From Streptomyces sp. AM 4-1-1 (GTDB lineage: Bacteria > Actinomycetota > Actinomycetes > Streptomycetales > Streptomycetaceae): a stretch of DNA of 64,000 nucleotides. The notes beneath the pieces are model-generated. The model was not told where the DNA came from and searched no databases. It saw only the letters and a list, made by a program, of their open reading frames with translations. Each line of letters opens with the position of its first letter. Positions within the stretch are counted from its first letter, which is position 1. Shown piece after piece: positions 1 to 64,000 of the stretch. Position numbers and translations under genes: made by a program. The stretch covers positions 6,944,001 to 7,008,000 of the forward strand of contig NZ_CP119145.1 of NCBI RefSeq assembly GCF_029167625.1. The letters are read 5' to 3'.

Positions 1-1
1 G

Positions 2-934
2 GAGCGCGGCCTCTGCGCGGGCGGCGACATCCGCACCATCTGGGAGAACGCCCGTACGGGCGGTCACGCGTCGACCGCTTTCTGGCGCGACGAATACCTC
101 CTCAACGCCCGGATCGCCCGCTTTCCGAAGCCGTACGTCGCACTCATGGACGGCATCGTGATGGGCGGAGGAGTCGGGGTGTCCGCCCACGGAGACGTCC
201 GTGTCGTCACGGAGCGCTCACAGATCGCCATGCCCGAGACCGGCATCGGCTTCGTCCCCGACGTCGGCGGCACCCACCTCCTGGCCTCCGCACCCGGCGA
301 GCTGGGCACCCACCTGGCGCTCACCGGAACCGCGGTCGGCCCCGCCGACGCGCTGCTGTGCGGCCTCGCCGACCACTTCGTACCCTCTTCGCGCCTCGCG
401 GAACTGACCGAGGCCCTGGCCATGAGCGGAACGGCCGCCGAGGTCACGCGGACCGTGGAGCGGTACGCGACAGCCGCGCCCCGGAGCGGGCTCGCGGCGC
501 ACCGGGAGTGGATCGACGTCTGCTACGCGTCCGAATCCGTCGAGGAGATCGTCGACCGGCTCCAGGGCTGTCCCGCGCCCGCCGCCGGGGAGGCCGCCGG
601 AACACTCCTCTCCAGGTCGCCCACCGCTCTGAAGGTGACCCTCGCCGCCGTGCGCCGGGCCCGTCGGCTCGGTGACCTGGAAGCGGTGCTCGATCAGGAG
701 TTCCGCGTCTCGTACGCCGCCCGTGTCCTGCCCGATCTCATCGAGGGCATCCGTGCCCGGATCATCGACAAGGACCGTGCCCCGCACTGGCGGCCCGCCG
801 GACTGGACCAGGTCACCGACGGCGACGTGGCCCGCTTCTTCACGCCGTTGGGCGACGAGGAGCTGGGGCTCGCCCCCGGGCGCGTCCCAGCGACCACCGG
901 TCCGGACACCGGCGCCCGGACCGGCCAGGTCTGA
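2..934 (+). CDS. Enoyl-CoA hydratase/isomerase family protein, 3-hydroxyisobutyryl-CoA hydrolase-like (5' partial)
   Basis: The frame is open from the first bases of the window, so the gene starts upstream. The opening residues contain GLCAGGDIR, the oxyanion-hole signature of the crotonase superfamily, followed by a second glycine-rich oxyanion segment (MGGGVG) around the internal Met at 146. The remaining 310 residues and the C-terminal helical part with an RALLIDKDR-like segment (RIIDKDRAPHW) match the hydrolase branch that cleaves 3-hydroxyisobutyryl-CoA in valine degradation rather than simple hydratases. The family is usually about 350 residues, so only a few dozen residues are missing. 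The ATG at 146 is internal to the fold and is not the true start. Assignment to this superfamily is secure; the exact acyl-CoA substrate is inferred. Confidence 0.85.
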   Translation, partial: ERGLCAGGDIRTIWENARTGGHASTAFWRDEYLLNARIARFPKPYVALMDGIVMGGGVGVSAHGDVRVVTERSQIAMPETGIGFVPDVGGTHLLASAPGELGTHLALTGTAVGPADALLCGLADHFVPSSRLAELTEALAMSGTAAEVTRTVERYATAAPRSGLAAHREWIDVCYASESVEEIVDRLQGCPAPAAGEAAGTLLSRSPTALKVTLAAVRRARRLGDLEAVLDQEFRVSYAARVLPDLIEGIRARIIDKDRAPHWRPAGLDQVTDGDVARFFTPLGDEELGLAPGRVPATTGPDTGARTGQV

Positions 935-982
935 GCCGGCCCGCCCGATCCGGACCAGGGACGGGCACCGACCCGCCGCGGG

Positions 983-1210
983 TCAGTGGGCCGAATCGGA
1001 CAGGCTCGGCCTGAGCGTCCGTACGAGATCGAAGAACCTGGCCTCGTTGCCCGAGAGCCCGGCCCGTCGCAGCGCGCCGTCGGCCTCCGCGATCGGGGAG
1101 GCCAGCAGCGGCAGATACAGGGGCGCGTCGTCCGGGTCCACCAGCGCGGCGCGTGCCGTTTCCAGCAGCCGGATGTACGCCTGGGCCGCGGCGAGTTCGT
1201 CATCGCTCAT
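983..1210 (-). CDS. Small hypothetical protein (75 aa)
   Basis: A 75-residue acidic, helix-rich protein beginning MSDDELAAAQAYIRLLE. It has no signal peptide, membrane segment or cysteine motif. The codon third positions are strongly G/C-biased as in genuine genes of this window. It is convergent with the hydrolase gene that ends 49 bases away. I do not recognise a characterised family; small proteins of this look are common in Streptomyces genomes. A purine-rich stretch (CTGGAGATGCTGAG in gene orientation) precedes the start. Function unknown. Confidence 0.6.
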   Translation of the reverse strand: MSDDELAAAQAYIRLLETARAALVDPDDAPLYLPLLASPIAEADGALRRAGLSGNEARFFDLVRTLRPSLSDSAH

Positions 1211-1306
1211 CTCAGCATCTCCAGATCAGAGGTGTTGGCCCGTCAAGCATCCCCCATGGGTCCGACAACTCCCGTCGCCGCCGGGTACACGGCCGGTGCG
1301 TCGGCG

Positions 1307-1792
1307 TCAGCTCCTGCGGTCGCGGCGTGTGGGCGGCTCGACCTCCACGTACCGTCGGCGCCGTGGCCCGCGGTACAGCAGCGCCGTCCAGCCCAGCCCC
1401 TCCAGCACTCCGGCGCACCTGGCCAGCGCGTCCTCCTCCTGGTGCGCGGCCCCGCCGCCCGGCGGACCGAGCCACTCCACCCGTACGGTGCCGGGCGTCT
1501 CGCCCCGCCCCACGCGGTACCCGGTCGCCACCCGCGACCCGGACGGGTCGACCGCCGAGGCGGCCGTTCCCGACGCCTCAAGAGCCAGGGCCACCGCTCG
1601 TACCGGCTGGTTGAGTTCCCACCGGGCGGGGGAGTCCTCGGGCCTTCCCGGACCGGTGTTCGTCAGCCGACGGATCTCCAGCAGCCCGGCGAACGCCGTC
1701 CGCACCGACGCGTCTCGTCGTCCGTCCGGCTCGCCCGTCGGCGGGCCGTCCCCGGTGGCGGGCTCGAATCCGGCCCCTTCCCCGATGCCCAT
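1307..1792 (-). CDS. Hypothetical protein (161 aa)
   Basis: The open frame extends upstream to 1996, but the ATG at 1792 is preceded by AAGGGGAG a few bases away, a strong ribosome binding site, and the residues upstream of it are low-complexity. The predicted product has a disordered acidic N-terminus, then a compact region of about 100 residues (RWELNQPVRAVALALE... to VEVEP) with alternating hydrophobic strands, and a very basic C-terminal tail. No catalytic motif, signal peptide or membrane helix is visible. It lies alone between convergent or unrelated small genes. Not recognised; I give no function. Confidence 0.55.
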   Translation of the reverse strand: MGIGEGAGFEPATGDGPPTGEPDGRRDASVRTAFAGLLEIRRLTNTGPGRPEDSPARWELNQPVRAVALALEASGTAASAVDPSGSRVATGYRVGRGETPGTVRVEWLGPPGGGAAHQEEDALARCAGVLEGLGWTALLYRGPRRRRYVEVEPPTRRDRRS

Positions 1793-2074
1793 CAGCTCCC
1801 CTTGGATACCCGACCCCTGCGGCTCACCGGGGACAACCGTCTTCCCGATGGTTCCCCGACTCCCGGCCAGTGTCCTTTGCCGCACTGACAGTTGCCCGCC
1901 GTGGGGCGAGGACGTCGGCGCAACCCGGGTGAACCCGCCCGGCGGACCCGGTCGGTCCCGGGGTACTCGACGCCTTGACGGTGTCCACACCTCCATGCCT
2001 TCGCGACCTCGACACGTCGTGTCCGCCGCCCCCCGGTGCGACGGCCTCCGCGAGACCGGAGTCCGCCGGGCGCG

Positions 2075-2608
2075 TCAGCCCTTCAAGACGTCGTCCCCGG
2101 CCCAGGGGGTCTCCAGCACCTGCTTCAGCCGGGCCAGTGTGGTACGGATGTTGCCGCGCTGGAAGTCCGCGAAGGTGTGGCCACGGGTGGCTGCCCGGTC
2201 GAACGCGTCGGCCAGCCGGTCCGGCCAGCTACGCCGGTCGTCCATCCACGTCTCGGTCACCAGAGTGCCGCCGTCCACCGGCTCGAACCGGTACTCCCAG
2301 GTGGCGATGGCCCCGGGCAGCCGAGGCCGCCGCCATCCGATCGCGTGGACCCGGAACGCGAACCGCTCACCGGGGTCGGCGGCGATCACCGTGCACTTCG
2401 TGGTCCAGCGGAACCCGCCGCGCTTGTTGCGCCCCTCGAAGACCATGCCCACGTACGCCCCACCGTCCCGACGCTCCCCGCGCACGGTGGCGCCGTGGTT
2501 CTCCGGGCTCCAACGCCCCATCGACGTGGGGTCGCTGAGCTGTGCGTAGACGACGGACGGCCTCGCGCGAATCACGATGCTGTCCGACACGGACATGGTG
2601 CGGGGCAC
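2075..2608 (-). CDS. SRPBCC (START/Bet v 1-like) family protein
   Basis: This 177-residue protein has the SRPBCC layout: an N-terminal strand (DSIVIRARPSVVYAQLSD), the DPTSMGRWSPE turn, a central group of antiparallel strands, and a long amphipathic C-terminal helix ending GNIRTTLARLKQVLE. Such proteins bind hydrophobic ligands in a helix-grip cavity, and in actinomycetes many are annotated polyketide cyclase/dehydrase-like without a known ligand. The GTG at 2608 is preferred over the ATG at 2596 because GAGGAG lies 7 bases before it. Nothing nearby is biosynthetic, so its ligand is unknown. Confidence 0.8.
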   Translation of the reverse strand: MPRTMSVSDSIVIRARPSVVYAQLSDPTSMGRWSPENHGATVRGERRDGGAYVGMVFEGRNKRGGFRWTTKCTVIAADPGERFAFRVHAIGWRRPRLPGAIATWEYRFEPVDGGTLVTETWMDDRRSWPDRLADAFDRAATRGHTFADFQRGNIRTTLARLKQVLETPWAGDDVLKG

Positions 2609-2937
2609 GGATCGACTCCTCTTCCGCGGTCGGCGCCGACGACCTCCGGGAACCGGACGGACCGCACGACCGTAGTCCCGACCCCCACACCCTACGCACC
2701 GGTAGGCAGTGGGTGTACCCCGGACCGGTGATCTTCACAGCCGTTTCCCGGACGTCCCCCTGGACGTGCACGACACGGACGACGGACGACGGACCCCGGC
2801 GCGGTGGCGGGGCGCGGCCGGCCTCGACCTGACACGTCGCGACACCGGTCGCCCCGGCCGGCCCGCGAGGTCCGTGCCGACCGCGGGGCCGGACATCCAC
2901 CTCCGGCGGCCGGTCGGGGTGACGGCGCGTCGGACGG

Positions 2938-3597
2938 TCAGGCGCGCCACTGGGCCGTGCGCTCCGGGGAGGCCGACGCCAACGCCTTCACGATGGCGTC
3001 GGCATCGCCCTGGTTGCCGTAGACGGGCGTGCCGGGCTGCTGCCGCCACGACTCGTCCAGGCCACCGGCGTCCACCGTGTCGAATCCCAGCTCGTCGATG
3101 AGGTCGCGCACGAGCCGTTTCGCGGCCTGGTCGTCCCCGGCGACGGGCAGCGCCTGGCGGCCGGGACTGCCCTGGGGTCGGCCGTTGTCGAGGATGTCCT
3201 GCGCGTACGTCCCGTTGAACGCCTTGATCACCGGGTGGCCGATCCGCTCCTGCGTCCACAGGCTCTCCGGCAACCCGCCCTCGATGGCCGCGATACGGCC
3301 GTCGCGCTGCTGCGGGTAGTAGTTGCCCGTGTCGATGACCGCGACACCGTCCGCCGCCCCGTCGAGGAAGCCGGTGGGCAGGTCGGGAACGGCCTTGAGC
3401 GGAACGGTGACCACGACGACCTGTGCTCCCCGCGCCGCGTCCGCCGCGGCGACCGGCGTGGCTCCCGTCTCCTCGGCCAGCGCGCCGAGCGTGTGCGGAC
3501 CACGGGAATTGGCGACCGCGACCTCGTGCCCGAGGGCGGTGAGACGCCGGGTGAGGTTGCCGCCGATATTCCCGGCTCCGATGATGCCGATCCTCAT
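2938..3597 (-). CDS. NAD(P)-binding reductase of the F420-dependent NADP reductase-like family
   Basis: The protein of 219 residues opens with MRIGIIGAGNIGGNL, a classic Rossmann dinucleotide-binding GxGxxG. Downstream segments (VVVTVPLKAVPDL, VAVIDTGNYYPQQ, KAFNGTYAQDI) are typical of the FNO/YrpG-like group that contains F420:NADP oxidoreductases and related dehydrogenases. It is soluble and single-domain. True FNO enzymes are near this length, but family members also include proteins without F420 activity, so the cofactor partner cannot be fixed from sequence. The gene is transcribed away from the muramidase gene, with an AT-richer shared upstream region between 3598 and 3856. Confidence 0.8.
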   Translation of the reverse strand: MRIGIIGAGNIGGNLTRRLTALGHEVAVANSRGPHTLGALAEETGATPVAAADAARGAQVVVVTVPLKAVPDLPTGFLDGAADGVAVIDTGNYYPQQRDGRIAAIEGGLPESLWTQERIGHPVIKAFNGTYAQDILDNGRPQGSPGRQALPVAGDDQAAKRLVRDLIDELGFDTVDAGGLDESWRQQPGTPVYGNQGDADAIVKALASASPERTAQWRA

Positions 3598-3856
3598 GAT
3601 TCCGACCCTTCGAAGTTACCCATGTGAAGAAAAGATGAACAGATCGCACAGTTGGGGGAGTTGAAGAAAACATCCCTCGCGGTATCGCCAACTCCTCGCG
3701 TGCGGTACCTATTCCAAGGTCCTTATTTCGAACCTCAGAACGAGGGTGACAATCGGCAAAACGTTCCTACTTGGGGCGGACGGATGGGAACCGGTCACCA
3801 TGGGCAGCAATCGGGACGAGAAACGGAATACCCCGACTCGCTTCGAGGTGGTGCCC

Positions 3857-4408
3857 ATGCTGAACGGCGTCGATGTCAGCTCATACCAGTCGTCCTTCGA
3901 TACGGACGGCCTGGACTTCGTCTTCATAAAGGCGACCGAGGGCCGCTCGTACGTGAATCCGCGCCTGACCGACCAGGCGAAAAGGGCGCGCGACGCGGGC
4001 TGCGTGGTCGGCTTCTACCACTTCCTGTGGCCCGGGAATATCGCGGCGCAGGCCGAGTACTTCCTCGCCAAGGCGCCGGAGAAGGCCGGGGACCTCCTTG
4101 CCGTCGACTGGGAACAGACCGGCGAGGGGACCTGGGCGAGCAACACGGACAAGGACAAGTTCATCCGGGAGGTGAAGCGGCTGAGACCACATCATCGTGT
4201 GCTGCTCTACTGCAATCGCACGTTCTGGCTGAACCGGGACACCACCTCGTACGCCGGGGACGGTCTCTGGATCGCCGACTACGTGACCCCCGGCAAACCC
4301 AGAATTCAGGCGTCCTGGCGCTTCCACCAGCACACCGACCGGCCGCTCGACAAGGATGTGGCCGACTTCGCCTCGCGCAAGGCGCTGCGCGACTGGGCCG
4401 CCGGGTAG
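3857..4408 (+). CDS. Glycoside hydrolase family 25 (N-acetylmuramidase-like) protein
   Basis: The core begins MLNGVDVSSYQ, the GH25 N-terminal strand carrying the first catalytic-site Asp, and continues with FIKATEG, a GFYHF strand and AVDWEQ, where the general acid Glu of GH25 lies in the DxE motif. The C-terminal part (WIADYV, ASWRFHQHT) also fits. At 183 residues it is about the size of a bare GH25 catalytic domain. The longer open frame reaches back to 3746, but the ATG at 3857 sits behind a GAGGTG motif and begins exactly at the domain. No signal peptide is visible from this start, so it may act inside the cell or be exported by lysis. It would cleave the beta-1,4 bond between MurNAc and GlcNAc. 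Confidence 0.85.
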   Translation: MLNGVDVSSYQSSFDTDGLDFVFIKATEGRSYVNPRLTDQAKRARDAGCVVGFYHFLWPGNIAAQAEYFLAKAPEKAGDLLAVDWEQTGEGTWASNTDKDKFIREVKRLRPHHRVLLYCNRTFWLNRDTTSYAGDGLWIADYVTPGKPRIQASWRFHQHTDRPLDKDVADFASRKALRDWAAG

Positions 4409-4534
4409 CGGACACGCCGTACGGGACGCGGGGGCGAAAGGCGGCGCGGGGTTCGGGACGCGCGGGGACACCTCTCGCGCACCCCCTGAGCGGTCCCGTA
4501 CGGGAAAGCGCGGGTCGTCGCCGTCGGACGACCG

Positions 4535-4897
4535 TCAGGGTCGGGGCTCCGGTCGTTCGGTACGACCGGAGCCCGACGAGGTCGCCTTCGGGACCGAGTG
4601 CGTGAGGGACTTCTCGGGTGCGGTGCGGCGCCGGGCGTTCGCGGCGGCCGAGTGCAGCGAGCGCAGGGCGAGCAGCAGGATGCCGATGTCGTCGAGGTAG
4701 ACCGGATCGGGCAGCAGATCGACGGGCGACACGGTGTAGATCATCGCGGCCCAGACGAGTGCCTTGTTGTGCAGCGGAATTCCGGAGTCCAGCAGCATCT
4801 TCCTGGCCCGGACCACACGGACCAGGAGAACGGCCGCGATCCCCATGGTGAGTAGCGCGCCGACCGCGCCGAGCGTGAGCCATGCCGTGGTGTCCAT
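4535..4897 (-). CDS. YkvA/DUF1232-like small membrane protein
   Basis: From the ATG at 4897 the product is 120 residues: one N-terminal transmembrane helix (WLTLGAVGALLTMGIAAVLLV), a basic turn (RVVRARK), and then a segment KALVWAAMIYTVSPVDLLPDP...LDDIGILLLALR. That segment has the SPxDLxPD and LDD signatures of the DUF1232 family. The C-terminal tail is charged and disordered. The family function is not established. An upstream in-frame ATG at 4909 is an alternative start; the frame itself reaches 5008 but the extra residues are arginine-rich and unlikely to be translated. Confidence 0.75.
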   Translation of the reverse strand: MDTTAWLTLGAVGALLTMGIAAVLLVRVVRARKMLLDSGIPLHNKALVWAAMIYTVSPVDLLPDPVYLDDIGILLLALRSLHSAAANARRRTAPEKSLTHSVPKATSSGSGRTERPEPRP

Positions 4898-5402
4898 GGC
4901 TCTACGCATACCCCGAGGCCGGCGGACGACCGCGCACGCCACGGGCCGGCCCTCGTCCGTACGGCGCACCGGCCGCCGTCGCCCCCGGGCCGGGTCCGGG
5001 TTTCCCACCTGAGACGTACACTCCAGTCATGGGCCACACATACGCGGTGAGGGAGTGCCTGCCGAAGGCTCCTCGCACGCTCAGCCCTACTGCGCCGTGG
5101 GCGCACTGCCGGGCCCTGCACGGCCACGGCTGACCGCCTTCTGACGCGCCACCCCCGTTCTGCCTGATCTCCTGACGGGTCTTTTCGACGGATCTTCGTA
5201 CGACCTTCCGTATCTCTCGTCATCCCTCGTCCCGATGGGACCGCCCCGCATCACCCGGATCACTCCGCTGCCCTTCGCGCAGCACCCGCACCACATCCGC
5301 AGTACCCCGCGCACCACTCTCGCGGCTCCTCGGCGCACCGGACCTGTCACTCTGTGTGATTTTCCGGTGAGCCGTCCCGGCCGCACCCTCGAAGGGACCC
5401 CC
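4898..5402 (+). other. Intergenic region upstream of the MurE paralogue, with a possible 34-codon leader ORF
   Basis: About 500 bases separate the divergent YkvA-like gene and the Mur ligase gene. A short ATG frame at 5029-5133 encodes 34 residues and is preceded at once by GTACACT, a plausible -10 hexamer placed as for a leaderless transcript; no good -35 is visible. Its peptide has no run of one amino acid that would indicate classical attenuation. The remainder holds no open frame with convincing coding bias. Low confidence beyond its being a long 5' region. Confidence 0.3.
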
Positions 5403-6896
5403 ATGAAGCTGAGCGAGTTGCTGGCCGGACACGACCATGAGGTCCTTCTGGGGGACCCGGAGACCAGGATCACCGCCGGGGCGTGCCTCGACGCTCACCG
5501 CGTATCGCCCGGGTCGCTCTTCGTCGCGGTGCCCGGCCACCGGGAGGGCGGCACGGAGGCCGTCGGCTCGGCCCTGGCACGCGGCGCCGTGGCGGTGTTC
5601 GTCGAGGCCGAGGCGCCCGACCTGCCGGCGGCGGTGTGGACCTCGGCCGCCGACGCCTGTGTCGTTCGCGTGCCGGACACGCGTGCGGCGGCGGCGCTCG
5701 TCGCCTCCCGTTATTACGGACAACCGGGACAGGCCATGGACATGGTCGCGATCACCGGCACCAACGGGAAGACATCGATCTCGTACATGGTCGAATCCCT
5801 CCTCCGCATCGCCGAGGGCGCCAAGGTGGGAGTCATCGGGACGGCGGGCAGCCGCATCGGCGACGAACTGATCCCGATGCCACGCTCGGTGCTGACCACC
5901 CCGGAGGCTCCGGACTTCCAGTACCTGCTGGGACACATGCGCGACCACGAGGTGGGCACCGTGGCCCTGGAGGCCACCTCCATGGGACTTCTGGAGCGAC
6001 GGGTGGACCACTCCTTCATCGACGTGGGCATCTTCACCAATCTCACCCAGGACCACCTGGACGACCACGGCACCATGGAGAACTACCGGGACGCCAAACT
6101 CCGCCTGTTCCAGGGACTGTGCCGACGCGCGGTCATCAACGCGGACGATCCGGTGGGGGCCACCGTCGCGGCACTGATGCCGGACGCCTCCGTCACGTAC
6201 GCCCTCGACACCGAGGCCGACTACCGGGCGACCGATCTCAGCATGAACGCCTTCGGGACCCGCTTCACCCTGCACCACGCCGGAAGCAAGTACCCGGCGG
6301 CGATTCCGGTACCCGGCCGGTTCTCGGTCTCCAACGCGCTGGCCACCCTCGCCGCCTGTCACCTCCTCGGCCACGACCTGGCCGGACTGGTCGCCGCGCT
6401 GGACCGGATGCCCCCGGTGCCCGGCCGGCTCGAACGCTTCGAGACCCCGCAGGGCGCGGCCGTGATCGTGGACTACGCGCACTCTCCCGACTCGCTGGAC
6501 AAGGTGCTCTCCGCCATCCGGGACTTCGCACCCGGCCGGGTGCTCACGGTGTTCGGCTGCGGAGGCGACCGGGACGTGACCAAGCGGGTCCGCATGGGGC
6601 AGATCGCGGGTGCCCGCTCCGATCTGTGCGTGCTCACCTCCGACAACCCCCGGGACGAGGACCCCGAGGCGATCATGGATCAGATCGCCCCCGGTATCAG
6701 GGCGACCGGCACACCGTTCGCACGGTTCGCCGATCGTCGTGAGGCGATCGCCCACGCGCTGTCCGCCGCCCGGCCGGGCGACATCGTGCTGGTCGCGGGG
6801 AAGGGCAGTGAGCCGTACCAGATCGTCGGGGAGCGGCTGATCCCGTTCAGCGACATGGCGACGGTCCGCGAACTCTCCGCGGAGCGGACGAGCTAG
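5403..6896 (+). CDS. Mur ligase, UDP-MurNAc-tripeptide synthetase (MurE) paralogue
   Basis: The 497-residue protein has the three-domain Mur ligase layout. Residues 118-124 (TGTNGKT) form the ATP P-loop, a TTPEAPD segment follows, then ALEATSMGLLERR and FTNLTQDHLDDHGTMENY. The C-terminal domain carries TSDNPRDEDPEAI with D414-N415-P416-R417. DNPR is the motif that MurE enzymes use to select diaminopimelate rather than lysine. MurE normally adds the third residue to UDP-MurNAc-L-Ala-D-Glu. The gene is not inside a division and cell-wall cluster, so it is probably a second copy with a special role; the housekeeping copy would be elsewhere. The frame extends to 5235, but the ATG at 5403 follows GAAGGGACCCCC and begins at the conserved N-terminus (MKLSELL). 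Confidence 0.85.
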   Translation: MKLSELLAGHDHEVLLGDPETRITAGACLDAHRVSPGSLFVAVPGHREGGTEAVGSALARGAVAVFVEAEAPDLPAAVWTSAADACVVRVPDTRAAAALVASRYYGQPGQAMDMVAITGTNGKTSISYMVESLLRIAEGAKVGVIGTAGSRIGDELIPMPRSVLTTPEAPDFQYLLGHMRDHEVGTVALEATSMGLLERRVDHSFIDVGIFTNLTQDHLDDHGTMENYRDAKLRLFQGLCRRAVINADDPVGATVAALMPDASVTYALDTEADYRATDLSMNAFGTRFTLHHAGSKYPAAIPVPGRFSVSNALATLAACHLLGHDLAGLVAALDRMPPVPGRLERFETPQGAAVIVDYAHSPDSLDKVLSAIRDFAPGRVLTVFGCGGDRDVTKRVRMGQIAGARSDLCVLTSDNPRDEDPEAIMDQIAPGIRATGTPFARFADRREAIAHALSAARPGDIVLVAGKGSEPYQIVGERLIPFSDMATVRELSAERTS

Positions 6897-7271
6897 GGAC
6901 TTCCGTCCGGGTCAGGCCGGGCTCGCGGGCTCCGGCACCGCACCTCACGGCGATGTCGTCGGTCGGCACGGCTCCGCCATGACTCCCTCCTCCGCCTCGC
7001 GGCGCACGGCACCGGAGTCCGCTCCCCGATCCGGGCTGACCCAGACGAAAGGCCCTGGCCGACACGCGGTCCGCCTGTCCTCTTTCGAGTGATGATGCGA
7101 CTGCCGGCCATTGGGGCCGACGGACTGTCGCTCCCTTCCCTTCCATACGTGTGACCAGGCACGGAACGTCCCGATAGGGGACGCCGCGGCCGTCGTGGAC
7201 ACCTCCGCGCCCGTACCCGGCCGACACGTCGGGCGGGCGAGAATGCCGGGACACACGTCATTCAGGGAGGG
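6897..7271. other. Intergenic gap between the MurE paralogue and the SNF2 gene
   Basis: These 375 bases contain several overlapping minus-strand frames, but none has a recognisable domain, a good ribosome binding site or consistent third-position bias. I see no clean terminator hairpin after the Mur ligase stop. The segment presumably carries the promoter of the SNF2/SWIM pair; no convincing -35/-10 pair stands out. Confidence 0.4.
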
Positions 7272-10200
7272 ATGTTGACGGCGCAGCGCCACGGCCGGGC
7301 GACCATCGGAACCCCGGCCGCCGCACCGCACCCGTCGACGGGTGGCACCTCGGCGGCGGCGCCCACGAGGCGGCGGCCCCTGTCCGCTCTCGACGCCGGA
7401 GAATGGAGCGACCACCTCGCAGCCGCCTGCGTCCACGGCGACCTGACGGGCGGTCTCGGGGCCGAGGCGGTCCGCCGGACCGCCTCTGGGCTGATGTCGC
7501 TGCGGGATCTGCGGATGGTGCTGCTCGTCGCGGACGCCCGCGATGTCTGGGCACCCGTCCGGGAGGCGGCCCTGGCCCACGCGGCCCGCGTCCCGGAGAC
7601 CGCGCGGGACGTCCTGCAACTGCACTGCCAGCTCGAAATGTGGCCCCCGACGGGGTTCACCGACACCCGCGACGTCTCGGACGGCGCGGGGACCTCCTTC
7701 GAGGTCGTCGCCCGGGCCGGGCTGCCGGGCCACGAGGTCACCGGACCGGCCCACCGGGGCCCGACCCGGCAGCACGCCCGCGACCGGGCGGCGACCGGTC
7801 TGCTCGCCCGGCTGGCCGGCGCCACCGATCCGCTCGCCCCCACCGAGCTGCCCCGCCCCCGTGCGACCGGCGACAGCGTTCACGGACTGGGAGCGGAGGC
7901 GTTCGAGGTCCTGCTGGACGAACGCGTCTGCTCCGACACACCCGGCCCGCGCCTGCTGGACGAGCTGCTGCGACGTGCGGAACAGGGCAGGTTCCAGCAC
8001 CGCCACATGTACCAGCTCCTGTTCACCGCCCATGGCCCCGGCTGGCACGAGGCCCGGGTCGCGGCGCTCGACGTCGTCGCGCAGCGCTCCGGATTCGCCG
8101 AATCCCTGCTGGTCATGCGGGCCAAGGAGCTGGGCGTACCAGGGCCGGTCTACGAGCAGAGCAGCCGACCCGGCCCCGGCTCGGAGGCGCCCTCGTACCT
8201 GACCACCGCACGGTTCGATCCGGGCGGCGGGCCGGTGAACGGGGCCCCGCGAAGCGCGCGTGGACGCAGGTCCGCCCGGCACCGCGCGTCGGTCGGTCTG
8301 CTCGCGGCCCTGACCGCCCTGCCCGAGACGGTGGTGCGTCTGCCCGACCTCCCCGACCCCGACCCGCCGACGGTCTCGCCCGCGCCGGACCGGGCGGAGC
8401 GGGCGGCGGAGGACCGCGACGAACGCAAGCGCCGCCGTACCAACGCGCTGATGGACCTCAACCAGCTGAAGATGGATCACGTCATCGGCAAGCCGGAGTG
8501 GGTGTACGAGCGCACCGGGTCCGCGCACCAGCCCGCGTTCGTCTGTACCGGCCGCTGTCCGTACGACGGGCGGACGGTCGAGGCCAGGGGGCACGGAGGT
8601 TCGAAGGCGGACGCACGCATGGCCGCCGCGTCCGCGCTGCTCCGGTTGCTGCCGACAGCGGGCGGAGCTTCGAAGCCCCCGGCCGGACGGCCGCCCACGG
8701 CGCCCGTACCCACGGTCGCGTCGTCCGCCCACTCGGCCGCCGCCGACGCCCTGCGCGGCGGCTGCGCCCTGACCCTCCTCATGGACGGACCCGCCGACGG
8801 CCCCCACTTCCTGCTCTACCGCCCCGACGGCCGTCCGATGCCCGCGGCGACCCCGGCGGCGGCTCTGCCAGGGGCGGTCAGGGAACTGGTCCTGGCCCGC
8901 GATCACGGCGTCCGCCGCGTCCCGGTGGCGGGATGGGCCCTGCCGCTGCGCCCCGCCGTCCGCACACTCCTCGCTCTCGACGGCGACCGGGCCCTCCATC
9001 CCTCCGCCCAGGCGTGGCAGGCGGCCACCCGTCTGGGACTGGGGCTGGTCGCCGCCCGACTCGTCCATCCGGCGCTCGGCGACGACGGCCGGGACGCCTG
9101 GCACGTCGGCCCGCTCACCGGCCCCGTGCTCGGAGCCGTTCGACACATCGCCGAACAGATGCCCCCGCACGCGCACTGCCGAGCGCTGCCCGCTCCCGAC
9201 GGTGCCCCGCGCATCACCACACCGCTGCACGCCGTGGAGGCATTCCTCCACGTCCTGGCCGACACCCTCGTCCGCACCCCGGGTGCCCACGCGCTCTTCG
9301 GCGACGGGCCGTTCCTCTCGGCCACCGGGGAGCCCGCGCCCGCGCTGCGGCGGTGGGCGGACGACATCGAGGACCGGGCCGACCCCGCCCCGCGCCCTCG
9401 GCTGCTCCTGACCGTCCATCCGCCCTCGGACACCGATGCGGCCGCCCAACACCTGCGCTCCACACTGTCGTTGTATCCGGACGACGACGAAGCCGGAGCC
9501 GCCGGGCCCGTCCCCGCCGACGACGTGTGGTCCGGTCGGCATCCCGGCGCCGACTCGCCGCTGAGGCGCCGCCAGGTCCGCCGCGCGCTGCGCCGGATCG
9601 CGGACATCTGGCCGGCCGCCGCACGACTGGCCACCTCGGCTGCCCCCGCCCGGCTGAGGCTGTCCGTCGCGGAGGCCGTGCGGCTCGTCGCCGAGGCCGA
9701 GCCGCTGGCGGCGGCCGGATTCCGGGTGCGCTGGCCCGAAGGGCTCATCGACGCGCTCACCACCCGAACCGTCGTCGGCAGCCGGTCCGCAACGCCGGAA
9801 TCCCGGCTCGGGCTGGAGCAACTGATCGACTTCCGATGGCAGTTGGCACTGAACGGGCAGGCGCTCACCGAGGCCGAGATGGACGCCCTGGCGGAAGCCG
9901 CGCGTCCCCTGGTCCGGCTGCGCGACACCTGGGTCCTGCTCGACGAGACCACCGTGCACCGAGCCGCCCATCGGGGCCTCGCCTCGCTCAACGGCGCCGA
10001 CGCCCTGGGCGCCGCGCTGTCCGGAAGCGTGAGTGTCGACGGCGCGACGTACGCCTGTGAACCCGCGGACGGCCTCGCCCAGTTGATCGCGGCCCTGCGC
10101 GCCGACGCCTCCGAGGCCGCCCCCCTGCCCCCGCCCCGGGCACTCCGCGCCCGACTGCGCGGATATCAGCACCGGGGCCTGACCTGGCTGGCCCGCATCA

Positions 10201-11573
10201 CCGAACTCGGTTACGGTGCCTGCCTCGCCGACGACATGGGCCTGGGCAAGACACTCACCTCGATCGGGCTGATCCTCCACCGCCAGGAGGCCGGCGCCGC
10301 GCGGCCCACGCTCGTCGTCGCCCGCGCCTCCCTCGTCACCAACTGGGTCAGGGAGATCCGGCGCTTCGCTCCCCGTACCCCCGTTGTCGCCTACCACGGG
10401 CCCGGTCGCACCCTCGTCGACGTCACTTCGGACACGGTCGTCGTCACCACGTACGGCATCCTGCAACGCGACACCGGCCCGCTGACGGCCGTCGACTGGG
10501 ACCTGGTCCTGGCGGACGAGGCGCAGAGCGTCAAGAATCCGGCGACGGCCGCGGCCCGTCGGCTGCGTGAACTGACCGCCGCCGCCCGCGTCGCCGTCAC
10601 CGGCACCCCCGTCGAGAACCGCCTCGAAGAACTCTGGGCGATCATGGACTGGGTCAACCCCGGACTGCTCGGCACCCGCACGGCCTTCCGCGCCCGCTAC
10701 GGCCGCGACGCCGAGCGCGACACCACGGGAGAGGCCGCCCGCCGACTGGGCCGCGTCATCAGCCCGTTCCTGCTGCGCAGGCTCAAGAGCGATCCGGGCA
10801 TCGCGCCCGAACTGCCCGACAAGGTCCACTCCCGGCGGATCGTGCGGCTCACCCGTGAACAGGCGGCGCTCTACGAGGCCGCGGTGCGCGAGACGCTGGC
10901 CGCCATCGGCGAGAGCGCGGGTATCACCCGGCACGGCCTGGTCGTCCGACTGCTCACCACACTGCGGCAGATCTGCGACCACCCGGCCCACTACCTCAGG
11001 GAACCCGGCCCCCGGCACGCCGACGAGGCCCCCGGATTCGCCGCCCGCTCGGCGAAACTCGGGGCCCTGGACGAACTCCTCGACCAGATCACCGCCTGCG
11101 ACGAGTCCGTCCTGATCTTCACCAGCTACGTCGAGATGGGGCGTCTCCTGCACGCCCACTGCGCGGCCCGTGGCCTGGCGCCGAGTTTCCTGCACGGCCA
11201 GACGTCCCTGACGGAGCGTCAGCGCATGGTCGACGCCTTCCAGGCGGGACGCGTCCGGGTGCTCATCCTGTCCGTGAAGGCCGCGGGGGTCGGTCTCAAC
11301 CTCACCCGGGCCACCCACGTCGTCCACTACGACCAGCAGTGGAACCCCGCCGTCGAGGACCAGGCCACCGACCGCGCCCACCGCATCGGCCAGGACCGCA
11401 CGGTCACGGTCCACCAGCTCATCAGCGAGGCGACCCTGGAGGACCGCATCGCCGCACTCCTGCACCACAAGCGGGCCCTGACCGATGCCGTGCTGACCAG
11501 TGGCGAAGGCGCCCTGGCCGACCTCGACGACGATGAACTCGCCCAGCTCGTCACCCTCGGGAGCACCCCATGA
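7272..11573 (+). CDS. SNF2-family ATPase with N-terminal double-stranded-RNA-binding-like repeats
   Basis: A 1433-residue protein. The C-terminal third is a SNF2 motor: RGYQHRGLTWLARI (about 960), DDMGLGKT (987-994, Walker A), DEAQ (1082-1085, motif II), FLLRRLKSDP and ATDRAHRIGQ (motif VI, about 1363). Before it lies a region resembling the bacterial SNF2-associated domain (RLSVAEAVRLVAEAE..., PLVRLRDTWVLLDE). The N-terminal third is unusual. I read three dsRBD-like folds at about 113-183, 277-348 and 392-462. The third is best, keeping GSAHQPAF in the loop that enters the minor groove and SKADARMAAASALLRLL as the RNA-facing helix; the first two keep the final helix (ARDRAATGLLARL, ARHRASVGLLAAL) but not the GxxH loop. 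Each of the first two is preceded by a helical stretch. Typical bacterial SNF2/SWIM partners are about 900-1100 residues. The SNF2 call is certain; the dsRBD reading is by eye. Confidence 0.9.
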   Translation: MLTAQRHGRATIGTPAAAPHPSTGGTSAAAPTRRRPLSALDAGEWSDHLAAACVHGDLTGGLGAEAVRRTASGLMSLRDLRMVLLVADARDVWAPVREAALAHAARVPETARDVLQLHCQLEMWPPTGFTDTRDVSDGAGTSFEVVARAGLPGHEVTGPAHRGPTRQHARDRAATGLLARLAGATDPLAPTELPRPRATGDSVHGLGAEAFEVLLDERVCSDTPGPRLLDELLRRAEQGRFQHRHMYQLLFTAHGPGWHEARVAALDVVAQRSGFAESLLVMRAKELGVPGPVYEQSSRPGPGSEAPSYLTTARFDPGGGPVNGAPRSARGRRSARHRASVGLLAALTALPETVVRLPDLPDPDPPTVSPAPDRAERAAEDRDERKRRRTNALMDLNQLKMDHVIGKPEWVYERTGSAHQPAFVCTGRCPYDGRTVEARGHGGSKADARMAAASALLRLLPTAGGASKPPAGRPPTAPVPTVASSAHSAAADALRGGCALTLLMDGPADGPHFLLYRPDGRPMPAATPAAALPGAVRELVLARDHGVRRVPVAGWALPLRPAVRTLLALDGDRALHPSAQAWQAATRLGLGLVAARLVHPALGDDGRDAWHVGPLTGPVLGAVRHIAEQMPPHAHCRALPAPDGAPRITTPLHAVEAFLHVLADTLVRTPGAHALFGDGPFLSATGEPAPALRRWADDIEDRADPAPRPRLLLTVHPPSDTDAAAQHLRSTLSLYPDDDEAGAAGPVPADDVWSGRHPGADSPLRRRQVRRALRRIADIWPAAARLATSAAPARLRLSVAEAVRLVAEAEPLAAAGFRVRWPEGLIDALTTRTVVGSRSATPESRLGLEQLIDFRWQLALNGQALTEAEMDALAEAARPLVRLRDTWVLLDETTVHRAAHRGLASLNGADALGAALSGSVSVDGATYACEPADGLAQLIAALRADASEAAPLPPPRALRARLRGYQHRGLTWLARITELGYGACLADDMGLGKTLTSIGLILHRQEAGAARPTLVVARASLVTNWVREIRRFAPRTPVVAYHGPGRTLVDVTSDTVVVTTYGILQRDTGPLTAVDWDLVLADEAQSVKNPATAAARRLRELTAAARVAVTGTPVENRLEELWAIMDWVNPGLLGTRTAFRARYGRDAERDTTGEAARRLGRVISPFLLRRLKSDPGIAPELPDKVHSRRIVRLTREQAALYEAAVRETLAAIGESAGITRHGLVVRLLTTLRQICDHPAHYLREPGPRHADEAPGFAARSAKLGALDELLDQITACDESVLIFTSYVEMGRLLHAHCAARGLAPSFLHGQTSLTERQRMVDAFQAGRVRVLILSVKAAGVGLNLTRATHVVHYDQQWNPAVEDQATDRAHRIGQDRTVTVHQLISEATLEDRIAALLHHKRALTDAVLTSGEGALADLDDDELAQLVTLGSTP

Positions 11574-12919
11574 CAGCCACCGCCCCGGCCCCCGCGCCCA
11601 CCACCACCGGGGGCTGGGCCGCCGCCTGGCTCGCCGCGTTCGAGGCGGCCGCCGCCGCCCCGCGGCACCTGCGGTCCGGCAAGTCTCTGCTGGGCGCCGG
11701 AACACTCGGACAGGTGAACATCAGTGCCGGTCTCGCCCACGGCAGGATCAGCACGGGGAAGGCCGGGGCCACCGTACAGCCCCGGCTCGGCGTGACCGAG
11801 GTCGCCCCCGACCGCTGGACCCGGATCTACCGGGCGATCGCGGAACGCCCGGACGTCACCGAGGCCATCGCCTCCGGCCGGTTCGTCGACGTGCTCACCG
11901 ACCCGGCCACCACCGCGGGTGTCCCGCTCGCCCCGCGGCCCGGGGACCTCTCCTTCTCCTGCACCTGCGGCCCCCGCGGAGTGGTGTGCCCGCACACGGC
12001 GGCCATCGGCTACAGCGTCGCAGACCGGCTGCGCAAGAACCCCGGCATCATCCTCAGTCTGCGGGGCGGCTCGATGAAGAGCCTCCGGGCCGCGCTGGGC
12101 CTCCGGCCGACCGCCGCCCCCGTGCCGGGCACAGTGGTCCCCGCGTCAGGGAGCACCACGCCGAGCGCCGTGCCGGACGCGGGAACGCCGGAGGTCCGGG
12201 ATCAGGGAACGCCGGGGAGCGATCCGGCCGGTCCAGGAACCGGCATGCCGGCCCACGAGGCGTTCTCGCGCTGGAACGACCGTGCCGGTGCGGTGCCCGG
12301 CCCGCCTCGCGAACCCCTCACCGGGGCACCTCTCCTGGACATGCTCCGGGACGCCCCACCCGCCCCCGCCCCCGGCCTGGACGTTCTGCGCCTGCTCACC
12401 CGCGACGCCGCCCACCGCGCCTCGGCCCTCCTCGACGGCGGCCTCCCGGGGGCCGTGCCCGGCCGGGGTGACCGGCCCGGCCCACCCGACCCGGCGGACG
12501 GGACCGATCCGCTCCTCGACGCCGCCCGGATGCTGGCCCGGCCCGAGTTCCTGCCCTGGCTGGAGAGCGCCGCCGGCCGTCTCGGTCTCACCACGGTCCA
12601 ACTGCGGCACCTCGCCCTCGCCCACGAGTACGGCGGCCCCGGCAACGTCGAGGCCGCCGCCCACCGCGTCCCGGCGGACCCGCGCGATCTCGCCCGTGCC
12701 GAGAACGCGATCCAGCCGCTCCGCCCGGCCCCCCTGGCCACCCTGGTGGGCGAGGACAACCGGCTCACCGACGCCGCGGCCCGGGTGCAACTGCGCCTCG
12801 CTGCGGGCCGCTGGTACCCGTTCGTCGACTGGCACGGCACCTGGCGCCCGGTCGCGGGCCACTGTGAGGACCCGGCCACCGCCTACCGGGCCGCACGCCG
12901 CGCCCTGCGCGGGGCGTGA
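11570..12919 (+). CDS. SWIM zinc-finger protein, partner of the SNF2 ATPase
   Basis: The ATG overlaps the SNF2 stop codon as ATGA, so the two are translationally coupled and probably work as one complex. Residues 131-142 (CTCGPRGVVCPH) form the CxC-x6-CxH SWIM zinc finger, which binds DNA or protein. After a Pro/Gly-rich linker (about 180-240) comes a long helical region with no known catalytic motif, ending in RWYPFVDWHGTWRPVAGHCEDPATAYRAARRAL. The SNF2 plus SWIM pairing is common in actinomycetes, where its role is not established. The 449-residue length and soluble character fit the family. Confidence 0.85.
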   Translation: MTATAPAPAPTTTGGWAAAWLAAFEAAAAAPRHLRSGKSLLGAGTLGQVNISAGLAHGRISTGKAGATVQPRLGVTEVAPDRWTRIYRAIAERPDVTEAIASGRFVDVLTDPATTAGVPLAPRPGDLSFSCTCGPRGVVCPHTAAIGYSVADRLRKNPGIILSLRGGSMKSLRAALGLRPTAAPVPGTVVPASGSTTPSAVPDAGTPEVRDQGTPGSDPAGPGTGMPAHEAFSRWNDRAGAVPGPPREPLTGAPLLDMLRDAPPAPAPGLDVLRLLTRDAAHRASALLDGGLPGAVPGRGDRPGPPDPADGTDPLLDAARMLARPEFLPWLESAAGRLGLTTVQLRHLALAHEYGGPGNVEAAAHRVPADPRDLARAENAIQPLRPAPLATLVGEDNRLTDAAARVQLRLAAGRWYPFVDWHGTWRPVAGHCEDPATAYRAARRALRGA

Positions 12920-13238
12920 GACGTCACTGTCCGTACGGTGCCGCGCCTTGTCGACGTTGCACCGATCCGGCATCCGGGTGACGATCGAGGTACGGGGGAC
13001 GGTCCGGTCACGCATCCGGCCCCCGGCCGGTCTCCCTGTACGCGTGCCCGGACCGTCACCCGAACGGCCCGGAGGACCCGTCTGTTCGTCCTTCCGTTCC
13101 GAGGGCCGCACGGCCCAGGGGGACGAACGCGTGCACGATATATACAACGGACGCGACGAAACCGGAGTCCTCTCGGACGTCCGTAACCCGGCGAACCGGG
13201 CTTTCCCCGGATGTCCGTCCTCGACGAAGGGAGTACGC
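12920..13238. other. Intergenic gap after the SWIM gene
   Basis: About 320 bases without a supported gene. A local AT-rich patch TATATA (13139-13144) inside otherwise GC-rich sequence could be a -10 element for the downstream small membrane protein, about 100 bases before its start, but I cannot pair it with a convincing -35. No terminator hairpin is evident. Confidence 0.3.
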
Positions 13239-13601
13239 ATGTCCCAGCCACGACCTCCGAACGGCCCCGAGGGTTCGGACGGTCCGGACGTGCCCCGGCC
13301 CCGGCCGTCGTACGGTGGCCGTCCGGGCCGGGAGGGCACCGAGCCGATCACCGCGCGCAGCGCCGTGGGACTGCGGATGATCCTGGCCTCCGTCGCACTG
13401 CCCGTCTTCGCGGTGGGCACGGTGCTGCTCGCGCTGTGGGCGGCGGATTCCGGGCCGCACGACTCCCCGAGTTCGCTCGTCGTGAGTGTGCTGGCAGGGA
13501 TCTGTGGTGCGCTCGCGCTGTTCGCGGCCCTCGATCTGGCGGTTCTGCTGCGTCGCCGCTCGCGGGGGAGCGGGGCCGAGGGGAGAGGGACCGGGAGGTG
13601 A
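13239..13601 (+). CDS. Small two-helix membrane protein (DUF6343-like)
   Basis: The 120-residue product starts at an ATG behind GAAGGGAG, a strong ribosome binding site, and not at the upstream in-frame codons of the longer open frame. The first 35 residues are Pro/Gly-rich and disordered. Then comes EPITARSAVGLRMILASVALPVFAVGTVLLALWAA, a first transmembrane helix, a short DSGPHDSPSS loop, and a second helix ICGALALFAALDLAVLL with a basic tail. The EPxTARSAxxLR lead-in with two helices matches a small Streptomyces membrane family that I recall as DUF6343. Function is unknown. Confidence 0.75.
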   Translation: MSQPRPPNGPEGSDGPDVPRPRPSYGGRPGREGTEPITARSAVGLRMILASVALPVFAVGTVLLALWAADSGPHDSPSSLVVSVLAGICGALALFAALDLAVLLRRRSRGSGAEGRGTGR

Positions 13602-13679
13602 CGGCCCGCCGCGTGAAACGGCCGCGTGGAGCGGCGGGTCCGTCATCCGGTTCGTCCGGTCAGGACAGCGTTCGTCCGG

Positions 13680-14567
13680 TCAGGGCAGCGGGGTTCCTCC
13701 GGTCGCGTTCATGATCTCCGCGGTGATGAAACTCGCCCGCGAGGAGGCGAGGAACACATACGCCGGTGCCATCTCCGCCGGCTGCGCGGGACGCCCCATC
13801 GGACTCTGCTTGCCGAACTCGGTGGTGTCCGGCATGGTCGCGGGAATGAGCGGGGTCCACACCGGGCCGGGCGCCACCGCGTTGACGCGGATGCCGTCCG
13901 ACGCCAGCATCTGGGCGAGGCCCTTCGTGAAGGTGGCGATGGCCCCCTTCGTCATCGCGTAGTCCAGCAGATGGGGACTGGGCTTGTACGCCTGTACGGA
14001 CGTGGTGTTGATGATCGATCCGCCCGCCGGGATGTGCGGCACCGCCCTCTTGCACAGCCAGAACATCCCGTACAGGTTGGTCCGTACGACCCGGTCGAAC
14101 TGCTCCGTCGAGATGGCGCCGATCCCGTCCGGCTGGGCCATCTGGTAGGCGGCGTTGTTGACCAGGACGTCGATCCTCCCGAACTCCGCCACCGCCCGCT
14201 CCACGAGAGCCCCGCACTGCTCCTCCTCGCGGATGTCGCAGACGACCGGCACGGCCCGGCGGCCCGCCTCCTCGACGAGCCGGGCGGTCTCCCGCGCCTC
14301 GTCCTCCTCCGTCGGCAGATGGGTGAAGAGGACGTCGGCTCCCTCGCGGGCGTAGGCCAGGGCGACGGCCCGGCCGATCCCGGAGTCGCCGCCGGTCACG
14401 ACGGCCTTCCGGTCCGCGAGGAGTCCGCTGCCCCGGTAGGAGTCCTCGCCGTGATCGGGCGGCGGGTCCATCGGGCCGGTCCAGCCGGGGTGCTGCTGCC
14501 CCTGCTGGGGGAAGTCCGGCCGCGGATGCGAGGTGCGGGGATCGTGGGGCTGTCCGGCGTCATTCAT
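13680..14567 (-). CDS. SDR family oxidoreductase (general stress protein 39-like)
   Basis: From the ATG at 14567 (GGAAGGAA just upstream) the product is 295 residues. It has a Pro/Gln-rich N-terminal extension of about 50 residues, then KAVVTGGDSGIGRAVA (cofactor glycine motif), NNAAYQ, and the catalytic YAMTK (YxxxK), ending ITAEIMNATGGTPLP. The extension and sequence follow the group that includes Bacillus general stress proteins of the YdaD/Gsp39 kind, whose substrates are not firmly known. Its start overlaps the end of the CDGSH gene upstream by 8 bases, so it is the last gene of a short minus-strand operon. Confidence 0.88.
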   Translation of the reverse strand: MNDAGQPHDPRTSHPRPDFPQQGQQHPGWTGPMDPPPDHGEDSYRGSGLLADRKAVVTGGDSGIGRAVALAYAREGADVLFTHLPTEEDEARETARLVEEAGRRAVPVVCDIREEEQCGALVERAVAEFGRIDVLVNNAAYQMAQPDGIGAISTEQFDRVVRTNLYGMFWLCKRAVPHIPAGGSIINTTSVQAYKPSPHLLDYAMTKGAIATFTKGLAQMLASDGIRVNAVAPGPVWTPLIPATMPDTTEFGKQSPMGRPAQPAEMAPAYVFLASSRASFITAEIMNATGGTPLP

Positions 14568-14847
14568 CCGTGGTTCCTTCCGTCGTGTCGCCCGGCGCAC
14601 CGCCGGACCGATTCCCGGTACCGGGGGAGGCCGGCGCGTCCGTGGTCCTCGGGCCCGCCCGGCGCCGGTGGCTGGTGTCGCACCACGGAGGGACGCGGCT
14701 GCGGCGGCAGGTGCAGATGGCGACGGTGAAGCGGTCCGAGACCGCAACCGTTCCGTCGGCGCCGACCACCTCCACCGGCCCCTCGACGAGCAGCGGGCCC
14801 TCGGCGCCGAGGAAGACGCGACGGGGGGAGTCAGGAGCGTTCGGCAC
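14560..14847 (-). CDS. CDGSH-type iron-sulfur protein
   Basis: The 95-residue product contains CTCRRSRVPPWCDTSH, the C-x-C...C-D-x-x-H pattern that holds a 2Fe-2S cluster with three Cys and one His in CDGSH proteins. Here the usual CDGSH reads CDTSH, so Gly is replaced by Thr while all four ligands remain. The C-terminal 30 residues are disordered. It starts at a GTG inside the end of the methyltransferase gene (17-base overlap) and runs into the SDR gene, so the three are likely co-transcribed. CDGSH proteins transfer electrons or clusters; the partner here is unknown. Confidence 0.82.
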   Translation of the reverse strand: MPNAPDSPRRVFLGAEGPLLVEGPVEVVGADGTVAVSDRFTVAICTCRRSRVPPWCDTSHRRRAGPRTTDAPASPGTGNRSGGAPGDTTEGTTDE

Positions 14848-15514
14848 GGATCACCACCAGTTCCTCAGCGGCCTCGTCCCGGCTCATCAGCCCGCGCTCC
14901 CGGAGCCATTCCAGCCGGGACAGCAGCACAGGACCGAGGGGGACGCGCACACGGTCCCCGACCGTGGCGCTCAGTCCCGCGCGTGACAGCCGGCGAAGCG
15001 TGGCGCCGCTGTCGCAGAGCCCGGAATGGACCATCAGCAACACGCCACCGGGGCGCAGGACGGACGGCGCGGCGTCACAGACCCGGTCGACGATCGCGCG
15101 CCCGTCGTGCCCGGCGTCCCAGGCCCGTGCGGCGCCGCGTTCCGGCAGCCGGGCCCAGGGCGCGGGGACGTACGGCGGATTGCAGATCACCATGTCGTAG
15201 GACCGGCCGCCGACCGGTGACGTCAGGTCGCCGCGGTGGACGGTGATGCGCCGGCGGGACAGCAGCGCGTTCAGACGAGTGGTCAGGACCGCCCGCCACG
15301 CGATGTCCACGGCGGTCACCCGCGCACCCATGTGCGCGGCCCGTACCGCGAGCGCGCCGCTTCCCGTGCCGAGATCCAGGACGTCCGTCCCGGGACCGAC
15401 GCCTTCTCGGCCCAGCGCCTCCATCAACAGTCTGGTGTCGTGCTGCGGTGCGTACACCCCGGGCAGCGTCACCAGGCGGTACGGGCGGGGCGGTGCGGCC
15501 GTTCCTGCGGACAT
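14831..15514 (-). CDS. HemK2/MTQ2-type SAM-dependent methyltransferase
   Basis: From the ATG at 15514 (GGAG 6 bases upstream) the product is 227 residues. DVLDLGTGSGALAVRAA is the SAM-binding motif I, AVDIAWRAV the acidic loop, and ICNPPYVP is the NPPY motif that marks N-methylation of glutamine or similar amide or amine nitrogens. The compact size without an N-terminal helical domain fits the HemK2/MTQ2 branch rather than PrmC. It heads a coupled unit with the CDGSH and SDR genes. Presence next to CDGSH and a diiron enzyme suggests a shared redox function, but its substrate is not known. Confidence 0.82.
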   Translation of the reverse strand: MSAGTAAPPRPYRLVTLPGVYAPQHDTRLLMEALGREGVGPGTDVLDLGTGSGALAVRAAHMGARVTAVDIAWRAVLTTRLNALLSRRRITVHRGDLTSPVGGRSYDMVICNPPYVPAPWARLPERGAARAWDAGHDGRAIVDRVCDAAPSVLRPGGVLLMVHSGLCDSGATLRRLSRAGLSATVGDRVRVPLGPVLLSRLEWLRERGLMSRDEAAEELVVIRAERS

Positions 15515-15769
15515 GGGGGACTCCGTGGGAGAGAGCGACGGGGCGGCGACCGAGTCCCAGACTCCCCCGGTTGAGCCCGACCCACCACCTGAACACTCAC
15601 TCTCCGTGTCGGGTGCGGCAGTCGGGCGCGGGGCGGAGGTGAGGAAGCGGTGACCGTCCCGGTTCGGTGGCCGGGAGGACGGGGAGAGGGGTTCGGCCGG
15701 TGGGTGACGCATGGGTGGGCTGCCTCCTGTGTCCGGCGAGGACTGATCGTCACCCTCGGGTGCCCTGTC
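15515..15769. other. Promoter region of the methyltransferase-CDGSH-SDR unit
   Basis: About 250 bases (340 counting the hairpin next to it) with no supported gene. Overlapping frames here are Arg/Pro-rich shadows. The sequence presumably holds the promoter for the minus-strand operon that starts at 15514; I could not pick a reliable -35/-10 pair. Confidence 0.3.
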
Positions 15770-15833
15770 GCACGCCGTCCATCCCCGGCTCAGGTCCGTC
15801 CGGGCCGGGGATGGACGGCGTGCGGCTCTCACC
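15770..15833 (-). terminator. Strong hairpin between the 53-aa ORF and the methyltransferase
   Basis: A perfect 20-bp inverted repeat with arms 15770-15789 and 15814-15833 and a 24-base loop. It lies 22 bases downstream of the small minus-strand ORF ending at 15855, and upstream of the methyltransferase promoter. No U-run follows, as is usual in Streptomyces. It would separate the upstream unit (diiron enzyme and small ORF) from the methyltransferase operon. Confidence 0.65.
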
Positions 15834-15854
15834 GTGCTGGCACCCGGCCTCCCC

Positions 15855-16016
15855 TCACCGTCGCTCTCCGGCCGGCTCCGCTCCGTCAGCTGCCCGGCCC
15901 GTTCCCCGAGCCGCGGCCGGTGCTCCGGGCCGGTCGTGCCCTTCGCCGCCCGGCTCACCTGCCGGCTGTTCGCGCGTCCGGCGCGCACGATCCGCGTCCG
16001 CGTCCGGAACGCTCAT
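15855..16016 (-). CDS. Possible small protein (53 aa)
   Basis: The ATG at 16016 is preceded by GGAGGAGA at ideal spacing, one of the best ribosome binding sites in this region, and a strong terminator-like hairpin follows the stop. The predicted product, beginning MSVPDADADRARRTREQ, is highly charged, rich in Gly, Ala and Arg, and probably disordered, with no cysteine, membrane helix or known motif. It lies between the diiron enzyme gene and the methyltransferase operon. The start signal and terminator argue for translation; the low-complexity composition argues for caution. Function unknown. Confidence 0.45.
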   Translation of the reverse strand: MSVPDADADRARRTREQPAGEPGGEGHDRPGAPAAARGTGRAADGAEPAGERR

Positions 16017-16176
16017 GGTCTCTCCTCCGGGCAGCGTGCGAACGGCCGACGCCCTCAGCGAACCGGCCGGCACGGGCGGGCGCGTCCCGTGCGGTCGCGT
16101 CGGCACCGGACGACGGGGGCCGGGGCGCGGGCCGAGCCCCTCCCGTCCTCAGGACCGATAGGCGGTTGTCCCGGCC

Positions 16177-17139
16177 TCAGGACCGCCAGCCGGTCAGCAG
16201 CCGGTCGGCGAGACGGTCCTCCACGTACGAGGTCGCGGTGACGCCGAACGCGATGTCGGCGGCCAGCTCCGGTTCCTCTTCGAGGAGCCCTCCGATGACC
16301 TCACGGCGTACGACCTGTTCGTGGACGGCGTCCGCCTCGACGTGTTCGGTGTAGAAGAACTCGGCGGCTGCGCCCGCCCCCGCCCGCCGCATGGCCGCGG
16401 CCATGCGGCGGGAGCTCGGTGACGAGGTGATCTCGACCGCCGCGAAATGACCCACCAGAGCCCCGCGCAGCCGCCGGTGGAGCCCGAAGAGGGACATCAG
16501 GTTCACCAGGGCCAGCATCTCGGCGCAGCCGTCGTCGAGGTGGCGCCCGTAGGTGGGGTCGATCCCTAGATCGGTCATGAGGTCCGCGAACAGCCGCGCG
16601 TGCACACGGTCGGCGCGGCCACCGCCGAACTCGTCGTACTCCACCGCCGCCATGCCCGCCTTCGCCCGCCCCCACAGGCGTGGCAGCACCCATGCGTGCG
16701 GGTCCGCCTCCTTGAGGTGGTACAGCGACCGCTGGACGGCGTACTCCCGGAGGTGCCGCAACTCCCCCCGCTCCTGGAGGAAGTGCGACACCCCCGAGCC
16801 GTGGACCGGTTCCACCAGGAGTTCGGCGAGTACGTCGTCCAGGGGGCGGGATTCCTCCGCGTCACGCCGCAGGGCCGTCAGGAACCGGTCCTCCAGCGCG
16901 GCACGCACCGTGAGCAGGGCGGGGTCCCACTCAAGTGCCGGATCGACCCCGGCGAAACCCCGGTAGTGGAGTTCGTAGCAGACGTACAGGGCGAGGTGGA
17001 GATCCTCGCCGTAGGGATTCGCCTCCCGCGCGGCTTCGGTACCGGGCAGCGCGCCGTCCCCTCCCAGCCGTCCGACCACGGCTGTCGAGAGCGGGCCGCG
17101 TCCGCGCGGCAGAGCTGGTTCAGTTCGTCCTTCGGCCAT
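16177..17139 (-). CDS. Iron-containing redox enzyme family protein (haem-oxygenase-like diiron fold)
   Basis: The start at 17139 (AAGGTGGTC before ATG) gives 320 residues. The sequence is all-helical with spaced metal-ligand candidates: ELHYRGF near the N-terminus, SHFLQERGE, VEYDEFGGGRADRVHARLF, and FFYTEHVEADAVHEQVV near the C-terminus. The HFxxE...YDExG...H and E-x-x-H pattern is that of the haem-oxygenase-like diiron oxidase (HDO) superfamily, which carries out oxygen-dependent chemistry. The substrate cannot be predicted. It overlaps the end of the VOC gene by 20 bases and is followed by the small ORF, suggesting one transcript from the VOC gene on. Confidence 0.8.
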   Translation of the reverse strand: MAEGRTEPALPRGRGPLSTAVVGRLGGDGALPGTEAAREANPYGEDLHLALYVCYELHYRGFAGVDPALEWDPALLTVRAALEDRFLTALRRDAEESRPLDDVLAELLVEPVHGSGVSHFLQERGELRHLREYAVQRSLYHLKEADPHAWVLPRLWGRAKAGMAAVEYDEFGGGRADRVHARLFADLMTDLGIDPTYGRHLDDGCAEMLALVNLMSLFGLHRRLRGALVGHFAAVEITSSPSSRRMAAAMRRAGAGAAAEFFYTEHVEADAVHEQVVRREVIGGLLEEEPELAADIAFGVTATSYVEDRLADRLLTGWRS

Positions 17140-17944
17140 GACCACCTTCTGCCCGGACCACGACGAACCGAGCACCGTCGGGGTCACTCAGTACGGTGCC
17201 TCCACCGTCCGGAGGGCCCGGCTCCCCGACGACGCTGCCGCCGCGCCGGACCGCGGCGGCCACGGCGCTCCCCACGTCCGGAACGGGGAAGTGCAGATTC
17301 CAGCGCGGGTTCCCCCCGCCACCTCCGGCCTCCGGAGTGGCCGCCGACGTGATCCGGGCCGCCATCCTGCCGTCGTCCCACAGCACGACCTCGTCGCCCT
17401 CGTAGCCGACGTCGCAGCAACCCGGTCGTCCGCAGGCCCAGTCGAGCACCCCGCCGTAGAAGATGGCGGAGTCGAAGGCGTCGACGGCCCGCAGATCCAG
17501 CCACCAGGGCCGGTGCGCGCGCCAGGTCCGCCAGTCCTCGACCAGCCTGCCCTCCCAGATGCCGAACCGGCCGCCCTCGCGGTCGGCGGCGAGCGCGCCC
17601 CGCCCGACGGGCAGTTCGAGCGGCCCGACGGCGACGGTGCCGCTTCGCTCCCTGATGCGCGCGGCGGCCTCGTCGGCGTCGGTCACGGCGAAGTACGGGG
17701 TCCAGTCGGCGGGGACTCGCAGCGCGGGCGTGAGGGAACCCAGGGCCGCGGTGGGTACGCCGTCCGAGACGGCCACGCTGAACTCCTCGCCCAGCTCGGT
17801 CGGCCGGAACTCCCACCCCAGCACGGCGCCGTAGAAGTCCTGGGCCCGGGCCAGATCGCCGGTCATCAGACTGGCCCAGCACGGTGCGCCGAAGGTGGTC
17901 GGGTCCGCCGTGGTGCTCGGCGCCGGGTACGTCCGACCGGTCAC
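17120..17944 (-). CDS. VOC family protein with two glyoxalase-like domains
   Basis: The longer open frame begins at 18055, but the GTG at 17944 follows GGGAGG at good spacing and starts directly before the domain (VTGRTYPAPSTT). The 274 residues hold two paired beta-alpha-beta-beta-beta units. The first opens GAPCWASLMTGDLARAQDFYGAVLGWEF, a hallmark VOC lead; the second contains AIFYGGVLDWA and ends VLSDPDGARFVVVRA. Such two-domain proteins of actinomycetes include glyoxalase/bleomycin-resistance-like proteins whose ligands are mostly unknown. It precedes the diiron enzyme gene with a 20-base overlap. Confidence 0.82.
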   Translation of the reverse strand: MTGRTYPAPSTTADPTTFGAPCWASLMTGDLARAQDFYGAVLGWEFRPTELGEEFSVAVSDGVPTAALGSLTPALRVPADWTPYFAVTDADEAAARIRERSGTVAVGPLELPVGRGALAADREGGRFGIWEGRLVEDWRTWRAHRPWWLDLRAVDAFDSAIFYGGVLDWACGRPGCCDVGYEGDEVVLWDDGRMAARITSAATPEAGGGGGNPRWNLHFPVPDVGSAVAAAVRRGGSVVGEPGPPDGGGTVLSDPDGARFVVVRAEGGHGRRTN

Positions 17945-18504
17945 CTCGACGGCCTCCCGGCCGACGGGACCGTCCCACCGGCCGCACCACCGCCGGGCGG
18001 CCGGACGAGGAGCGGGGGAACCGGACGCGCGGTGCGGTCGTGCGTCGGATGGCACAGCGTGGACGCCATGTTCTCAAGACCTCGTCTTCTCAGGACCTCG
18101 TCGTGGTTCGAAGTGGTCGAAGGGTGGCCGGGGGTGCGCCACGGCCGGGGACCGGGCGGCGCGGGACGCGGTCCGACCCGTGACCATGGTGCACGAGCCC
18201 GGCACCCCGGGCGAGCGCGACGGGGGCCGACGGGCGCCGGGCGAGCGCGGCCGGGCGCCGGCGACGGGCCAACAGAACGCGCGCACAGGTTTCTCCTGGG
18301 ACAAGCTGGTAACCCGGACGGTGGGCGGATGTCCAATCCTCGGCCGAGCACCCCGCGGCAGTGTCCACCGCCCGTCGCGGACCGGACCGGTGGCGGCGGA
18401 CAGCCGCGACCGCACCCGGTGGACACGCGGCGCGCGAGGCGGCGCCGCCGTGACACGGACGTGCGGGAGCCGGTCCGCTCCGCAAGGCGAACAAGGAGAT
18501 CTCG
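17945..18504. other. Divergent intergenic region between the VOC gene and katE
   Basis: About 560 bases between divergent starts. The very long minus-strand frame that runs through here and across the catalase gene (17941-20547) is an antisense shadow, not a gene. The region contains the sigma-B-like promoter candidate described separately; otherwise I see no gene or hairpin. Confidence 0.5.
18289..18313 (+). promoter_or_regulatory. Candidate sigma-B-like promoter of katE
   Basis: GTTT at 18289-18292 and GGTAAC at 18308-18313 are separated by 15 bases. The known Streptomyces coelicolor sigma-B consensus is GNNT-N14-16-GGGTAC/T, so the -10 has one or two mismatches. It lies about 190 bases before the catalase start. 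Large catalases of this type are sigma-B targets in S. coelicolor, which raises plausibility. By-eye match only. Confidence 0.35.
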
Positions 18505-20574
18505 ATGGCGGACAAGAAACAGGAACAGCGCGACAGCGTCCGAGCGGCCGACCCGGCCGGCGGCCCGCTGACCACCGATCAGGGGGTGACCGTCGATCAC
18601 ACCGACGACAGCCTCACGGTCGGTGACCGCGGCCCCACCCTGCTGGAGGACTTCCACTTCCGGGAGAAGATCACCCGCTTCGACCACGAGCGGATTCCGG
18701 AGCGGGTGGTGCACGCCCGTGGCGCGGGGGCCTACGGCTACTTCGAACCGTACGAATCGTGCGCCGAGTTCACCCGGGCGGCCTTCCTCCAGGACCCGGC
18801 GGTGCGTACCCCGGTCTTCGTCCGGTTCTCGACCGTGCAGGGCCCGCGCGGATCGGCCGACACCGTACGGGACGTGCGTGGGTTCGCCACCAAGTTCTAC
18901 ACGTCGGAGGGCAACTACGACCTCGTCGGCAACAATTTCCCGGTCTTCTTCATCCAGGACGGCATCAAGTTCCCCGACTTCGTGCACGCGGTGAAGCCGG
19001 AACCCCACAACGAGATCCCCACCGGAGCCTCCGCCCACGACACCCTGTGGGACTTCGTGTCGCTCCAGCCCGAGACACTGCACACGATCATGTGGCTGAT
19101 GTCCGACCGGGCCATCCCGCGCAGCTACCGCATGATGCAGGGCTTCGGCGTACACACCTTCCGCTTCGTCGACGCCGAGGGGAACGGCACCTTCGTCAAG
19201 TTCCACTGGAAGCCGAAGCTGGGCGTGCACTCCCTCGTCTGGGACGAGGCCCAGGAGGTGCAGGGCCGCGACCCGGACTTCAACCGCCGCGACCTGTGGG
19301 ACACCATCGAGGCCGGTCAGTACCCGGAGTGGGAGCTGGGCGTCCAGCTCATCCCGGAGGAGGACGAGCACTCCTTCGACTTCGACCTGCTGGACGCCAC
19401 CAAGATCGTCCCCGAGGAACAGGTCCCGGTCCGCCCCATCGGCCGCATGGTGCTGAACCGCAACCCCGACAACTTCTTCGCCGAGACCGAACAGGTCGCG
19501 TTCCACACCGCCAACGTGGTCCCCGGCATCGACTTCACCAACGATCCGCTGCTCCAGGCACGGAACTTCTCGTACCTCGACACCCAGCTCATCCGGCTCG
19601 GCGGCCCGAACTTCGCGCACATCCCCGTCAACCGGCCCGTCGTCGACGTACGCAACAACCAGCGCGACGGCTACCACCAGGAACAGATCCACACGGGCAC
19701 CAACTACACGCCGAACTCCCTCGGCGCGGGCTGCCCGGCGCTCGCCGACCCCGACAGCGTGGCGTACCGCCATCTGACGGAGAAGGTCGAGGGCAGGAAG
19801 ATCAAGCGCCGGAGCCCGAGCTTCGACAACCACTACCTCCAGCCGGCGCTGTTCTGGCACAGCATGACCGACTGGGAGCGGCAGCACATCGTCGACGCGT
19901 TCCGCTTCGAGCTGGGCAAGGTGTCGGCGATGGAGGTCAGGGCCCGTACCGTCGGACAACTGGCCCTCGTCGACGGTGACCTCGCCGACGCGGTCGCCGA
20001 CGGCATCGGTGTCGATCGGCCGGGCCGCGCCGACACTCCGGCCCCCGACCGGTCGGCGGCGCTGAGCATCGAGAACAACCGGGGCGACGGATCGATCGAC
20101 ACCCGGCAGATCGCCATCCTGGTCACCGACGGGGTCGACGGCGCACAGGTCACGGCCGTCAAGGAGGCGCTCACCGCACGGGGAGCGGTGGCCGAACTGC
20201 TGGCGCCGCAGGACGGCACGGTCGAGACCGGTCAGGGCGAGAAGCTGAAGGTGGACCGTGCCCTGCCCACCGTCGCGGCCGTCCTCTACGACGCCGTCGT
20301 GCTGCCCGACGGCGCGGCCTTCACCGACGACCCGGTCCGCAGGTTCGTCCGCAACGCCTACCGCCACGGCAAGCCGATCGGCGGGTACGGGGAAGGCGCC
20401 ACGGCCCTCGGCACGCTGCTCCCCGCAGCGGTCGCCGCTCCGGCGACGGGTGACGCACCGGCGGTCCGTGACGGTGTGGTGAGCGCTGCGTCCGGCGGTG
20501 ACGCCTTCCGTACGGCCTTCGCCGAGGCCGTCGGCGCGCACCGGCACTGGGGACGACCGGGGCTGGACGGATGA
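18505..20574 (+). CDS. katE: Catalase, large-subunit (HPII/KatE) type
   Basis: The 689-residue protein converts hydrogen peroxide to water and oxygen. Its catalytic His is in [14 protein letters not shown], the distal Asn in [10 protein letters not shown], and the haem-ligand Tyr lies in [19 protein letters not shown]. After the roughly 500-residue catalase core there is a linker and a flavodoxin-like, class I glutamine-amidotransferase-type C-terminal domain ([22 protein letters not shown]... to the end), which is diagnostic of large-subunit catalases. A GGAG site precedes the ATG. The next gene starts inside its stop codon (ATGA). The position next to other stress-type genes suggests osmotic or oxidative stress control. 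Confidence 0.95.
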
Positions 20575-21611
20575 CAGGGCCTGCGCCCGGCCTGCGCGTC
20601 GTCGTCACGGGCGCCACCGGGAACGTCGGCACCAGTGTCGTGCGGGCCCTCGCCGCCGATCCGAAGGTCGCGTCCGTCCTCGGCCTGGCCCGGAGACTGC
20701 CCGGCATCTCGGTGCCCGGCACCACCTGGGACACCGTGGACCTGGGCGGACGGGACAGCGCCGCCGAGCTGGAGAGCCACTTCGCCGGAGCGGACGCGGT
20801 CGTCCACCTCGCATGGCGGTTCCAGCCCACCCATGACCCGGTCGTCACCTGGCAGAGCAACGTGACGGGCTCGATGCGGGTGTTCCGGGCGGTCGCGGCG
20901 GCCGGGGTCCCGGCACTCGTGCACGCGTCCTCCGTCGGCGCCTACTCACCGGGTCCGAAGACCGAGCCCGGTGTCGACGAGCGGTGGCCGACCCATGGCT
21001 GGCCCGACGCCGCCTACTGCCGCGAGAAGGCGTACCTGGAACGGGTCCTCGACACCTACGAACGGGACCACCCGGAGATCCGGGTCGTACGGATGCGGCC
21101 CGGGTTCCTCTTCAAGGAGACCGCGGCGAGCGAACAACGCCGCATCTTCGCCGGGCGGTTCGTACCGGGACCGCTGCTGCGGCCCGATCTGCTGCCCTTC
21201 GTGCCCGACCTCGAAGGACTGCGCTTCCAGGTGCTCCACACCGACGACGCCGCCCAGGCGTACCGCCTCGCCGTGCTGAGCGAGGCGAGAGGGGCGTTCA
21301 ACCTGGCGGCCGACCCGGTGATCGACGCCCGCACCCTCGCCGCGCAGCTCGGCGCGAAGGTGGTCCGGGTGCCGAGGGCGCTGGTCCGCACCGCGCTGTC
21401 CGCGGCCTGGCAGGCGCACGCCGTGCCCGCGTCACCGCACCTGTTCGACGCGGTGCTGCGACTGCCGGTCCTGGACTGCTCCCGCGCACACGACGTGCTG
21501 GGCTGGCGGCCCGCGCGGACGGCCGACGAAGCACTCGACGCGTTCCTGCGCGGAGTACGCAGGGGCGCGGGCGAGAACACACCCCCGCTGGTCGGCAGAT
21601 CGGTGGGCTGA
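20571..21611 (+). CDS. NAD-dependent epimerase/dehydratase family protein
   Basis: Translation is coupled to katE by an ATGA overlap. The 346-residue product begins with VVVTGATGNVGTSVVRAL, the extended-SDR glycine motif GxxGxxG, and has YCREK (YxxxK) at about 145 together with an HASSVGAYS segment for the catalytic Ser/Thr. The later half contains the substrate domain (GAFNLAADPVIDARTLA). Extended SDRs act on nucleotide sugars or other secondary alcohols; nothing nearby is sugar-nucleotide biosynthesis, so a stress-linked reductase role is as likely. The substrate is unknown. Confidence 0.85.
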   Translation: MTGPAPGLRVVVTGATGNVGTSVVRALAADPKVASVLGLARRLPGISVPGTTWDTVDLGGRDSAAELESHFAGADAVVHLAWRFQPTHDPVVTWQSNVTGSMRVFRAVAAAGVPALVHASSVGAYSPGPKTEPGVDERWPTHGWPDAAYCREKAYLERVLDTYERDHPEIRVVRMRPGFLFKETAASEQRRIFAGRFVPGPLLRPDLLPFVPDLEGLRFQVLHTDDAAQAYRLAVLSEARGAFNLAADPVIDARTLAAQLGAKVVRVPRALVRTALSAAWQAHAVPASPHLFDAVLRLPVLDCSRAHDVLGWRPARTADEALDAFLRGVRRGAGENTPPLVGRSVG

Positions 21612-21691
21612 AGCGCGGGCGGCCGGTCGTCACCGGCCGCCCATGACCGAACCGGACACCACCACGAGGACGACGAACCGGAGGTGATCTC

Positions 21692-21949
21692 GTGCCCCGC
21701 GCACAGATCAAGGACGAGAAGACCTATCAGGCGCTGCGCAGGGAAGGAGCGGGCAAGGAGAAGGCCGCCCGGGTCGCGAACAGCGCGGCCGGCTCGTCCC
21801 GGTCGGCGGTGGGCCGCAAGGGCGGCAACGCCGGTACGTACGAGGACCGGTCGAAGCACGATCTGTACGAGCAGGCCAAGAAGATCGGCATCGAGGGCCG
21901 TTCCACGATGTCGAAGGACCAGCTCATCAAGGCGCTGCGCGACCGGTGA
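21692..21949 (+). CDS. Small basic protein with Rho-N-like (SAP-like) C-terminus
   Basis: This 85-residue protein starts at a GTG preceded by GGAGGTGAT, nearly the full complement of the 16S rRNA 3' end, an exceptionally strong site. The first half (KDEKTYQALRREGAGKEKAARVANSAA) is a helix-rich ChaB/plasmid-stabilisation-like segment followed by SRSAVGRKGG. The second half (DLYEQAKKIGIEGRSTMSKDQLIKALR) is a Rho-termination-factor N-terminal fold of about 30 residues, which typically binds nucleic acid. I recall this small family as DUF7218. Its companions (catalase, DUF4235) suggest a stress-induced gene; high copy number would fit its start signal. Confidence 0.78.
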   Translation: MPRAQIKDEKTYQALRREGAGKEKAARVANSAAGSSRSAVGRKGGNAGTYEDRSKHDLYEQAKKIGIEGRSTMSKDQLIKALRDR

Positions 21950-22033
21950 CATGCCGGGCAGCCCCGCTCACGCCCGCATCCGCGCGGGAGCGGGGCCGCG
22001 GCCGGTATCCGAAACGATCCAGTGGAGACACAC

Positions 22034-22300
22034 GTGAACGTGGCCAAGCTGACCTACAAGCCGGTGGGACTGGTGCTGGGCGGGGTGAGCGGAGTCCTGG
22101 CCGGCGCGGTCTTCAAGCAGGTGTGGAAGCGCGTCGGACACGAGGAGGACGCCCCGGACGCCACCGACCAGGACCGGCGCTGGCGGGAAGTGGTGATCGC
22201 CGCCGCGATCCAGGGCGCGATCTTCGCGGCGGTCAAGGCCGTGGCCGACCGAGGCGGCGCCACCGCGGTCCGCCGTCTCACGGGAACCTGGCCCGGCTGA
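22034..22300 (+). CDS. DUF4235 family membrane protein
   Basis: The GTG at 22034 (GGAG 7 bases upstream) is preferred over the GTG at 22022. The 88 residues begin VNVAKLTYKPVGLVLGGVSGVLAGAVFKQVWKRV, a glycine-rich transmembrane helix with the KxxYKPVG lead of DUF4235. Then come DAPDATDQDRRWREVVIAAAIQGAIFAAVKA, a second helix, and RRLTGTWPG. The family occurs widely in actinomycetes as a small inner-membrane protein without known function. A perfect terminator hairpin follows the stop after 5 bases. Confidence 0.88.
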   Translation: MNVAKLTYKPVGLVLGGVSGVLAGAVFKQVWKRVGHEEDAPDATDQDRRWREVVIAAAIQGAIFAAVKAVADRGGATAVRRLTGTWPG

Positions 22301-22305
22301 CGTGA

Positions 22306-22357
22306 CACACCCCGCGGCCCCGCGACGGATCTCTTCGTCGCGGGGCCGCGGGGTGTG
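22306..22357 (+). terminator. Perfect 22-bp hairpin terminator after the DUF4235 gene
   Basis: Arms 22306-22327 and 22336-22357 are exact reverse complements with an 8-base loop. The hairpin starts 5 bases after the DUF4235 stop. It lacks a U-tail, as expected for Streptomyces terminators. Confidence 0.85.
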
Positions 22358-22430
22358 GCGCGCCCGGGAGGGCCGGCGGGGCGGGGTGAGGGGGAGCGGG
22401 CACGGACGGAAGGCGATGCGGACATCCGAA

Positions 22431-22476
22431 AGGGCCGCCGACCGGGACGCCCAACGGCAGCCCGGTCGGCGGCCCT
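22431..22476 (-). terminator. Hairpin terminator of the 70-aa minus-strand gene
   Basis: A 16-bp perfect stem (22431-22446 with 22461-22476) and 14-base loop, about 50 bases past the stop of the minus-strand gene ending at 22524. Together with the hairpin at 22306-22357 it insulates the two convergent genes. Confidence 0.7.
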
Positions 22477-22523
22477 CGCTCATGGCCGCCCTCGTGGGGG
22501 CCGATCAGCGGTATCCCGCCGGA

Positions 22524-22736
22524 TCAGCGGTCGCGTTCCGCGGACTCCTGCGCCGCCTCGTTGGGCGACAGCGCGTCCCCCGACTCCCCGTCACGCTCGC
22601 TCCGACGCCGGGCCGACGACGGCACATCCGTCTCCGCGTCCTCGAACTCCTTGAGCACCTCGTCCAGCGCGGACTCCTCCGCCGGGGACGAGCCGTGGCC
22701 GGTGTCCTCGCCGTGCTTCTCGTTCCTGCCGCTCAT
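22524..22736 (-). CDS. Small acidic hypothetical protein (70 aa)
   Basis: The ATG at 22736 has GGAG 6 bases upstream. The product is a hydrophilic, acidic 70-mer beginning MSGRNEKHGEDTGHGSSPAEESALDEVLKEFED, with no membrane segment or cysteines, most likely disordered apart from one helix (ALDEVLKEFEDA). A terminator follows. It resembles small stress-associated or hydrophilin-like proteins of Streptomyces in composition only; I do not recognise a named family. Confidence 0.6.
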   Translation of the reverse strand: MSGRNEKHGEDTGHGSSPAEESALDEVLKEFEDAETDVPSSARRRSERDGESGDALSPNEAAQESAERDR

Positions 22737-23001
22737 CGTGTCTCCGCTCGCATGTGCCGTGTACGGATACGGGGCCGTGTCCGACTCTCCGTCCTGGTGG
22801 CCCGTTCCGCACCCGGAGAGGGGCGTTCGCGGGCCACGAATGGCGCGTTCCCTCCAGGAGCCGAATGAATCCGTCCGGTGGAGGTGGAGGTGGAGGAGGG
22901 ACGGGGGAGGGGACGGGACGGGGAAGGAGCGCCGCGAGAGGCGACGTACGGTGCCTGCCGGGAGAGTCCCGGGCCTCCTGGCCGCACCTCGCCCGACCAC
23001 C
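22737..23001. other. Intergenic stretch before the SDR terminator
   Basis: This and the hairpin that follows make a 330-base gap. It is presumed to hold the promoter of the minus-strand 70-aa gene. It includes a purine-rich run (around 22876-22930) that yields only low-complexity frames. No gene is supported. Confidence 0.35.
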
Positions 23002-23028
23002 GGCGCCGTCGACCCGGTCGACGGCGCC
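23002..23028 (-). terminator. 13-bp hairpin after the SDR gene
   Basis: Exact inverted repeat with arms 23002-23014 and 23016-23028 around a single base, located 38 bases beyond the SDR stop in the direction of transcription. So short a loop would open two to three pairs, leaving a strong GC stem. Confidence 0.55.
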
Positions 23029-23066
23029 TCAAGCAGCGCCGGCGCCCTCCCTCAAGCGGCCGTCGA

Positions 23067-24080
23067 TCACCGTCGCAGTGACCGCACCAGAGCCCCCACG
23101 CCCACCGCCGCACCCACCACGGCGCCCCCGGTCAACGCGGGGTGCCGGGCCAGCGCCGCCTGAGGGGACCACGTGGCCGCCCGCTCGTCGAAGATCCCGT
23201 GTGCTCCGAAGTCGCCACCGCCGGGCCCGTCGACCGGCTCCCAGAGATTGTTCGGCCGGTCGCCCGCCACCTTCTCCCCGGTCTGCTGCGAGTCGAAGCC
23301 GGTACGGGCCAGGTATCGGTCCAGGAGACCGGGCACCACCCTGTTGGCAAGGATCGTCGCCACGGTCGACGCGCCGATGAAGTACTGCTTGCGGCCCGGG
23401 TGGTCGGCCGCGTGGACCACGGCCCGCGCCGCCACCTCGGGCTGGTAGATCGGTGGCACCGGCTGGGGATGGTTCGGCAGCCGGGAGAGGACCCAGGAGA
23501 ACTGCGGAGTGTTGACCGCGGGCATCTGCACCACCGTGATCCTCACCCGGCTGCGCTGATGCAACAGCTCGGTGCGCACGCTGGACGTGAACCCGTTGAC
23601 GGCGTGCTTGGCCCCGCAGTACGCCGACTGGAGGGGAATGGAACGGTCACCGAGAGCCGACCCCACCTGCACCACCACACCGGAGTCCCGCGGCACCATC
23701 CGCCGCAGCGCCGTCCTCGTACCGTGCACATATCCGAGGTAGGACACCTCGGTGACCCGACGGAACTCGTCGGGCCCGATCTCCGTGAACGGCGCGAACA
23801 CCGAGGTGAAGGCCACGTTGACCCAGACATCGATCGGCCCGAAGGCATCCTCGGCCGCCTCGGCCGCGGCCTCGACCTGGGCGTGGTCGGCGACGTCCGT
23901 GGGCAGTGCCAGCGCCCTGCCGCCCAACTCCTCCACATCGGCGACCGCCGCGTCCAGCCCGGCCGTCCCCCGGGCCAGCAGCACCACGTTCGCCCCCTGA
24001 CGGGCGAAGATCCGTGCGGTGGCCCGGCCGATGCCGCCGCTGGCACCCGTGATGACGACCGTGCGGTTCCTGTCCCTCAT
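23067..24080 (-). CDS. SDR family oxidoreductase with C-terminal membrane tail
   Basis: From the ATG at 24080 (GAGAGGTG upstream) the protein has 337 residues. TVVITGASGGIGRATARIF is the cofactor site, and YCGAKHAV carries the catalytic Tyr and Lys. After the SDR core a 70-residue extension ends in a hydrophobic helix, LTGGAVVGAAVGVGALV, with a basic RSLRR tail, suggesting tail-anchoring at the membrane. The N-terminus is cytosolic. The frame extends to 24788 only as an antisense shadow of the GH15 gene. SDRs with this tail are common in Streptomyces; the substrate is unknown. Confidence 0.85.
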   Translation of the reverse strand: MRDRNRTVVITGASGGIGRATARIFARQGANVVLLARGTAGLDAAVADVEELGGRALALPTDVADHAQVEAAAEAAEDAFGPIDVWVNVAFTSVFAPFTEIGPDEFRRVTEVSYLGYVHGTRTALRRMVPRDSGVVVQVGSALGDRSIPLQSAYCGAKHAVNGFTSSVRTELLHQRSRVRITVVQMPAVNTPQFSWVLSRLPNHPQPVPPIYQPEVAARAVVHAADHPGRKQYFIGASTVATILANRVVPGLLDRYLARTGFDSQQTGEKVAGDRPNNLWEPVDGPGGGDFGAHGIFDERAATWSPQAALARHPALTGGAVVGAAVGVGALVRSLRR

Positions 24081-24178
24081 ACCAGCACCTCTCTGTTTCT
24101 CTGTTTCGCGTTCTTCGTACGGGAAAGCCCCACGCGCGGGGCGGCGGGGCGGGGCGGGCCGGGAATCCCGCCTCCGCC

Positions 24179-25957
24179 TCATCGGGGGCCGTCGTCCGCC
24201 AGCACGGCCGACGCCTCCAGCATCAGCGCGTGCACGAACGCCTGGGGGAGATTGCCGCGCAACTGGCGCTGAGCGATGTCGTACTCCTCCGCGTACAGAC
24301 CGGCCGCCCCGCACGCCTCCCGGTTGTGAGCGAACCACCGGTGCGCCTCGACGTGGTGCCCCTGCTGATGCTCGGCCAGCGCCATGACGAAGCCGCACAG
24401 CAGGAAGGCGCCCTCCGCCTCCTCCAGCGGGCGGTCGTCGTGCCGGAACCGGTAGGCGTGACAGCCGTCGGTCAGCTCCCGCCGGTACGCCCGCAGAGTC
24501 GCCCGGGTGCGTGGATCGTCGGCCGGCAGCAGCCCCCGCAACGGGGGCATCAGCAGGGACGCGTCCAATGCGGAATCGTCCGGAGCGCGTTGCCAGCAGC
24601 CGTCGGGACGCAGCGCCCTGGCCCCGGTGTCGGCGAGCAGCGTGTCGGCGGTCCGCGCCCAACGGCGCCCGCGCGGATCGTCCGGTGTCACCCCGGCCAT
24701 GCGGCGCAGACCCGCCGCGCAGATCAGCCTGCTGTGCGTCCAGGCCCGGTCGTCCAGCTCCCATATCCCCGCGTCCGGCTCCCGCCACCGCCGCTCGATG
24801 ACGTCCGCGGCGATCCCGGCGGCCCGCAGGCCGTCCGCGTCCAGCCGGCCGCGCCGCGCCGCCGCCCCGAGGAGCAGCAGCGCCTCACCGAACGAGTCGA
24901 GCTGGAACTGCTGGTTGACGTGGTTCCCGACCCGGCCGTAGCCACCCGGATAGCCGGGCAGCCGCAGCTCACGCTGGTCGGGGACCGCGCCGCCGTCGAC
25001 GGTGTACGCCGGGGCGAGCCGGGGCCCGTCCGCGTGCAGCCGCGCCGTGACGAAACGGACGGCGTCGTCCAGGAGGGGATGCGCTCCGGCGGCGGCCACC
25101 GCCTGTCCCGCGTAGCACTGATCGCGAATCCACACATAGCGGTAGTCGTAGTTGCGGCCCTCCTCGGCACGTTCCGGGAGGCTCGTGGTCGCCGCCGCGA
25201 CCATGCCGCCGTCCGAACCGGTCATCCCGCGCAGCACCGCGTACGCGGAACGCGCGTCCCGGTCCGCGATCGTGTTGTCCAGTGCGGGAACGGCGTCCGC
25301 CCACGCCCGCTCGGTGGCGGCCCAGGCGCGTGACGCGTCGACGGGCGGACCCTGCGGCGGCGCCGTGCTCAGTTCCAGCACCAGGTCGTGCCGCTCCCCG
25401 GCGTCGAGCACCAGGTCCAGCACGAACCCGTCGCCCGCCCCGGACGGCGAGAGCCGAGCCCCGCTCCCGCCCGACCAGCGCAGGTACGAGGCGCCGAGCC
25501 GCGCGGTCCACACCCCGTCCTCGCACCTCGGATTCCGCAGCGGCGTGGTGCCGTACCCGGCGACAGGACGCAGCAGCACCCGCACCCGCGCCTCGGACCG
25601 CCGGGCCAGCACTCGGCGCAGCAGCACCAGCCGGCCCGGCTCGCCCGGGAACGCCAGGGCCTCACGGCACTCGACGATGCCCGTCCCGGTGACCCAGCGG
25701 CTGCGCCAGATCAGTGATCCGCTCTCGTAGTGCCCACCGGGCACGAACCGGCCCGACGGGCTCACCGAGTAGAGGCCGGGGCCGCCGATGAGCGTGGAGA
25801 AGACGGAGTCGTCGTGCCAGCGCGGCGCGCACAGCCAGCAGATCTCGCCACGCGGGCCGACGAGCGCACCACGCTCACCGTCCGCGAGCAGGGCGTAGTC
25901 ACGAAGCGCCTGGGGTGGGAAGGCGACCTGCTCGTCGTCCGCCGGGGTTCCGCCCAT
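24179..25957 (-). CDS. Glycoside hydrolase family 15 protein
   Basis: A 592-residue protein with the GH15 two-part layout: an N-terminal beta-sandwich (ALLADGERGALVGPRGEICWLCAPRWHDDSVF...) and an alpha6/alpha6 barrel containing GRNYDYRYVWIRD, a characteristic substrate-binding motif, then GNHVNQQFQLDSFGEALL and the region of the catalytic general base GLYAEEYD. Bacterial GH15 members of this size include glucoamylase-type and trehalase enzymes; the intracellular form (no signal peptide) and the stress neighbourhood make trehalose or a small alpha-glucan a reasonable substrate guess. It lies 98 bases upstream of the SDR gene on the same strand. Confidence 0.87.
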   Translation of the reverse strand: MGGTPADDEQVAFPPQALRDYALLADGERGALVGPRGEICWLCAPRWHDDSVFSTLIGGPGLYSVSPSGRFVPGGHYESGSLIWRSRWVTGTGIVECREALAFPGEPGRLVLLRRVLARRSEARVRVLLRPVAGYGTTPLRNPRCEDGVWTARLGASYLRWSGGSGARLSPSGAGDGFVLDLVLDAGERHDLVLELSTAPPQGPPVDASRAWAATERAWADAVPALDNTIADRDARSAYAVLRGMTGSDGGMVAAATTSLPERAEEGRNYDYRYVWIRDQCYAGQAVAAAGAHPLLDDAVRFVTARLHADGPRLAPAYTVDGGAVPDQRELRLPGYPGGYGRVGNHVNQQFQLDSFGEALLLLGAAARRGRLDADGLRAAGIAADVIERRWREPDAGIWELDDRAWTHSRLICAAGLRRMAGVTPDDPRGRRWARTADTLLADTGARALRPDGCWQRAPDDSALDASLLMPPLRGLLPADDPRTRATLRAYRRELTDGCHAYRFRHDDRPLEEAEGAFLLCGFVMALAEHQQGHHVEAHRWFAHNREACGAAGLYAEEYDIAQRQLRGNLPQAFVHALMLEASAVLADDGPR

Positions 25958-26134
25958 CCGTCCGTCCTTTCCTGGAGTGCGGACGTGTGTCCGAGGCCCG
26001 TCCGCCCCGTGGCCGCCCGGCGCGTCGCCGTTCGGCCGGAGCCGTCCGGCCGTGTCGGGTACGGGAAGTTCCGCCGGCCTTCCGAAGGGGCTCGCCGTGC
26101 GTACGCCCTTCGGTGTACGGCGTGACCGCGCCGC

Positions 26135-27262
26135 TCAGCCGGTGCGGTACCGCTCGGCCGACCCGGTGCGCAGCGACAGCCCGTGCCCCGGCGCCCCGTC
26201 GGCACCCGGACGGATGCTGCCGCCACCCGGATCGAGGGTCCCGGTGAACAGCAGACGTTCGATCCGGACATGGTCGTGGAACCACTCCAGATGCCGCAGG
26301 TTGGGCACCGCGGCCGCCACGTGGGCGTGCACGTGCGGGGCGCAGTGCCCGGACACCTCCAGGCCCGCGGCCTCCGCGAGCGCCGCCGCCCGCAGCCACA
26401 CGGTGACCCCGCCGCAACGGGTCACGTCGGCCTGGAGACAGTCCACGGCTCCCGCGCCGAGCATCCGCGCGAAGTACGGCAGGGTGTAGCCGTACTCCCC
26501 GGCGGTCACGTCCGCCATGACGGAGTCCCGAATCCGTGCCAGGGACACCAGGTCGTCCGACGAGACGGGTTCCTCGAACCAGATGACGCCCTCGGCGTCC
26601 AGCCGCGGCGCGAGCCGGACCGCCTGCTTACGGGTGTACGCGCCATTGGCGTCGACGTACAGCTCCGTCGTGTCACCGATGCTGCCCCGTGCCCGCGCGA
26701 CCCGCTCCAGGTCCCGTGGCCCGGCCCGGCCCCACGCCTCCCCGATCTTGATCTTGACCCGGGGGATGCCCTGGCCCTCCACCCATCCCCGCAGCTGTGC
26801 GTCCTGCCGCCGGGCGTCGTACGGGGTGAAGCCGCCGCTGCCGTAGACGGGCACCGAGTCCCGGGCCGCGCCGAGCAGCCGTACCAGGGGAAGGTCCAGC
26901 AGCCGCGCCTTGAGGTCCCACAGCGCGATGTCGACGGCCGAGAGCGCCCCGGCGACCAGACCGGGACGGCCCGTGTTGCGGACCGCCCGGTTCATCGCCT
27001 CGTTGGCCGCCGGAACGTCCCACACGCACCGCCCGGTCACCACCCCGGCCAGCTCCTCCTCGACCACCCGGGCGGTGGCGGGCGCCCCGTAGGTGTAACC
27101 GAGTCCGGCCGTTCCGCCGCTCCGCACCCGGACGAGCACCAGCGTGGTGGAATCCCAGGCCAGCGTGCCGTCGCCCTCCGGCGAGTCGGTCGGGACCGTG
27201 TACACGGCGGTCTCGACGGAGGTGACCGCCGGTCCCGCCGAGCCGGTCGGATCGGGAGTCAC
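26135..27262 (-). CDS. Enolase-superfamily (mandelate racemase/muconate lactonizing-like) enzyme
   Basis: Translation starts at GTG 27262, overlapping the upstream TPP-enzyme stop (GTGA). The 375-residue protein has the capping domain followed by a barrel with RVKIKIG (KxK catalytic lysines), ELYVDANGAY, VIWFEEPV and VTAGEYGY (the three metal ligands Asp, Glu, Glu), then SGHCAPHVHAHVAAAVPNLRHLEWF. Enolase enzymes abstract a proton alpha to a carboxylate. The KxK plus late His pattern fits the acid-sugar dehydratase or racemase groups. The coupling to a pyruvate-oxidase-like enzyme suggests conversion of a sugar acid or 2-keto acid, an inference only. Confidence 0.85.
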   Translation of the reverse strand: MTPDPTGSAGPAVTSVETAVYTVPTDSPEGDGTLAWDSTTLVLVRVRSGGTAGLGYTYGAPATARVVEEELAGVVTGRCVWDVPAANEAMNRAVRNTGRPGLVAGALSAVDIALWDLKARLLDLPLVRLLGAARDSVPVYGSGGFTPYDARRQDAQLRGWVEGQGIPRVKIKIGEAWGRAGPRDLERVARARGSIGDTTELYVDANGAYTRKQAVRLAPRLDAEGVIWFEEPVSSDDLVSLARIRDSVMADVTAGEYGYTLPYFARMLGAGAVDCLQADVTRCGGVTVWLRAAALAEAAGLEVSGHCAPHVHAHVAAAVPNLRHLEWFHDHVRIERLLFTGTLDPGGGSIRPGADGAPGHGLSLRTGSAERYRTG

Positions 27263-29091
27263 CGGCCGTTCCGCTCCTCCCGCGCGTGCGGGCCGTCGCC
27301 CCGGCCCTTGTGCCCCGGAAGGAACTCCTGCACCTTCGCCTTGATCCCCTGCTTGACGATCCCGGCGCTGTCGCTGTCTCCCTTGACGATGGCGGAGACC
27401 ACCGCTTCGGCCTGCTCCCGGGTGGCGTGCGGCGGGATCGGCGGCACGTTCGGGTCGGTGCGGAAATCGATCACGAACGGGCGGTCGGCGCCGAGCGCCC
27501 GGTGCCAGGCCGCCTCCACCTCGCCGGGCTTCTCCACCCGCACCCCGTCCAGGCCGATCGACCGGGCGAAGTCCGCGTACGGCACGTCCGGCAACGACTG
27601 GGACGGCAGGAACTGCGGGGCGCCGGACATGGCGCGCATCTCCCAGGTGACCTGGTTGAGGTCCTGGTTGTTCAGCACCGCGACGATCAGCCGTGGGTCC
27701 TCCCACTCGTGCCAGTACTTGGCCGCCGTGATCAGTTCCGCCATGCCGTTCATCTGCATGGCGCCGTCGCCGACGATCGCCAGCGCGGGCCGTCCGGGGT
27801 GGGCGAACTTCGCGCCGATGACGTACGGCACGCCGGGCCCCATCGTCGCGAGCGTCCCGGACAGCGAGCCGCGCATCCGGCCCCGGATGCGCAGATGACG
27901 GGCGTACCAGTTCGCCGCGGAGCCCGAGTCGGCGGCCAGGATCACATCGTCCGGAAGGAGCGCGTCGAGGGCGTGCACCACGTACTCCGGATTGATCGGG
28001 TCCGCCTCGACGCCCGCGCGCCGCTCCATGACGTCCCACCAGCGGGCGGTGTCCTTCTCGATCTTCTTCCGCCACGACCCGTGCTTCTTGCGCTTCAGCT
28101 TCGGCAGCAGCGCCGTGAGGGTGGTCCTCGCGTCCCCGACCAGGTTGACCTCGAACGGGTAGCGCAGCCCGATCATCGACGGGTCGATGTCGATCTGCAC
28201 CGCTCGCGCCTGGTCGAACTCCGGCATGAACTGCGCGTACGGGAAGCTGGAGCCCACCACCAGCAGGGTGTCGCAGTCCTGCATCAGCTCGTACGACGGG
28301 CGGGTGCCCAGCAGCCCGATCGAGCCGGTCACGTACGGCAGGTCGTCGGGCAGGGCGTCCTTGCCGAGCAGCGCCTTCGCCACCCCGGCGCCGAGGACGT
28401 CGGCCAGCTTCTCGACCTCGGCGCGTGCGCCCCGCGCGCCCTGCCCGATCAGGATGGCGACCTTCTCGCCGGCGTTCAGCACCTCGGCAGCCCGTGCGAT
28501 GTCCTCGTCGGCCGGGACGGCGGAAACGGCCGAGACGCCCAGGCTCGACGGCACCATCTTGAACGCGTGCGTCGGCGCCGAGTAGTCGAGCTCCTGGACG
28601 TCGGCGGGAATGATGACCGCCGTCACCGTCCGCTTGAGGTACGCCGTCCGCATCGCGCGGTCGATCACGTTGGGCAGCTGTTCGGGGACGGTCACCATCT
28701 CGCAGAACTCCGAGGCGACGTCCTTGTACAGGCTGAGCAGGTCCACCTCCTGCTGGTAGGAGCCGCCCATGGCGCTGCGGTTGGTCTGGCCGACGATCGC
28801 CACCACGGGGACGTGGTCGAGCTTCGCGTCGTAGAGACCGTTGAGCAGGTGGATCGCGCCCGGCCCGGACGTCGCCGCGCACACACCGACCTTGCCGGAG
28901 AACTTGGCGTATCCGACGGCTTCGAACGCGGACATCTCCTCGTGGCGGGACTGCACGAACTTGGGCTTGTCGTCGGCCCGCCCCCACGCGGCGAGCAGAC
29001 CGTTGATGCCGTCGCCGGCGTAGGCGAACACATGGTCCACCTCCCACTCGCGCAGCCGCTGGAGAACGTAGTCGGACACCTTCATCGACAC
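27259..29091 (-). CDS. Thiamine-pyrophosphate-dependent enzyme, pyruvate oxidase/acetolactate synthase-like
   Basis: A 610-residue three-domain TPP enzyme. The N-terminal PYR domain has the activating Glu in SRHEEMSAFEAVGYAKF and ATSGPGAIHLLNGLYDAK. The middle domain begins DIARAAEVLNAGEKVAILIGQGARGA. The PP domain has VGDGAMQMNGMAELI...LNNQDLN, the GDG...NN magnesium-TPP motif. The C-terminal tail is Lys/Arg-rich. The GTG at 29091 lies 6 bases after GAGAGG, so it is preferred to the ATG at 29085. Proteins of this kind are often labelled thiamine pyrophosphate-requiring enzyme, and the substrate, probably a 2-oxo acid, is not fixed. Confidence 0.88.
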   Translation of the reverse strand: MSMKVSDYVLQRLREWEVDHVFAYAGDGINGLLAAWGRADDKPKFVQSRHEEMSAFEAVGYAKFSGKVGVCAATSGPGAIHLLNGLYDAKLDHVPVVAIVGQTNRSAMGGSYQQEVDLLSLYKDVASEFCEMVTVPEQLPNVIDRAMRTAYLKRTVTAVIIPADVQELDYSAPTHAFKMVPSSLGVSAVSAVPADEDIARAAEVLNAGEKVAILIGQGARGARAEVEKLADVLGAGVAKALLGKDALPDDLPYVTGSIGLLGTRPSYELMQDCDTLLVVGSSFPYAQFMPEFDQARAVQIDIDPSMIGLRYPFEVNLVGDARTTLTALLPKLKRKKHGSWRKKIEKDTARWWDVMERRAGVEADPINPEYVVHALDALLPDDVILAADSGSAANWYARHLRIRGRMRGSLSGTLATMGPGVPYVIGAKFAHPGRPALAIVGDGAMQMNGMAELITAAKYWHEWEDPRLIVAVLNNQDLNQVTWEMRAMSGAPQFLPSQSLPDVPYADFARSIGLDGVRVEKPGEVEAAWHRALGADRPFVIDFRTDPNVPPIPPHATREQAEAVVSAIVKGDSDSAGIVKQGIKAKVQEFLPGHKGRGDGPHAREERNGR

Positions 29092-29173
29092 GGGGTTCCT
29101 CTCGTTTCGTTTCGGTGGTGGTGAAACACGCGGTCCCCGGGGGAGGACCGGGTGTGGAATCCCGGCGGGAAGG

Positions 29174-32100
29174 TCATGCCGGGCGGTCGCGCCGTCGGCG
29201 GGTCAGCGCGCCGGCGAGGCCGGCCGCCGCGGCGACGGCTGTCAGTACGCCCGCCGTGACCAGCCGGGCGTCACCGGCCGACGCCGACGGCCGGCCGGCG
29301 AGCCGTTCGGGACGGTGCGCGGGCAGGGGACCGTCCAGGGCGAGCGCCAGTGCCTCCGCCAGGTGCAGGGCCCGCCGCCCCGTTCCGCCCTGCTCGATCT
29401 GCGTACGGCAGCTGAAACCGTCCGCGAGCACCAGCGCGCCGGGGGCGGAGTCACGCACGGCCGGCAGCACCCCCTGCTCGGCGATGGTCATCGACAGATC
29501 GTGGTGACCACGCTCGAAGCCGAAGTTCCCGGCGAGCCCACAGCACCCCTCGTCCAGCACGTCGGCATCGATACCGGCGCGGCGCATCAGCTCGCGATCC
29601 GCGTCATGGCCCATCACCGCGTGCTGGTGACAGTGCGTCTGCACGGTGGCGGACCGGGCGAGCGACGGCGGCTGCCACCCGTCCGGGGCATCGTTCAGAA
29701 GCAGCTCGGAGAACGTACGGAACTGCTCGGCGACCCGCTGGACGTCCTGGTCGTCCGGCATCAGCTCGGGCGCGTCCGCGCGGAAGACAGCGGTGCACGA
29801 CGGTTCGAGCCCGACGATGGGCGTCCCGGCCTCGATCCACGGACGCAGCACCTCCAGGGTCCGGCCCAGCACCCGCTTCGCGGTGGCGAGTTGCCCGGTC
29901 GAGATCCAGGTCAGCCCGCAGCACACCGCCCGGGTCGGCACGGCCACCCGGAAGCCGGCGTCCTCCAGCACCCGTACCGCCGCCTTCGCGACGGCCGGAT
30001 GGAAATGGGTGCTGAACGTGTCGGGCCAGAGCACGACCGTACGGGGGTCCGCCGGATCGGGCTCCTCGGTGCCACGCGCCGCCCACCACTCCACGAACGA
30101 CTCCTCGGCGAACGGCGGCGCCTCCCGCGCCCCGGCCACCCCGGCCAGCGCCTTCCCCAGCCGCGCGACCCCCGGGGCGTGCGACACCGCGTTCACCCAG
30201 CGGGGCGCGATCCGTGACAGCCGCGCCCACAACGGCAGCCAGCCCATCGAGTAGTGGGCGGCGGGCCTCAGCCTCCGCGCGTAGTGATGACTCAGGAATT
30301 CCGCCTTGTACGTGGCCATGTCGACACCGACCGGGCAGTCCGACTTGCAGCCCTTGCACGCCAGGCAGAGATCGAGCGCGTCACGGACCTCGGTGGAACG
30401 CCATCCGTCCGACACGGCCGAGTCGGCGTGTCCGCCCAGCATCTCGAACAGCAGCCGCGCCCTGCCCCGGGTCGAGTGCTCCTCCTCGCCGGTCGCCCGG
30501 TACGACGGACACATCACGCCACCGCTGTGCGACCGGCAGTTCCCGATGCCCACGCACCGCAGCACGGCCCGGTCGAAGGAGCCCTCGTCGTCGGGGTAGC
30601 CGAAGTGCGTCTCCTGGCCGCGCGGACGCCACAGCGGTCCCAGCCTGAGGTCCTCGTCCACCCGGTGGGGGGCCACCACCTTGCCGGGATTCATCCGGTC
30701 CCGCGGGTCGAAGGCCGACTTGAGCTCGCCGAACGCGCCGACGAGCTTCGCACCGAACATGTGCGTGAGCAGCTCGCCCCGGGCCTGCCCGTCACCGTGC
30801 TCACCGGAGAGCGAGCCTCCGTAGGACGCGACCAGATCGGCGGCCCGCAGCAGAAACGCCCGGAACGCCGCGACGCCCTCCGCGCTCGTCAGCTCGAACG
30901 GAATCCGGGTGTGGACACACCCCTGCCCGAAGTGCCCGTAGACGGAAGGACTCCGGTACCCGAACTCCTCGAAGAGCTTCTTCAGGTCGCGCAGATAGTC
31001 ACCGAGCCGGTCCGGAGGCACCGCGGAGTCCTCCCACCCCTCCCAGGTGTCCCGCCCGTCCGGTGGCCGCGCGGTCACCCCGAGCCCCGCCTCGCGCGCC
31101 TTGAGCATCTTCTGCTCGCGTCCGGGATCGTCCGAGAACGTCACCGTGGGGTCCTTCTCGGTACGCCCCAGCGCCTTCAGCAGCCCCTGGCCCTGCGTGT
31201 CCACCTCCTCCTGGCTGTCACCGCTGAACTGGAGCAGCAGCCAGCTCTCGCCCTCGGGGAACGCGTCCAGCGACTCCAGGAACGCGTGCTCCTCACGCAT
31301 CAGCTGCGCCATCCGCCCGTCGAGCGCCTCCAACTGCGTCGGAGAGCTGTGCTCCAGGAGCCGGGGGACGTCGTCGGCGGCCGAGCAGATGTCGTCGTAA
31401 CCGAGGAGCAGTATCGACTCGTACGGCGGCACGGGTACCAGCTCCAGCTCCGCGTGGAGCACGGTGACGAGGGTGCCCTCGCTGCCGACGAGCGCGCGGG
31501 CCACGTCGAAGCCGTTCTCCGGGAGCAGCGAGTCCAGGTTGTATCCGGACACCCGGCGCGGAATCCGGGGGAAGCCCCGGCGCACGTCGCCGAGGTGGTG
31601 GTCGACGATCCGCCGCAGCTCGCGGTAGAGCTCGGCCCGGCGGCCCCCGGCGGCGACGATCCGCTCGAACTCCTCGTCGGGGGTGGGACCGACCCAGCAC
31701 CGGAGCCCGTCGTAGGTCAGGATCTCCAGCCGCCGTACGTTGTCCACGGTCTTTCCGTACGCCTGGGCGGAGGCGCCGCACGAGTTGTTGCCGATCATGC
31801 CGCCGAGCGAGCAGTGGCTGTGGGTGGACGGTTTCGGACCGAACTTCAGTTCGTGGCCGGAGAGCTCACGGTTCAGCTCGTCCAGCACGATGCCGGGTTC
31901 GACCACACAGGTCCGCCGCCCGGCGTCCACCGAGACCAGCCGGTGGCAGTACTTCGTCCAGTCGATGACCACCGCGGTGTTGGTGCACTGCCCGCCCAGG
32001 CTGGTGCCGCCACCCCGGGAGAGGACCGGCGCCCCGAACTCCGCGCACACCGCGACGGCGGCGGCGCCCGCCTCGACGTCACGGGGGACGACGACGCCGA

Positions 32101-32278
32101 TCGGCACCTGGCGGTAGTTCGACCCGTCGGTCGAATAGGCCCCCCTGCTGCCCGCGTCGAACCGCACCTCACCGTTCACGCGGCCCTGGAGCGCGCGTTC
32201 CAGGGCCGGGACATCGAGTTCCTCGGTCCGCGTCGGGGCCGCGCCGGCGTCTTCGTCCGGTGATGATTCTCGCGCCAT
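29174..32278 (-). CDS. FAD- and Fe-S-cluster-binding oxidoreductase (GlcD/GlpC-type fusion)
   Basis: At 1034 residues this combines an FAD-binding PCMH domain (VLSRGGGTSLGGQCTN, THSHCSLGGMIGNNSCGA), a FAD-oxidase C-terminal domain (YGHFGQGCVHTRIPFEL, SGEHGDGQARGE), a two-cluster ferredoxin-like part (CVGIGNCRSHSGGVMCP, CLACKGCKSDCPVG) and two CCG domains (VCCGLTWISTGQL; DEGCCGLAGNFGFERGHH). The extreme C-terminus has a hydrophobic helix (VLTAVAAAAGLAGALT) and a basic tail, so it may sit at the membrane. This fusion is found in 2-hydroxyacid dehydrogenases of the D-lactate or D-2-hydroxyglutarate type that feed electrons to the respiratory chain. The substrate is inferred only as a 2-hydroxyacid. 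Confidence 0.9.
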   Translation of the reverse strand: MARESSPDEDAGAAPTRTEELDVPALERALQGRVNGEVRFDAGSRGAYSTDGSNYRQVPIGVVVPRDVEAGAAAVAVCAEFGAPVLSRGGGTSLGGQCTNTAVVIDWTKYCHRLVSVDAGRRTCVVEPGIVLDELNRELSGHELKFGPKPSTHSHCSLGGMIGNNSCGASAQAYGKTVDNVRRLEILTYDGLRCWVGPTPDEEFERIVAAGGRRAELYRELRRIVDHHLGDVRRGFPRIPRRVSGYNLDSLLPENGFDVARALVGSEGTLVTVLHAELELVPVPPYESILLLGYDDICSAADDVPRLLEHSSPTQLEALDGRMAQLMREEHAFLESLDAFPEGESWLLLQFSGDSQEEVDTQGQGLLKALGRTEKDPTVTFSDDPGREQKMLKAREAGLGVTARPPDGRDTWEGWEDSAVPPDRLGDYLRDLKKLFEEFGYRSPSVYGHFGQGCVHTRIPFELTSAEGVAAFRAFLLRAADLVASYGGSLSGEHGDGQARGELLTHMFGAKLVGAFGELKSAFDPRDRMNPGKVVAPHRVDEDLRLGPLWRPRGQETHFGYPDDEGSFDRAVLRCVGIGNCRSHSGGVMCPSYRATGEEEHSTRGRARLLFEMLGGHADSAVSDGWRSTEVRDALDLCLACKGCKSDCPVGVDMATYKAEFLSHHYARRLRPAAHYSMGWLPLWARLSRIAPRWVNAVSHAPGVARLGKALAGVAGAREAPPFAEESFVEWWAARGTEEPDPADPRTVVLWPDTFSTHFHPAVAKAAVRVLEDAGFRVAVPTRAVCCGLTWISTGQLATAKRVLGRTLEVLRPWIEAGTPIVGLEPSCTAVFRADAPELMPDDQDVQRVAEQFRTFSELLLNDAPDGWQPPSLARSATVQTHCHQHAVMGHDADRELMRRAGIDADVLDEGCCGLAGNFGFERGHHDLSMTIAEQGVLPAVRDSAPGALVLADGFSCRTQIEQGGTGRRALHLAEALALALDGPLPAHRPERLAGRPSASAGDARLVTAGVLTAVAAAAGLAGALTRRRRDRPA

Positions 32279-32732
32279 GTCACATGCCCTTCGTCGAACG
32301 CCTGCGGCGGCGGACTCCGCGTCACCCGCCGCCGTCGGCCGATGGCCGCGGCAGCCCGCTTCCGTGAGGCCACAGGTCCCCAGGGGGGCGTGGCGCCGGC
32401 GGTGGTGCCGCCCGGCCGGGAGCGCGTGAACCGTGTCCGGCCCGGTGACCCCGTCCGGTCGACCAGTGACACGGGTTCCCTGATACGGCGACGGCTAACG
32501 CCGCCGGAGACCGATTACGCCGGTCGGGCCGCCCGCCCCTCGGCGGGGCCGCACCCCTCGGCCGGCCCGCTCCTCGTGCGGCTCCGGCCGCGGTCCTCGC
32601 CACCCGTTCCGGTCAACACCCGTGCGCGTGGAGCGGGATGACCTGCCGTACGCGGCAGCGGGAGGGGCATGACACGGGCGGCGCCCGACGAACGCGGACT
32701 CCGCGGGTTCGGACGTTCGATGAGCTGAAGGG
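32279..32732. other. Intergenic region upstream of the FAD/Fe-S oxidoreductase
   Basis: About 450 bases between the oxidoreductase start and the end of the next minus-strand gene. Short frames here are Arg/Pro-rich and lack ribosome binding sites. I see no clean terminator. It presumably contains the oxidoreductase promoter on the minus strand. Confidence 0.35.
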
Positions 32733-33194
32733 TCATGCCGAGCGGCGGGCCCCGTCCGTCGCGAAGACCTGCGCGTCGTCCGTGAACGCCTTGAACTCCA
32801 GGGCGTTGCCCGCCGGGTCGCAGAGGAACATGGTCCACTGCTCGGCCGGCTCGCCCGCGAAACGCAGATAGGGCTCGATCACGAACGGGGTGCCCGCGCG
32901 GCCGATCCGCGCGGCCAGGGCGTGGAAGTCCTCGGCGGACAGCAGGACTCCGAAGTGCGGTACCGGCACCTGATGGCCGTCGACCGAGCCGTACCGGCCC
33001 TCGTCCGGACCGGCGGCGAGTACGGGTGCGAGATGGGTGACGAGCTGATGACCGTACAGGTCCCAGTCCGTCCAGGTGCCGGAGGACCGGCCCCGGGCGC
33101 AGCCCAGCACTTCTCCGTAGAACACGCCGGCCGCGTCCAGGTCGTCGACCGGTACCGCGAGATGGAAGCGCGGGCAGTTCACGAGAGCCGCCAT
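32733..33194 (-). CDS. VOC family protein (glyoxalase/dioxygenase-like)
   Basis: A single-domain-pair VOC protein of 153 residues beginning MAALVNCPRFHLAVPVDDLDAAGVFYGEVLGCARG. The second half has PHFGVLLSAEDFHALAARI and LCDPAGNALEFKAF. Metal-ligand positions typical of the fold are visible: His in FHLAVPV, His in VPHFGVLL, and Glu in ALEFK. That H-H-E set fits an active metal-dependent dioxygenase or lyase more than a simple binding protein. GAAGAAGG precedes the ATG. It is divergent from the GntR regulator with a short shared region, so it may be controlled by that regulator. Confidence 0.85.
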   Translation of the reverse strand: MAALVNCPRFHLAVPVDDLDAAGVFYGEVLGCARGRSSGTWTDWDLYGHQLVTHLAPVLAAGPDEGRYGSVDGHQVPVPHFGVLLSAEDFHALAARIGRAGTPFVIEPYLRFAGEPAEQWTMFLCDPAGNALEFKAFTDDAQVFATDGARRSA

Positions 33195-33322
33195 GAAAAC
33201 CTTCTTCCCGGGAGCCGTACCGCCCGCGCGGATTCGCGCGGGCCGGAGCGGGCTCCCACAGGGGGACGCCGGGAGATGCCCGAGGTGTCACTCGTGCGCT
33301 CCGAGGGTGGGCCCACCCCGGA

Positions 33323-33343
33323 TAGAATGTCAACATTCTGACA
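33323..33343 (+). promoter_or_regulatory. Candidate operator and promoter of the first GntR gene
   Basis: TAGAAT (33323-33328) is a good -10. Directly on it lies AATGTCAACATT (33326-33337), nested in TGTC-N8-GACA (33328-33343). The reverse complement AATGTTGACATT recurs at 34181-34192 upstream of the dehydrogenase gene. A repeated 12-mer at both promoters flanking a GntR regulator is best explained as that regulator's binding site. Confidence 0.5.
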
Positions 33344-33367
33344 ACTGATGGTTCCGGAGGACTGGTC

Positions 33368-34033
33368 ATGCGAGGTTCTGGGCAAGTGGGGCCGGCGGCG
33401 CGCCGGGGGCTGGCCGACGAGGTCGCGGACAGAATCCGCGAGGCGGTCTTCGACGGGACCTTCGCGCCGGGTGCGGCCCTGCGCGAGGTCGAACTCGCGG
33501 GCATGCTCCAGGTCAGCCGGGGGCCGGTGCGGGAAGCCCTGATCCGGCTGGAGCGTGAGGGCCTTGTCGTGTCGGGCTGGCACCGCGGCACGGTGGTGCG
33601 CACGCTGTCCACCGAGGACATCCGTGAGATCTACAGCCTGCGAGCCGCGCTGGACCGGCTCGCGGTGGCGACCGCGGTGGAGCACGCGGGGGAGGCGGAT
33701 CTGGCCGCCCTGGACGCCGTCGTCGACAGGATGGCCGACGCCGTGCGCGACGGGGCCACCGAGACCGTGCTCGCCCTGGACATGGAGTTCCACGATCTGG
33801 TGTACCGGGCCGCGGGGCACGGACGGCTGGAGGAGGCGTGGCGGGCGATCCGCTCCCAGGTGCATCTGTTCCTGCTCACCCGGGCCGCCGGGAGTGACGA
33901 CTACCGGCCCGTCGTGGTGGCGGAGCACCGCGCGATCGTGGAGGCGGTGCGCTCGGGCGACACGGAGCGCGCGGTGGCGTTGTGCGAGGAACACCTGCGG
34001 GAGGCGTACCAGCGGCTCGTCGCGCGGAGCTGA
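33368..34033 (+). CDS. GntR family transcriptional regulator, FCD subfamily
   Basis: The 221-residue regulator has an N-terminal winged helix (GLADEVADRIREAVFDGTFAPGAALREVELAGMLQVSRGPVREALIRLEREGLV), matching the GntR signature including SRGPVREAL. The all-helical FCD ligand domain follows, with metal or ligand positions in the DMEFHDLVYRAAGH and VVAEHRAIVEAV segments. The ATG at 33368 has GGAGG 7 bases upstream. FCD regulators sense organic acids or related small molecules, usually the substrate of the neighbouring pathway. It precedes the D-2-hydroxyacid dehydrogenase and transporter genes on the same strand, 275 bases away. Confidence 0.9.
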   Translation: MRGSGQVGPAARRGLADEVADRIREAVFDGTFAPGAALREVELAGMLQVSRGPVREALIRLEREGLVVSGWHRGTVVRTLSTEDIREIYSLRAALDRLAVATAVEHAGEADLAALDAVVDRMADAVRDGATETVLALDMEFHDLVYRAAGHGRLEEAWRAIRSQVHLFLLTRAAGSDDYRPVVVAEHRAIVEAVRSGDTERAVALCEEHLREAYQRLVARS

Positions 34034-34180
34034 CCCGGGCGGAGGCGACCGGAGGTGGGGGCCGGACCGGCGGACCGCCCTCCGGATCTTCGGGGGCCGT
34101 GCCCTTGCGGCCTCCTGTCTCCGCCTCCGGTGAAGGGCGGAACGGGCGTGCGGCGGCCGGTGCAGGAGCGGCGCGGAACT

Positions 34181-34225
34181 AATGTTGACATTCCTCTTGT
34201 CGACTGTCGACTGCCGTCCTACAGT
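34181..34225 (+). promoter_or_regulatory. Promoter and operator region of the dehydrogenase gene
   Basis: AATGTTGACATT (34181-34192) repeats the site before the GntR gene in inverted form. GTCGACTGTCGAC (34199-34211), a palindrome around a central base, overlaps a possible -35 TTGTCG (34198-34203), which is followed after 16 bases by a -10 TACAGT (34220-34225). The same palindrome recurs at 35461-35473. Confidence 0.5.
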
Positions 34226-34308
34226 TTGGGCCAATTCCCCCGGCGGTATTCCGGAGCCGGGCGAGGGGCGCGGAACGACACGCGCCCCGCGAGTCCGAGG
34301 AGGGCCTC

Positions 34309-35343
34309 TTGTCGACCCAGCGGATCGATGTACTCATCGCCTCTCCTCTGGAGGCGGAGCACGTGGACCGGATCTCGGACGTGGACCCCCGGGTCAACGT
34401 CCTGTACGCCCCCGAACTGCTTCCCGTACCCCGCTACGACGCCGACCACGTCGGCACCCGGCCCGACCTCGGGGCCGAGGACCAGGCACGGTGGCGGGCG
34501 CTGCTGGCCCGCGCCGACGTCAGTTTCGACTTCGACTGGTGGGTACCGGCCGACATGCCCGTCAACTGCCCCCGGTTGACCTGGATTCAAGCCACCAGCG
34601 CTGGAATCGGCCAGTACGTGGAGCGCACGGGACTGGCCGAAAGTGACATCACCTTCACGACGGCCGCCGGTGCCCACGGGGTGCCGCTGGCGGAGTTCGC
34701 CCTCGCCGGAGTCCTCCACTTCGTGAAGGGCCTGCCCCGGCTCCGTGACTGGCAGCGGGCACACCACTGGGAAAGCCACACCACCCGGCAGCTGGCCGGG
34801 TCACGCGTCATGGTCGTCGGACTCGGTGGCATCGGGCGCGAGGTGGCCCGCCTCTTCTCCCTCATGGGCGTGGAGGTCTGGGGGGTGGGCAGGCCGGGGC
34901 GGTCCTACACCGTGCCGGGCGTGAGCAGGGTCCACTCCTTCCTCGACTTCGAGGCGGCCCTGCCCGACGTGGACGCGCTGATCCTGGCCTGCCCGCTGAC
35001 CGGGTGGACCAGGGGGCTCATCGATGAGACCCGGCTGCGGATGCTGCGACCGGACGCGGTCCTGGTGAACATCGCCCGTGGCCCGGTCGTCGACGAGGAA
35101 GCCCTCGTCGAAGCCCTGCGCGAGGGCCGCCTCGGCGGCGCCTGCCTCGACGTGTTCGCGGCCGAACCCCTGCCGGCCGGTTCCCCGCTGTGGGACATGG
35201 ACAACGTCATCGTCTCGCCCCATTCCGCGTCCACGGTCACCACGGAGAACGCGTACATCACCGACATCTTCACCGACAACCTGCGGCGCCGGCTGGAAGG
35301 CCGTCCGCTGCGCAACCTGTACAGCCGGGAGAACGGCTACTGA
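34309..35343 (+). CDS. D-2-hydroxyacid dehydrogenase
   Basis: The 344-residue enzyme starts at TTG, supported by GAGGAGGG 4 bases before it. The catalytic domain comes first, with the NAD-binding motif MVVGLGGIGREVARLF at about 165-180. The active-site Arg is in NIARGPVV, the Glu in DVFAAEPLP and the His in VSPHSASTVT, all three residues needed for hydride transfer. It interconverts a D-2-hydroxyacid and a 2-oxoacid. With the peptide importer downstream it may process a D-hydroxyacid released from the imported compound, an inference. A half-site TTGTCGAC overlaps its start codon. Confidence 0.9.
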   Translation: MSTQRIDVLIASPLEAEHVDRISDVDPRVNVLYAPELLPVPRYDADHVGTRPDLGAEDQARWRALLARADVSFDFDWWVPADMPVNCPRLTWIQATSAGIGQYVERTGLAESDITFTTAAGAHGVPLAEFALAGVLHFVKGLPRLRDWQRAHHWESHTTRQLAGSRVMVVGLGGIGREVARLFSLMGVEVWGVGRPGRSYTVPGVSRVHSFLDFEAALPDVDALILACPLTGWTRGLIDETRLRMLRPDAVLVNIARGPVVDEEALVEALREGRLGGACLDVFAAEPLPAGSPLWDMDNVIVSPHSASTVTTENAYITDIFTDNLRRRLEGRPLRNLYSRENGY

Positions 35344-35460
35344 CACCCGCCCCGCCACCCTCCCCGTACTCCCCGCACCCCACGTAACCCCTCAGCGGTA
35401 CCCGGCATTTGCCGCGCAGCCCCGGAACACCACGGCCGCGCCCCCTCCCGCGACCCGATT

Positions 35461-35473
35461 GTCGACAGTCGAC
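35461..35473. promoter_or_regulatory. Palindromic operator candidate before the ABC importer operon
   Basis: GTCGACAGTCGAC is the reverse complement of the site at 34199-34211. It is preceded by TT (TTGTCG could serve as -35) and followed by GACGACAG. It lies about 110 bases upstream of the substrate-binding-protein start. A 13-bp match in two neighbouring promoters within 1.3 kb makes a regulatory role likely. Confidence 0.5.
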
Positions 35474-35583
35474 GACAGCCCTGGCGGCGTCGGCCCGCGC
35501 CCCGGCATGCCCGGAACCGCTCCGCGGCACGTGTTCCGTCCCTCGCCTCCACCCTCGTTCCACTCCTGAAGGAGACATCCAGG

Positions 35584-37221
35584 ATGGCAAGAAGACAGCT
35601 CAGCGCGACCGCCGTCGCCCTGACCGCTGCGCTCGCCCTCGCCGGCTGCAGCGTGCCGGACACCCAACAGTCCGACGGTTCCAAGGCCGACAGCGGAACC
35701 CCACGCGCCGGCGGCACCATGACGGTCGCGTACAAGTCCGACCCCAAGACGTTCGACCCGGCGGTCTGTTACGACGCGACCTGCTGGAACAACATGCGGA
35801 TGCTGTACGACCGCCTGTACGATTACAAACGCGACACCACCGAGGTCGTCCCGCAGATAGCCGGGGCCGCGCCCGCGGTGTCGGCCGACGGACGCACCTA
35901 CACCATCAAGCTGCGGCCCGGACTGAAGTTCAGCGACGGCAAGCCACTGCGCGCCCAGGACGTCGCGTACTCGTTCGCCCGCATCCTCGACCCCGCCACC
36001 AAGTCCCCCGTACAGGGATTCTGGGACGGCGTCGACGGCGCCGCCGCCTACGCGAAGAATCCCACCGGGCTGCCCTCCGGCATCAAGGTGAACTCCGAGA
36101 CCGAACTGCGGATCACACTGTCCCGGCCGAACTCCTCCTTCACCTACGTGCTGGCCATGCCGCACGCCTCGGTGGTCCCGGAAGGCAGCGGGGAGCGCCT
36201 GGCCAGATCACCGCTCGGCTCCGGCCCCTTCGTCCTCAAGAAGTTCACCCCCGGTCAGCAGATCACCCTGGAGAAGAACGACGGCTACTGGGACCGCCCG
36301 AAGCCGTACGTCGACAAGGTCGTCGAGAAGCTGGGCATCGCGCCCGAGGTCGCCCTCCTGGAACTGCAGAAGGGCGGCATCGACCTCATGGGCGACCAGA
36401 TCCCGCCCGCCCAGTACCTGTCGGTGACCCGCGACCCGGCCCTCAAGTCGCAACTGGTCTCCATGGCCAAACCGAGCACCTACTTCCTCACGCTCAACAC
36501 CCGGATGAAGCCCTTCGACAACCCGAAGGTGCGCGAGGCGATCTCGTACGTCTTCGACCGCGCGTTCCTGCTCAAACTGGTCAACGGGCAGGGCGAGGTG
36601 GCGAACGAGTTCCTGCCGCCGGGGGTGCTCGGGCACACCGACGAGAAGCTCACCCACGACCAGGACATCGCCAAGGCGAAACAGCTGCTCACCGAGGCCG
36701 GCTACCCGAACGGCTTCTCCACCACGCTCTTCACCTGGAACACCCCGCCGTGGACCAACCTGCTCCCGCAGGTCCAGCAGGACCTCGCCAAGGCGGGAGT
36801 GAAGGTGGACCCCCGGCCCATCCAGCAGAGCGCGCTCTTCGACCTCGCGGCCACCCCGGGCAAGGCCCCGATGACCTTCAGCTTCTGGGTCGCGGACTAC
36901 CCCGACGGAAGCGCCTTCTTCAACGCCCTGACCTCCTGCGCGGCAGCGGTCCCCGGCGGTCAGAACTGGTCCTTCTACTGCGACAAGGACGCCGACGCGC
37001 TCGTCGAGAAGGCACTCACGTCCGGCTCCAAGGACGCCACGGCCAAGCTCTACACCGACACCTCGAAGAAGGTCCTCGGCGACAACGCGGTCGTACCCCT
37101 CTACTACGGCTCCAAGACCGAACTGATCGGCAAGGGCGTCGGCGGCTACTTCATGCATCCGATCTGGGCCTGGGACATGGCCCAGTACTGGAAGAAGGAC
37201 GGCGCGGCGGCCACGTCCTGA
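35584..37221 (+). CDS. ABC transporter substrate-binding lipoprotein (oligopeptide/dipeptide type, family 5)
   Basis: The 545-residue protein has a lipoprotein signal: MARRQLSATAVALTAALALAGC, with lipobox LAGC and Cys22 as the lipidation site. The mature part starts GGTMTVAYKSDPKTFDP, the family 5 lead, with IKLRPGLKFSDGKPLRAQDVAYSF, SPLGSGPF and REAISYVFDR, all typical of Opp/Dpp binding proteins. It captures peptides or peptide-like solutes outside the membrane and hands them to the permeases encoded downstream. The gene order SBP-ATPase-ATPase-permease-permease is complete. The ligand is not predictable, although TldD/TldE downstream point to a peptide. Confidence 0.92.
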   Translation: MARRQLSATAVALTAALALAGCSVPDTQQSDGSKADSGTPRAGGTMTVAYKSDPKTFDPAVCYDATCWNNMRMLYDRLYDYKRDTTEVVPQIAGAAPAVSADGRTYTIKLRPGLKFSDGKPLRAQDVAYSFARILDPATKSPVQGFWDGVDGAAAYAKNPTGLPSGIKVNSETELRITLSRPNSSFTYVLAMPHASVVPEGSGERLARSPLGSGPFVLKKFTPGQQITLEKNDGYWDRPKPYVDKVVEKLGIAPEVALLELQKGGIDLMGDQIPPAQYLSVTRDPALKSQLVSMAKPSTYFLTLNTRMKPFDNPKVREAISYVFDRAFLLKLVNGQGEVANEFLPPGVLGHTDEKLTHDQDIAKAKQLLTEAGYPNGFSTTLFTWNTPPWTNLLPQVQQDLAKAGVKVDPRPIQQSALFDLAATPGKAPMTFSFWVADYPDGSAFFNALTSCAAAVPGGQNWSFYCDKDADALVEKALTSGSKDATAKLYTDTSKKVLGDNAVVPLYYGSKTELIGKGVGGYFMHPIWAWDMAQYWKKDGAAATS

Positions 37222-37382
37222 CCCGGCCCGGTCCAGGCCGGCGGCCCGGTCCCGTCCCCGGTCGCGCCGCCGGCCCGCGCTCCACCGCTTCCGCGCCCTC
37301 CTCGTATCCCCGACCTCCCCGACCTCCCCGCATCCCTCGTCCGTCATCCCTCGTCCGTCATCCCTGAACCGGGAAGGTGTCC

Positions 37383-38405
37383 ATGCCCGAGCTGCTGGAG
37401 GTCTCCGACCTCGTCGTACGCTTCCCGACCCCCATCGGCGACTGCGACGCCGTACGCGGTGTCTCGTTCTCGGTGGCAGCCGGCGAACGCGTCGGTCTCG
37501 TGGGGGAGTCCGGCTCCGGCAAGTCGGTGACCGCCCAGGCGGTCATGCGGCTCATCGCACCGCCGGGGCGCATCGCCGAGGGCCAGGTCCGATGGGCCGG
37601 CGAGGACGTCCTCGGCTACGACCGGCGCTCACTGCAACGCTGGCGCGGCGCCCAGGCCGCGATGGTCTTCCAGGACCCCCTCTCCAGCCTCAACCCGCTC
37701 GTACGCATCGGCCGCCAGATCACCGAGACCCTGCGACAGCACCTCGGCCTGGACGCGCGGACCGCCACCGCACGGGCCGTGGAACTGCTCACCAAGGTCG
37801 GCATCCCCGACGCGGCGGCCCGGCTGCGCGACTACCCGATGGTGTTCTCCGGCGGCATGCGCCAACGCGTCGCCATCGCCATCGCGGTGTCCTGCTCTCC
37901 CCGGCTCGTCATCGCCGACGAGCCGACGACCGCCCTGGACGTCACCGTCCAGGCCCAGGTCCTCGACCTGCTCGACGAGATGGCCGCCGAGGCCGGCACC
38001 GCGATCATCCTCATCAGCCACGACCTCGGCGTGGTGTCCAGCTTCTGCGACCGCATCGTCGTCATGTACGCCGGCCGGATCGTGGAGACCGGCACCACCG
38101 ACCAGATCATCGGCGACCCCCGGCACCCCTACACCCGGGCCCTGCTGGACTCCATCCCCCGGATGTCCGGCGTCCTGCCCGACCGGCTGCCGTTCATCCC
38201 CGGCAGCCCCCCGGCGGCCGGGACCCGGACCCCCGGCTGCGCCTTCGCCGACCGCTGCGCCCTGGCCGTCGACCACTGCCGGGAACACGACCCGGCCCTG
38301 CTCCCGCTGACCACGCACGACCGACGCGAGGCCGCCTGCCACCTGGTCGACGGGTCCCTGGCGCACGCGAGGAGCAGCGACTCCGGAAGGAGGAACACAC
38401 CATGA
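37383..38405 (+). CDS. Oligopeptide ABC transporter ATP-binding protein (OppD/DppD-type)
   Basis: GGGAAGG precedes the ATG at 37383, better than the GTG at 37377. The 340-residue ATPase has Walker A GESGSGKS, Q-loop FQDPLSSLNP, signature FSGGMRQRVAIA, Walker B LVIADEPTTALD and the H-loop SHDLGVVS. Its C-terminus has RDRTPGCAFADRC-like cysteines (PGCAFADRCALAVDHC), the oligopeptide-transporter C-terminal motif that can bind an iron-sulfur cluster in some members. It pairs with the next gene, whose start overlaps its stop (ATGA). Confidence 0.93.
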   Translation: MPELLEVSDLVVRFPTPIGDCDAVRGVSFSVAAGERVGLVGESGSGKSVTAQAVMRLIAPPGRIAEGQVRWAGEDVLGYDRRSLQRWRGAQAAMVFQDPLSSLNPLVRIGRQITETLRQHLGLDARTATARAVELLTKVGIPDAAARLRDYPMVFSGGMRQRVAIAIAVSCSPRLVIADEPTTALDVTVQAQVLDLLDEMAAEAGTAIILISHDLGVVSSFCDRIVVMYAGRIVETGTTDQIIGDPRHPYTRALLDSIPRMSGVLPDRLPFIPGSPPAAGTRTPGCAFADRCALAVDHCREHDPALLPLTTHDRREAACHLVDGSLAHARSSDSGRRNTP

Positions 38406-39436
38406 CCAGCAGCCACGAACCGCGTCCGGAGAACCGGCCCGTCGTCGAAGTCACCGACCTGGGCGTGCACTTCACCCGAGGCGGCGGATTCCTCGGCCGC
38501 CGCGGCGCCACCGTACGGGCCGTCGACGGGGTGTCCTTCACCATCGCCCCGGGCGAAACCCTCGGACTGGCCGGCGAGTCGGGCTCGGGCAAGAGCACCG
38601 TGGCCCGCTCGATGCTGCGCATCACCGATCCGACCTCCGGAAGCATCAGGATCGCCGGCGCGGACATCGCCGCACTCCGGGGGAGCGCCCTCAAGGCGTT
38701 CCGCCGCCGGATGCAGATGGTCTACCAGGACCCGTACGACTCACTCAACCCACGCCTCAGGATCGCCGCCACCGTCGAGGAAGCGCTGATGGTAGGGGGC
38801 GTGGCCGCCGGCCGGCGACCGGCCGCCGTCCGTGAACTGCTCGAACGCGTCGGCCTGCGACCGGACTTCGCGACGCGCTACCCGCACGAACTGTCCGGCG
38901 GACAGCGTCAACGGGTCTCGATCGCCCGCGCGCTCGGCGTCGGCCCCTCCGTCATCGCCTGCGACGAGGCCGTCGCCGCCCTGGACGTGTCGGTACGCGC
39001 CCAGATCCTGAACCTGCTGCGCGACCTCCAGGACGAATCGGCACTCGCCTACCTGTTCATCTCGCACGACCTGTCGACCCTGCGGTTCATCGCCGACCGG
39101 GTGGCGATCATGTACCTCGGACGGCTCGTCGAGGTCGGCAGCCGCGACGAGGTCTTCGAGAACCCGCAGCACCCCTACACCCAGGCCCTGCTCTCCGCCG
39201 TGCCCGAGCCGGTCGCCGGACGGCGCACGACCGGCCGGCGCGTCAGGCTGGCCGGCGAACCGCCCAGCCCCGCCGACCCGCCCCCCGGCTGCCCGTTCCA
39301 CCCCCGGTGCCCGCTCGCCCAGGACGTGTGCCGCACCGAGCGTCCCGCCCTCATCCGTAAGACATCGGGCCAGCTCGCGGCCTGTCATCTGGTGGCCGAC
39401 GCCGCTCCCGCGCCCAAGGAGGTGTCCACCGCGTGA
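38402..39436 (+). CDS. Oligopeptide ABC transporter ATP-binding protein (OppF/DppF-type)
   Basis: The ATG overlaps the previous stop (ATGA). The 344-residue protein has Walker A GESGSGKST, Q-loop YQDPYDSLNPR, signature LSGGQRQRVSIARAL, and Walker B CDEAVAALDVSVRAQ. In most OppF proteins this last motif reads CDEPVSALD; here Ala replaces Pro, which leaves the catalytic Glu intact. The C-terminus has the usual Cys-rich tail (PPGCPFHPRCPLAQDVC). The gene runs into the permease gene by a GTGA overlap. Confidence 0.93.
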   Translation: MTSSHEPRPENRPVVEVTDLGVHFTRGGGFLGRRGATVRAVDGVSFTIAPGETLGLAGESGSGKSTVARSMLRITDPTSGSIRIAGADIAALRGSALKAFRRRMQMVYQDPYDSLNPRLRIAATVEEALMVGGVAAGRRPAAVRELLERVGLRPDFATRYPHELSGGQRQRVSIARALGVGPSVIACDEAVAALDVSVRAQILNLLRDLQDESALAYLFISHDLSTLRFIADRVAIMYLGRLVEVGSRDEVFENPQHPYTQALLSAVPEPVAGRRTTGRRVRLAGEPPSPADPPPGCPFHPRCPLAQDVCRTERPALIRKTSGQLAACHLVADAAPAPKEVSTA

Positions 39437-40395
39437 ACGACCCCGCGCCCACCGACCCGGCCCCGCCCGCACCGACCCCCGTCCCCCTCCCCGTACCCGC
39501 CCCGGTCTCCGCTCCCGGGGACGCCCCCGCCACCCCCGGCATCCTGCGGCGGGCCGCCCGGAGCCTGCTCCACGACATCCCCGCCCTGCTCTCGGTGAGC
39601 GTCCTGGTCCTGCTCGCCGTCGCCGCGCTCGCCGCACCACTGCTGGCGCCCCACGACCCGCTCCAGACCTTCGCCGAGGGACTCAGCGACCGCGGCGGAC
39701 CGGCCGGACCCAGCGGCGACTTCCCGCTCGGCGCCGACCCCAACGGCCGCGACGTCCTCTCCCGGCTCCTCTACGGCGCCCGCGTCTCCCTGACGATCGG
39801 CGTCCTCGCCAACGGGCTCGCCACCCTCCTCGGGGTCGCCGTCGGACTGGTCGCCGGATACTTCGGCGGCTGGGTCGAGAGCGTCCTCATGCGGATCACC
39901 GACATCGTCATGTCGTTCCCGATCCTGCTCTTCTGCATCGTGCTCATCGCCATCACCGGCCCCAGCCGGCGCAACGTGATCCTGGTGATCGCGTTCATCT
40001 ACTGGACCGCCCTGGCCCGCGTGATCCGCGGCCTGGTCCTCTCCCTCAAGGAACGCGAGTTCATCACCGCGACCCTCACCCTCGGCGTCGGCCGGGGACG
40101 CATCATCCTGCGCCACATCCTGCCGCACCTGGTCCCCGCGATCATCGTCTACACCACGCTCGGCGTCGCCTCCTCGATCCTCATCGAGGCGTCCCTGTCG
40201 TTCATCGGGGTCGGCGTCCCGGTCCCCGACCCGTCCTGGGGCCAGATGATCGCCGACGGCCGTAAGTACTACGAGATCGCGCCCTGGCTGCTCTTCACCC
40301 CCGGGATCTGCCTCATCGTCACCGTCCTCGCGTTCAACCTGGCCGGCGACTGGCTGCGCGACCTGCTGGACCCCACCGCCCCGCACCCGAGGTGA
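39433..40395 (+). CDS. ABC transporter permease (OppC/DppC-type)
   Basis: The GTG start overlaps the OppF-type stop. The 320-residue protein has a Pro-rich cytoplasmic N-terminus, a first transmembrane helix (LLSVSVLVLLAVAALAAPLLAP), the FPLGADPNGRDVLSRLLYGARVSL loop typical of OppC, and five further helices including the EAA-type coupling loop (EREFITATLTLGVGRGRIILRHILPHL). The LSFIGVGVPVPDPSWG segment is another OppC hallmark. It pairs with the OppB-type permease encoded next to form the channel. Confidence 0.92.
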   Translation: MNDPAPTDPAPPAPTPVPLPVPAPVSAPGDAPATPGILRRAARSLLHDIPALLSVSVLVLLAVAALAAPLLAPHDPLQTFAEGLSDRGGPAGPSGDFPLGADPNGRDVLSRLLYGARVSLTIGVLANGLATLLGVAVGLVAGYFGGWVESVLMRITDIVMSFPILLFCIVLIAITGPSRRNVILVIAFIYWTALARVIRGLVLSLKEREFITATLTLGVGRGRIILRHILPHLVPAIIVYTTLGVASSILIEASLSFIGVGVPVPDPSWGQMIADGRKYYEIAPWLLFTPGICLIVTVLAFNLAGDWLRDLLDPTAPHPR

Positions 40396-40402
40396 GGACG
40401 AC

Positions 40403-41338
40403 ATGAACAGCCGCTGGCTCCTGCGCCGCCTCGCGCAGATGGTGCTCGTCCTCCTGGGCGTGATCACCCTCTCCTTCTTCATCACCTACGCGGTCCCCGG
40501 CGACCCCGCCCGCCTCATCGCCGGCCCCAACGCCGACGCGGCCACCGTCGCCTCCATCCACACGCAACTGGGCCTGGACGCCTCGATGCCCTCGCAGTAC
40601 GTCTCCTACCTGGGCCGGCTGCTCCACGGAGACCTGGGCACCTCGTACGCGATGCAGGGCACCCCGGTCGCCGAGAAGATCGCCGCCGCGCTCCCGGTGA
40701 CCGCGATGGTCGCGGTCGGCGGCATCGTGTGGCAGCTCGTCATCGGCGTCCCCGTCGGTGTCGTCTCCGCCTACCGGCCGAAGAGCCCCCTCGACCGGCT
40801 CGTCACGCTCGGCTCCCTGCTCGGGCTGTCCGCGCCGCCGTTCTGGCTCGGCCTGCTCCTCATCTACTACCTGTCCTTCAAACTGTCGCTGTTCCCGCTC
40901 AGCGGACTCGGCAGCCCGATGTGGTGGTACCTGGTCCTGCCGACGTTCACGCTCGGCTTCGGCGGCGCCGCCTGGTACGCCCGCATGACCCGCACCACGA
41001 TGATCGACGTCCTGCGTTCCCCGTACATCCAGATGGCCCGCGCCAAGGGCATGCCGGAGCGCAAGGTGCTCCTGCGGCACGGTCTGCGGCACGCGTTCAT
41101 CCCGCTGATCACGATGATCGGCATGGACTTCGGCTACTTCCTCGGCGGCGTCCTCATCATCGAGTCCGTCTTCGGCCTCCCCGGCGCGGGCAAGCTGACC
41201 TACGACGCGATCGACCAGCTCGACATCCCGATGATCACGGGCACCGTCGTCTTCGCGGCCTTCTTCATCGTCGTGATGAACCTCCTCGTCGACATCGCCT
41301 ACCACGCGATCGACCCCCGCGTACGCGCCCGCGGCTGA
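40403..41338 (+). CDS. ABC transporter permease (OppB/DppB-type)
   Basis: It starts 7 bases after the previous stop. The 311 residues open RRLAQMVLVLLGVITLSFFITYAVPGDPARLIAG, the OppB N-terminal helix plus the PGDP motif, followed by QYVSYLGRLLHGDLGTSY. There are six transmembrane helices and the coupling loop YIQMARAKGMPERKVLLRHGLRHAFIPLIT. FGLPGAGKLTYDAI is also typical. The Opp importer is therefore complete in this locus, with no frameshift in any component. Confidence 0.92.
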   Translation: MNSRWLLRRLAQMVLVLLGVITLSFFITYAVPGDPARLIAGPNADAATVASIHTQLGLDASMPSQYVSYLGRLLHGDLGTSYAMQGTPVAEKIAAALPVTAMVAVGGIVWQLVIGVPVGVVSAYRPKSPLDRLVTLGSLLGLSAPPFWLGLLLIYYLSFKLSLFPLSGLGSPMWWYLVLPTFTLGFGGAAWYARMTRTTMIDVLRSPYIQMARAKGMPERKVLLRHGLRHAFIPLITMIGMDFGYFLGGVLIIESVFGLPGAGKLTYDAIDQLDIPMITGTVVFAAFFIVVMNLLVDIAYHAIDPRVRARG

Positions 41339-41435
41339 GCCGCCGCGCGCCGCTCCCGCCCTTCCTCCGCCCGTACCCCCACACCCCACGCACAGCAGCG
41401 ACCCACACGAGAACGAACAACGGAGAGCAGAAGCC

Positions 41436-42566
41436 ATGACCAAGGACATACTGCGGGTGGCCGTGATCGGCGCCGGCCGCTGGGCCCGCAGCGCCCACAT
41501 CCCCGGCTGGCAGCGCGACCCGAGGGCCGAGGTGGTGGCCCTGGCCGACGTCGACGCGGAGGTCGTCGCCGAAGCGGGCGCGGCCTTCGGTATCGGCCGC
41601 GTCACCACCGACTACCGCGAACTCCTCGAAGACCCGGCCATCGACGTCATCGACGTGGCCACCGCGAACCACTCGCACTTCCAGGCGTCCTGGGACGCGC
41701 TCTCGGCGGGCAAGCACGTCCTGTGCGAGAAGCCCGTGCACCGCGACTTCCGCGAGACCCGGCGGGCCGCCGAACTCGCCCGCGCCAAGGGCCTCAGGAC
41801 CAAACTGGGCTTCACCTTCCGCTACGCGCCCGCGGTGCAGTACGCCAAAGAACTCATCGACGACGGTTTCATCGGCGAACCGTTCATGTTCAACGGCTAC
41901 GAGCAGAACAGCCAGTGGCTGGACCCCGAGAACCCGATGCGCCAGGTCGACCCCGACGCCGACCCCGGCACCATCCAGGTCTCCTCGATCGAGGGCTACG
42001 GGGCGCCGATCATCGACATCATGCACTGGTGGATGGACGCCCCGCTGACCAGCGTCGTCGGCACCATGCGCAACTTCGTGCCGGAAAGGGTCGTCCAGGC
42101 GACCGGTCGCAGACAGCGGCTGAACATCGACGACGGCGACATGTGGATCGCCGAGTTCGGCGGCGGACGCCTCGCCTCCATCCAGTCCTCGTACGTCACC
42201 GTAGGGAACTTCCCCGGCATCGAGGCCAGGATCTACGGCTCCGAGGGGGCGCTGATCGTCCGCCTGGTCGAGGAGGCCGGCATCTGCCAGGTGCTCAGGG
42301 GCGCCACCAAGGACGCCGTCGAGTTCACCGAACTCGACGTGCCCCAGAGGTTCTTCCCCGCGGGCGGCAGCTCGGACGAGTACTGGCCGTTCCTCTTCTA
42401 CTCCAACCTCCTCAAGGACTTCACCACCGAGATCCTCGGCGGCGACGGCGGGAGCGGCCACGGCGACTTCGCCCAGGGCGCCCTCGTCCAGGAGACGATC
42501 AACGCCTTCGAGCGGTCGTTCCGCACCCGCGCCTGGGTCGACTTCCCCCTCACCGGCCAGGAGTGA
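41436..42566 (+). CDS. Gfo/Idh/MocA family oxidoreductase
   Basis: The 376-residue NAD(P)-dependent enzyme begins LRVAVIGAGRWARSAHIPGW, the Rossmann glycine motif. CEKPVHRDF carries the EKP signature, where Lys is catalytic. The C-terminal alpha/beta domain includes GYGAPIIDIMHWWMD, with His in the usual catalytic position, and MWIAEFGGGRLASIQSSY. Enzymes of this family oxidise or reduce sugars, inositols or other cyclic alcohols. Its place within a peptide-uptake operon suggests that the imported molecule carries a sugar or hydroxylated ring. GGAGA precedes the ATG. Confidence 0.9.
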   Translation: MTKDILRVAVIGAGRWARSAHIPGWQRDPRAEVVALADVDAEVVAEAGAAFGIGRVTTDYRELLEDPAIDVIDVATANHSHFQASWDALSAGKHVLCEKPVHRDFRETRRAAELARAKGLRTKLGFTFRYAPAVQYAKELIDDGFIGEPFMFNGYEQNSQWLDPENPMRQVDPDADPGTIQVSSIEGYGAPIIDIMHWWMDAPLTSVVGTMRNFVPERVVQATGRRQRLNIDDGDMWIAEFGGGRLASIQSSYVTVGNFPGIEARIYGSEGALIVRLVEEAGICQVLRGATKDAVEFTELDVPQRFFPAGGSSDEYWPFLFYSNLLKDFTTEILGGDGGSGHGDFAQGALVQETINAFERSFRTRAWVDFPLTGQE

Positions 42567-42570
42567 CGCC

Positions 42571-44061
42571 ATGACCCCACGACCCGGACCCCACTCCTGG
42601 GGCGAGACCGCCGACCCCCGTACCGCCGACGCCCTGCTGGAGGCGGCGCTCGACGCGGCCACCGGCCCCGGCGTCGACCACGCGGACGTACGCCTGGTCG
42701 AATGCGAGGAACTCCGCCTGTACGCCCACCACGGCGCGGCCCCCGACGAACGGGTCGAACACAACCTCGGTATCGGTGTACGGGTCCTGCTCGACGGGGC
42801 CTGGGGCTTCGCCGGGCTGCCCCTCGGCGACCACACCACCGCCCGCGAAGCCGCGCACCGCGCCGTCGCGAACGCCACCGAGGCGGCCCGGGTCAACACC
42901 GAACGCGTCACCCTGCCCGCGCGGACCGCGGTGACCGGGCGGTTCAGCACCCCCGTACGGACCGACCCGTTCGCCGTCCCCGCCCAGGAGCGCTACGCCC
43001 TGCTCGACGCCGTGCTGGCCGCCGCCACCGCCCCCGCCCGGGTGGTCTCCGCCCAGGCGGGCTTCAACGCCAAACGCCAGCACCGCCACTTCGCGGACAC
43101 CGAGGGCTCACGCCAGCACCAGGACTTCACCGAGTCCGGCGCGATGCTCATGGCGTTCGCCGCCGACCGCGGACAGGTGCAGCGCCGCAGCTACCCCAAC
43201 TCCTTCCATGGCAACACCGCGGCGGCCGGCTGGGAGTACGTCAGGTCCCTCGACCTCGTCGAGGAGGCCGCACGCGTCGGGGACGAAGCCGTCGCCCTGC
43301 TCACCGCGCCCACCGCCGATCCGGGCATCGCCGACCTCGTCATCGGCCCGGCGCAGATGTCGCTCCAGATCCACGAGTCGTGCGGACACGCCCTGGAACT
43401 CGACCGGATACTCGGCGACGAGGCCAACTACGCGGGCACCTCCTTCATCACCAAGGACGCCATCGGGGCCCTGCGCTACGGCTCGGAGGCGGTCGACATC
43501 ACCGCGGACCCCACCCTCCCCGGCACCCGGGGCACCTTCGCCTTCGACGACGAGGGCACCCCCGCCGCCCGCCGCCCCCTCGTCACCCGGGGCGTCGTGC
43601 GGGACTTCCTCTCCCACCGCGACAGCGCCGCCCGCATCGGCCGGGCGCCGATCGGGGCCGCCCGCTCCGACGGCTGGGCCTACCCGCCGGTCTGCTTCGC
43701 CACGAACGTCTTCCTCGAACCCGGCCGCGGCAGTACCGGCGAACTGCTCGAACGCCTCGGCGACGGCTACCTCATCGACGACAACCGGAGCTGGTCGATC
43801 GACGAGCGCCGGCTCAACTTCCAGTTCGGCACCGAGGTCGCGTACGAAGTCAGGAACGGGCGCAAAGGGCGGCTGCTGCGCGACTTCAGCTACGGCGGGA
43901 CCACGCCCCAGTTCTGGGGTTCCGTCGAAGCCGTCGCCGGACCGGAGGAGTTCAAGGCGTTCGGCATGCCCTGCGGCAAGGGCGAACCCAAACAATGGGG
44001 CTTCCTCGGACACGGCGCCGCCCCGACCCTCGTACGCGGTGTGCGGATCGGAGTGGCGTGA
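42571..44061 (+). CDS. tldD: TldD-type metallopeptidase subunit
   Basis: A 496-residue TldD protein starting 4 bases after the oxidoreductase stop. SLQIHESCGHALELDRILGDEANYAGTSF contains the HExxxH zinc motif (H-E-S-C-G-H) of the active subunit. TldD with TldE forms a protease that admits only unfolded peptide into its chamber; known roles are microcin B17 maturation and CcdA breakdown. Genomes normally keep one housekeeping pair, so a pair inside a peptide-import operon is likely a specialised copy. The end of the gene overlaps the next start in TGATG. Confidence 0.92.
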   Translation: MTPRPGPHSWGETADPRTADALLEAALDAATGPGVDHADVRLVECEELRLYAHHGAAPDERVEHNLGIGVRVLLDGAWGFAGLPLGDHTTAREAAHRAVANATEAARVNTERVTLPARTAVTGRFSTPVRTDPFAVPAQERYALLDAVLAAATAPARVVSAQAGFNAKRQHRHFADTEGSRQHQDFTESGAMLMAFAADRGQVQRRSYPNSFHGNTAAAGWEYVRSLDLVEEAARVGDEAVALLTAPTADPGIADLVIGPAQMSLQIHESCGHALELDRILGDEANYAGTSFITKDAIGALRYGSEAVDITADPTLPGTRGTFAFDDEGTPAARRPLVTRGVVRDFLSHRDSAARIGRAPIGAARSDGWAYPPVCFATNVFLEPGRGSTGELLERLGDGYLIDDNRSWSIDERRLNFQFGTEVAYEVRNGRKGRLLRDFSYGGTTPQFWGSVEAVAGPEEFKAFGMPCGKGEPKQWGFLGHGAAPTLVRGVRIGVA

Positions 44062-45464
44062 TGACGGAGAACCAGCGGGACACCGGCCCCCGGCACGCGG
44101 TCGGCGAGGACCGGGCGCTGACCGCGCTCGACGCGGCCCTCGCCGCCAGCGACGCGGATGCCACGGAGGCGTTCCTCACCGCCAGGTCGGGGGAGTACAC
44201 CCGGTTCGCGGACACCCGCGTCCATCACCCGCAGGACATCGTCGAACAGCAGCTCATGGTGCGCGTCGTCGTCGACGGACACGCCGCACGCGCCGCGACC
44301 TCCCGGATCGAGGACATCACCGGCACCGTCCACCGGGCCTGCCGGGCCGCCCGCGCCCAGGCCGCCGCCGGCCTGCCCGGCCACGCCCACCCGGTGGCGG
44401 CCGCGCCGGAGGGCCGTCCCGACGCTCCCGTCCGGCACCCCGACACCGGGACCTGGGACGTCGGTGAGCGCTCCCGGCTCGCCGGGCACGCGATGGACGC
44501 CGCCCGCCGGGCGGGCGGCGCCGCGTACGGGATGTTCGGCCGGGCGACGACCGAACTGGCGGTGGCCACCTCCGGCGGAGTACGCGTCCACACCTCCGCC
44601 ACCGAGGCCGGCGCGGCACTCACCGTCAAGATCGACGACGGCTCGTCCCACTGGACCGACCTGGGCCGCTCGTCCACCGCCCTCGACACCCACGCGAACA
44701 TCACCCGCGCCATCGGCCAGGCGCGCGCCGCCCGCACCCCGGAGGAGCTGCCCGACGGTGTCCACGACGTCGTCCTCGGCCCGCTCGCCGCCGCGGAGTT
44801 CCTCGACTTCTTCGGCACCTTCGGATTCACCGGCTCCGCACTCGCCGACGGGGTCGGCGCGGTCGCCGAACGCCGGGGCCACCAGGTCGCGTCCCCGCTG
44901 ATCACCGTGGCCGACGACGCGCTCGCCCCGGTCGGGCTGCCCATCGCCTTCGACTTCGAAGGCGTGCCCAAGCGACGGGTCACCTTCCTCGACCGGGGAC
45001 GCGTGGCCGACGCGGTGACCGACCTGGCGTCCGCCGCCCTCCTCGGCACCACCTCCACCGGCCACGCGCACATCGCCCGCGAGGAGTCCCCGCGCGCCAT
45101 CCCGATGAACCTGGTGATGTCCGCCGGGCACACCCCGGAGGACGCGCTCATCGCCGGCGTCGAGCGCGGCGTCTACATCCAGCGCTTCTGGTACACCCGC
45201 GCGGTCGACACCCAGGCCACCACCATCACCGGCGTCAGCCGCGACGCCTGCTTCCTCATCGAACACGGCGTACTCACCCGCCCCGTACGCGGCAGACGCT
45301 TCACCGAGAGCGTCTTCGGCGCACTCGCCCGCGTCGACGCCGTCGGCGACCGCCTCGCCTCCAAGCCCCTCATGAACACCTGGAACGGCTGCGCCAGCGC
45401 CCCCGCCCTGCGGATACGCGGATTCAGGTTCGGCAGCCGCCCCGCCACGAGCAGGGACACCTGA
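44061..45464 (+). CDS. tldE: TldE/PmbA-type peptidase partner subunit
   Basis: The start is the ATG of a TGATG junction with tldD. The 467-residue product follows the TldE pattern: FTGSALADGVGAVAERRG, then VPKRRVTFLDRGRVADAVTD and the C-terminal FWYTRAVDTQATTITGVSRDACFLIEHGV and RFTESVFGALARVDAVGD. It lacks any HExxxH motif, as expected for the non-catalytic partner that completes the TldD/TldE chamber. An early acidic and variable region (about 100-140) is longer than in E. coli PmbA. It is followed after a single base by the first DUF4438 gene. Confidence 0.9.
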   Translation: MTENQRDTGPRHAVGEDRALTALDAALAASDADATEAFLTARSGEYTRFADTRVHHPQDIVEQQLMVRVVVDGHAARAATSRIEDITGTVHRACRAARAQAAAGLPGHAHPVAAAPEGRPDAPVRHPDTGTWDVGERSRLAGHAMDAARRAGGAAYGMFGRATTELAVATSGGVRVHTSATEAGAALTVKIDDGSSHWTDLGRSSTALDTHANITRAIGQARAARTPEELPDGVHDVVLGPLAAAEFLDFFGTFGFTGSALADGVGAVAERRGHQVASPLITVADDALAPVGLPIAFDFEGVPKRRVTFLDRGRVADAVTDLASAALLGTTSTGHAHIAREESPRAIPMNLVMSAGHTPEDALIAGVERGVYIQRFWYTRAVDTQATTITGVSRDACFLIEHGVLTRPVRGRRFTESVFGALARVDAVGDRLASKPLMNTWNGCASAPALRIRGFRFGSRPATSRDT

Positions 45465-45465
45465 C

Positions 45466-46371
45466 ATGGACGTACGCACCAATGCCCACCGGCTGGTCAC
45501 CCAGATCCTGACCGGCGAGGTGTGGCCGCCCCTGGCCGACCGGCACGGCCACCGCGCCGACGCCGACGGCCGCCCGTTCCTGCTGCCCGGCATGGGCGGG
45601 GTGACCCTCGGCGTCCACCCCGGCGACCCCGCCACCGGGTACGCCGCCGACCACCTGGAACCGGGCCTGTCGATCCGTCACCGCGACGCGGGGGCGAACA
45701 TGGCCGTCCAGTTCCTCAGCTGCGTCGGCAACACCGTCCGGGTGTGCGACGGCCCGGCCGCCGGCCAGGAGGGAATCGTGACCGGCCAGCACGCCTACGT
45801 ACTCGCCGACTTCCCCGAACCGGTCCTCGAACGCGTCACCACCGGCGACACGGTGTCCATCACCGCACGCGGCCAGGGCCTGCGACTGACCGACCACCCC
45901 GAAGTGACCGTCAAGAACTGCTCACCCGAACTCATCGACCGGATGCCCGGTGCCACCCGCGCCGACGGAAGACTGGAGGTCCACGTCGCCGCGCACATCC
46001 CGGCGGAGGCCGTCGGCGCCGGTACGGGCATGCCGTCCGAATTCGCCAACACCGACCTCATGGGCGCCTACGCCGGACTGTCACCGGACCTGTCCCTCGG
46101 CCTGGAAGCGCTGCGCATCGGCGACTTCGTCGCACTGTGCGACCAGGACCACCGCTACGGCCGGGGCTACCGGGAGGACTGGATCACCATCGGTGTCATC
46201 TCGACCGGCCACTGCGTGCTCCACGGACACGGCCCCGGCCCCTCCACCCTGATCACCGGCCCCGCGCAGGCGTTCCACCTCGTCGACGACCCCGGCGCCA
46301 ACCTCGGAACACTCTTCCCGTCCGAACCGGCGGAACCATCCGTCCCGTCCACCCGGGAGTACAGCCGATGA
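45466..46371 (+). CDS. DUF4438 domain protein (first copy)
   Basis: A 301-residue soluble protein beginning MDVRTNAHRLVTQILTGEVWPP. It has the DUF4438 features: GMGGVTLGVHPGDPATGYAADHLEPG, LSCVGNTVRVCDG, then GIVTGQH and the central SITARGQGLRL, and TIGVISTGHCVLHGHGPGPSTLI near the end. The family is known from structural genomics of Thermotoga but has no assigned activity. No signal peptide or cofactor motif is visible. Together with the second copy it sits at the end of the peptide-uptake operon, which suggests it acts on the imported product. The next start overlaps its stop (ATGA). Confidence 0.82.
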   Translation: MDVRTNAHRLVTQILTGEVWPPLADRHGHRADADGRPFLLPGMGGVTLGVHPGDPATGYAADHLEPGLSIRHRDAGANMAVQFLSCVGNTVRVCDGPAAGQEGIVTGQHAYVLADFPEPVLERVTTGDTVSITARGQGLRLTDHPEVTVKNCSPELIDRMPGATRADGRLEVHVAAHIPAEAVGAGTGMPSEFANTDLMGAYAGLSPDLSLGLEALRIGDFVALCDQDHRYGRGYREDWITIGVISTGHCVLHGHGPGPSTLITGPAQAFHLVDDPGANLGTLFPSEPAEPSVPSTREYSR

Positions 46372-47279
46372 CCCCACAGCCGCCCCACCCGATCACCTCG
46401 GCGGCGCCGCGCCCCACCGAGGTCAACCTCCTCGGCATCGTCGAACACCCCGCGATGGCCCACTTCGATCCGTACCAGGTCGACGCCGACGGCGCCCCCT
46501 ACGTCTCCGTCGGCACCACGGGTGTCGTCCTCGGGGTACGGCTGGGGGACTCCGTCTTCGCCCACGACGCCGACCATGTGGCACCGGGGGCCTGCCTGGC
46601 CCATCCCGACCAGGAAGCCCGGCACGCGCTGACCGCGTTCGCCTGCCTGGGCAACCGGGCCGAGGTACGTACCGGAGACGCCACCGGCGCTGTCGGCACC
46701 GTGATCGGCAAACGCGGCGAGGAGGGACGCGTCATCGTCTCCCTGCCGCAGGACGTGCTCGCCCGGCTCCGCCCCGGCGACCGGATCGCCGTCCGCGGCT
46801 CCGGCCAGGGAGCGCGCCCGGCCTCACCCGCCCTCGACGGACGCGTAAAACTCCTCAACATCGACCCGGCGTTGCTCGCCCGGCTGCCGCTGGACCTCAC
46901 GGGCGACACCGTGACCGGAAGTGTCCGGGGCACGGTGCCGAGCCGTCTCGCCGGAAACGGCCTGGGACGGCCGGCCCCGCTGTGGGACCTCGACATCCAG
47001 CTCACCGAGGAACGTGCCGGACGGCTGGGGCTCGCCCGGCTGAGCCTGGGCGACCTGGTCGCGCTGGCCGACATGGACGTACGCACCACCATGGGATACC
47101 GCGCGGACCGGCTCACGGTCGGGATCGTCGTGCACGGCGCGAGTCCACTGCCCGGCCACGGACCCGGCGTCACACCGATCATGACCGGCCCCGCCGACGC
47201 CTTCGCCCTCACCCGCGACCCGGTCGGGCACACCGGACTCACCGAAGCCGTCCTCGAACTGGTATGCAGGCCCGGGTGA
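46368..47279 (+). CDS. DUF4438 domain protein (second, divergent copy)
   Basis: A 303-residue paralogue of the preceding gene, coupled by ATGA. Shared landmarks in the same order are VVLGVRLGDSVFAHDADHVAPGACLAHPD, ACLGNRAEVRTGDATGAVGTVIGKRG, IAVRGSGQGARP, and LTVGIVVHGASPLPGHGPGVTPIMTGPADAF. Identity between the two copies is clearly partial by eye, and the second has an N-terminal extension with VNLLGIVEHP. Conservation of G-H-G-P-G and of an acid-rich central loop in both suggests that each keeps a functional site; a heteromeric complex is plausible. Function unknown. Confidence 0.8.
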   Translation: MTPQPPHPITSAAPRPTEVNLLGIVEHPAMAHFDPYQVDADGAPYVSVGTTGVVLGVRLGDSVFAHDADHVAPGACLAHPDQEARHALTAFACLGNRAEVRTGDATGAVGTVIGKRGEEGRVIVSLPQDVLARLRPGDRIAVRGSGQGARPASPALDGRVKLLNIDPALLARLPLDLTGDTVTGSVRGTVPSRLAGNGLGRPAPLWDLDIQLTEERAGRLGLARLSLGDLVALADMDVRTTMGYRADRLTVGIVVHGASPLPGHGPGVTPIMTGPADAFALTRDPVGHTGLTEAVLELVCRPG

Positions 47280-47338
47280 CCGAGTCGCCCGCACACGTCG
47301 CACCACCCATCCAGGTCTCCAGGTCGGAGGAATTGTCA

Positions 47339-47992
47339 GTGCTGGAACACCTTTCCCTGCCGGAGACGGTCCGGTTGACGCTGCGCCGGCGCATCCTCAA
47401 CGCCGAACTGCCCGCGGGCACCCGGCTGATCGAGGCCGGTCTCGCCGGCGAGTACAACGTGAGCCGGGCCACGATCCGGCAGGCACTGCACGCCCTTCAG
47501 GCGGAGGGCCTGGTCGAGATCTCCCCCCGCCGCCACAGCGTCGTCACCCGGCTGTCGGTCGAGGACGCGACCGACATCTGCCACGCCCGGTCGGTGCTGG
47601 AGGCCAGTGCCGCCCAGGAAACGGTACGCGTCGCCCCCGACAGCCTCTTCGAAGCCCTGGACGAGACGGTCGGCCGGATGGAACGGGCCGCCCGGGTCGG
47701 TGACATCGCGGAACTCGTGGACACCGACATCCGGTTCCACACCCTGATCGTCACCACCTGCGGACGGCGGCGCCTCCTCGAACTGTGGCAGACCCTCGAC
47801 GGCCAGATCGGCGCGCTGATGCGTTCGACCCTGGACCGGGAGCAGGAGGACCTCGCCGATGTCGTGCAGTGGCACCGGGACCTGCTGGAAGTCCTCGCCA
47901 CCCGGGTCCCCGAGGAGGCCGCCCGGGAGGTCCGCCACCACTACATGGCCAACGCCCCCGGGTGGACGCGCACCGGGTCGCCCCTCTCCTGA
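47339..47992 (+). CDS. GntR family transcriptional regulator, FCD subfamily (second)
   Basis: The winged-helix part is ETVRLTLRRRILNAELPAGTRLIEAGLAGEYNVSRATIRQALHALQAEGLV and the FCD domain follows (DATDICHARSVLEASAA..., TDIRFHTLIVTTCGRRRLLELW..., VVQWHRDLLEVL). GGAGGA lies 7 bases before the GTG at 47339. Alternatives are ATG 47264 and GTG 47276, the latter making a GTGA overlap with the DUF4438 stop but without a ribosome binding site. This is the second FCD regulator of the locus, placed at its 3' end and reading in the same direction, so it probably autoregulates or balances the first one. Confidence 0.87.
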   Translation: MLEHLSLPETVRLTLRRRILNAELPAGTRLIEAGLAGEYNVSRATIRQALHALQAEGLVEISPRRHSVVTRLSVEDATDICHARSVLEASAAQETVRVAPDSLFEALDETVGRMERAARVGDIAELVDTDIRFHTLIVTTCGRRRLLELWQTLDGQIGALMRSTLDREQEDLADVVQWHRDLLEVLATRVPEEAAREVRHHYMANAPGWTRTGSPLS

Positions 47993-48199
47993 AACCGGCC
48001 CCGCCGCACCCCGCCCGGACCGCCGGACCGCGGCGGCCCGGGGAGCCGGCCGTCCGCACCCGGGGCAAGGACCCATGGCCCGGCGTCGCGGTTCATTTCC
48101 TGGTACATGCCACGGCGTTGAGCATGAACCACGTACACTCGGCCCCGTTTCCGCCGGTCGGCGGAGAGCGCACGCACTGATCGACCAGGGAGTTTCGAC

Positions 48200-48430
48200 G
48201 TGAGTTTCACGGACAGGACCGAAATACCGATCTACGCGGGCCTCGTGGAGGAGCAGGGGGACGTCCTCGCCGAGGTGCGCCAGGTGGCGGAGCAGACTCT
48301 GCGCGAGGCGGGCCGGGCGATCGACTTCAGCGACATCCGGGCACCGGCCCGGTGGACCCCCCCGACGGGTCATTCGCATCAGGGCGGAACACTGTTCGCA
48401 CCGGAGCCGGAGCAGAAGCAGGCCCCTTGA
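48200..48430 (+). CDS. Small hypothetical protein (76 aa)
   Basis: The GTG at 48200 follows a GGGA site. The 76 residues begin MSFTDRTEIPIYAGLVEEQGDVLAEVRQVAEQTLREAGRAIDFSD, a predicted amphipathic helical segment, and end in a Pro-rich tail. No membrane helix, cysteine or known catalytic motif. The coding bias is good. It lies about 210 bases after the GntR regulator and may have its own promoter. I believe similar short proteins exist in other Streptomyces, but I do not know a function. Confidence 0.6.
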   Translation: MSFTDRTEIPIYAGLVEEQGDVLAEVRQVAEQTLREAGRAIDFSDIRAPARWTPPTGHSHQGGTLFAPEPEQKQAP

Positions 48431-49238
48431 CCGAGCGGTTCCATCACGCGGCCGAGGACGCCGCGCGTCGGACCGTTCCCTGTCGCGGCGGACATCGCAC
48501 CGGCGGACATCGCACCGGGGGACGCGCCACCCGCGGCGGGGCGACGGGCGGCCGCCAGGAGGTACGGCGAGCCGACGGTCCGTGAACCGGTCCTCCCGGC
48601 CGGGCGCCGCCGAATGAGCCGACGCCGTGGTCTCGTGCCGTGGTGACGGCCGGCGTGACAGGCCGACGACCGTGCCGGCCAGGACGGCGAACAGCGTGAG
48701 GGCGCCCGCGAACGCCACGGCGGCGCGGTCCGGCAACCCCGGCCAGGTCGGCCCCGCCGCCTTCGCCCTGACGGGCCCCCGCCGTGACACACCTCGCCGG
48801 GCCGGACGCCCTGCCGCACCGGTGACGACGCGGGCGCCGCAGCCGGCGTGGGACACATGCGCACCCCGCACCCAAGACGAAGCGCACGGGACGCCGCCGC
48901 ACATCATGTACGCCGTACCCGGCGCCGCGGACGCGAGGGAGTTCGCCACCGCTCCGTAGCGGTAGCGGCTCCTCGCGCCGAGCGGCCCGAGCAACGGGAG
49001 CGGCAAGGAGCCGGGACCCCGGACCGGGGACTGGTGAGTGGCCGGGACGCCGGACCGGGCACGGCGAGGGACCGGGACTCCCGCATCCCGGATGCGGGAG
49101 CCCCGCACACCCCGGACACCCCTCTCCGACCGCCGCCACCTCGGTCGACGCGGCAGGACGCACCGGATGTCGCGTTCCCTCCAGATATCGATGGGTGGCC
49201 AAACCTCACTTTCCTGGCGTTTCATCAGCACATCGCGC
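48431..49238. other. Long gap with a possible minus-strand membrane-protein remnant and repeats
   Basis: About 800 bases without a firm gene. On the minus strand a frame between roughly 48560 and 48790 encodes PDRAAVAFAGALTLFAVLAGTVVGLSRRP, a single transmembrane helix with G/C-rich third positions, but I find no good start, so it may be a remnant. A perfect 15-bp tandem duplication sits at 48487-48516. A palindrome at 49078-49100 (10-11-bp arms with 1-3 loop bases) could be a terminator. The segment 48960-49140 is rich in GGGAC/CCGGG-type imperfect repeats. Confidence 0.4.
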
Positions 49239-49275
49239 ATTGGTCTTGACCAATACCTGATCGTGTGAAAAGTAT
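49239..49275 (+). promoter_or_regulatory. DasR-like operator (dre) over the promoter of the choice-of-anchor A gene
   Basis: ATTGGTCTTGACCAAT (49239-49254) is a perfect palindrome around TT. The DasR site consensus is ACTGGTCTAGACCACT; the conserved TGGTCT-x-GACCA core is present. It overlaps a -35 TTGACC (49246-49251), with a weak -10 (AAGTAT, 49270-49275) 18 bases later. The gene starts at 49330. Site identification is by eye. Confidence 0.55.
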
Positions 49276-49329
49276 GGGCAAAAGCGCCACAGAGCCTTCA
49301 CATTCACCCCCGCAGGAGCACCAGGTCCC

Positions 49330-50622
49330 ATGCGCACAACTGCAACCGCAACCGCCGCAGCCGCCGTCCTCGGCGGAGCCCTTGTTCTCGGTCTCGCCGC
49401 CGCCCCGGCCGTGCAGGCCGCGCCCGCCGATCAGGCCGGATGCGCCACCGACGCCTTCGGGATCGCCGGGAAGTACGGTGAGTTCGTCCTCGGCGACGAC
49501 GTCCACTCGCCCGACGCGGAGGGCGCGGTGGCCGTCGGCGGCAATGCCGACTTCCGCGGCGGCTTCAGCGTCGCCAACGAACTGTCGGCCGCCGAGGTCG
49601 CCGCCCTGCCCGGCCGGGCGGCGCTCGTCGTCCGTGGCGACCTGGTCAACGGCGCGTCGGCCACCGTGGTGATGAAGGGCGACGCGGTCGTCGGCGGCAA
49701 GGTCAGCACCCGCGCCGTCGAGCTGCACTCCGGCGCCTTCCGCCAGGACGCACGGCTGATCGACTTCGACGCCGAGTTCGCGAAGCTCCGTTCCTACTCC
49801 TCCGCCCTCGCCGAGGAGCCGGTGACCGACGGCGTCCATGTGACGCTCCAGGGCACCAAGCTCACCCTGGAGGGCGGCAACACCACCCGCAACGTCTTCA
49901 AGGTGACGGCGGACCAGCTGGAGCAGGCCAAGGACATCTACATAAAGGTCCCGGCCGGCGCCACCACGATCGTCAACGTCAGCGGCGGGAGCTACGACAT
50001 GGAGAAGGCCGGCACCACCGGCTTCTTCCTGTCCGGCGGCCAGGACTACGTGCTGGACGACAAGCTCCAGAGCGCCTCCGACGGCAAGGTCCGGGCCCGG
50101 CTGCTGTGGAACTTCCCCGAGGCCCTCACGGTCACCAAGAGCAGCAAGGGCGCCTGGCCCGGCAGTGTGCTGGCGCCCCGCGCGCATCTGGAACTGGGCA
50201 CCGCCGCGCCGGTCAACGGATCGGTGTGGGTCGCCTCGCTGCACGGTTCGGGCGGAGCGGAGACGCACCACTTCCCCTTCAGCGGCTGCCTCCCGGAGAC
50301 CGGCACGACCCCGCCCGCCACGCCGTCGCCGAGCGGCACGCCCGAGACCACGCCTCCGGTGGACGCCACGCCCTCCGCCTCGGTGACACCGCCCGCGGAG
50401 AGCGGCACGCCGGGCACCGGCACGCCCTCCGACGACTCCTCCGGGTCCGCCGCACCGGGCACGCCGACCGCGTCGGAGAGCCCGGCACCCGGCGCCGGCG
50501 GCGGTGACCTGGCCTCGACGGGCAGCAGCGGTACGGTTCCGCTGGTCATCGGCACCTTCGTGGTGCTCGCCGCGGGCACCGGCCTGGTCGTCGTGGCCCG
50601 CCGCCGGACCAAGCGCGCCTGA
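49330..50622 (+). CDS. Choice-of-anchor A family cell-wall protein with LAxTG-type sorting signal
   Basis: The 430-residue protein has a Sec signal peptide ending AVQAAPA. The mature part opens DAFGIAGKYGEFVLGDDVHSPDAEGAVAVGGNADFRGGF, the choice-of-anchor A domain, a beta-rich region of about 270 residues that ends near AETHHFPFSGCLP. A Thr/Pro/Ser/Gly-rich stalk of about 80 residues follows, then LASTGSSG, a transmembrane helix (TVPLVIGTFVVLAAGTGLVVVA) and an RRRTKRA tail. LAxTG is the motif cut by class E sortases, so the protein is probably linked to peptidoglycan. Its adhesion or binding target is unknown. A DasR-like operator lies in the promoter, which hints at control by N-acetylglucosamine or chitin. 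Confidence 0.87.
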   Translation: MRTTATATAAAAVLGGALVLGLAAAPAVQAAPADQAGCATDAFGIAGKYGEFVLGDDVHSPDAEGAVAVGGNADFRGGFSVANELSAAEVAALPGRAALVVRGDLVNGASATVVMKGDAVVGGKVSTRAVELHSGAFRQDARLIDFDAEFAKLRSYSSALAEEPVTDGVHVTLQGTKLTLEGGNTTRNVFKVTADQLEQAKDIYIKVPAGATTIVNVSGGSYDMEKAGTTGFFLSGGQDYVLDDKLQSASDGKVRARLLWNFPEALTVTKSSKGAWPGSVLAPRAHLELGTAAPVNGSVWVASLHGSGGAETHHFPFSGCLPETGTTPPATPSPSGTPETTPPVDATPSASVTPPAESGTPGTGTPSDDSSGSAAPGTPTASESPAPGAGGGDLASTGSSGTVPLVIGTFVVLAAGTGLVVVARRRTKRA

Positions 50623-50626
50623 CATC

Positions 50627-50661
50627 CGGGGACCCCGCCCGTGCGGCGGGCGGGGTCCCCG
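50627..50661 (+). terminator. 14-bp hairpin terminator after the anchored protein
   Basis: Arms 50627-50640 and 50648-50661 are reverse complements around a 7-base loop, beginning 5 bases after the stop codon. The GC-rich stem is typical of Streptomyces terminators. Confidence 0.75.
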
Positions 50662-50777
50662 CGGTTACGCCCTCCCGACCCTGACGCCAGGCCCCGGTCA
50701 CGGCGGTCGGAACACCACTCAGGGAGCGTCTCGGAGCGTCCCCCTTCCTTCCTCACGTCGGTCCGGACGGCTCGGGA

Positions 50778-52736
50778 TCAGGGCCGACCGCCCTTGAGGG
50801 GGCGGTCGTCGTGAGGCCGGGACCACCACACGCCCTCACCGCCGGACAGGCCCGGCAGCCGGTGCTGTACCGCCTGGACACGGCGGGCCGGGATCGTGCC
50901 CCTGAGCAGCCACGAGGACGTACCGCCGGTGGTCTGCTCGATGTCCGCCTCCAGCATGCCGAGGCATCCGACGACCGGGGTGAGGGCGTCGAGGGGAACA
51001 TCCACTTCGAAGGCGTGATAGGGCTCGTACACCTGTGTGCCCGCCTCCTCCAGGGCGCGGGCGAGCACGATCGGAGTGAGGCCGCGGAAGTCACCGGCCG
51101 CGCTGATCGGGCCGGCGAAGCCCGAGCGGACGAGGGTGACGGTGCAGTCGGTCACCGCCCAGCCGTGCGGTCCCCGGCGCAGTGCGGTGTGCACGGTCTC
51201 CTCGACGGCGCAGTGGAAGGCGGGGGGCAGGGCGCCGAGTTCGGTCTCGTACCTGAAGGCCGTTCCGGCGCCGCGGTCCGCGGGCTCGACCCGCAGCCCG
51301 ACGGTCGCCCAGAAGCCGCTCTCGCTCGGACCGCGCCGTGCCATCTCCTCATGCGCCTCACCCGTACCGACGGGACGTTCCAGACACACCGTCCGACTGG
51401 GCTCGAAGACGGCGTCGACGCCGTAGTCGTCCGCCAGGACCCCCGCGATGATCTCCTTCTGGATCTCCCCGTACAGCAGTACGGAGGTGGCGCCTCCGGG
51501 TTCCGGGCGGGTGTGGATGAGGGGGTCCTGTTCGGCGAGGTTCCGCAGCGCCGTACGCAGACGGGCCGCTGAGCCGGGTGCCGCGTCGCGGGGGCGGACG
51601 ACCGACCGCAGGGTGGGGGCGGGGAAGAACGGCCGTGCGGTGCCCTTGTCCGCGTCGCCCGGCTCTCCGAGCCGGTCTCCCACCCGGATACCGGCGATCC
51701 CTCCGAGCTTCCCGATGTTCCCCGCCGTCAGGACGTGGCAGCGGGTGGCCTCCCGTCCGACGACGTGGAGCGAGGTGACCCGGCCGGTGAGGCCGTCGCT
51801 GCGGCCTTCGGGGTTCCGGCGGTGGAAGGTCACCCGCTGCCGGAGGGCCAGTTCGCCCGCGAACAGACGCAGATAGGCGGTCTTCTCGCCGGACGGACCA
51901 CGTTCGACGGCGAACACCGTGCCCCGCGGGCCGTCCGCCGGCCGCGGATTCGCCGTCCTCAGGGCGTGCCCGGTGGGCGCGGGCGGGAGCAGCAGCTCCG
52001 TGATGGCGTCGATCAGCGCCCCGGTTCCCTCCCCGCTCAGGGCCGATCCGAAGTAGACCGGATGCAGCAGCCGTTTCGCGGTGCGGTCGGCGACCCACGT
52101 GTGAAGCTCACCGGGGGAGAGGGGCGGGCCTTCCACGACGCGGGCGAGGAGCCCGTCGTCGGTCCCGGCGAGGGCTTCCTCCGCGTGCGCGCGGAAGTCC
52201 GGGTCGTCGAAGGACCGTGGCAGTGCGCGCGCGGAGCGGGTACCGAGGTCCCGCACCGCCGTCATCGGGAGGACGCGGGGGGTGAGCTTCTCCCGGATGG
52301 CCGCCAGCAGTTCCTCCTGCCGCGCGCCCGGCCGGTCGATCTTGTTGACGAACAAGAGGGTCGGCAGCCCCACGTCCCGCAGGGTGCGCATCAGGAGCCG
52401 GGTGTGAGCCTGGACGCCCTCTACGGCCGAGAGGAGGAGAACCGCGCCGTCGAGCACGCCGAGGGCCCGTTCGACCTCGGCGATGAAGTCGGCGTGCCCC
52501 GGGGTGTCGATCAGATTGACCTGTGTGGAGCCGACGACGAAGGAGACCACGGCCGAGCGGATGGTGATGCCGCGCTGCCGCTCGATGGTCCCGGTGTCGG
52601 TCCGGGTACTGCCCGCGTCCACGCTGCCGAGCCGGTCGATCGTGCCGGTGTCGAACAGCAGACGCTCCGTCAGGCTGGTCTTACCGGCGTCGACGTGCGC
52701 GAGAATGCCGATGTTCAGGGTGCGCTGGGTGTGCAT
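50778..52736 (-). CDS. Tetracycline-resistance-type ribosomal protection GTPase (TetM/Otr(A)-like)
   Basis: A 652-residue elongation-factor-G homologue. The G domain has AHVDAGKTSLTERLL (G1), RGITIRSAVVSF (G2), DTPGHADFIAEVERAL (G3) and FVNKIDRPGA (G4). The later domains match EF-G II to V, with SGFWATVGLRVEPA and HAFEVDVPLDALTPVVGCLGMLEADI. It is shorter than EF-G (about 700), as in TetM, TetO and Otr(A), which chase tetracycline from the ribosome. Its stand-alone position away from str or tuf genes also fits. No tetracycline biosynthesis genes lie nearby; the MFS and O-methyltransferase genes are 8 kb away. Confidence 0.85.
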   Translation of the reverse strand: MHTQRTLNIGILAHVDAGKTSLTERLLFDTGTIDRLGSVDAGSTRTDTGTIERQRGITIRSAVVSFVVGSTQVNLIDTPGHADFIAEVERALGVLDGAVLLLSAVEGVQAHTRLLMRTLRDVGLPTLLFVNKIDRPGARQEELLAAIREKLTPRVLPMTAVRDLGTRSARALPRSFDDPDFRAHAEEALAGTDDGLLARVVEGPPLSPGELHTWVADRTAKRLLHPVYFGSALSGEGTGALIDAITELLLPPAPTGHALRTANPRPADGPRGTVFAVERGPSGEKTAYLRLFAGELALRQRVTFHRRNPEGRSDGLTGRVTSLHVVGREATRCHVLTAGNIGKLGGIAGIRVGDRLGEPGDADKGTARPFFPAPTLRSVVRPRDAAPGSAARLRTALRNLAEQDPLIHTRPEPGGATSVLLYGEIQKEIIAGVLADDYGVDAVFEPSRTVCLERPVGTGEAHEEMARRGPSESGFWATVGLRVEPADRGAGTAFRYETELGALPPAFHCAVEETVHTALRRGPHGWAVTDCTVTLVRSGFAGPISAAGDFRGLTPIVLARALEEAGTQVYEPYHAFEVDVPLDALTPVVGCLGMLEADIEQTTGGTSSWLLRGTIPARRVQAVQHRLPGLSGGEGVWWSRPHDDRPLKGGRP

Positions 52737-52920
52737 GGGTGAGTGAGTCCTCGAAAATCACTGTCCGGTAAGGGCGCTGGAGTGTTTCGAGGGATCGGCG
52801 CATCGCATGCTCCTCATAGGATCGAGTCGGTCCCGCCATGCTGACAGCTCCGGGCGTCGAGGCAACTGATTATCGTCCGGCGTGGGTCCCGTGGAGCCGG
52901 GCGGGAGAACGGAAGCGGTC

Positions 52921-52969
52921 CGAGGGGTGTCCTGTGATGCCCGCCCCGGGGATCACAGGACACCCCTCG
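52921..52969 (-). terminator. 18-bp hairpin after the TetR gene
   Basis: Perfect arms 52921-52938 and 52952-52969 around a 13-base loop, 18 bases past the TetR stop. It also lies upstream of the ribosomal protection gene, so it blocks read-through from the regulator into that gene. Confidence 0.8.
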
Positions 52970-52987
52970 GGGGCGGGCCACGGCCGG

Positions 52988-53623
52988 TCAGCCGGGGGAC
53001 GCCGGGACCAGGTTCTGGATCGCCGCGCAGAGCAGGCGGACGCTACGGGTGAACTTCTCGTCCGTGTCGTGGGCGGACGCCGCGGCCACGGTGAGGGGGA
53101 AGCGTTCCTGGAGCGTGGTGACGTTCTCCGGAGTGATGGTGACGGCGGGGGAATCGCTCTGCTCCTGGAGGACGTAACCCGTCACATGGCTGAGCAGGGT
53201 GTCCACGGCGACGGCGAGGTGTTCGGCGGGCACGTCGGCGTCGGTCAGGGTCCGCAGCAGCCGTTCCATGAGGGAAAGTGCTCCGGTGCTGAGGACCTTC
53301 GGACTGTCGGCGAGCATGATCGCGCCACCGGGATGCCGGAGGACGGTCCGGCGCAGTGCGAGGACCTGGGCCTCTACCCGGGCCTGCCAGCCGGCCCCGG
53401 CGGGCAGGGCCGCAAGGGCGGTGCTGCCGGCGTCGTAGGCGTGGCGGGCCATCCGGTCGGCCATCAACTGGAGCAGGGCGCCCTTGTTGGGCACGTGGTA
53501 GTAGAGGCTGCCGGCCTGCGCGTCGAGTCGCTCCGCCACCTGCCGCATGGACAGGCCGTGATAGCCGGACTCCGCGAACACAGCCATGCCCGCGTCGATG
53601 ATCCGGTCTGCGGTCAGTTTCAT
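52988..53623 (-). CDS. TetR family transcriptional regulator
   Basis: The 211-residue regulator has the N-terminal helix-turn-helix LTADRIIDAGMAVFAESGYHGLSMRQVAERLDAQAGSLYYHVPNKGALLQLM, matching the TetR signature. The C-terminal helical domain has no recognisable ligand motif. It is divergent from the rhomboid-like gene, with a 17-bp palindrome between them (53645-53661). It ends before a strong terminator and points toward, but is separated from, the ribosomal protection gene; it probably controls the divergent gene and itself. Confidence 0.9.
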   Translation of the reverse strand: MKLTADRIIDAGMAVFAESGYHGLSMRQVAERLDAQAGSLYYHVPNKGALLQLMADRMARHAYDAGSTALAALPAGAGWQARVEAQVLALRRTVLRHPGGAIMLADSPKVLSTGALSLMERLLRTLTDADVPAEHLAVAVDTLLSHVTGYVLQEQSDSPAVTITPENVTTLQERFPLTVAAASAHDTDEKFTRSVRLLCAAIQNLVPASPG

Positions 53624-53644
53624 ACCGCTCAGCTTAGCGGTAGT

Positions 53645-53661
53645 TTCAAACGCTGTTTGAA
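53645..53661. promoter_or_regulatory. TetR operator candidate
   Basis: TTCAAACGCTGTTTGAA is a perfect 7-3-7 palindrome 22 bases upstream of the TetR start and about 100 bases upstream of the divergent gene. Its AT content stands out in the local GC background. Sites of this form are typical for TetR dimers. Confidence 0.65.
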
Positions 53662-53762
53662 TTCTGGCTCCGAAGCGCTAATGTCGTGACGGGCGAAGCG
53701 GGCCGGGAACGGCGCCGGCGCTCCGGACGAGAGCACACGGGGTTGGAAGGGGGACCGGGGCG

Positions 53763-54536
53763 ATGGGCGCACTGCTGTTCAACGTGACCACTGCGGGGCT
53801 GATGGTGCTGATGCTCAACGGGGGCCTGGCCCTTGTCGGGCGGGACACGGTCACGCGCCGTCGCATCCCCTGGGCGGCGGCCGGACTGACGGTGATCGCC
53901 GTCGGCGGGGTGCTCACCCAGCTCTGCTGGTCGGGGGCCATGGCGGCGTTCGACAGCGACCCGGCGAAGGCGGGCTGGTGGCGAGTCGTCACCTCCGTCT
54001 TCATGCAGAACGGCGGCGTGCTGGGCGCGGCGTGGAACATCGCCACCCTGGCCGTCATCGCCGCCCTCGCGCAGTGGTTCTGGGGCGGACCGCTGATGGT
54101 CGGACTGTTCGCCGCGGCGATCCTGTTGCCGCAGCACATCGACTCGCTCTTCGGCGAGACCGGCACCAGCACCGATCCCCGTAACTTCGCCGGCAGTTCG
54201 GGCGCGACCTACTTCCTTGCTTCGACACTGGCCGCCGGCCTTCTGCTGCGTGGCGGCCGGGACGGGCGGAACCCGGACACCGGGAGCCGGGCCGAGCGGG
54301 ATTCGAAGGAGACGCTGCTCGCGCTCGGCGTACCGGTGCTCGGCCTGGCGATGTGGTTCGCGCAGTCCAACGGGCACGGACTGGTGTCGGTCCACGGGTT
54401 CGTCCTCGGCGTGCTCGTCCGGGTCCTGGCCCACCGGGTGCTCCATCCGGACCGTGACCTTCAGCGGCTCCCGCGGATCACCGTCGGTTCGGTCACCGCG
54501 TTCGTAGCCGCGCGACAGCCGCGCCGCGCCGGCTGA
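53763..54536 (+). CDS. Rhomboid-like integral membrane protein
   Basis: A 257-residue protein with about six hydrophobic helices. Rhomboid features can be seen: GVLGAAWNIATLAVIAALAQWFWGG (with an Asn before a long helix), AGSSGATYFLASTLAAG, which has the G-x-S-G serine motif, and later LVSVHGFVLGVLVRV, where HxxxxG resembles the helix with the catalytic His. Spacing of Ser and His agrees with helices 4 and 6. It is divergent from TetR with a shared operator, so it is probably regulated by it. Sequence similarity is visible only at motifs, so an inactive rhomboid-fold protein is possible. Confidence 0.7.
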   Translation: MGALLFNVTTAGLMVLMLNGGLALVGRDTVTRRRIPWAAAGLTVIAVGGVLTQLCWSGAMAAFDSDPAKAGWWRVVTSVFMQNGGVLGAAWNIATLAVIAALAQWFWGGPLMVGLFAAAILLPQHIDSLFGETGTSTDPRNFAGSSGATYFLASTLAAGLLLRGGRDGRNPDTGSRAERDSKETLLALGVPVLGLAMWFAQSNGHGLVSVHGFVLGVLVRVLAHRVLHPDRDLQRLPRITVGSVTAFVAARQPRRAG

Positions 54537-54912
54537 CGTCGACCCGTCGACACGCGGCGCCGCGGGTGGCTCGTTCGGCGTCCGGAGACCCTGATCGGGG
54601 GGCCCGGCCCCGCCGCGAAGGCGACGAAGCCGCCCGTGACGAACTGGTCCGGCGCGCCGGGCCGTTCGCGCGGACGGGCGTCGACGCGTGCGGACGAGGG
54701 AGCCGGACCGTCCCTCCGTGCCGGGGGCGACGCTCCTGCCGCCGCCGACCGTCCCTGTCGCCCGCCCAGGGCAGGGATGGTGGAATTGACGGCAACGGCC
54801 CCAGGACGGGCGCGGCCGGCCCGGACACGCTCCCGGTGGCCGTCTCCAAGAGATTCCCTTCCGTCGCGGCGGGGGGAATCCGCCGACCCGAGGCGCCGGT
54901 CGGCCGGGCGGG
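54537..54912. other. Gap between the convergent rhomboid-like and TIGR03086 genes
   Basis: These 376 bases separate two convergent genes. Short frames on both strands are basic and low-complexity and have no recognised domain. No perfect hairpin was found, although the region is extremely GC-rich. Nothing else can be supported. Confidence 0.35.
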
Positions 54913-55521
54913 TCAGACGCGGCCGGACCACTGCTCCGGCGCGCGGCCCAGCAGCAGGAGCGCCTCCTGCAAGGGGCCCGCGCCCTCGGGTACGTCCAGC
55001 GCGGGTGCGAAGGGGGAACCCGGTTTGCGGTAGTCGGCGTCCTGCGGAACCAACCGGGCCACGGCCACCGCCGCCTCCAGGACCGGGTCCGGCAGCTGGA
55101 CGTCCACGCCCAGCGTGGCCGCCACGTCCCAGGCGTGGATCACGTAGTCGATGAAGTGGAAACCGACGGCCATCCGGCCGGGATAGTTTCCGCCCAGCTC
55201 GGGAAGGGCGAACTCCCGCTCGGTGACGCCCGGTTCGGCGAAGGCGTCGAGCACTGAGGCCGCGGCCTCCCGGTGCGGCCCGGCGGGCTCGCTCAGGTCC
55301 TCGGCCTCGTGCCAGTGCGCAGGCTCCTGCCCGGCGCCCCTCGCGGCCGCCGCGAATCCGTGGTGCTGCGCGGTCATGTGGGCCACGAGCCGGCGCAGGG
55401 ACCAGCCCGCGCACGGGCTGTCCCGCTCCCAGTCCTTGTCCTGTGCCAGGTCGACGAGGCGTGTCGCCTCCTGTACGGCGATGCGGTCGAGAGCGACGAT
55501 GTCTGTTTCGGTTGCAGTCAT
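54913..55521 (-). CDS. TIGR03086-type (DinB/maleylpyruvate-isomerase-like) metal-binding protein
   Basis: The 202-residue protein has the four-helix DinB-type lead: LDRIAVQEATRLVDLAQDKDWERDSPCAGWSLRRLVAHMTAQHHGFAAAARG. CxGW with the following H (H-M-T) and HFIDYVIHAWDVAATLG give the three metal-binding histidines. The LPDPVLEAAVAVARLVP segment fits TIGR03086. Members are often mycothiol-dependent or of unknown function in actinomycetes. A -10-like TATGAT (55528-55533 in reverse) ends six bases before the ATG and there is no ribosome binding site, so the message may be leaderless. Confidence 0.85.
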   Translation of the reverse strand: MTATETDIVALDRIAVQEATRLVDLAQDKDWERDSPCAGWSLRRLVAHMTAQHHGFAAAARGAGQEPAHWHEAEDLSEPAGPHREAAASVLDAFAEPGVTEREFALPELGGNYPGRMAVGFHFIDYVIHAWDVAATLGVDVQLPDPVLEAAVAVARLVPQDADYRKPGSPFAPALDVPEGAGPLQEALLLLGRAPEQWSGRV

Positions 55522-55865
55522 GGATCGATCATAAAACTATCCGAACGGTCGTGCTAGATGGGGGAGGGAAACTTCACCCGATCGGTGTGCGTTTTCGGAC
55601 AATCGGACGGTCGGAAAGCTTCGCTGAGGTTTCCTCTCTCCGGTTCCTCCGGTTCCTCGGGCGGCACCGGGCCCCCGTCGGTCGCGTTGACGGACCCGGT
55701 GAATCGGCCCCGTGTTCGTGCAGCTACGGCGAACAGATACGTAGCCCTGTGGAATCGCCCCTTGCCCTCCTTTCCCCGTGGGGGTGCGTTTCGTTGAGCT
55801 GGGCGAGTGATCGCGGGCGGGGGCCCCTATCTCTTTGGTCAAGGCCGTGGGTCCAGGATGACGGT
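55522..55865. other. Upstream region of the TIGR03086 gene
   Basis: About 340 bases of lower GC content than the surroundings. It carries the leaderless-type promoter of the TIGR03086 gene at its left end and no supported open frame. A TTGGTCAAGG stretch near 55833 precedes the decayed small gene by about 25 bases and may be part of its promoter. Confidence 0.35.
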
Positions 55866-56040
55866 ATGACGACCTGGTTCCGCACCTGGTACGAGGAGGA
55901 AGATCTGTGGCTGTGTGTCGAGGCCGATGACGGGGGCTGGGCAGCGCGGCAGGTTGAGGCCGGGGGCAGGACCCGCGTCCGGTGACGGCGGCTTCCTTAA
56001 CAGCCGCCTCGGTCTGGACCTGTCCGCCCGGGCCACGGCG
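55866..56040 (+). pseudogene. Truncated, frameshifted small gene
   Basis: The ATG at 55866 opens MTTWFRTWYEEEDLWLCVEADDGGWAARQVEAGG, which looks like the conserved start of a Streptomyces small-protein family. The frame ends at 55985 after 39 residues. Sliding by one base near 55970 restores PVTAASLTAASVW, which resembles what would follow in an intact member, but this second frame soon ends too. A single-base change plus loss of the 3' part is the simplest explanation. It lies in a 700-base region without any other gene. Family recognition is from memory, so confidence is moderate. Confidence 0.45.
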
Positions 56041-56319
56041 CCCGGCCCGCGCACCCCGCGGGACGGGGCAGCAGTAACCCCCGCGACACTCGGCGGGCCT
56101 GGCCGGAGCCCGAGTGAAGACGATGTCGCCCGGGACGCTCCGGCGTGACGTCCCGGGCAACACGCGTGAGCGACAGCGGCGGGGATCGAGTGCGGGGCCT
56201 GCCGCATGGCCTCGCCGGCGCCGACGGGTCGTGGGTGCTGCCGCCTTTGCAGTGCCGGGCAGTCCACCGGCCGGAGAGCGAACGGCGGGCGGCCCGGTCG
56301 CCGTTCGGTCAGGGTGTGA
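56041..56319. other. Gap before the quinone oxidoreductase
   Basis: About 280 bases with no supported gene, convergent between the decayed gene and the minus-strand oxidoreductase. Overlapping basic frames are shadows. Confidence 0.35.
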
Positions 56320-57255
56320 TCAGGGAGCGAGTACGACTGTCTTGCCGGGCAGCCGCCCGGCGCCGGCGTCTTCATGCACGGCAGCCAGTTCGGCCAGCTG
56401 GCGGTGGGCGGCGACGTGGACCCGGAGCTTACCGGCATCCACCTTGGCGACCAGCTCGGCCAGCTGGGCTCCGTCGCTGCGGACCCACAGACTCGCGCTG
56501 CGCACTTCCCTCGCGGGGTCCCCGGGGATCGGGCCGGCTGTGCTGGCGGCGACCCCGCCGTCGGCGACGTAGCCCGTCAGCTGCGCGAGCTCCTCGGGGG
56601 AGACCCGCACATGGTTCACCACGACCTGGAACGGACCGCCCACGGCGGCCGGACCCGCGGCGAGGACGAGGGGGCCGACGACCCGGTCCGCGCCGTAGCC
56701 CCGAAGGCGGTCGGCGTGCTGCGGCGAATCCACCGCGGTCACGTGCGCTCCCGCGTCGACGGCGAGCTGCACCACGAGGCTGCCCACCGCACCCCCCGCC
56801 CCGTTGACCAGGACGGTCTGACCGGGCTTCAGCTCGGCGAGCTCGAACGCCGTCTGCCAGGCCGCGAGGCCGGTCAGCGGCAGCGCCGCGGCGTCGACCA
56901 GCTCGGTCGTCCGGGGCGCCGGGGCCAGGGACCCGGCCGGAGCGAGCGCGTACTCGGCGGCGCCGCCGGCGGAGTCGAGGGGCAGCATCGCCACGACCCG
57001 GTCGCCGACCTCCAGGCCAGTCACGTCCGCGCCGAGTTCAGCGACGGTGCCCGCCAGGTCGATCCCCGGCACGTACGGAAGGGTGATCGGGATCATCTCG
57101 GCCAGGAGACCGGCGCGGATGTGGTCGTCGACCGGATTGAACGACGTGGCCGCCACCCGCACCAGCACCTGCCCGGTGCCGGGGACCGGACGATCGACAT
57201 CCTCGTGGCGCAGGACCTCGCTGCTGCCGAACTCGTGGAAACGTATTGCCTTCAT
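56320..57255 (-). CDS. NADP-dependent quinone oxidoreductase (zinc-independent MDR family)
   Basis: The 311-residue protein opens MKAIRFHEFGSSEVLRHEDVDRPVPGTGQVLVRVAATSFNPVDDHIRAG, the usual start of quinone oxidoreductase-like MDR proteins. TVLVNGAGGAVGSLVVQLA is the NADP-binding glycine motif. No zinc-binding Cys/His set is present, so it belongs to the zinc-free QOR branch that reduces quinones or alkenals. Compared with the roughly 320-residue norm it is full-length. It lies 80 bases beyond the DODA dioxygenase on the same strand, so both may share the MarR-controlled promoter. Confidence 0.88.
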   Translation of the reverse strand: MKAIRFHEFGSSEVLRHEDVDRPVPGTGQVLVRVAATSFNPVDDHIRAGLLAEMIPITLPYVPGIDLAGTVAELGADVTGLEVGDRVVAMLPLDSAGGAAEYALAPAGSLAPAPRTTELVDAAALPLTGLAAWQTAFELAELKPGQTVLVNGAGGAVGSLVVQLAVDAGAHVTAVDSPQHADRLRGYGADRVVGPLVLAAGPAAVGGPFQVVVNHVRVSPEELAQLTGYVADGGVAASTAGPIPGDPAREVRSASLWVRSDGAQLAELVAKVDAGKLRVHVAAHRQLAELAAVHEDAGAGRLPGKTVVLAP

Positions 57256-57335
57256 GGACTTTCCTCAGGGTGTATTGATGTCGTCGCCAACGGATGAGGC
57301 GATCAGGCGGGAAGGTGAAGCACGTCGAGGCGCGC

Positions 57336-58232
57336 TCAGGTCAGCTGTACCGACCGGATGGAGTTGCCCATCACCATGCGGTCGATGGCACTCACGGCGC
57401 TGCCGGGATCATCGGCGGCGCCGACGGTGAGCAGCAGCGGGACGAAGTGGTCGGCCGTCGGATGGGCGACCGCGGCGCCGGGTGCCTTGTTGCGGTAGTC
57501 GGTGAGGGCGTCGGCGTCGCCCCGGGAAAGGGCGTCAACGGCCCATTCGTCGAAGGCCGTGGTCTCGGCGGCGAGCTCCGGCCGGCGGAAGACGGCGAAG
57601 CTGTGCGTCATGAAGCCCGAGCCGAGAACGAGGATGCCTTCTTCGCGCAGGGGCCGCAGACGTGTCCCGAGTTCGAGCAGAGCGCTGGGGTCGAGGCTGG
57701 GCATCGACAACTGCACGACCGGGACATCGGCCGCGGGATACATGGCCATGAGCGGGATGAAGGCGCCGTGGTCGAGGCCGCGGTCGGCGAACTCGTGCAC
57801 CGGTGTCCGGCCCAACAGGCCCGTGAGCCGCCGAGCCAGGTCGGTGGCGTCCGGGGTCGCGTACGGAAGGGTCTTGTAGCGGGGGTGGAAGCCGCTGAAA
57901 TCGTAGTGGAGCGGAGTGTCTGCCGCAGCTCCGGACATCGCGACCGGTGCCCGTTCCCAGTGGGCCGAGGTGACGACGACGGCCCGGGGTTTCGGCATCG
58001 ACCGGGCCCAGTCGAAGAGGTCGCCGAGCCATTGCGGATCGTCAAGGGTGAACGGGGCCCCGTGGCTGACGAAGAGACTGGGCAGAGGACCGTCGGAGGG
58101 GTCCCACACCCGCTGTTCGCGTGCCTGTGGCAGGACCCGGGCGAGGAGTTCGTCGTATGCCGCGGCTGGTGTGCGCGACGGGAAGGGGGAAGTCAGGCCG
58201 TTCGGGGAGGCCAGGCTGCTCGTGGTGGTCAT
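57336..58232 (-). CDS. DODA-type extradiol ring-opening dioxygenase (YgiD-like)
   Basis: From the ATG at 58232 (AAGGAG upstream) the product is 298 residues. SLFVSHGAPF, VTSAHWE, GLDHGAFIPLMAMYP and AHPTADHFVPLLL give the four conserved histidines of the LigB-like fold, including the metal ligands. PVVQLSMPSLDPSALLELG is also typical. YgiD-type enzymes cleave 4,5-DOPA and other catechols, so the protein may detoxify or use catechol compounds. It is divergent from a MarR regulator and shares four operator copies with it. Confidence 0.88.
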   Translation of the reverse strand: MTTTSSLASPNGLTSPFPSRTPAAAYDELLARVLPQAREQRVWDPSDGPLPSLFVSHGAPFTLDDPQWLGDLFDWARSMPKPRAVVVTSAHWERAPVAMSGAAADTPLHYDFSGFHPRYKTLPYATPDATDLARRLTGLLGRTPVHEFADRGLDHGAFIPLMAMYPAADVPVVQLSMPSLDPSALLELGTRLRPLREEGILVLGSGFMTHSFAVFRRPELAAETTAFDEWAVDALSRGDADALTDYRNKAPGAAVAHPTADHFVPLLLTVGAADDPGSAVSAIDRMVMGNSIRSVQLT

Positions 58233-58248
58233 CGAAACCAGCTCCTTC

Positions 58249-58343
58249 ACTTGCCTCGGCAAGTGATTTCACTTTCCGAGGCAAGTCGAAAGTTAGCTCA
58301 TCAAGACTTGCCCAGGCAAGTAACGTGAGTTGTCCGGGCAAGT
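58249..58343. promoter_or_regulatory. Four-copy MarR operator array
   Basis: Copies of the palindrome ACTTGCC-NN-GGCAAGT lie at 58249-58264 (perfect), 58271-58286 (one arm mismatch), 58306-58321 (perfect) and 58328-58343 (two mismatches). Starts are 22, 35 and 22 bases apart, making two symmetric pairs. The last copy ends directly at the MarR ATG, the first lies 17 bases from the dioxygenase start. A minus-strand -35/-10 pair (TTGCCT at 58314-58319, TAACTT at 58290-58295) lies among them. Confidence 0.8.
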
Positions 58344-58829
58344 ATGATGGGACTCATGGACACCCAGTCACCCTGGCTCGACGACGACCAGCAGGACCTG
58401 TGGCAGGCGCTGCTCACGGTCGTCATCGCCCTCCCGGCGGCTCTCGACCGCCAGCTGCAGCGAGACGCGGGAATCTCCAACTTCGAGTACGGGGTTCTGG
58501 CCCAGCTGTCCATGACCGACGAGGCCACGATGAGGCTCAGCGACCTGGCCCGGGTCTGCGACAGCACCCAGCCCCGCCTGTCGAAGGTGATGGACCGCTT
58601 CGAAGCCCGCGACTGGGTCGCCCGCCGACCCGACCCCAGCGACGGTCGGTACACCCTCGCCACTCTGGCCGACGCCGGCCGGCAGAAGCTCGTCGAGAGC
58701 GCACCGGGACACGTCGAGCAGGTGAAGCGGCTCGTGTTCGACCCGCTCAGCGCCGCTCAGCGCCGCCACCTGGAGGCCGCACTCACCCGCATCGCCGCTA
58801 CCGTGCGCCGGGAACTCGAAGGAGGCTGA
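58344..58829 (+). CDS. MarR family transcriptional regulator
   Basis: The winged-helix protein of 161 residues has the MarR core LRLSDLARVCDSTQPRLSKVMDRFEARDWVARRPDPSDGRYTLATLADAGRQKL: recognition helix, and the DxR-containing wing (DPSDGRYTLATLT-like). ATG codons at 58344, 58347 and 58356 are all possible; 58356 begins MDTQSPWL, as is common in the family, while 58344 directly abuts the operator and would need a leaderless message. It very likely represses itself and the divergent dioxygenase and responds to a phenolic or quinone ligand, as many MarR proteins do. Confidence 0.9.
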   Translation: MMGLMDTQSPWLDDDQQDLWQALLTVVIALPAALDRQLQRDAGISNFEYGVLAQLSMTDEATMRLSDLARVCDSTQPRLSKVMDRFEARDWVARRPDPSDGRYTLATLADAGRQKLVESAPGHVEQVKRLVFDPLSAAQRRHLEAALTRIAATVRRELEGG

Positions 58830-58959
58830 GCGCCGTCTTCAGGCGGGGTCTTCCGTCAACCCTGCGACGCCAGTGATGTGGTGCGAAAGGTGAACCGGCT
58901 CGGTTCCGGGAATGGTGTGCGACAGCGTCCAGGGTCATGAGAGGCCATCAGGCGCACTC
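58830..58959. other. Gap between the MarR gene and the recombinase remnant
   Basis: About 130 bases with no supported gene or repeat. Confidence 0.3.
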
Positions 58960-59460
58960 GTGTCCGAAGCGGACGAGGTCGAGCACCACCCCTGCCCGCG
59001 CTGTAGCGCATCGCGGGGTTCGCCCTGTCGCTCGCGCTCCGGCGCGGTCGCCGGGACCTGCCGCACCGGCCGTTTCACCAAGGTGCCCCGGCTCGCGAAA
59101 CTCCTGCGCCGGTCGGCACCCGCCGACCGCGGTCCCGGCCGGCCGTGGCACCCCGGCGCCCGCGCCCGTCGACCCGGACGCCCCGAGCGCGGGCATCCGT
59201 GTCGGGTACGCGAGGTGCTCCGGCCTCACCCAGGAACTCCGGTCGCGGTTCGACCCGCTCGCCGGACACGGTATCCCGCGGGACGAGGTCTTCGCCGGGA
59301 AGATCGGCGCCCGGGTGCGGGTCCGCCCGCGGTCCGAGGCCGCGCTCGCCGCCGCGAGGGAGACCAGGGCCTATGTCCCGCGCTGCCGGGTGGTGTTCAC
59401 GGCGACGGCGGCACATGCCGGCTTCGCCGCCCCGCAGCGGAGCGGTCGCGGCCCCACGTA
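58960..59460 (+). pseudogene. Serine recombinase (resolvase) remnant with N-terminal zinc ribbon, frameshifted and truncated
   Basis: The GTG at 58960 opens SEADEVEHHPCPRCSASRGSPCRSRSGAVAGTCRTGRFTKVPRLAKLLRRS, a CPRC...C zinc-ribbon-like leader found in front of Streptomyces resolvase-type recombinases. Around 59130-59160 the frame changes by one base, and in the new frame PAPVDPDAPSAGIRVGYARCSGLTQELRSRFDPLAGHGIPRDEVFAGKIG continues, with the YARCS catalytic serine motif. After about 60 further residues (RVRVRP...CRVVFTATAAH) the similarity stops, so most of the catalytic domain and all of the DNA-binding part are gone. It marks an old insertion or recombination site. Confidence 0.7.
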
Positions 59461-59588
59461 GTTGATCAGCGCTACATGCCCGCTCGCCGTAGCTGTACGA
59501 GAACAGGGCCGAATCCGGCGTGGACCGAGGAACCGCTCTTCCGTTCTGGGGGTCCGTCGACTCCCCCGAGCCGATCCGGAAGGGGCGG
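59461..59588. other. Gap downstream of the recombinase remnant
   Basis: About 130 bases of non-coding sequence between the remnant and the 3' end of the exporter gene. No inverted repeats or target duplication could be seen by eye. Confidence 0.3.
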
Positions 59589-61100
59589 TCAGCCCTCGGC
59601 TCCGACCCGGCGGTCGGGGCTGCGGCCCTCCGGGGCGGACCGGGGGACCGTGGCCACCGTGCCGGAGCCGGCCGGCAGTCCCGCGACGGCGATCAGGACG
59701 ACGAGGAGCCAGGCCGCCGCGCCCAGGAGGAAGGCCAGGGTGAACTGACTCTCGGCGGGCAGGGACGGCACGCCGGGGGGCAGCCCGTGCAGGGTCTTGG
59801 CCGCCATCAGCGTGGCGATCACCGCGCTGCCGATCGCGCTGCCCGCCGAGCGGGAGATCGAGTTGATGCCGTTGGCGATACCGGTCTTCTCCGGCGGCAC
59901 CCCGGTGACGATCAACGCGGGCATCGCGGCGTAGGCGAAGCTGATCGCCGTGCCGCTGACGATGCTGGCGGCGATCACGGAGGCGGTGGTGTCGTGGGCC
60001 GCGGCCAGCCACGAGGAGCCGAGCACGCCGAGCACTCCACTCACGCCCAGCACCAGCCGCGGGCCGTGACGCTTGACCAGGGCGCCTCCGAGCGGCGCAC
60101 CGAAGAGTGAGAACGCCGTGCCGGGCAGCAGGTAGACGACCGAGGCCCGCAGCGTGGACGCGCCGAATCCGTAGCCGGCCAGCGACTCCGGGATCTGGGC
60201 GAGGAAGGACAGGGCGAGGAACTGGGCGAACATCACGAAGCCGACGAGCAGCCCGGCCACATTGGTGTTCAGCACCGGACGCAGTACGAAGGTGGGCAGG
60301 TCGATCATGGGCTCGCGCACCCGGCTCTCGGTCACCCACCAGGCCGCCGCCAGGACCGCCGCGGCGATGAAGCAGCCGATCGTCACACCCGAGGACCAGC
60401 CCCACTCCTGCCCCTTGGAGACCGGCAGCAGCAGGAGCACCAGGAAGGCGCTGAAGGTGAGGGCCCCCAGCACGTCGGTGCGCCCGCCCGCCCCGTCGCG
60501 GTCCGCCGGCACCCACACCGTCACCGCGATCAGTGTGACGACGGCGAGGCCGACCGAGAGCCAGAACACCCGCCGGTAGTCGGCGTCGGCGCCTTGGGTC
60601 AGCAGGCCGGTGAGCACCAGCGCCAGTCCGCTGCCGATACCGAGCATCCCGCTGACCAGGGCCATGGCGCCGGGCAGGCGCTCGTGGGAGATCTCCCGGC
60701 GCAGGACGCCGAGGGCCAGTGGGAAGATCGCGGTGGCGCTGCCCTGCATGACACGGCCGGTGATCAGCCACGGCAGCGAGTGGGTCAGGGCGGCCAGCAG
60801 CGACCCGGCCAGCAGCACGGCGGTGACCGCAACCAGGACGCGCTTCCTGCCGTGCTGATCGCCCAGGCGGCTCAGCAGCGGGGTGAAGACGGCCGCCGAG
60901 AGCAGTGTGGCGGTGTTCGCCCAGCTCACGGCGGAGGCAGAGGTGTGCAGTGCCGACTGGATGACGCCCAGGATCGGCACCAGCAGGGTCTGCATCATGG
61001 ACACGACCATCGCGGCGGCGGCGAGGCTCACCACCACGGCGGTACGGCCGCTCTTCTCGGGCCCCGGGGCGGCCGACGGGGATTCGATGGGTGTGGGCAT
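59589..61100 (-). CDS. MFS exporter (DHA2-like drug transporter)
   Basis: From the ATG at 61100 the protein has 503 residues and about 14 hydrophobic helices. It begins PTPIESPSAAPGPEKSGRTAVVVSLAAAAMVVSMMQTLLVPIL. The loop LLSRLGDQHGRKRVL is MFS motif A, and GRVMQGSATAIFPLALGVLRRE corresponds to a later conserved segment of the 14-helix drug:H+ antiporters. It ends in a Gly/Arg-rich tail. It is divergent from the SGNH/methyltransferase/TPP genes, with about 180 bases between, suggesting export of the product made by them, or self-resistance. Confidence 0.88.
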   Translation of the reverse strand: MPTPIESPSAAPGPEKSGRTAVVVSLAAAAMVVSMMQTLLVPILGVIQSALHTSASAVSWANTATLLSAAVFTPLLSRLGDQHGRKRVLVAVTAVLLAGSLLAALTHSLPWLITGRVMQGSATAIFPLALGVLRREISHERLPGAMALVSGMLGIGSGLALVLTGLLTQGADADYRRVFWLSVGLAVVTLIAVTVWVPADRDGAGGRTDVLGALTFSAFLVLLLLPVSKGQEWGWSSGVTIGCFIAAAVLAAAWWVTESRVREPMIDLPTFVLRPVLNTNVAGLLVGFVMFAQFLALSFLAQIPESLAGYGFGASTLRASVVYLLPGTAFSLFGAPLGGALVKRHGPRLVLGVSGVLGVLGSSWLAAAHDTTASVIAASIVSGTAISFAYAAMPALIVTGVPPEKTGIANGINSISRSAGSAIGSAVIATLMAAKTLHGLPPGVPSLPAESQFTLAFLLGAAAWLLVVLIAVAGLPAGSGTVATVPRSAPEGRSPDRRVGAEG

Positions 61101-61279
61101 GTCGGATCGATCTCCCTTGCTCCGGGCCCTTCCGGTGGTGCAGGTGGGCGGCTGAGATATTAGCACGGCCGATCGTATTGATTGTTGGGCGGTGTTGAGA
61201 AATGATGTGAACGACCGTGTCGCCCCCCTCGGTGCGCGACCTCCCGGCTCGAACGCAAGAAGGGACTGCGGCACACGTG

Positions 61280-61993
61280 ATGCCCGACGACAGTGACAGC
61301 GCACGTGCGGAGCGCGTCGATCCGTACTGCCTGGAAGAAGGGGAGGCGGACCGGCTGCTGGCCGGGCACCCCTGGAGGCGGTTCGTGGCGTTCGGGGACA
61401 GCGTGGCGGAGGGCCTCGGCGATCCCGTACCGGGCTACCTCGACCAGCCGTGGGCCGACCGGCTGGCCGCCACCCTCCAGCAGCACGCCTCCGGCATGGC
61501 GTACCGGAACATGGGCCGGCGCAACACCCGCGCGGCCCTCGTCCGGTCGACCCAGCTGGCCAAGGCGCTGGACTTCCGCCCGGACCTCGCCCTGGTCGCG
61601 TGCGGCGGCTACGACACCCTCGTCACCGGCTTCGACCCGGAGCGCGTCGGCGCCGAGCTGCGCGCGATCGTCACCGCGCTCGCGGAGAGCGGCTGCACCG
61701 TCGTCACCGTCAGCATGATCGACGGCTCGCGAGACCCGCGGATGCCCGCCTCCGTGCGGGACCGGTTCGGGCAGCGGCTGCGTGCGTTGTCGGAGGAGAC
61801 GGGAAGGCTCGCCCGCGAACTGGACACCATCCACATCGACCTCTTCGAGCACCCCGTCGCCGGTGAGGGCGGTCTGCTCAGCGCCGACGGCAGGCACGCG
61901 AACCGGCGTGGCCACGCCATCGCGGCCGCAGAGGCGATCCGCGCCATCGGCGCGTACCTGGACCGGACCGGCGTGAGGAATGGTGTGGCATGA
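61280..61993 (+). CDS. SGNH/GDSL hydrolase with altered oxyanion-hole residue
   Basis: The product is 237 residues from ATG 61280 (GTG 61277 and 61217 are alternatives; no start has a strong ribosome binding site). FVAFGDSVAEGLGDP holds the nucleophile Ser in GDS, and SADGRHANRRGHAIAA carries the DxxH-type Asp and His. The block that normally reads GGND reads CGGYDTL, so the oxyanion-hole Asn is replaced by Tyr. Activity may be lowered, or the fold has been reused. It overlaps the O-methyltransferase gene start by ATGA and so belongs to a coupled three-gene unit that looks biosynthetic. Confidence 0.82.
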   Translation: MPDDSDSARAERVDPYCLEEGEADRLLAGHPWRRFVAFGDSVAEGLGDPVPGYLDQPWADRLAATLQQHASGMAYRNMGRRNTRAALVRSTQLAKALDFRPDLALVACGGYDTLVTGFDPERVGAELRAIVTALAESGCTVVTVSMIDGSRDPRMPASVRDRFGQRLRALSEETGRLARELDTIHIDLFEHPVAGEGGLLSADGRHANRRGHAIAAAEAIRAIGAYLDRTGVRNGVA

Positions 61994-63081
61994 CAACAAC
62001 CTTCGACCGGACGGCCGCGCCCTCCGTGCGGGACCGGATCGCCCTCCTCGCCATCCTGACCGGCGGCTGGCCGGCCCAGGCGTGCTACGCCCTGACCAAG
62101 CTGGGGGTACCGGACCTGCTGGCCGAAGGCCCCCGCCCGGCCGATGAGCTCGCCGCGGCGACCGGCGCCGACGTCCGTGCGTTCCGCCGCCTGGTGCGTG
62201 TGCTGACCGCGGTCGGCCTGCTGAGTGAACCCGGGCCCGGGGTCGTCGCGTTGACGCCCACCGGCAGGCTGCTGTGCGGCGACACCGTGCGTTCCAGCCG
62301 TCCTGCCGCGCTGTTGTTCGGTGAAGAGGTGCACCGGTCCTTCGGTGGGATCATGGATTCCCTGCGTACCGGACTTCCCGCCTTCGACGCGCTGTACGGG
62401 CTGCCGTTCTACGACTATCTCGCCGACCGGCCCGAGGTGGCCGCCGAGTTCACCGCCGCGATGGGTACCGCCCCGGTGCCGCCCGCGCTGGACAAGGTGG
62501 ACCTGAGCGGTGCCGCCACGCTGGTGGACGTCGGTGGCGGCGAGGGCAACCTGCTCGCCAAGCTGCTGCCACGCCACCCGGAGATGCGCGGTGTGCTGGC
62601 CGAACTGCCGGAGGCGGTCGGCCCGGCCCGCGAACGGCTGGCCGCGTTGGGCCTCGCCGACCGGATCGATCTGGTGGAGGGCAGCTTCTTCGACCCGCTG
62701 CCCGCGGGCGGCGATGTCTACGTCCTTTCCCGTGTGCTGCACAACTGGGACGACGAGCGGGCCGGGCAGATCCTGCGCCGGGTCCGCGAGGCGATGCCGG
62801 ACCATGGCCGGCTGCTCGTCGTGGAACGTCTGGAGGCTCCGGTGCCCGAGGGCGCCGAGCTGTCCCAGCAGGCGGTCCAGGAACGGCTGATCGATCTGCT
62901 GATGCTGGTGATGCTCCAGGGCTGGGACCGGTCGGAGACCGAGTACCGGGGCCTGCTCGAAGACGCCGGTTTCGATGTCCGCGCCGTGCACAGCCCCAGG
63001 ACGCGCTCCGACCGGGCCGAGCGCGTCATCGAGGCGGTGCCTGCCCGCCCGGCTGCACCGGTCGACGGGGAGACCCGGTGA
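61990..63081 (+). CDS. SAM-dependent O-methyltransferase (plant/polyketide tailoring type)
   Basis: The 363-residue enzyme begins with a winged-helix dimerisation domain (YALTKLGVPDLLAEGPRPADELAAATGADVRAFRRLVRVLTAVGLL), then the Rossmann methyltransferase domain: LVDVGGGEGNLLAKLLPRHP (SAM motif I), and SRVLHNWDDERAGQIL, with the catalytic His in HNWDD. This is the AcetylserotoninMT/DmpM-type family that methylates hydroxyls of natural products. It is coupled to the hydrolase before it (ATGA) and to the TPP-fold gene after it (GTGA), which argues for a common biosynthetic pathway. Confidence 0.92.
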   Translation: MTTTFDRTAAPSVRDRIALLAILTGGWPAQACYALTKLGVPDLLAEGPRPADELAAATGADVRAFRRLVRVLTAVGLLSEPGPGVVALTPTGRLLCGDTVRSSRPAALLFGEEVHRSFGGIMDSLRTGLPAFDALYGLPFYDYLADRPEVAAEFTAAMGTAPVPPALDKVDLSGAATLVDVGGGEGNLLAKLLPRHPEMRGVLAELPEAVGPARERLAALGLADRIDLVEGSFFDPLPAGGDVYVLSRVLHNWDDERAGQILRRVREAMPDHGRLLVVERLEAPVPEGAELSQQAVQERLIDLLMLVMLQGWDRSETEYRGLLEDAGFDVRAVHSPRTRSDRAERVIEAVPARPAAPVDGETR

Positions 63082-64000
63082 CCACGTCGGACACCTCCAC
63101 CACCGTCCCGGCCACGGCTGCGTGGCCGGAGTCCGCCGCCGGGGAGCGGTTGTTGGTGGTCAGTGTCGGTGCGCGTCCCGGGTTCCACGACGCGGTGCGT
63201 ACCGCGTTGGCCGATGCCACCGACGGCCCGGGAGCCCCGGAGACTCCGGTCCATGACGACCGGCCGGACGTCTATCAGGAGACGGTCCGGCGTGCGCACC
63301 GCTTCCTGGCCCGGGCGTTGGTGGACGACGAGGTCACGGTGGTGAGCGCGGACACGCTCGCCGAGGCGGCGGAGGCGGTACGCGGCGTTGCGGCCGGTTC
63401 TCCGGCACTTGCCCTCGCGCTGCTGCTGGTGGACGCGCCGTCCGCCGGGCTGGACACGGACCCGTTCGCGGACACGGTCCAGCCGGCGCTCGCCGGGTTC
63501 TTCGCGGCGCTGCCCCGTGAGGTGATCGCCCACGATTCGGCGTACAGCGTGCATGTGTACGACCGGCTCGGGCGGTCACCGGCCCGGCTCGGACGGCCGT
63601 ACACGCTCAAGCAGGTGCCCGACCGGTCCTGGCTGCTGGCCGCGGATGTCATCTGCGCGTTCACGGACCAGGTGCAGTACCGGCACGTCGCCCAGGTCAT
63701 CCGTGCCGGGTCCGTGCCCCGGCGCGTGCTCGCCCAGTGGCTGCACTCGTTCCTGACCGCGCGCGCCGGCGACACCTGGGGGCTGCACTACTACACCGGC
63801 TCCATCATGACCGGCCTCATCGGTGAGCTGGAGCGGACCGCGGAACGCTCCGGCAACCCGGTGCTGCGGGGCCCATCCGAACACGGCCTGGCCTGTGGGG
63901 CGTTGGCGCGCTGGCAGCTCGACGAGGCGCCGTTCCTCATTGTCGTCACCAACGGCATGGTCGACGAGTTCAAGGGCACGCTGGCCAACTTACGCGAGTC
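63078..64000 (+). CDS. TPP-fold enzyme, sulfopyruvate/phosphonopyruvate decarboxylase-like, with an unfamiliar N-terminal domain (3' partial)
   Basis: Translation starts at GTG 63078 in a GTGA overlap with the methyltransferase. The first about 230 residues (from ERLLVVSVGARPGFHDAVRTAL to VICAFTDQVQYRHVAQVIRAGS) match no family I know. From about residue 235 LHYYTGSIMTGLIGELERTAERSGNPVLRGPSEHGLACGALARWQLDEAPFLIVVTNGMVDEFKGTLANL follows. This resembles the PYR domain of the phosphonopyruvate and sulfopyruvate decarboxylases: the Glu in SEHG would activate TPP, and NGMVDEF replaces the usual NSGLGN. The gene is cut by the window end, so the PP domain is not seen. The domain fusion is the most unusual part of this cluster edge. 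Confidence 0.7.
   Translation, partial: MTTSDTSTTVPATAAWPESAAGERLLVVSVGARPGFHDAVRTALADATDGPGAPETPVHDDRPDVYQETVRRAHRFLARALVDDEVTVVSADTLAEAAEAVRGVAAGSPALALALLLVDAPSAGLDTDPFADTVQPALAGFFAALPREVIAHDSAYSVHVYDRLGRSPARLGRPYTLKQVPDRSWLLAADVICAFTDQVQYRHVAQVIRAGSVPRRVLAQWLHSFLTARAGDTWGLHYYTGSIMTGLIGELERTAERSGNPVLRGPSEHGLACGALARWQLDEAPFLIVVTNGMVDEFKGTLANLRE

Follow-up and report, generated by a model that had tools for sequence, protein, structure and literature searches.

A streptomycete SNF2 ATPase with three predicted dsRBD folds ahead of its motor and an overlapping SWIM-type partner gene

Results

An SNF2 ATPase gene and its overlapping partner

The window (the whole 64,000-nucleotide stretch of Streptomyces sp. 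AM 4-1-1 DNA that we analyzed) lies on a 7.17-Mb contig, not a plasmid, and contains two overlapping genes with the following features, numbered from the first letter of the window:

7272..11573, + strand: SNF2 ATPase with N-terminal dsRBD array, 1433 aa (from the open reading frame)
7395..7592, + strand: helical unit 1, residues 42-107 (AlphaFold2 helices H42-55, H60-71, H77-86, H91-106)
7593..7817, + strand: dsRBD-fold repeat 1 (r1), residues 108-182
7893..8093, + strand: helical unit 2, residues 208-274 (predicted structure and profile)
8094..8312, + strand: dsRBD-fold repeat 2 (r2), residues 275-347 (predicted structure and profile)
8442..8657, + strand: dsRBD repeat 3 (r3), canonical type, residues 391-462
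8763..11558, + strand: helicase core, SCO1167/SCO6262-like, residues 498-1429 (NF058637 match)
9642..10016, + strand: DUF3670 (PF12419), residues 791-915, 101.5 bits
10164..10988, + strand: SNF2-related ATPase domain (PF00176), residues 965-1239, 200 bits
11055..11390, + strand: Helicase_C (PF00271), residues 1262-1373, 73 bits
11570..12919, + strand: SWIM-type partner, 449 aa, overlapping the SNF2 stop by ATGA
11960..11995, + strand: SWIM motif CTCGPRGVVCPH, partner residues 131-142, pattern CxCx(n)CxH

A database protein (P0001) that is 98% identical to the SNF2 protein has the same start and length. The ATPase motifs DMGLGKT and DEAQ and the Helicase_C motif VI, QATDRAHRIGQ, are all present; the SNF2 motor that the first-pass annotation had placed behind the dsRBD array is intact. 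Judged by sequence, the nearest described family is that of the SCO1167/SCO6262 helicases; the core scores 1024.4 bits against NF058637, below the curated cut-off of 1200, and we do not assign the protein as a member.

The partner carries the SWIM pattern in the motif listed above; it has no match of its own to Pfam PF04434, which a homologous partner (L064) matches at 26.8 bits, and it is homologous by blastp to the partners of dsRBD-less paralogues. Of the 23 loci of the dsRBD-bearing branch, 22 have RTGA where the SNF2 gene stops. The proposed two-gene SNF2-SWIM module thus stands as an overlapping pair, but such coupling also occurs in both paralogues of this genome that lack dsRBDs and so is not specific to the dsRBD protein.

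dsRBD folds and helical units of the N-terminus

On the predicted models, the SNF2 protein has three dsRBD folds, in which the α-β-β-β-α arrangement is found. Structural comparison of the N-terminus returned dsRBDs, including those of MLE and DHX9; together with profile links to a module of RNB exoribonucleases, this upholds the original reading of three dsRBD-like repeats with helical units between them. The third repeat scored 26.6 bits against PF00035 (curated cut-off, 23 bits) when searched within the N-terminal piece, 21.8 within the whole protein, and 19.9 as a 96-aa piece, and the profile search of the window protein gave no PF00035 match for r1 or r2. Among relatives, P0026 scored 35.4 bits, P0030 30.5, a paralogue on the second contig 29.4, and P0020 18.3, and P0002 had no match; in P0030, a PF00035 stretch lies at the place equivalent to r2.

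Profiles of r1 and r2 gave no direct match to 20 RNase III dsRBDs (18%, 0.5%). We assign both as dsRBDs because of their fold and their link to the RNB-protein profile RNB_ds1, a bridge that itself matches RNase III dsRBDs at just 69%. The match of r2 to RNB_ds1 was 97.9%, and helical units 1 and 2 matched the RNB-protein helical unit at 98.6% and 97.0%; the highest control value was 32.6% (C_1250 v. RNB_ds2), and the next was 5.8%. Matches between a helical unit and r2 (A 89%, B 97%, 14-16 columns) were discounted because the cut-outs compared overlap. For the helical units, no known fold was found among the 50 structural matches listed, dsRBDs filling that list. Natural variants of the SNF2 branch have two, three, or four dsRBDs.

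A module shared with RNB exoribonucleases

By profile comparison, the N-terminal module of the SNF2 protein also occurs in RNB exoribonucleases. All 21 matches of a module search combined RNB with dsrm, and in three Streptomyces loci a helical unit followed by two dsRBDs stands behind an RNB domain; these 19-kb loci contained no match to the SNF2 or SWIM gene. All 23 proteins in the alignment have the GPxHxxxF motif and both lysines of the second dsRBD, and 22 of them (all but P0054, which is without that part) have the RNB motif DRDDA. Databases name these proteins merely 'RNB domain-containing ribonuclease' or similar.

RNA-contact positions

In an alignment of 13 sequences, the contact motifs are [R/K]QxAR in r1, RKxGR in r2, and KAxAR in r3. 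At the KKxAK position, the window protein has a basic R332-R333-S-A-R336 in r2 and K445-A-D-A448-R449 in r3, of which K445, A448, and R449 are conserved in 13/13 sequences. The r3 loop reads GSAH in the window protein; most relatives have GTPK, GTPQ, GTPT, or GTPH there, and P0020 lacks the loop. Net charges are -1, +5, and +3 for r1, r2, and r3, respectively.

Folds of this kind can also bind proteins, as some eukaryotic dsRBDs do. Modules for protein-protein contacts or DNA binding, with no RNA role, would fit the loss of the second lysine of KKxAK in r1 and r3 of the clade, the slightly acidic r1, and the divergence of r1 and r2 from RNase III dsRBDs; this reading appears unlikely, as each repeat has basic residues at the first and third positions in 12 or 13 of the 13 sequences, r2 alone retains the second and so has three basic positions, and an RNB exoribonuclease bears the same module. 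Given that the repeats retain basic residues at contact positions and that an enzyme of RNA degradation uses this module too, the dsRBDs likely bind A-form duplexes, putatively structured RNA, RNA:RNA, or an RNA:DNA hybrid.

Distribution and phylogeny

Within the genus, 11 of 392 genomes have the dsRBD-SNF2 N-terminus (matches judged by architecture), which is thus not common to all SNF2 proteins of its class, in keeping with the first-pass annotation. A PF00035 scan of 41 genomes (E 0.01) gave one strong match per genome, which we interpret as RNase III; beyond those, the scan gave just the two SNF2 proteins of this genome, with the window's own below the cut-off, one protein of genome G011, and a contig-end fragment of G001. 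Matches in 24 of 72,556 PLSDB records link the protein to plasmids; the branch belongs to Streptomycetaceae and is often plasmid-borne.

For phylogeny, 16 near-copy or fragment rows and one too-short row (L123) were dropped, and proteins with more than 300 residues ahead of the core were labeled as having the N-terminus. The first tree (61 rows) needed three label changes owing to L111, a false extension arising from start-codon choice, and L067, whose SNF2 reading frame begins after most of the region matching the N-terminus. In the second tree, with L111 relabeled and L067 and the long-branch rows L062, L127, and L115 left out, the dsRBD-bearing SNF2 proteins form a single branch requiring one change, with a support of 100.

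Genomic neighborhoods and the question of defense

Rare, patchy occurrence would suit an anti-phage or anti-plasmid motor that senses viral dsRNA or R-loops through its dsRBDs and acts on invading DNA through its SNF2 part. The SNF2 core resembles defense proteins, with PADLOC scores of 378 bits for a ZorD-type model and 370 for DpdE. Of the 11 plasmid copies viewed, 3 have a Ymh gene (TIGR02391/PF09509, HEPN family; Pfam match checked for one) nearby and 4 have a gene of the 2'-5' RNA ligase family. However, the PADLOC models match just the SNF2 part of the pair, not the partner. Type I Zorya ZorD (NF041790) reaches 256.3 bits, with its best stretch at 1054-1381 in the SNF2 part, against a cut-off of 1500, and a scan of eight genes near the window pair showed ordinary or unnamed ones, with no Zorya part among them. 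The DISARM DrmD models (NF038317/NF038318) gave 58.5 and 87.4 bits against cut-offs of 610/950. Eight of nine proteins around one plasmid copy had no PADLOC match, and the ninth, the Ymh protein, matched two HEPN-type models weakly. The RNA-ligase neighborhood is not independent support because those plasmid copies are close relatives, and in the loci viewed no conserved neighbor besides the partner gene indicates one pathway. The sensing of phage RNA proposed at first found no direct evidence: 50,697 phage records gave zero matches at E 1e-5, and two pattern matches in viral contigs, from a one-sequence scan that reaches no further than close relatives, were not confirmed. We regard a defense role as improbable.

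We consider it very unlikely that the protein is an ordinary SNF2-SWIM helicase of the chromosome whose N-terminal extension is functionally neutral. Its core shares 46-54% identity with the dsRBD-less paralogues of the genome, which have the same coupling, but among 12 aligned relatives the N-terminal piece is 51-56% identical in 11 (33% in the remaining one), keeps its contact positions, is confined to one supported branch, and varies in dsRBD number without decay.

Discussion

Domains of the dsRBD type belong mostly to enzymes that process RNA; an array of them on an SNF2 motor suggests that RNA directs the motor to its place of work, and we infer a motor that may act on duplexes sensed via RNA. 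An accessory SNF2 motor addressed by RNA to its site of action is, in our estimate, about evenly balanced between right and wrong. The dsRBDs would bind structured RNA, RNA:RNA, or an RNA:DNA hybrid; the SNF2 motor might translocate on double-stranded DNA like other SNF2 proteins, with the SWIM partner possibly its adaptor. While still attached to its template, a structured transcript or hybrid could then recruit the motor to that site, where, by analogy with RapA, an SNF2 remover of stalled RNA polymerase, and with Mot1-like removers, it might strip off RNA polymerase, the hybrid, or bound proteins. The gain, we would guess, would lie in maintaining or regulating the replicon that carries the pair.

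More broadly, we tentatively raise, as a rather doubtful proposition, an unrecognized duplex-RNA module on Streptomyces plasmids and chromosomes, fitted alternately to an SNF2/SWIM motor or an RNB 3'-5' exoribonuclease, both forming a duplex-RNA response. If true, this bacterial response would hit both transcript and template DNA and would parallel in function the dsRNA-guided chromatin and RNA-decay systems of eukaryotes. Three dsRBDs before a DNA motor and their module on an exoribonuclease would testably link duplex RNA to bacterial DNA remodeling; the proteins are amenable to expression and assay, and the natural variants in dsRBD number are at hand.

The first-pass annotation knew of no described system with this architecture, and neither an SNF2-dsRBD nor an RNB-dsRBD protein was found in the full-text literature searched, which covered few subscription papers and no bioRxiv preprints. 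The RNB-dsRBD ribonucleases of Streptomycetaceae, several on 312-388 kb plasmids, share the helical unit and two dsRBDs (97-99% profile matches) and differ in having an exoribonuclease ahead of the module. Like the window protein, MLE and DHX9 have dsRBDs before an SF2 motor, but theirs is a eukaryotic RNA helicase, not an SNF2 motor, and their two dsRBDs have no helical units in between. RapA/HepA is likewise a bacterial SNF2 ATPase and resembles our proposal in mode of action, but the window protein reaches just 46.8 bits with the RapA model (NF003426; cut-off, 576).

Cyanobacterial HEPN-RNase III-dsRBD fusions and, separately, HEPN-SNF2 fusions (PMC3710099) also place a bacterial dsRBD on a nucleic-acid enzyme and SNF2 in conflict systems; in the portion of that article available, dsRBD and SNF2 are not joined in one protein. 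SWIM-associated SWI2/SNF2 ATPases of the SsoRad54 type, reportedly widespread in mobile systems, resemble the window pair in joining an SNF2 motor to a SWIM zinc finger and in occurring on mobile replicons (PMC5512222), but the text of that paper contains none of the terms dsRBD, dsRNA, or double-stranded RNA. Closest is the SCO1167/SCO6262 family, with which the window protein shares core residues 498-1429, DUF3670, and the SNF2 ATPase; the dsRBD-less paralogues of this genome likewise overlap a SWIM gene. For S. coelicolor, a single sigma-E target unit is given as sco6262-6263 ('putative helicase; hypothetical protein') (PMC6767563). The family model starts after the dsRBD array, and it is this array that sets the window's branch apart.

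An N-terminal dsRBD array added to an SNF2 core

The window occupies positions 6,944,001-7,008,000 of a 7.17-Mb contig in a genome totaling 7,465,012 bases, the second contig of which has 296,355 bases. Two overlapping genes were analyzed:

7272-11573, + strand: SNF2 ORF, 1433 aa
11570-12919, + strand: SWIM-type partner ORF, 449 aa, joined to the SNF2 ORF by an ATGA overlap

The SNF2 protein contains PF00176, PF00271, and PF12419, and the ATPase motifs for which we searched were found. The NCBIfam model NF058637 (SCO1167/SCO6262 helicase family) matches residues 498-1429 with 1024 bits (cut-off 1200); because this match begins almost at model position 1, residues 1-497 are an addition. In the predicted models they hold helical units and three dsRBD-fold repeats.

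When profiles were compared, the helical units matched the helical unit of RNB-dsRBD proteins at 97.0-98.6%, and repeat 3 matched the second dsRBD of those proteins at 98.4%; among 36 controls, one reached 32.6% and all others 5.8% or less. The first-pass annotation had considered the dsRBD assignment weaker for repeats 1 and 2. Compared directly with RNase III dsRBDs, these two reached 18% and 0.5% (90% for repeat 3); they matched the first dsRBD of the RNB proteins at 98.4% and 97.9%, a profile that itself matches RNase III at 69% and the second RNB dsRBD at 95-97%.

The three basic positions of the KKxAK motif (K1, K2, and K3), which we take to be RNA contacts, are retained unevenly among 13 aligned sequences. 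Repeat 2 reads R-[R/K]-x-[A/G]-R, with basic residues at K1 in 12/13, K2 in 13/13, and K3 in 12/13. Repeat 1 reads [R/K]-Q-x-A-R (basic at K1 and at K3 in 12/13 each, the other K3 being His) and repeat 3 reads K-[A/S]-x-A-R (basic at K1 and K3 in 13/13), so that the loss of K2 weakens the RNA-binding case for these two.

The number of domains varies among relatives. The second-contig paralogue in the source genome has, as read from its sequence, one helical unit and two dsRBD-like domains (PF00035, 29.4 bits, model positions 1-65). The longer members of a sister clade of 11 proteins, which includes the query P0021 and has Streptomyces, Kitasatospora, and Streptacidiphilus as named sources, have four dsRBD-like domains as read from the alignment. 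PF00035 scored 23.0, 27.5, 35.4, and 30.5 bits in the four longer members scanned, the member at 30.5 bits having three stretches, including one at the repeat 2 position; of two other relatives, P0020 scored 18.3 bits and P0002 gave no match. Naturally occurring forms thus carry two, three, or four domains.

The same module on an RNB exoribonuclease

Three loci matching the N-terminus lack SNF2 and encode products of 616-653 aa (start codons chosen by us), in which an RNB domain (185-189 bits) precedes the helical unit and a pair of dsRBDs (two PF00035 stretches apiece, 39-46 bits). A database search with this module gave 21 hits, all 21 with RNB and dsrm Pfam families and with Streptomyces, Kitasatospora, and Streptacidiphilus as named sources; other fusions may be missed, since the search took in only the 8000 candidates with most words in common with the query, at 0.55-1.75 times its length. 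Of 23 aligned sequences, 22 have the RNB motif DRDDA and one is without that region; all 23 keep KK-x-A-R in dsRBD 1 and GPxHxxxF, together with the two outer K, in dsRBD 2. The case for an RNA-handling module is strongest in this RNB fusion.

Two of the RNB-dsRBD genes (L052 and L053, in G271 and G386) lie in near-identical gene order with ORFs that appear LigA-like and HU-like from their first residues, and on plasmid NZ_CP107773.1 annotated ligA and HU genes lie close to an RNB-dsRBD gene.

Distribution and phylogeny

Among 392 evenly drawn Streptomyces genomes, residues 36-470 matched in 12 (E 1e-5) and the RNB module in 16 (1e-4). By architecture, 11 genomes have the SNF2 form and three the RNB form, with both in G041; the matches in G318, G347, and G348 are partial or of another kind. 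Across the class (394 genomes), the sole match beyond the source genome's own was a 331-aa frame, probably an RNase III from its size. A further genome scan with narrower reach among relatives gave 10 loci, all in Streptomyces. In PLSDB, 24 of 72,556 plasmid records matched (22 Streptomyces, one Kitasatospora, one Embleya), all typed non-mobilizable and 22 exceeding 240 kb; five match no further than the first 30% of the query, and several nearly duplicate one another. On the Embleya plasmid (NZ_CP108787.1, L067), the N-terminus was matched in two pieces before the SNF2 ORF, and the annotated SNF2 gene begins past most of that region; the copy may be decayed, the sequence faulty, or the start misassigned.

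A tree of 57 SNF2 cores, built by a quick method with no bootstrap, separates 39 rows with the N-terminus from 18 without it by one branch (SH-aLRT 100). Five row or label changes preceded this final tree (L111 relabelled; L067, L062, L127, and L115 left out).

Several loci encode other dsRBD or dsRBD-like proteins. At L027 (G011:C23), a 1008-aa protein (2897-5923, +) combines a dsRBD (38 bits), RNase III-like stretches (43), and a histidine-kinase-type ATPase (54), and its gene overlaps one for a response-regulator receiver domain (5920-7131, +; 62 bits); from its domains, the pair is possibly a dsRNA-sensing two-component system. In the 982-aa product of L130 (G348:C15; 6599-9547, -), dsRBD stretches occur twice (56.6 bits) beside an RNase III-like region that, at 30.7, falls short of its cut-off of 35. 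The 233-aa product of L128 (G347:C138; 7950-8651, +) has a dsRBD (30.9 bits) as its sole named domain. At L127 (G317:C186), a 249-aa gene (6786-7535, -) diverges from the adjoining dsRBD-SNF2 gene (7656-11885, +) and its partner; its product's C-terminus resembles the second dsRBD of the RNB module (BLAST 4e-5), with no PF00035 match at E 0.05.

Partner gene and neighbourhood

An overlapping start, RTGA, ends the SNF2 gene in 22 of the 23 dsRBD-branch loci with a complete gene end, a count that leaves out five further loci ending before it. The exception is L062, where the sequence is TGATG and the SNF2 gene overlaps the next annotated gene by one base. The overlapping frame has at least 190 aa in 21 of the 22 RTGA loci and 30 aa in L050, where the partner seems to start later. 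RTGA also occurs in both dsRBD-less paralogues of the source genome; the coupling is therefore ancestral rather than special to the window pair, and the two-gene SNF2-SWIM module proposed earlier is real as to its ATGA overlap but not distinctive. About 18 kb ahead of the window, the same contig holds one of the dsRBD-less paralogues (C1:6923188-6926049), which likewise overlaps a SWIM gene of its own.

SWIM is a zinc finger whose expected ligand is DNA or protein. The motif was found at 16 of 23 loci, and L050 carries it in the partner that seems to start later. It was not found in the 212-aa frame of L067 or in the short partners (190-265 aa) of L047-L049 and L127; these short partners resemble the window partner in its C-terminal part only, and that part may therefore be what the motor needs. 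The genes sco6262-6263 are listed together in a sigma-E study (PMC6767563).

Eight ORFs near the window pair were scanned, yielding a Mur ligase, GH25 lysozyme, F420-type oxidoreductase, SDR, methyltransferase, haem-oxygenase-like protein, glyoxalase-like protein, and one ORF without a hit; nothing among them points to a defence island. Near 11 plasmid copies viewed, genes for the 2'-5' RNA ligase family (4), TIGR02391 (3), and ParA/partition (3) occur, counts drawn from incomplete PLSDB gene tables and not independent, because several plasmids are closely related. One TIGR02391 protein checked is PF09509 Ymh (96 bits), a HEPN family of which some members lie in restriction-modification neighbourhoods (PMC3710099).

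Proposed mechanism and comparison with known systems

SNF2 motors are dsDNA translocases (PMC5512222). The dsRBD array would act as a targeting device for an A-form duplex: a structured transcript, antisense duplex, or R-loop tethered to its template would bring in the motor, which would then clear polymerase, hybrid, or bound protein from that DNA. A template-tied duplex recruiting the motor is the most economical overall picture. We consider it probable that the array binds duplex RNA or a hybrid, and put at about even the chance that such a duplex recruits a DNA motor; any one particular biological purpose is at present unlikely to be the right one. Phage defence is a possible role without support in the present analysis.

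Within the portions of the full-text literature searched, no bacterial SNF2 or RNB protein was described as carrying dsRBDs, and the earlier statement that no described system with the SNF2-dsRBD architecture is known holds to that extent. The combination, even if undescribed, has been visible to annotators, since precomputed database Pfam labels show the domains together in relatives. We regard the window pair as a variant of the SNF2-SWIM kind that carries dsRBDs.
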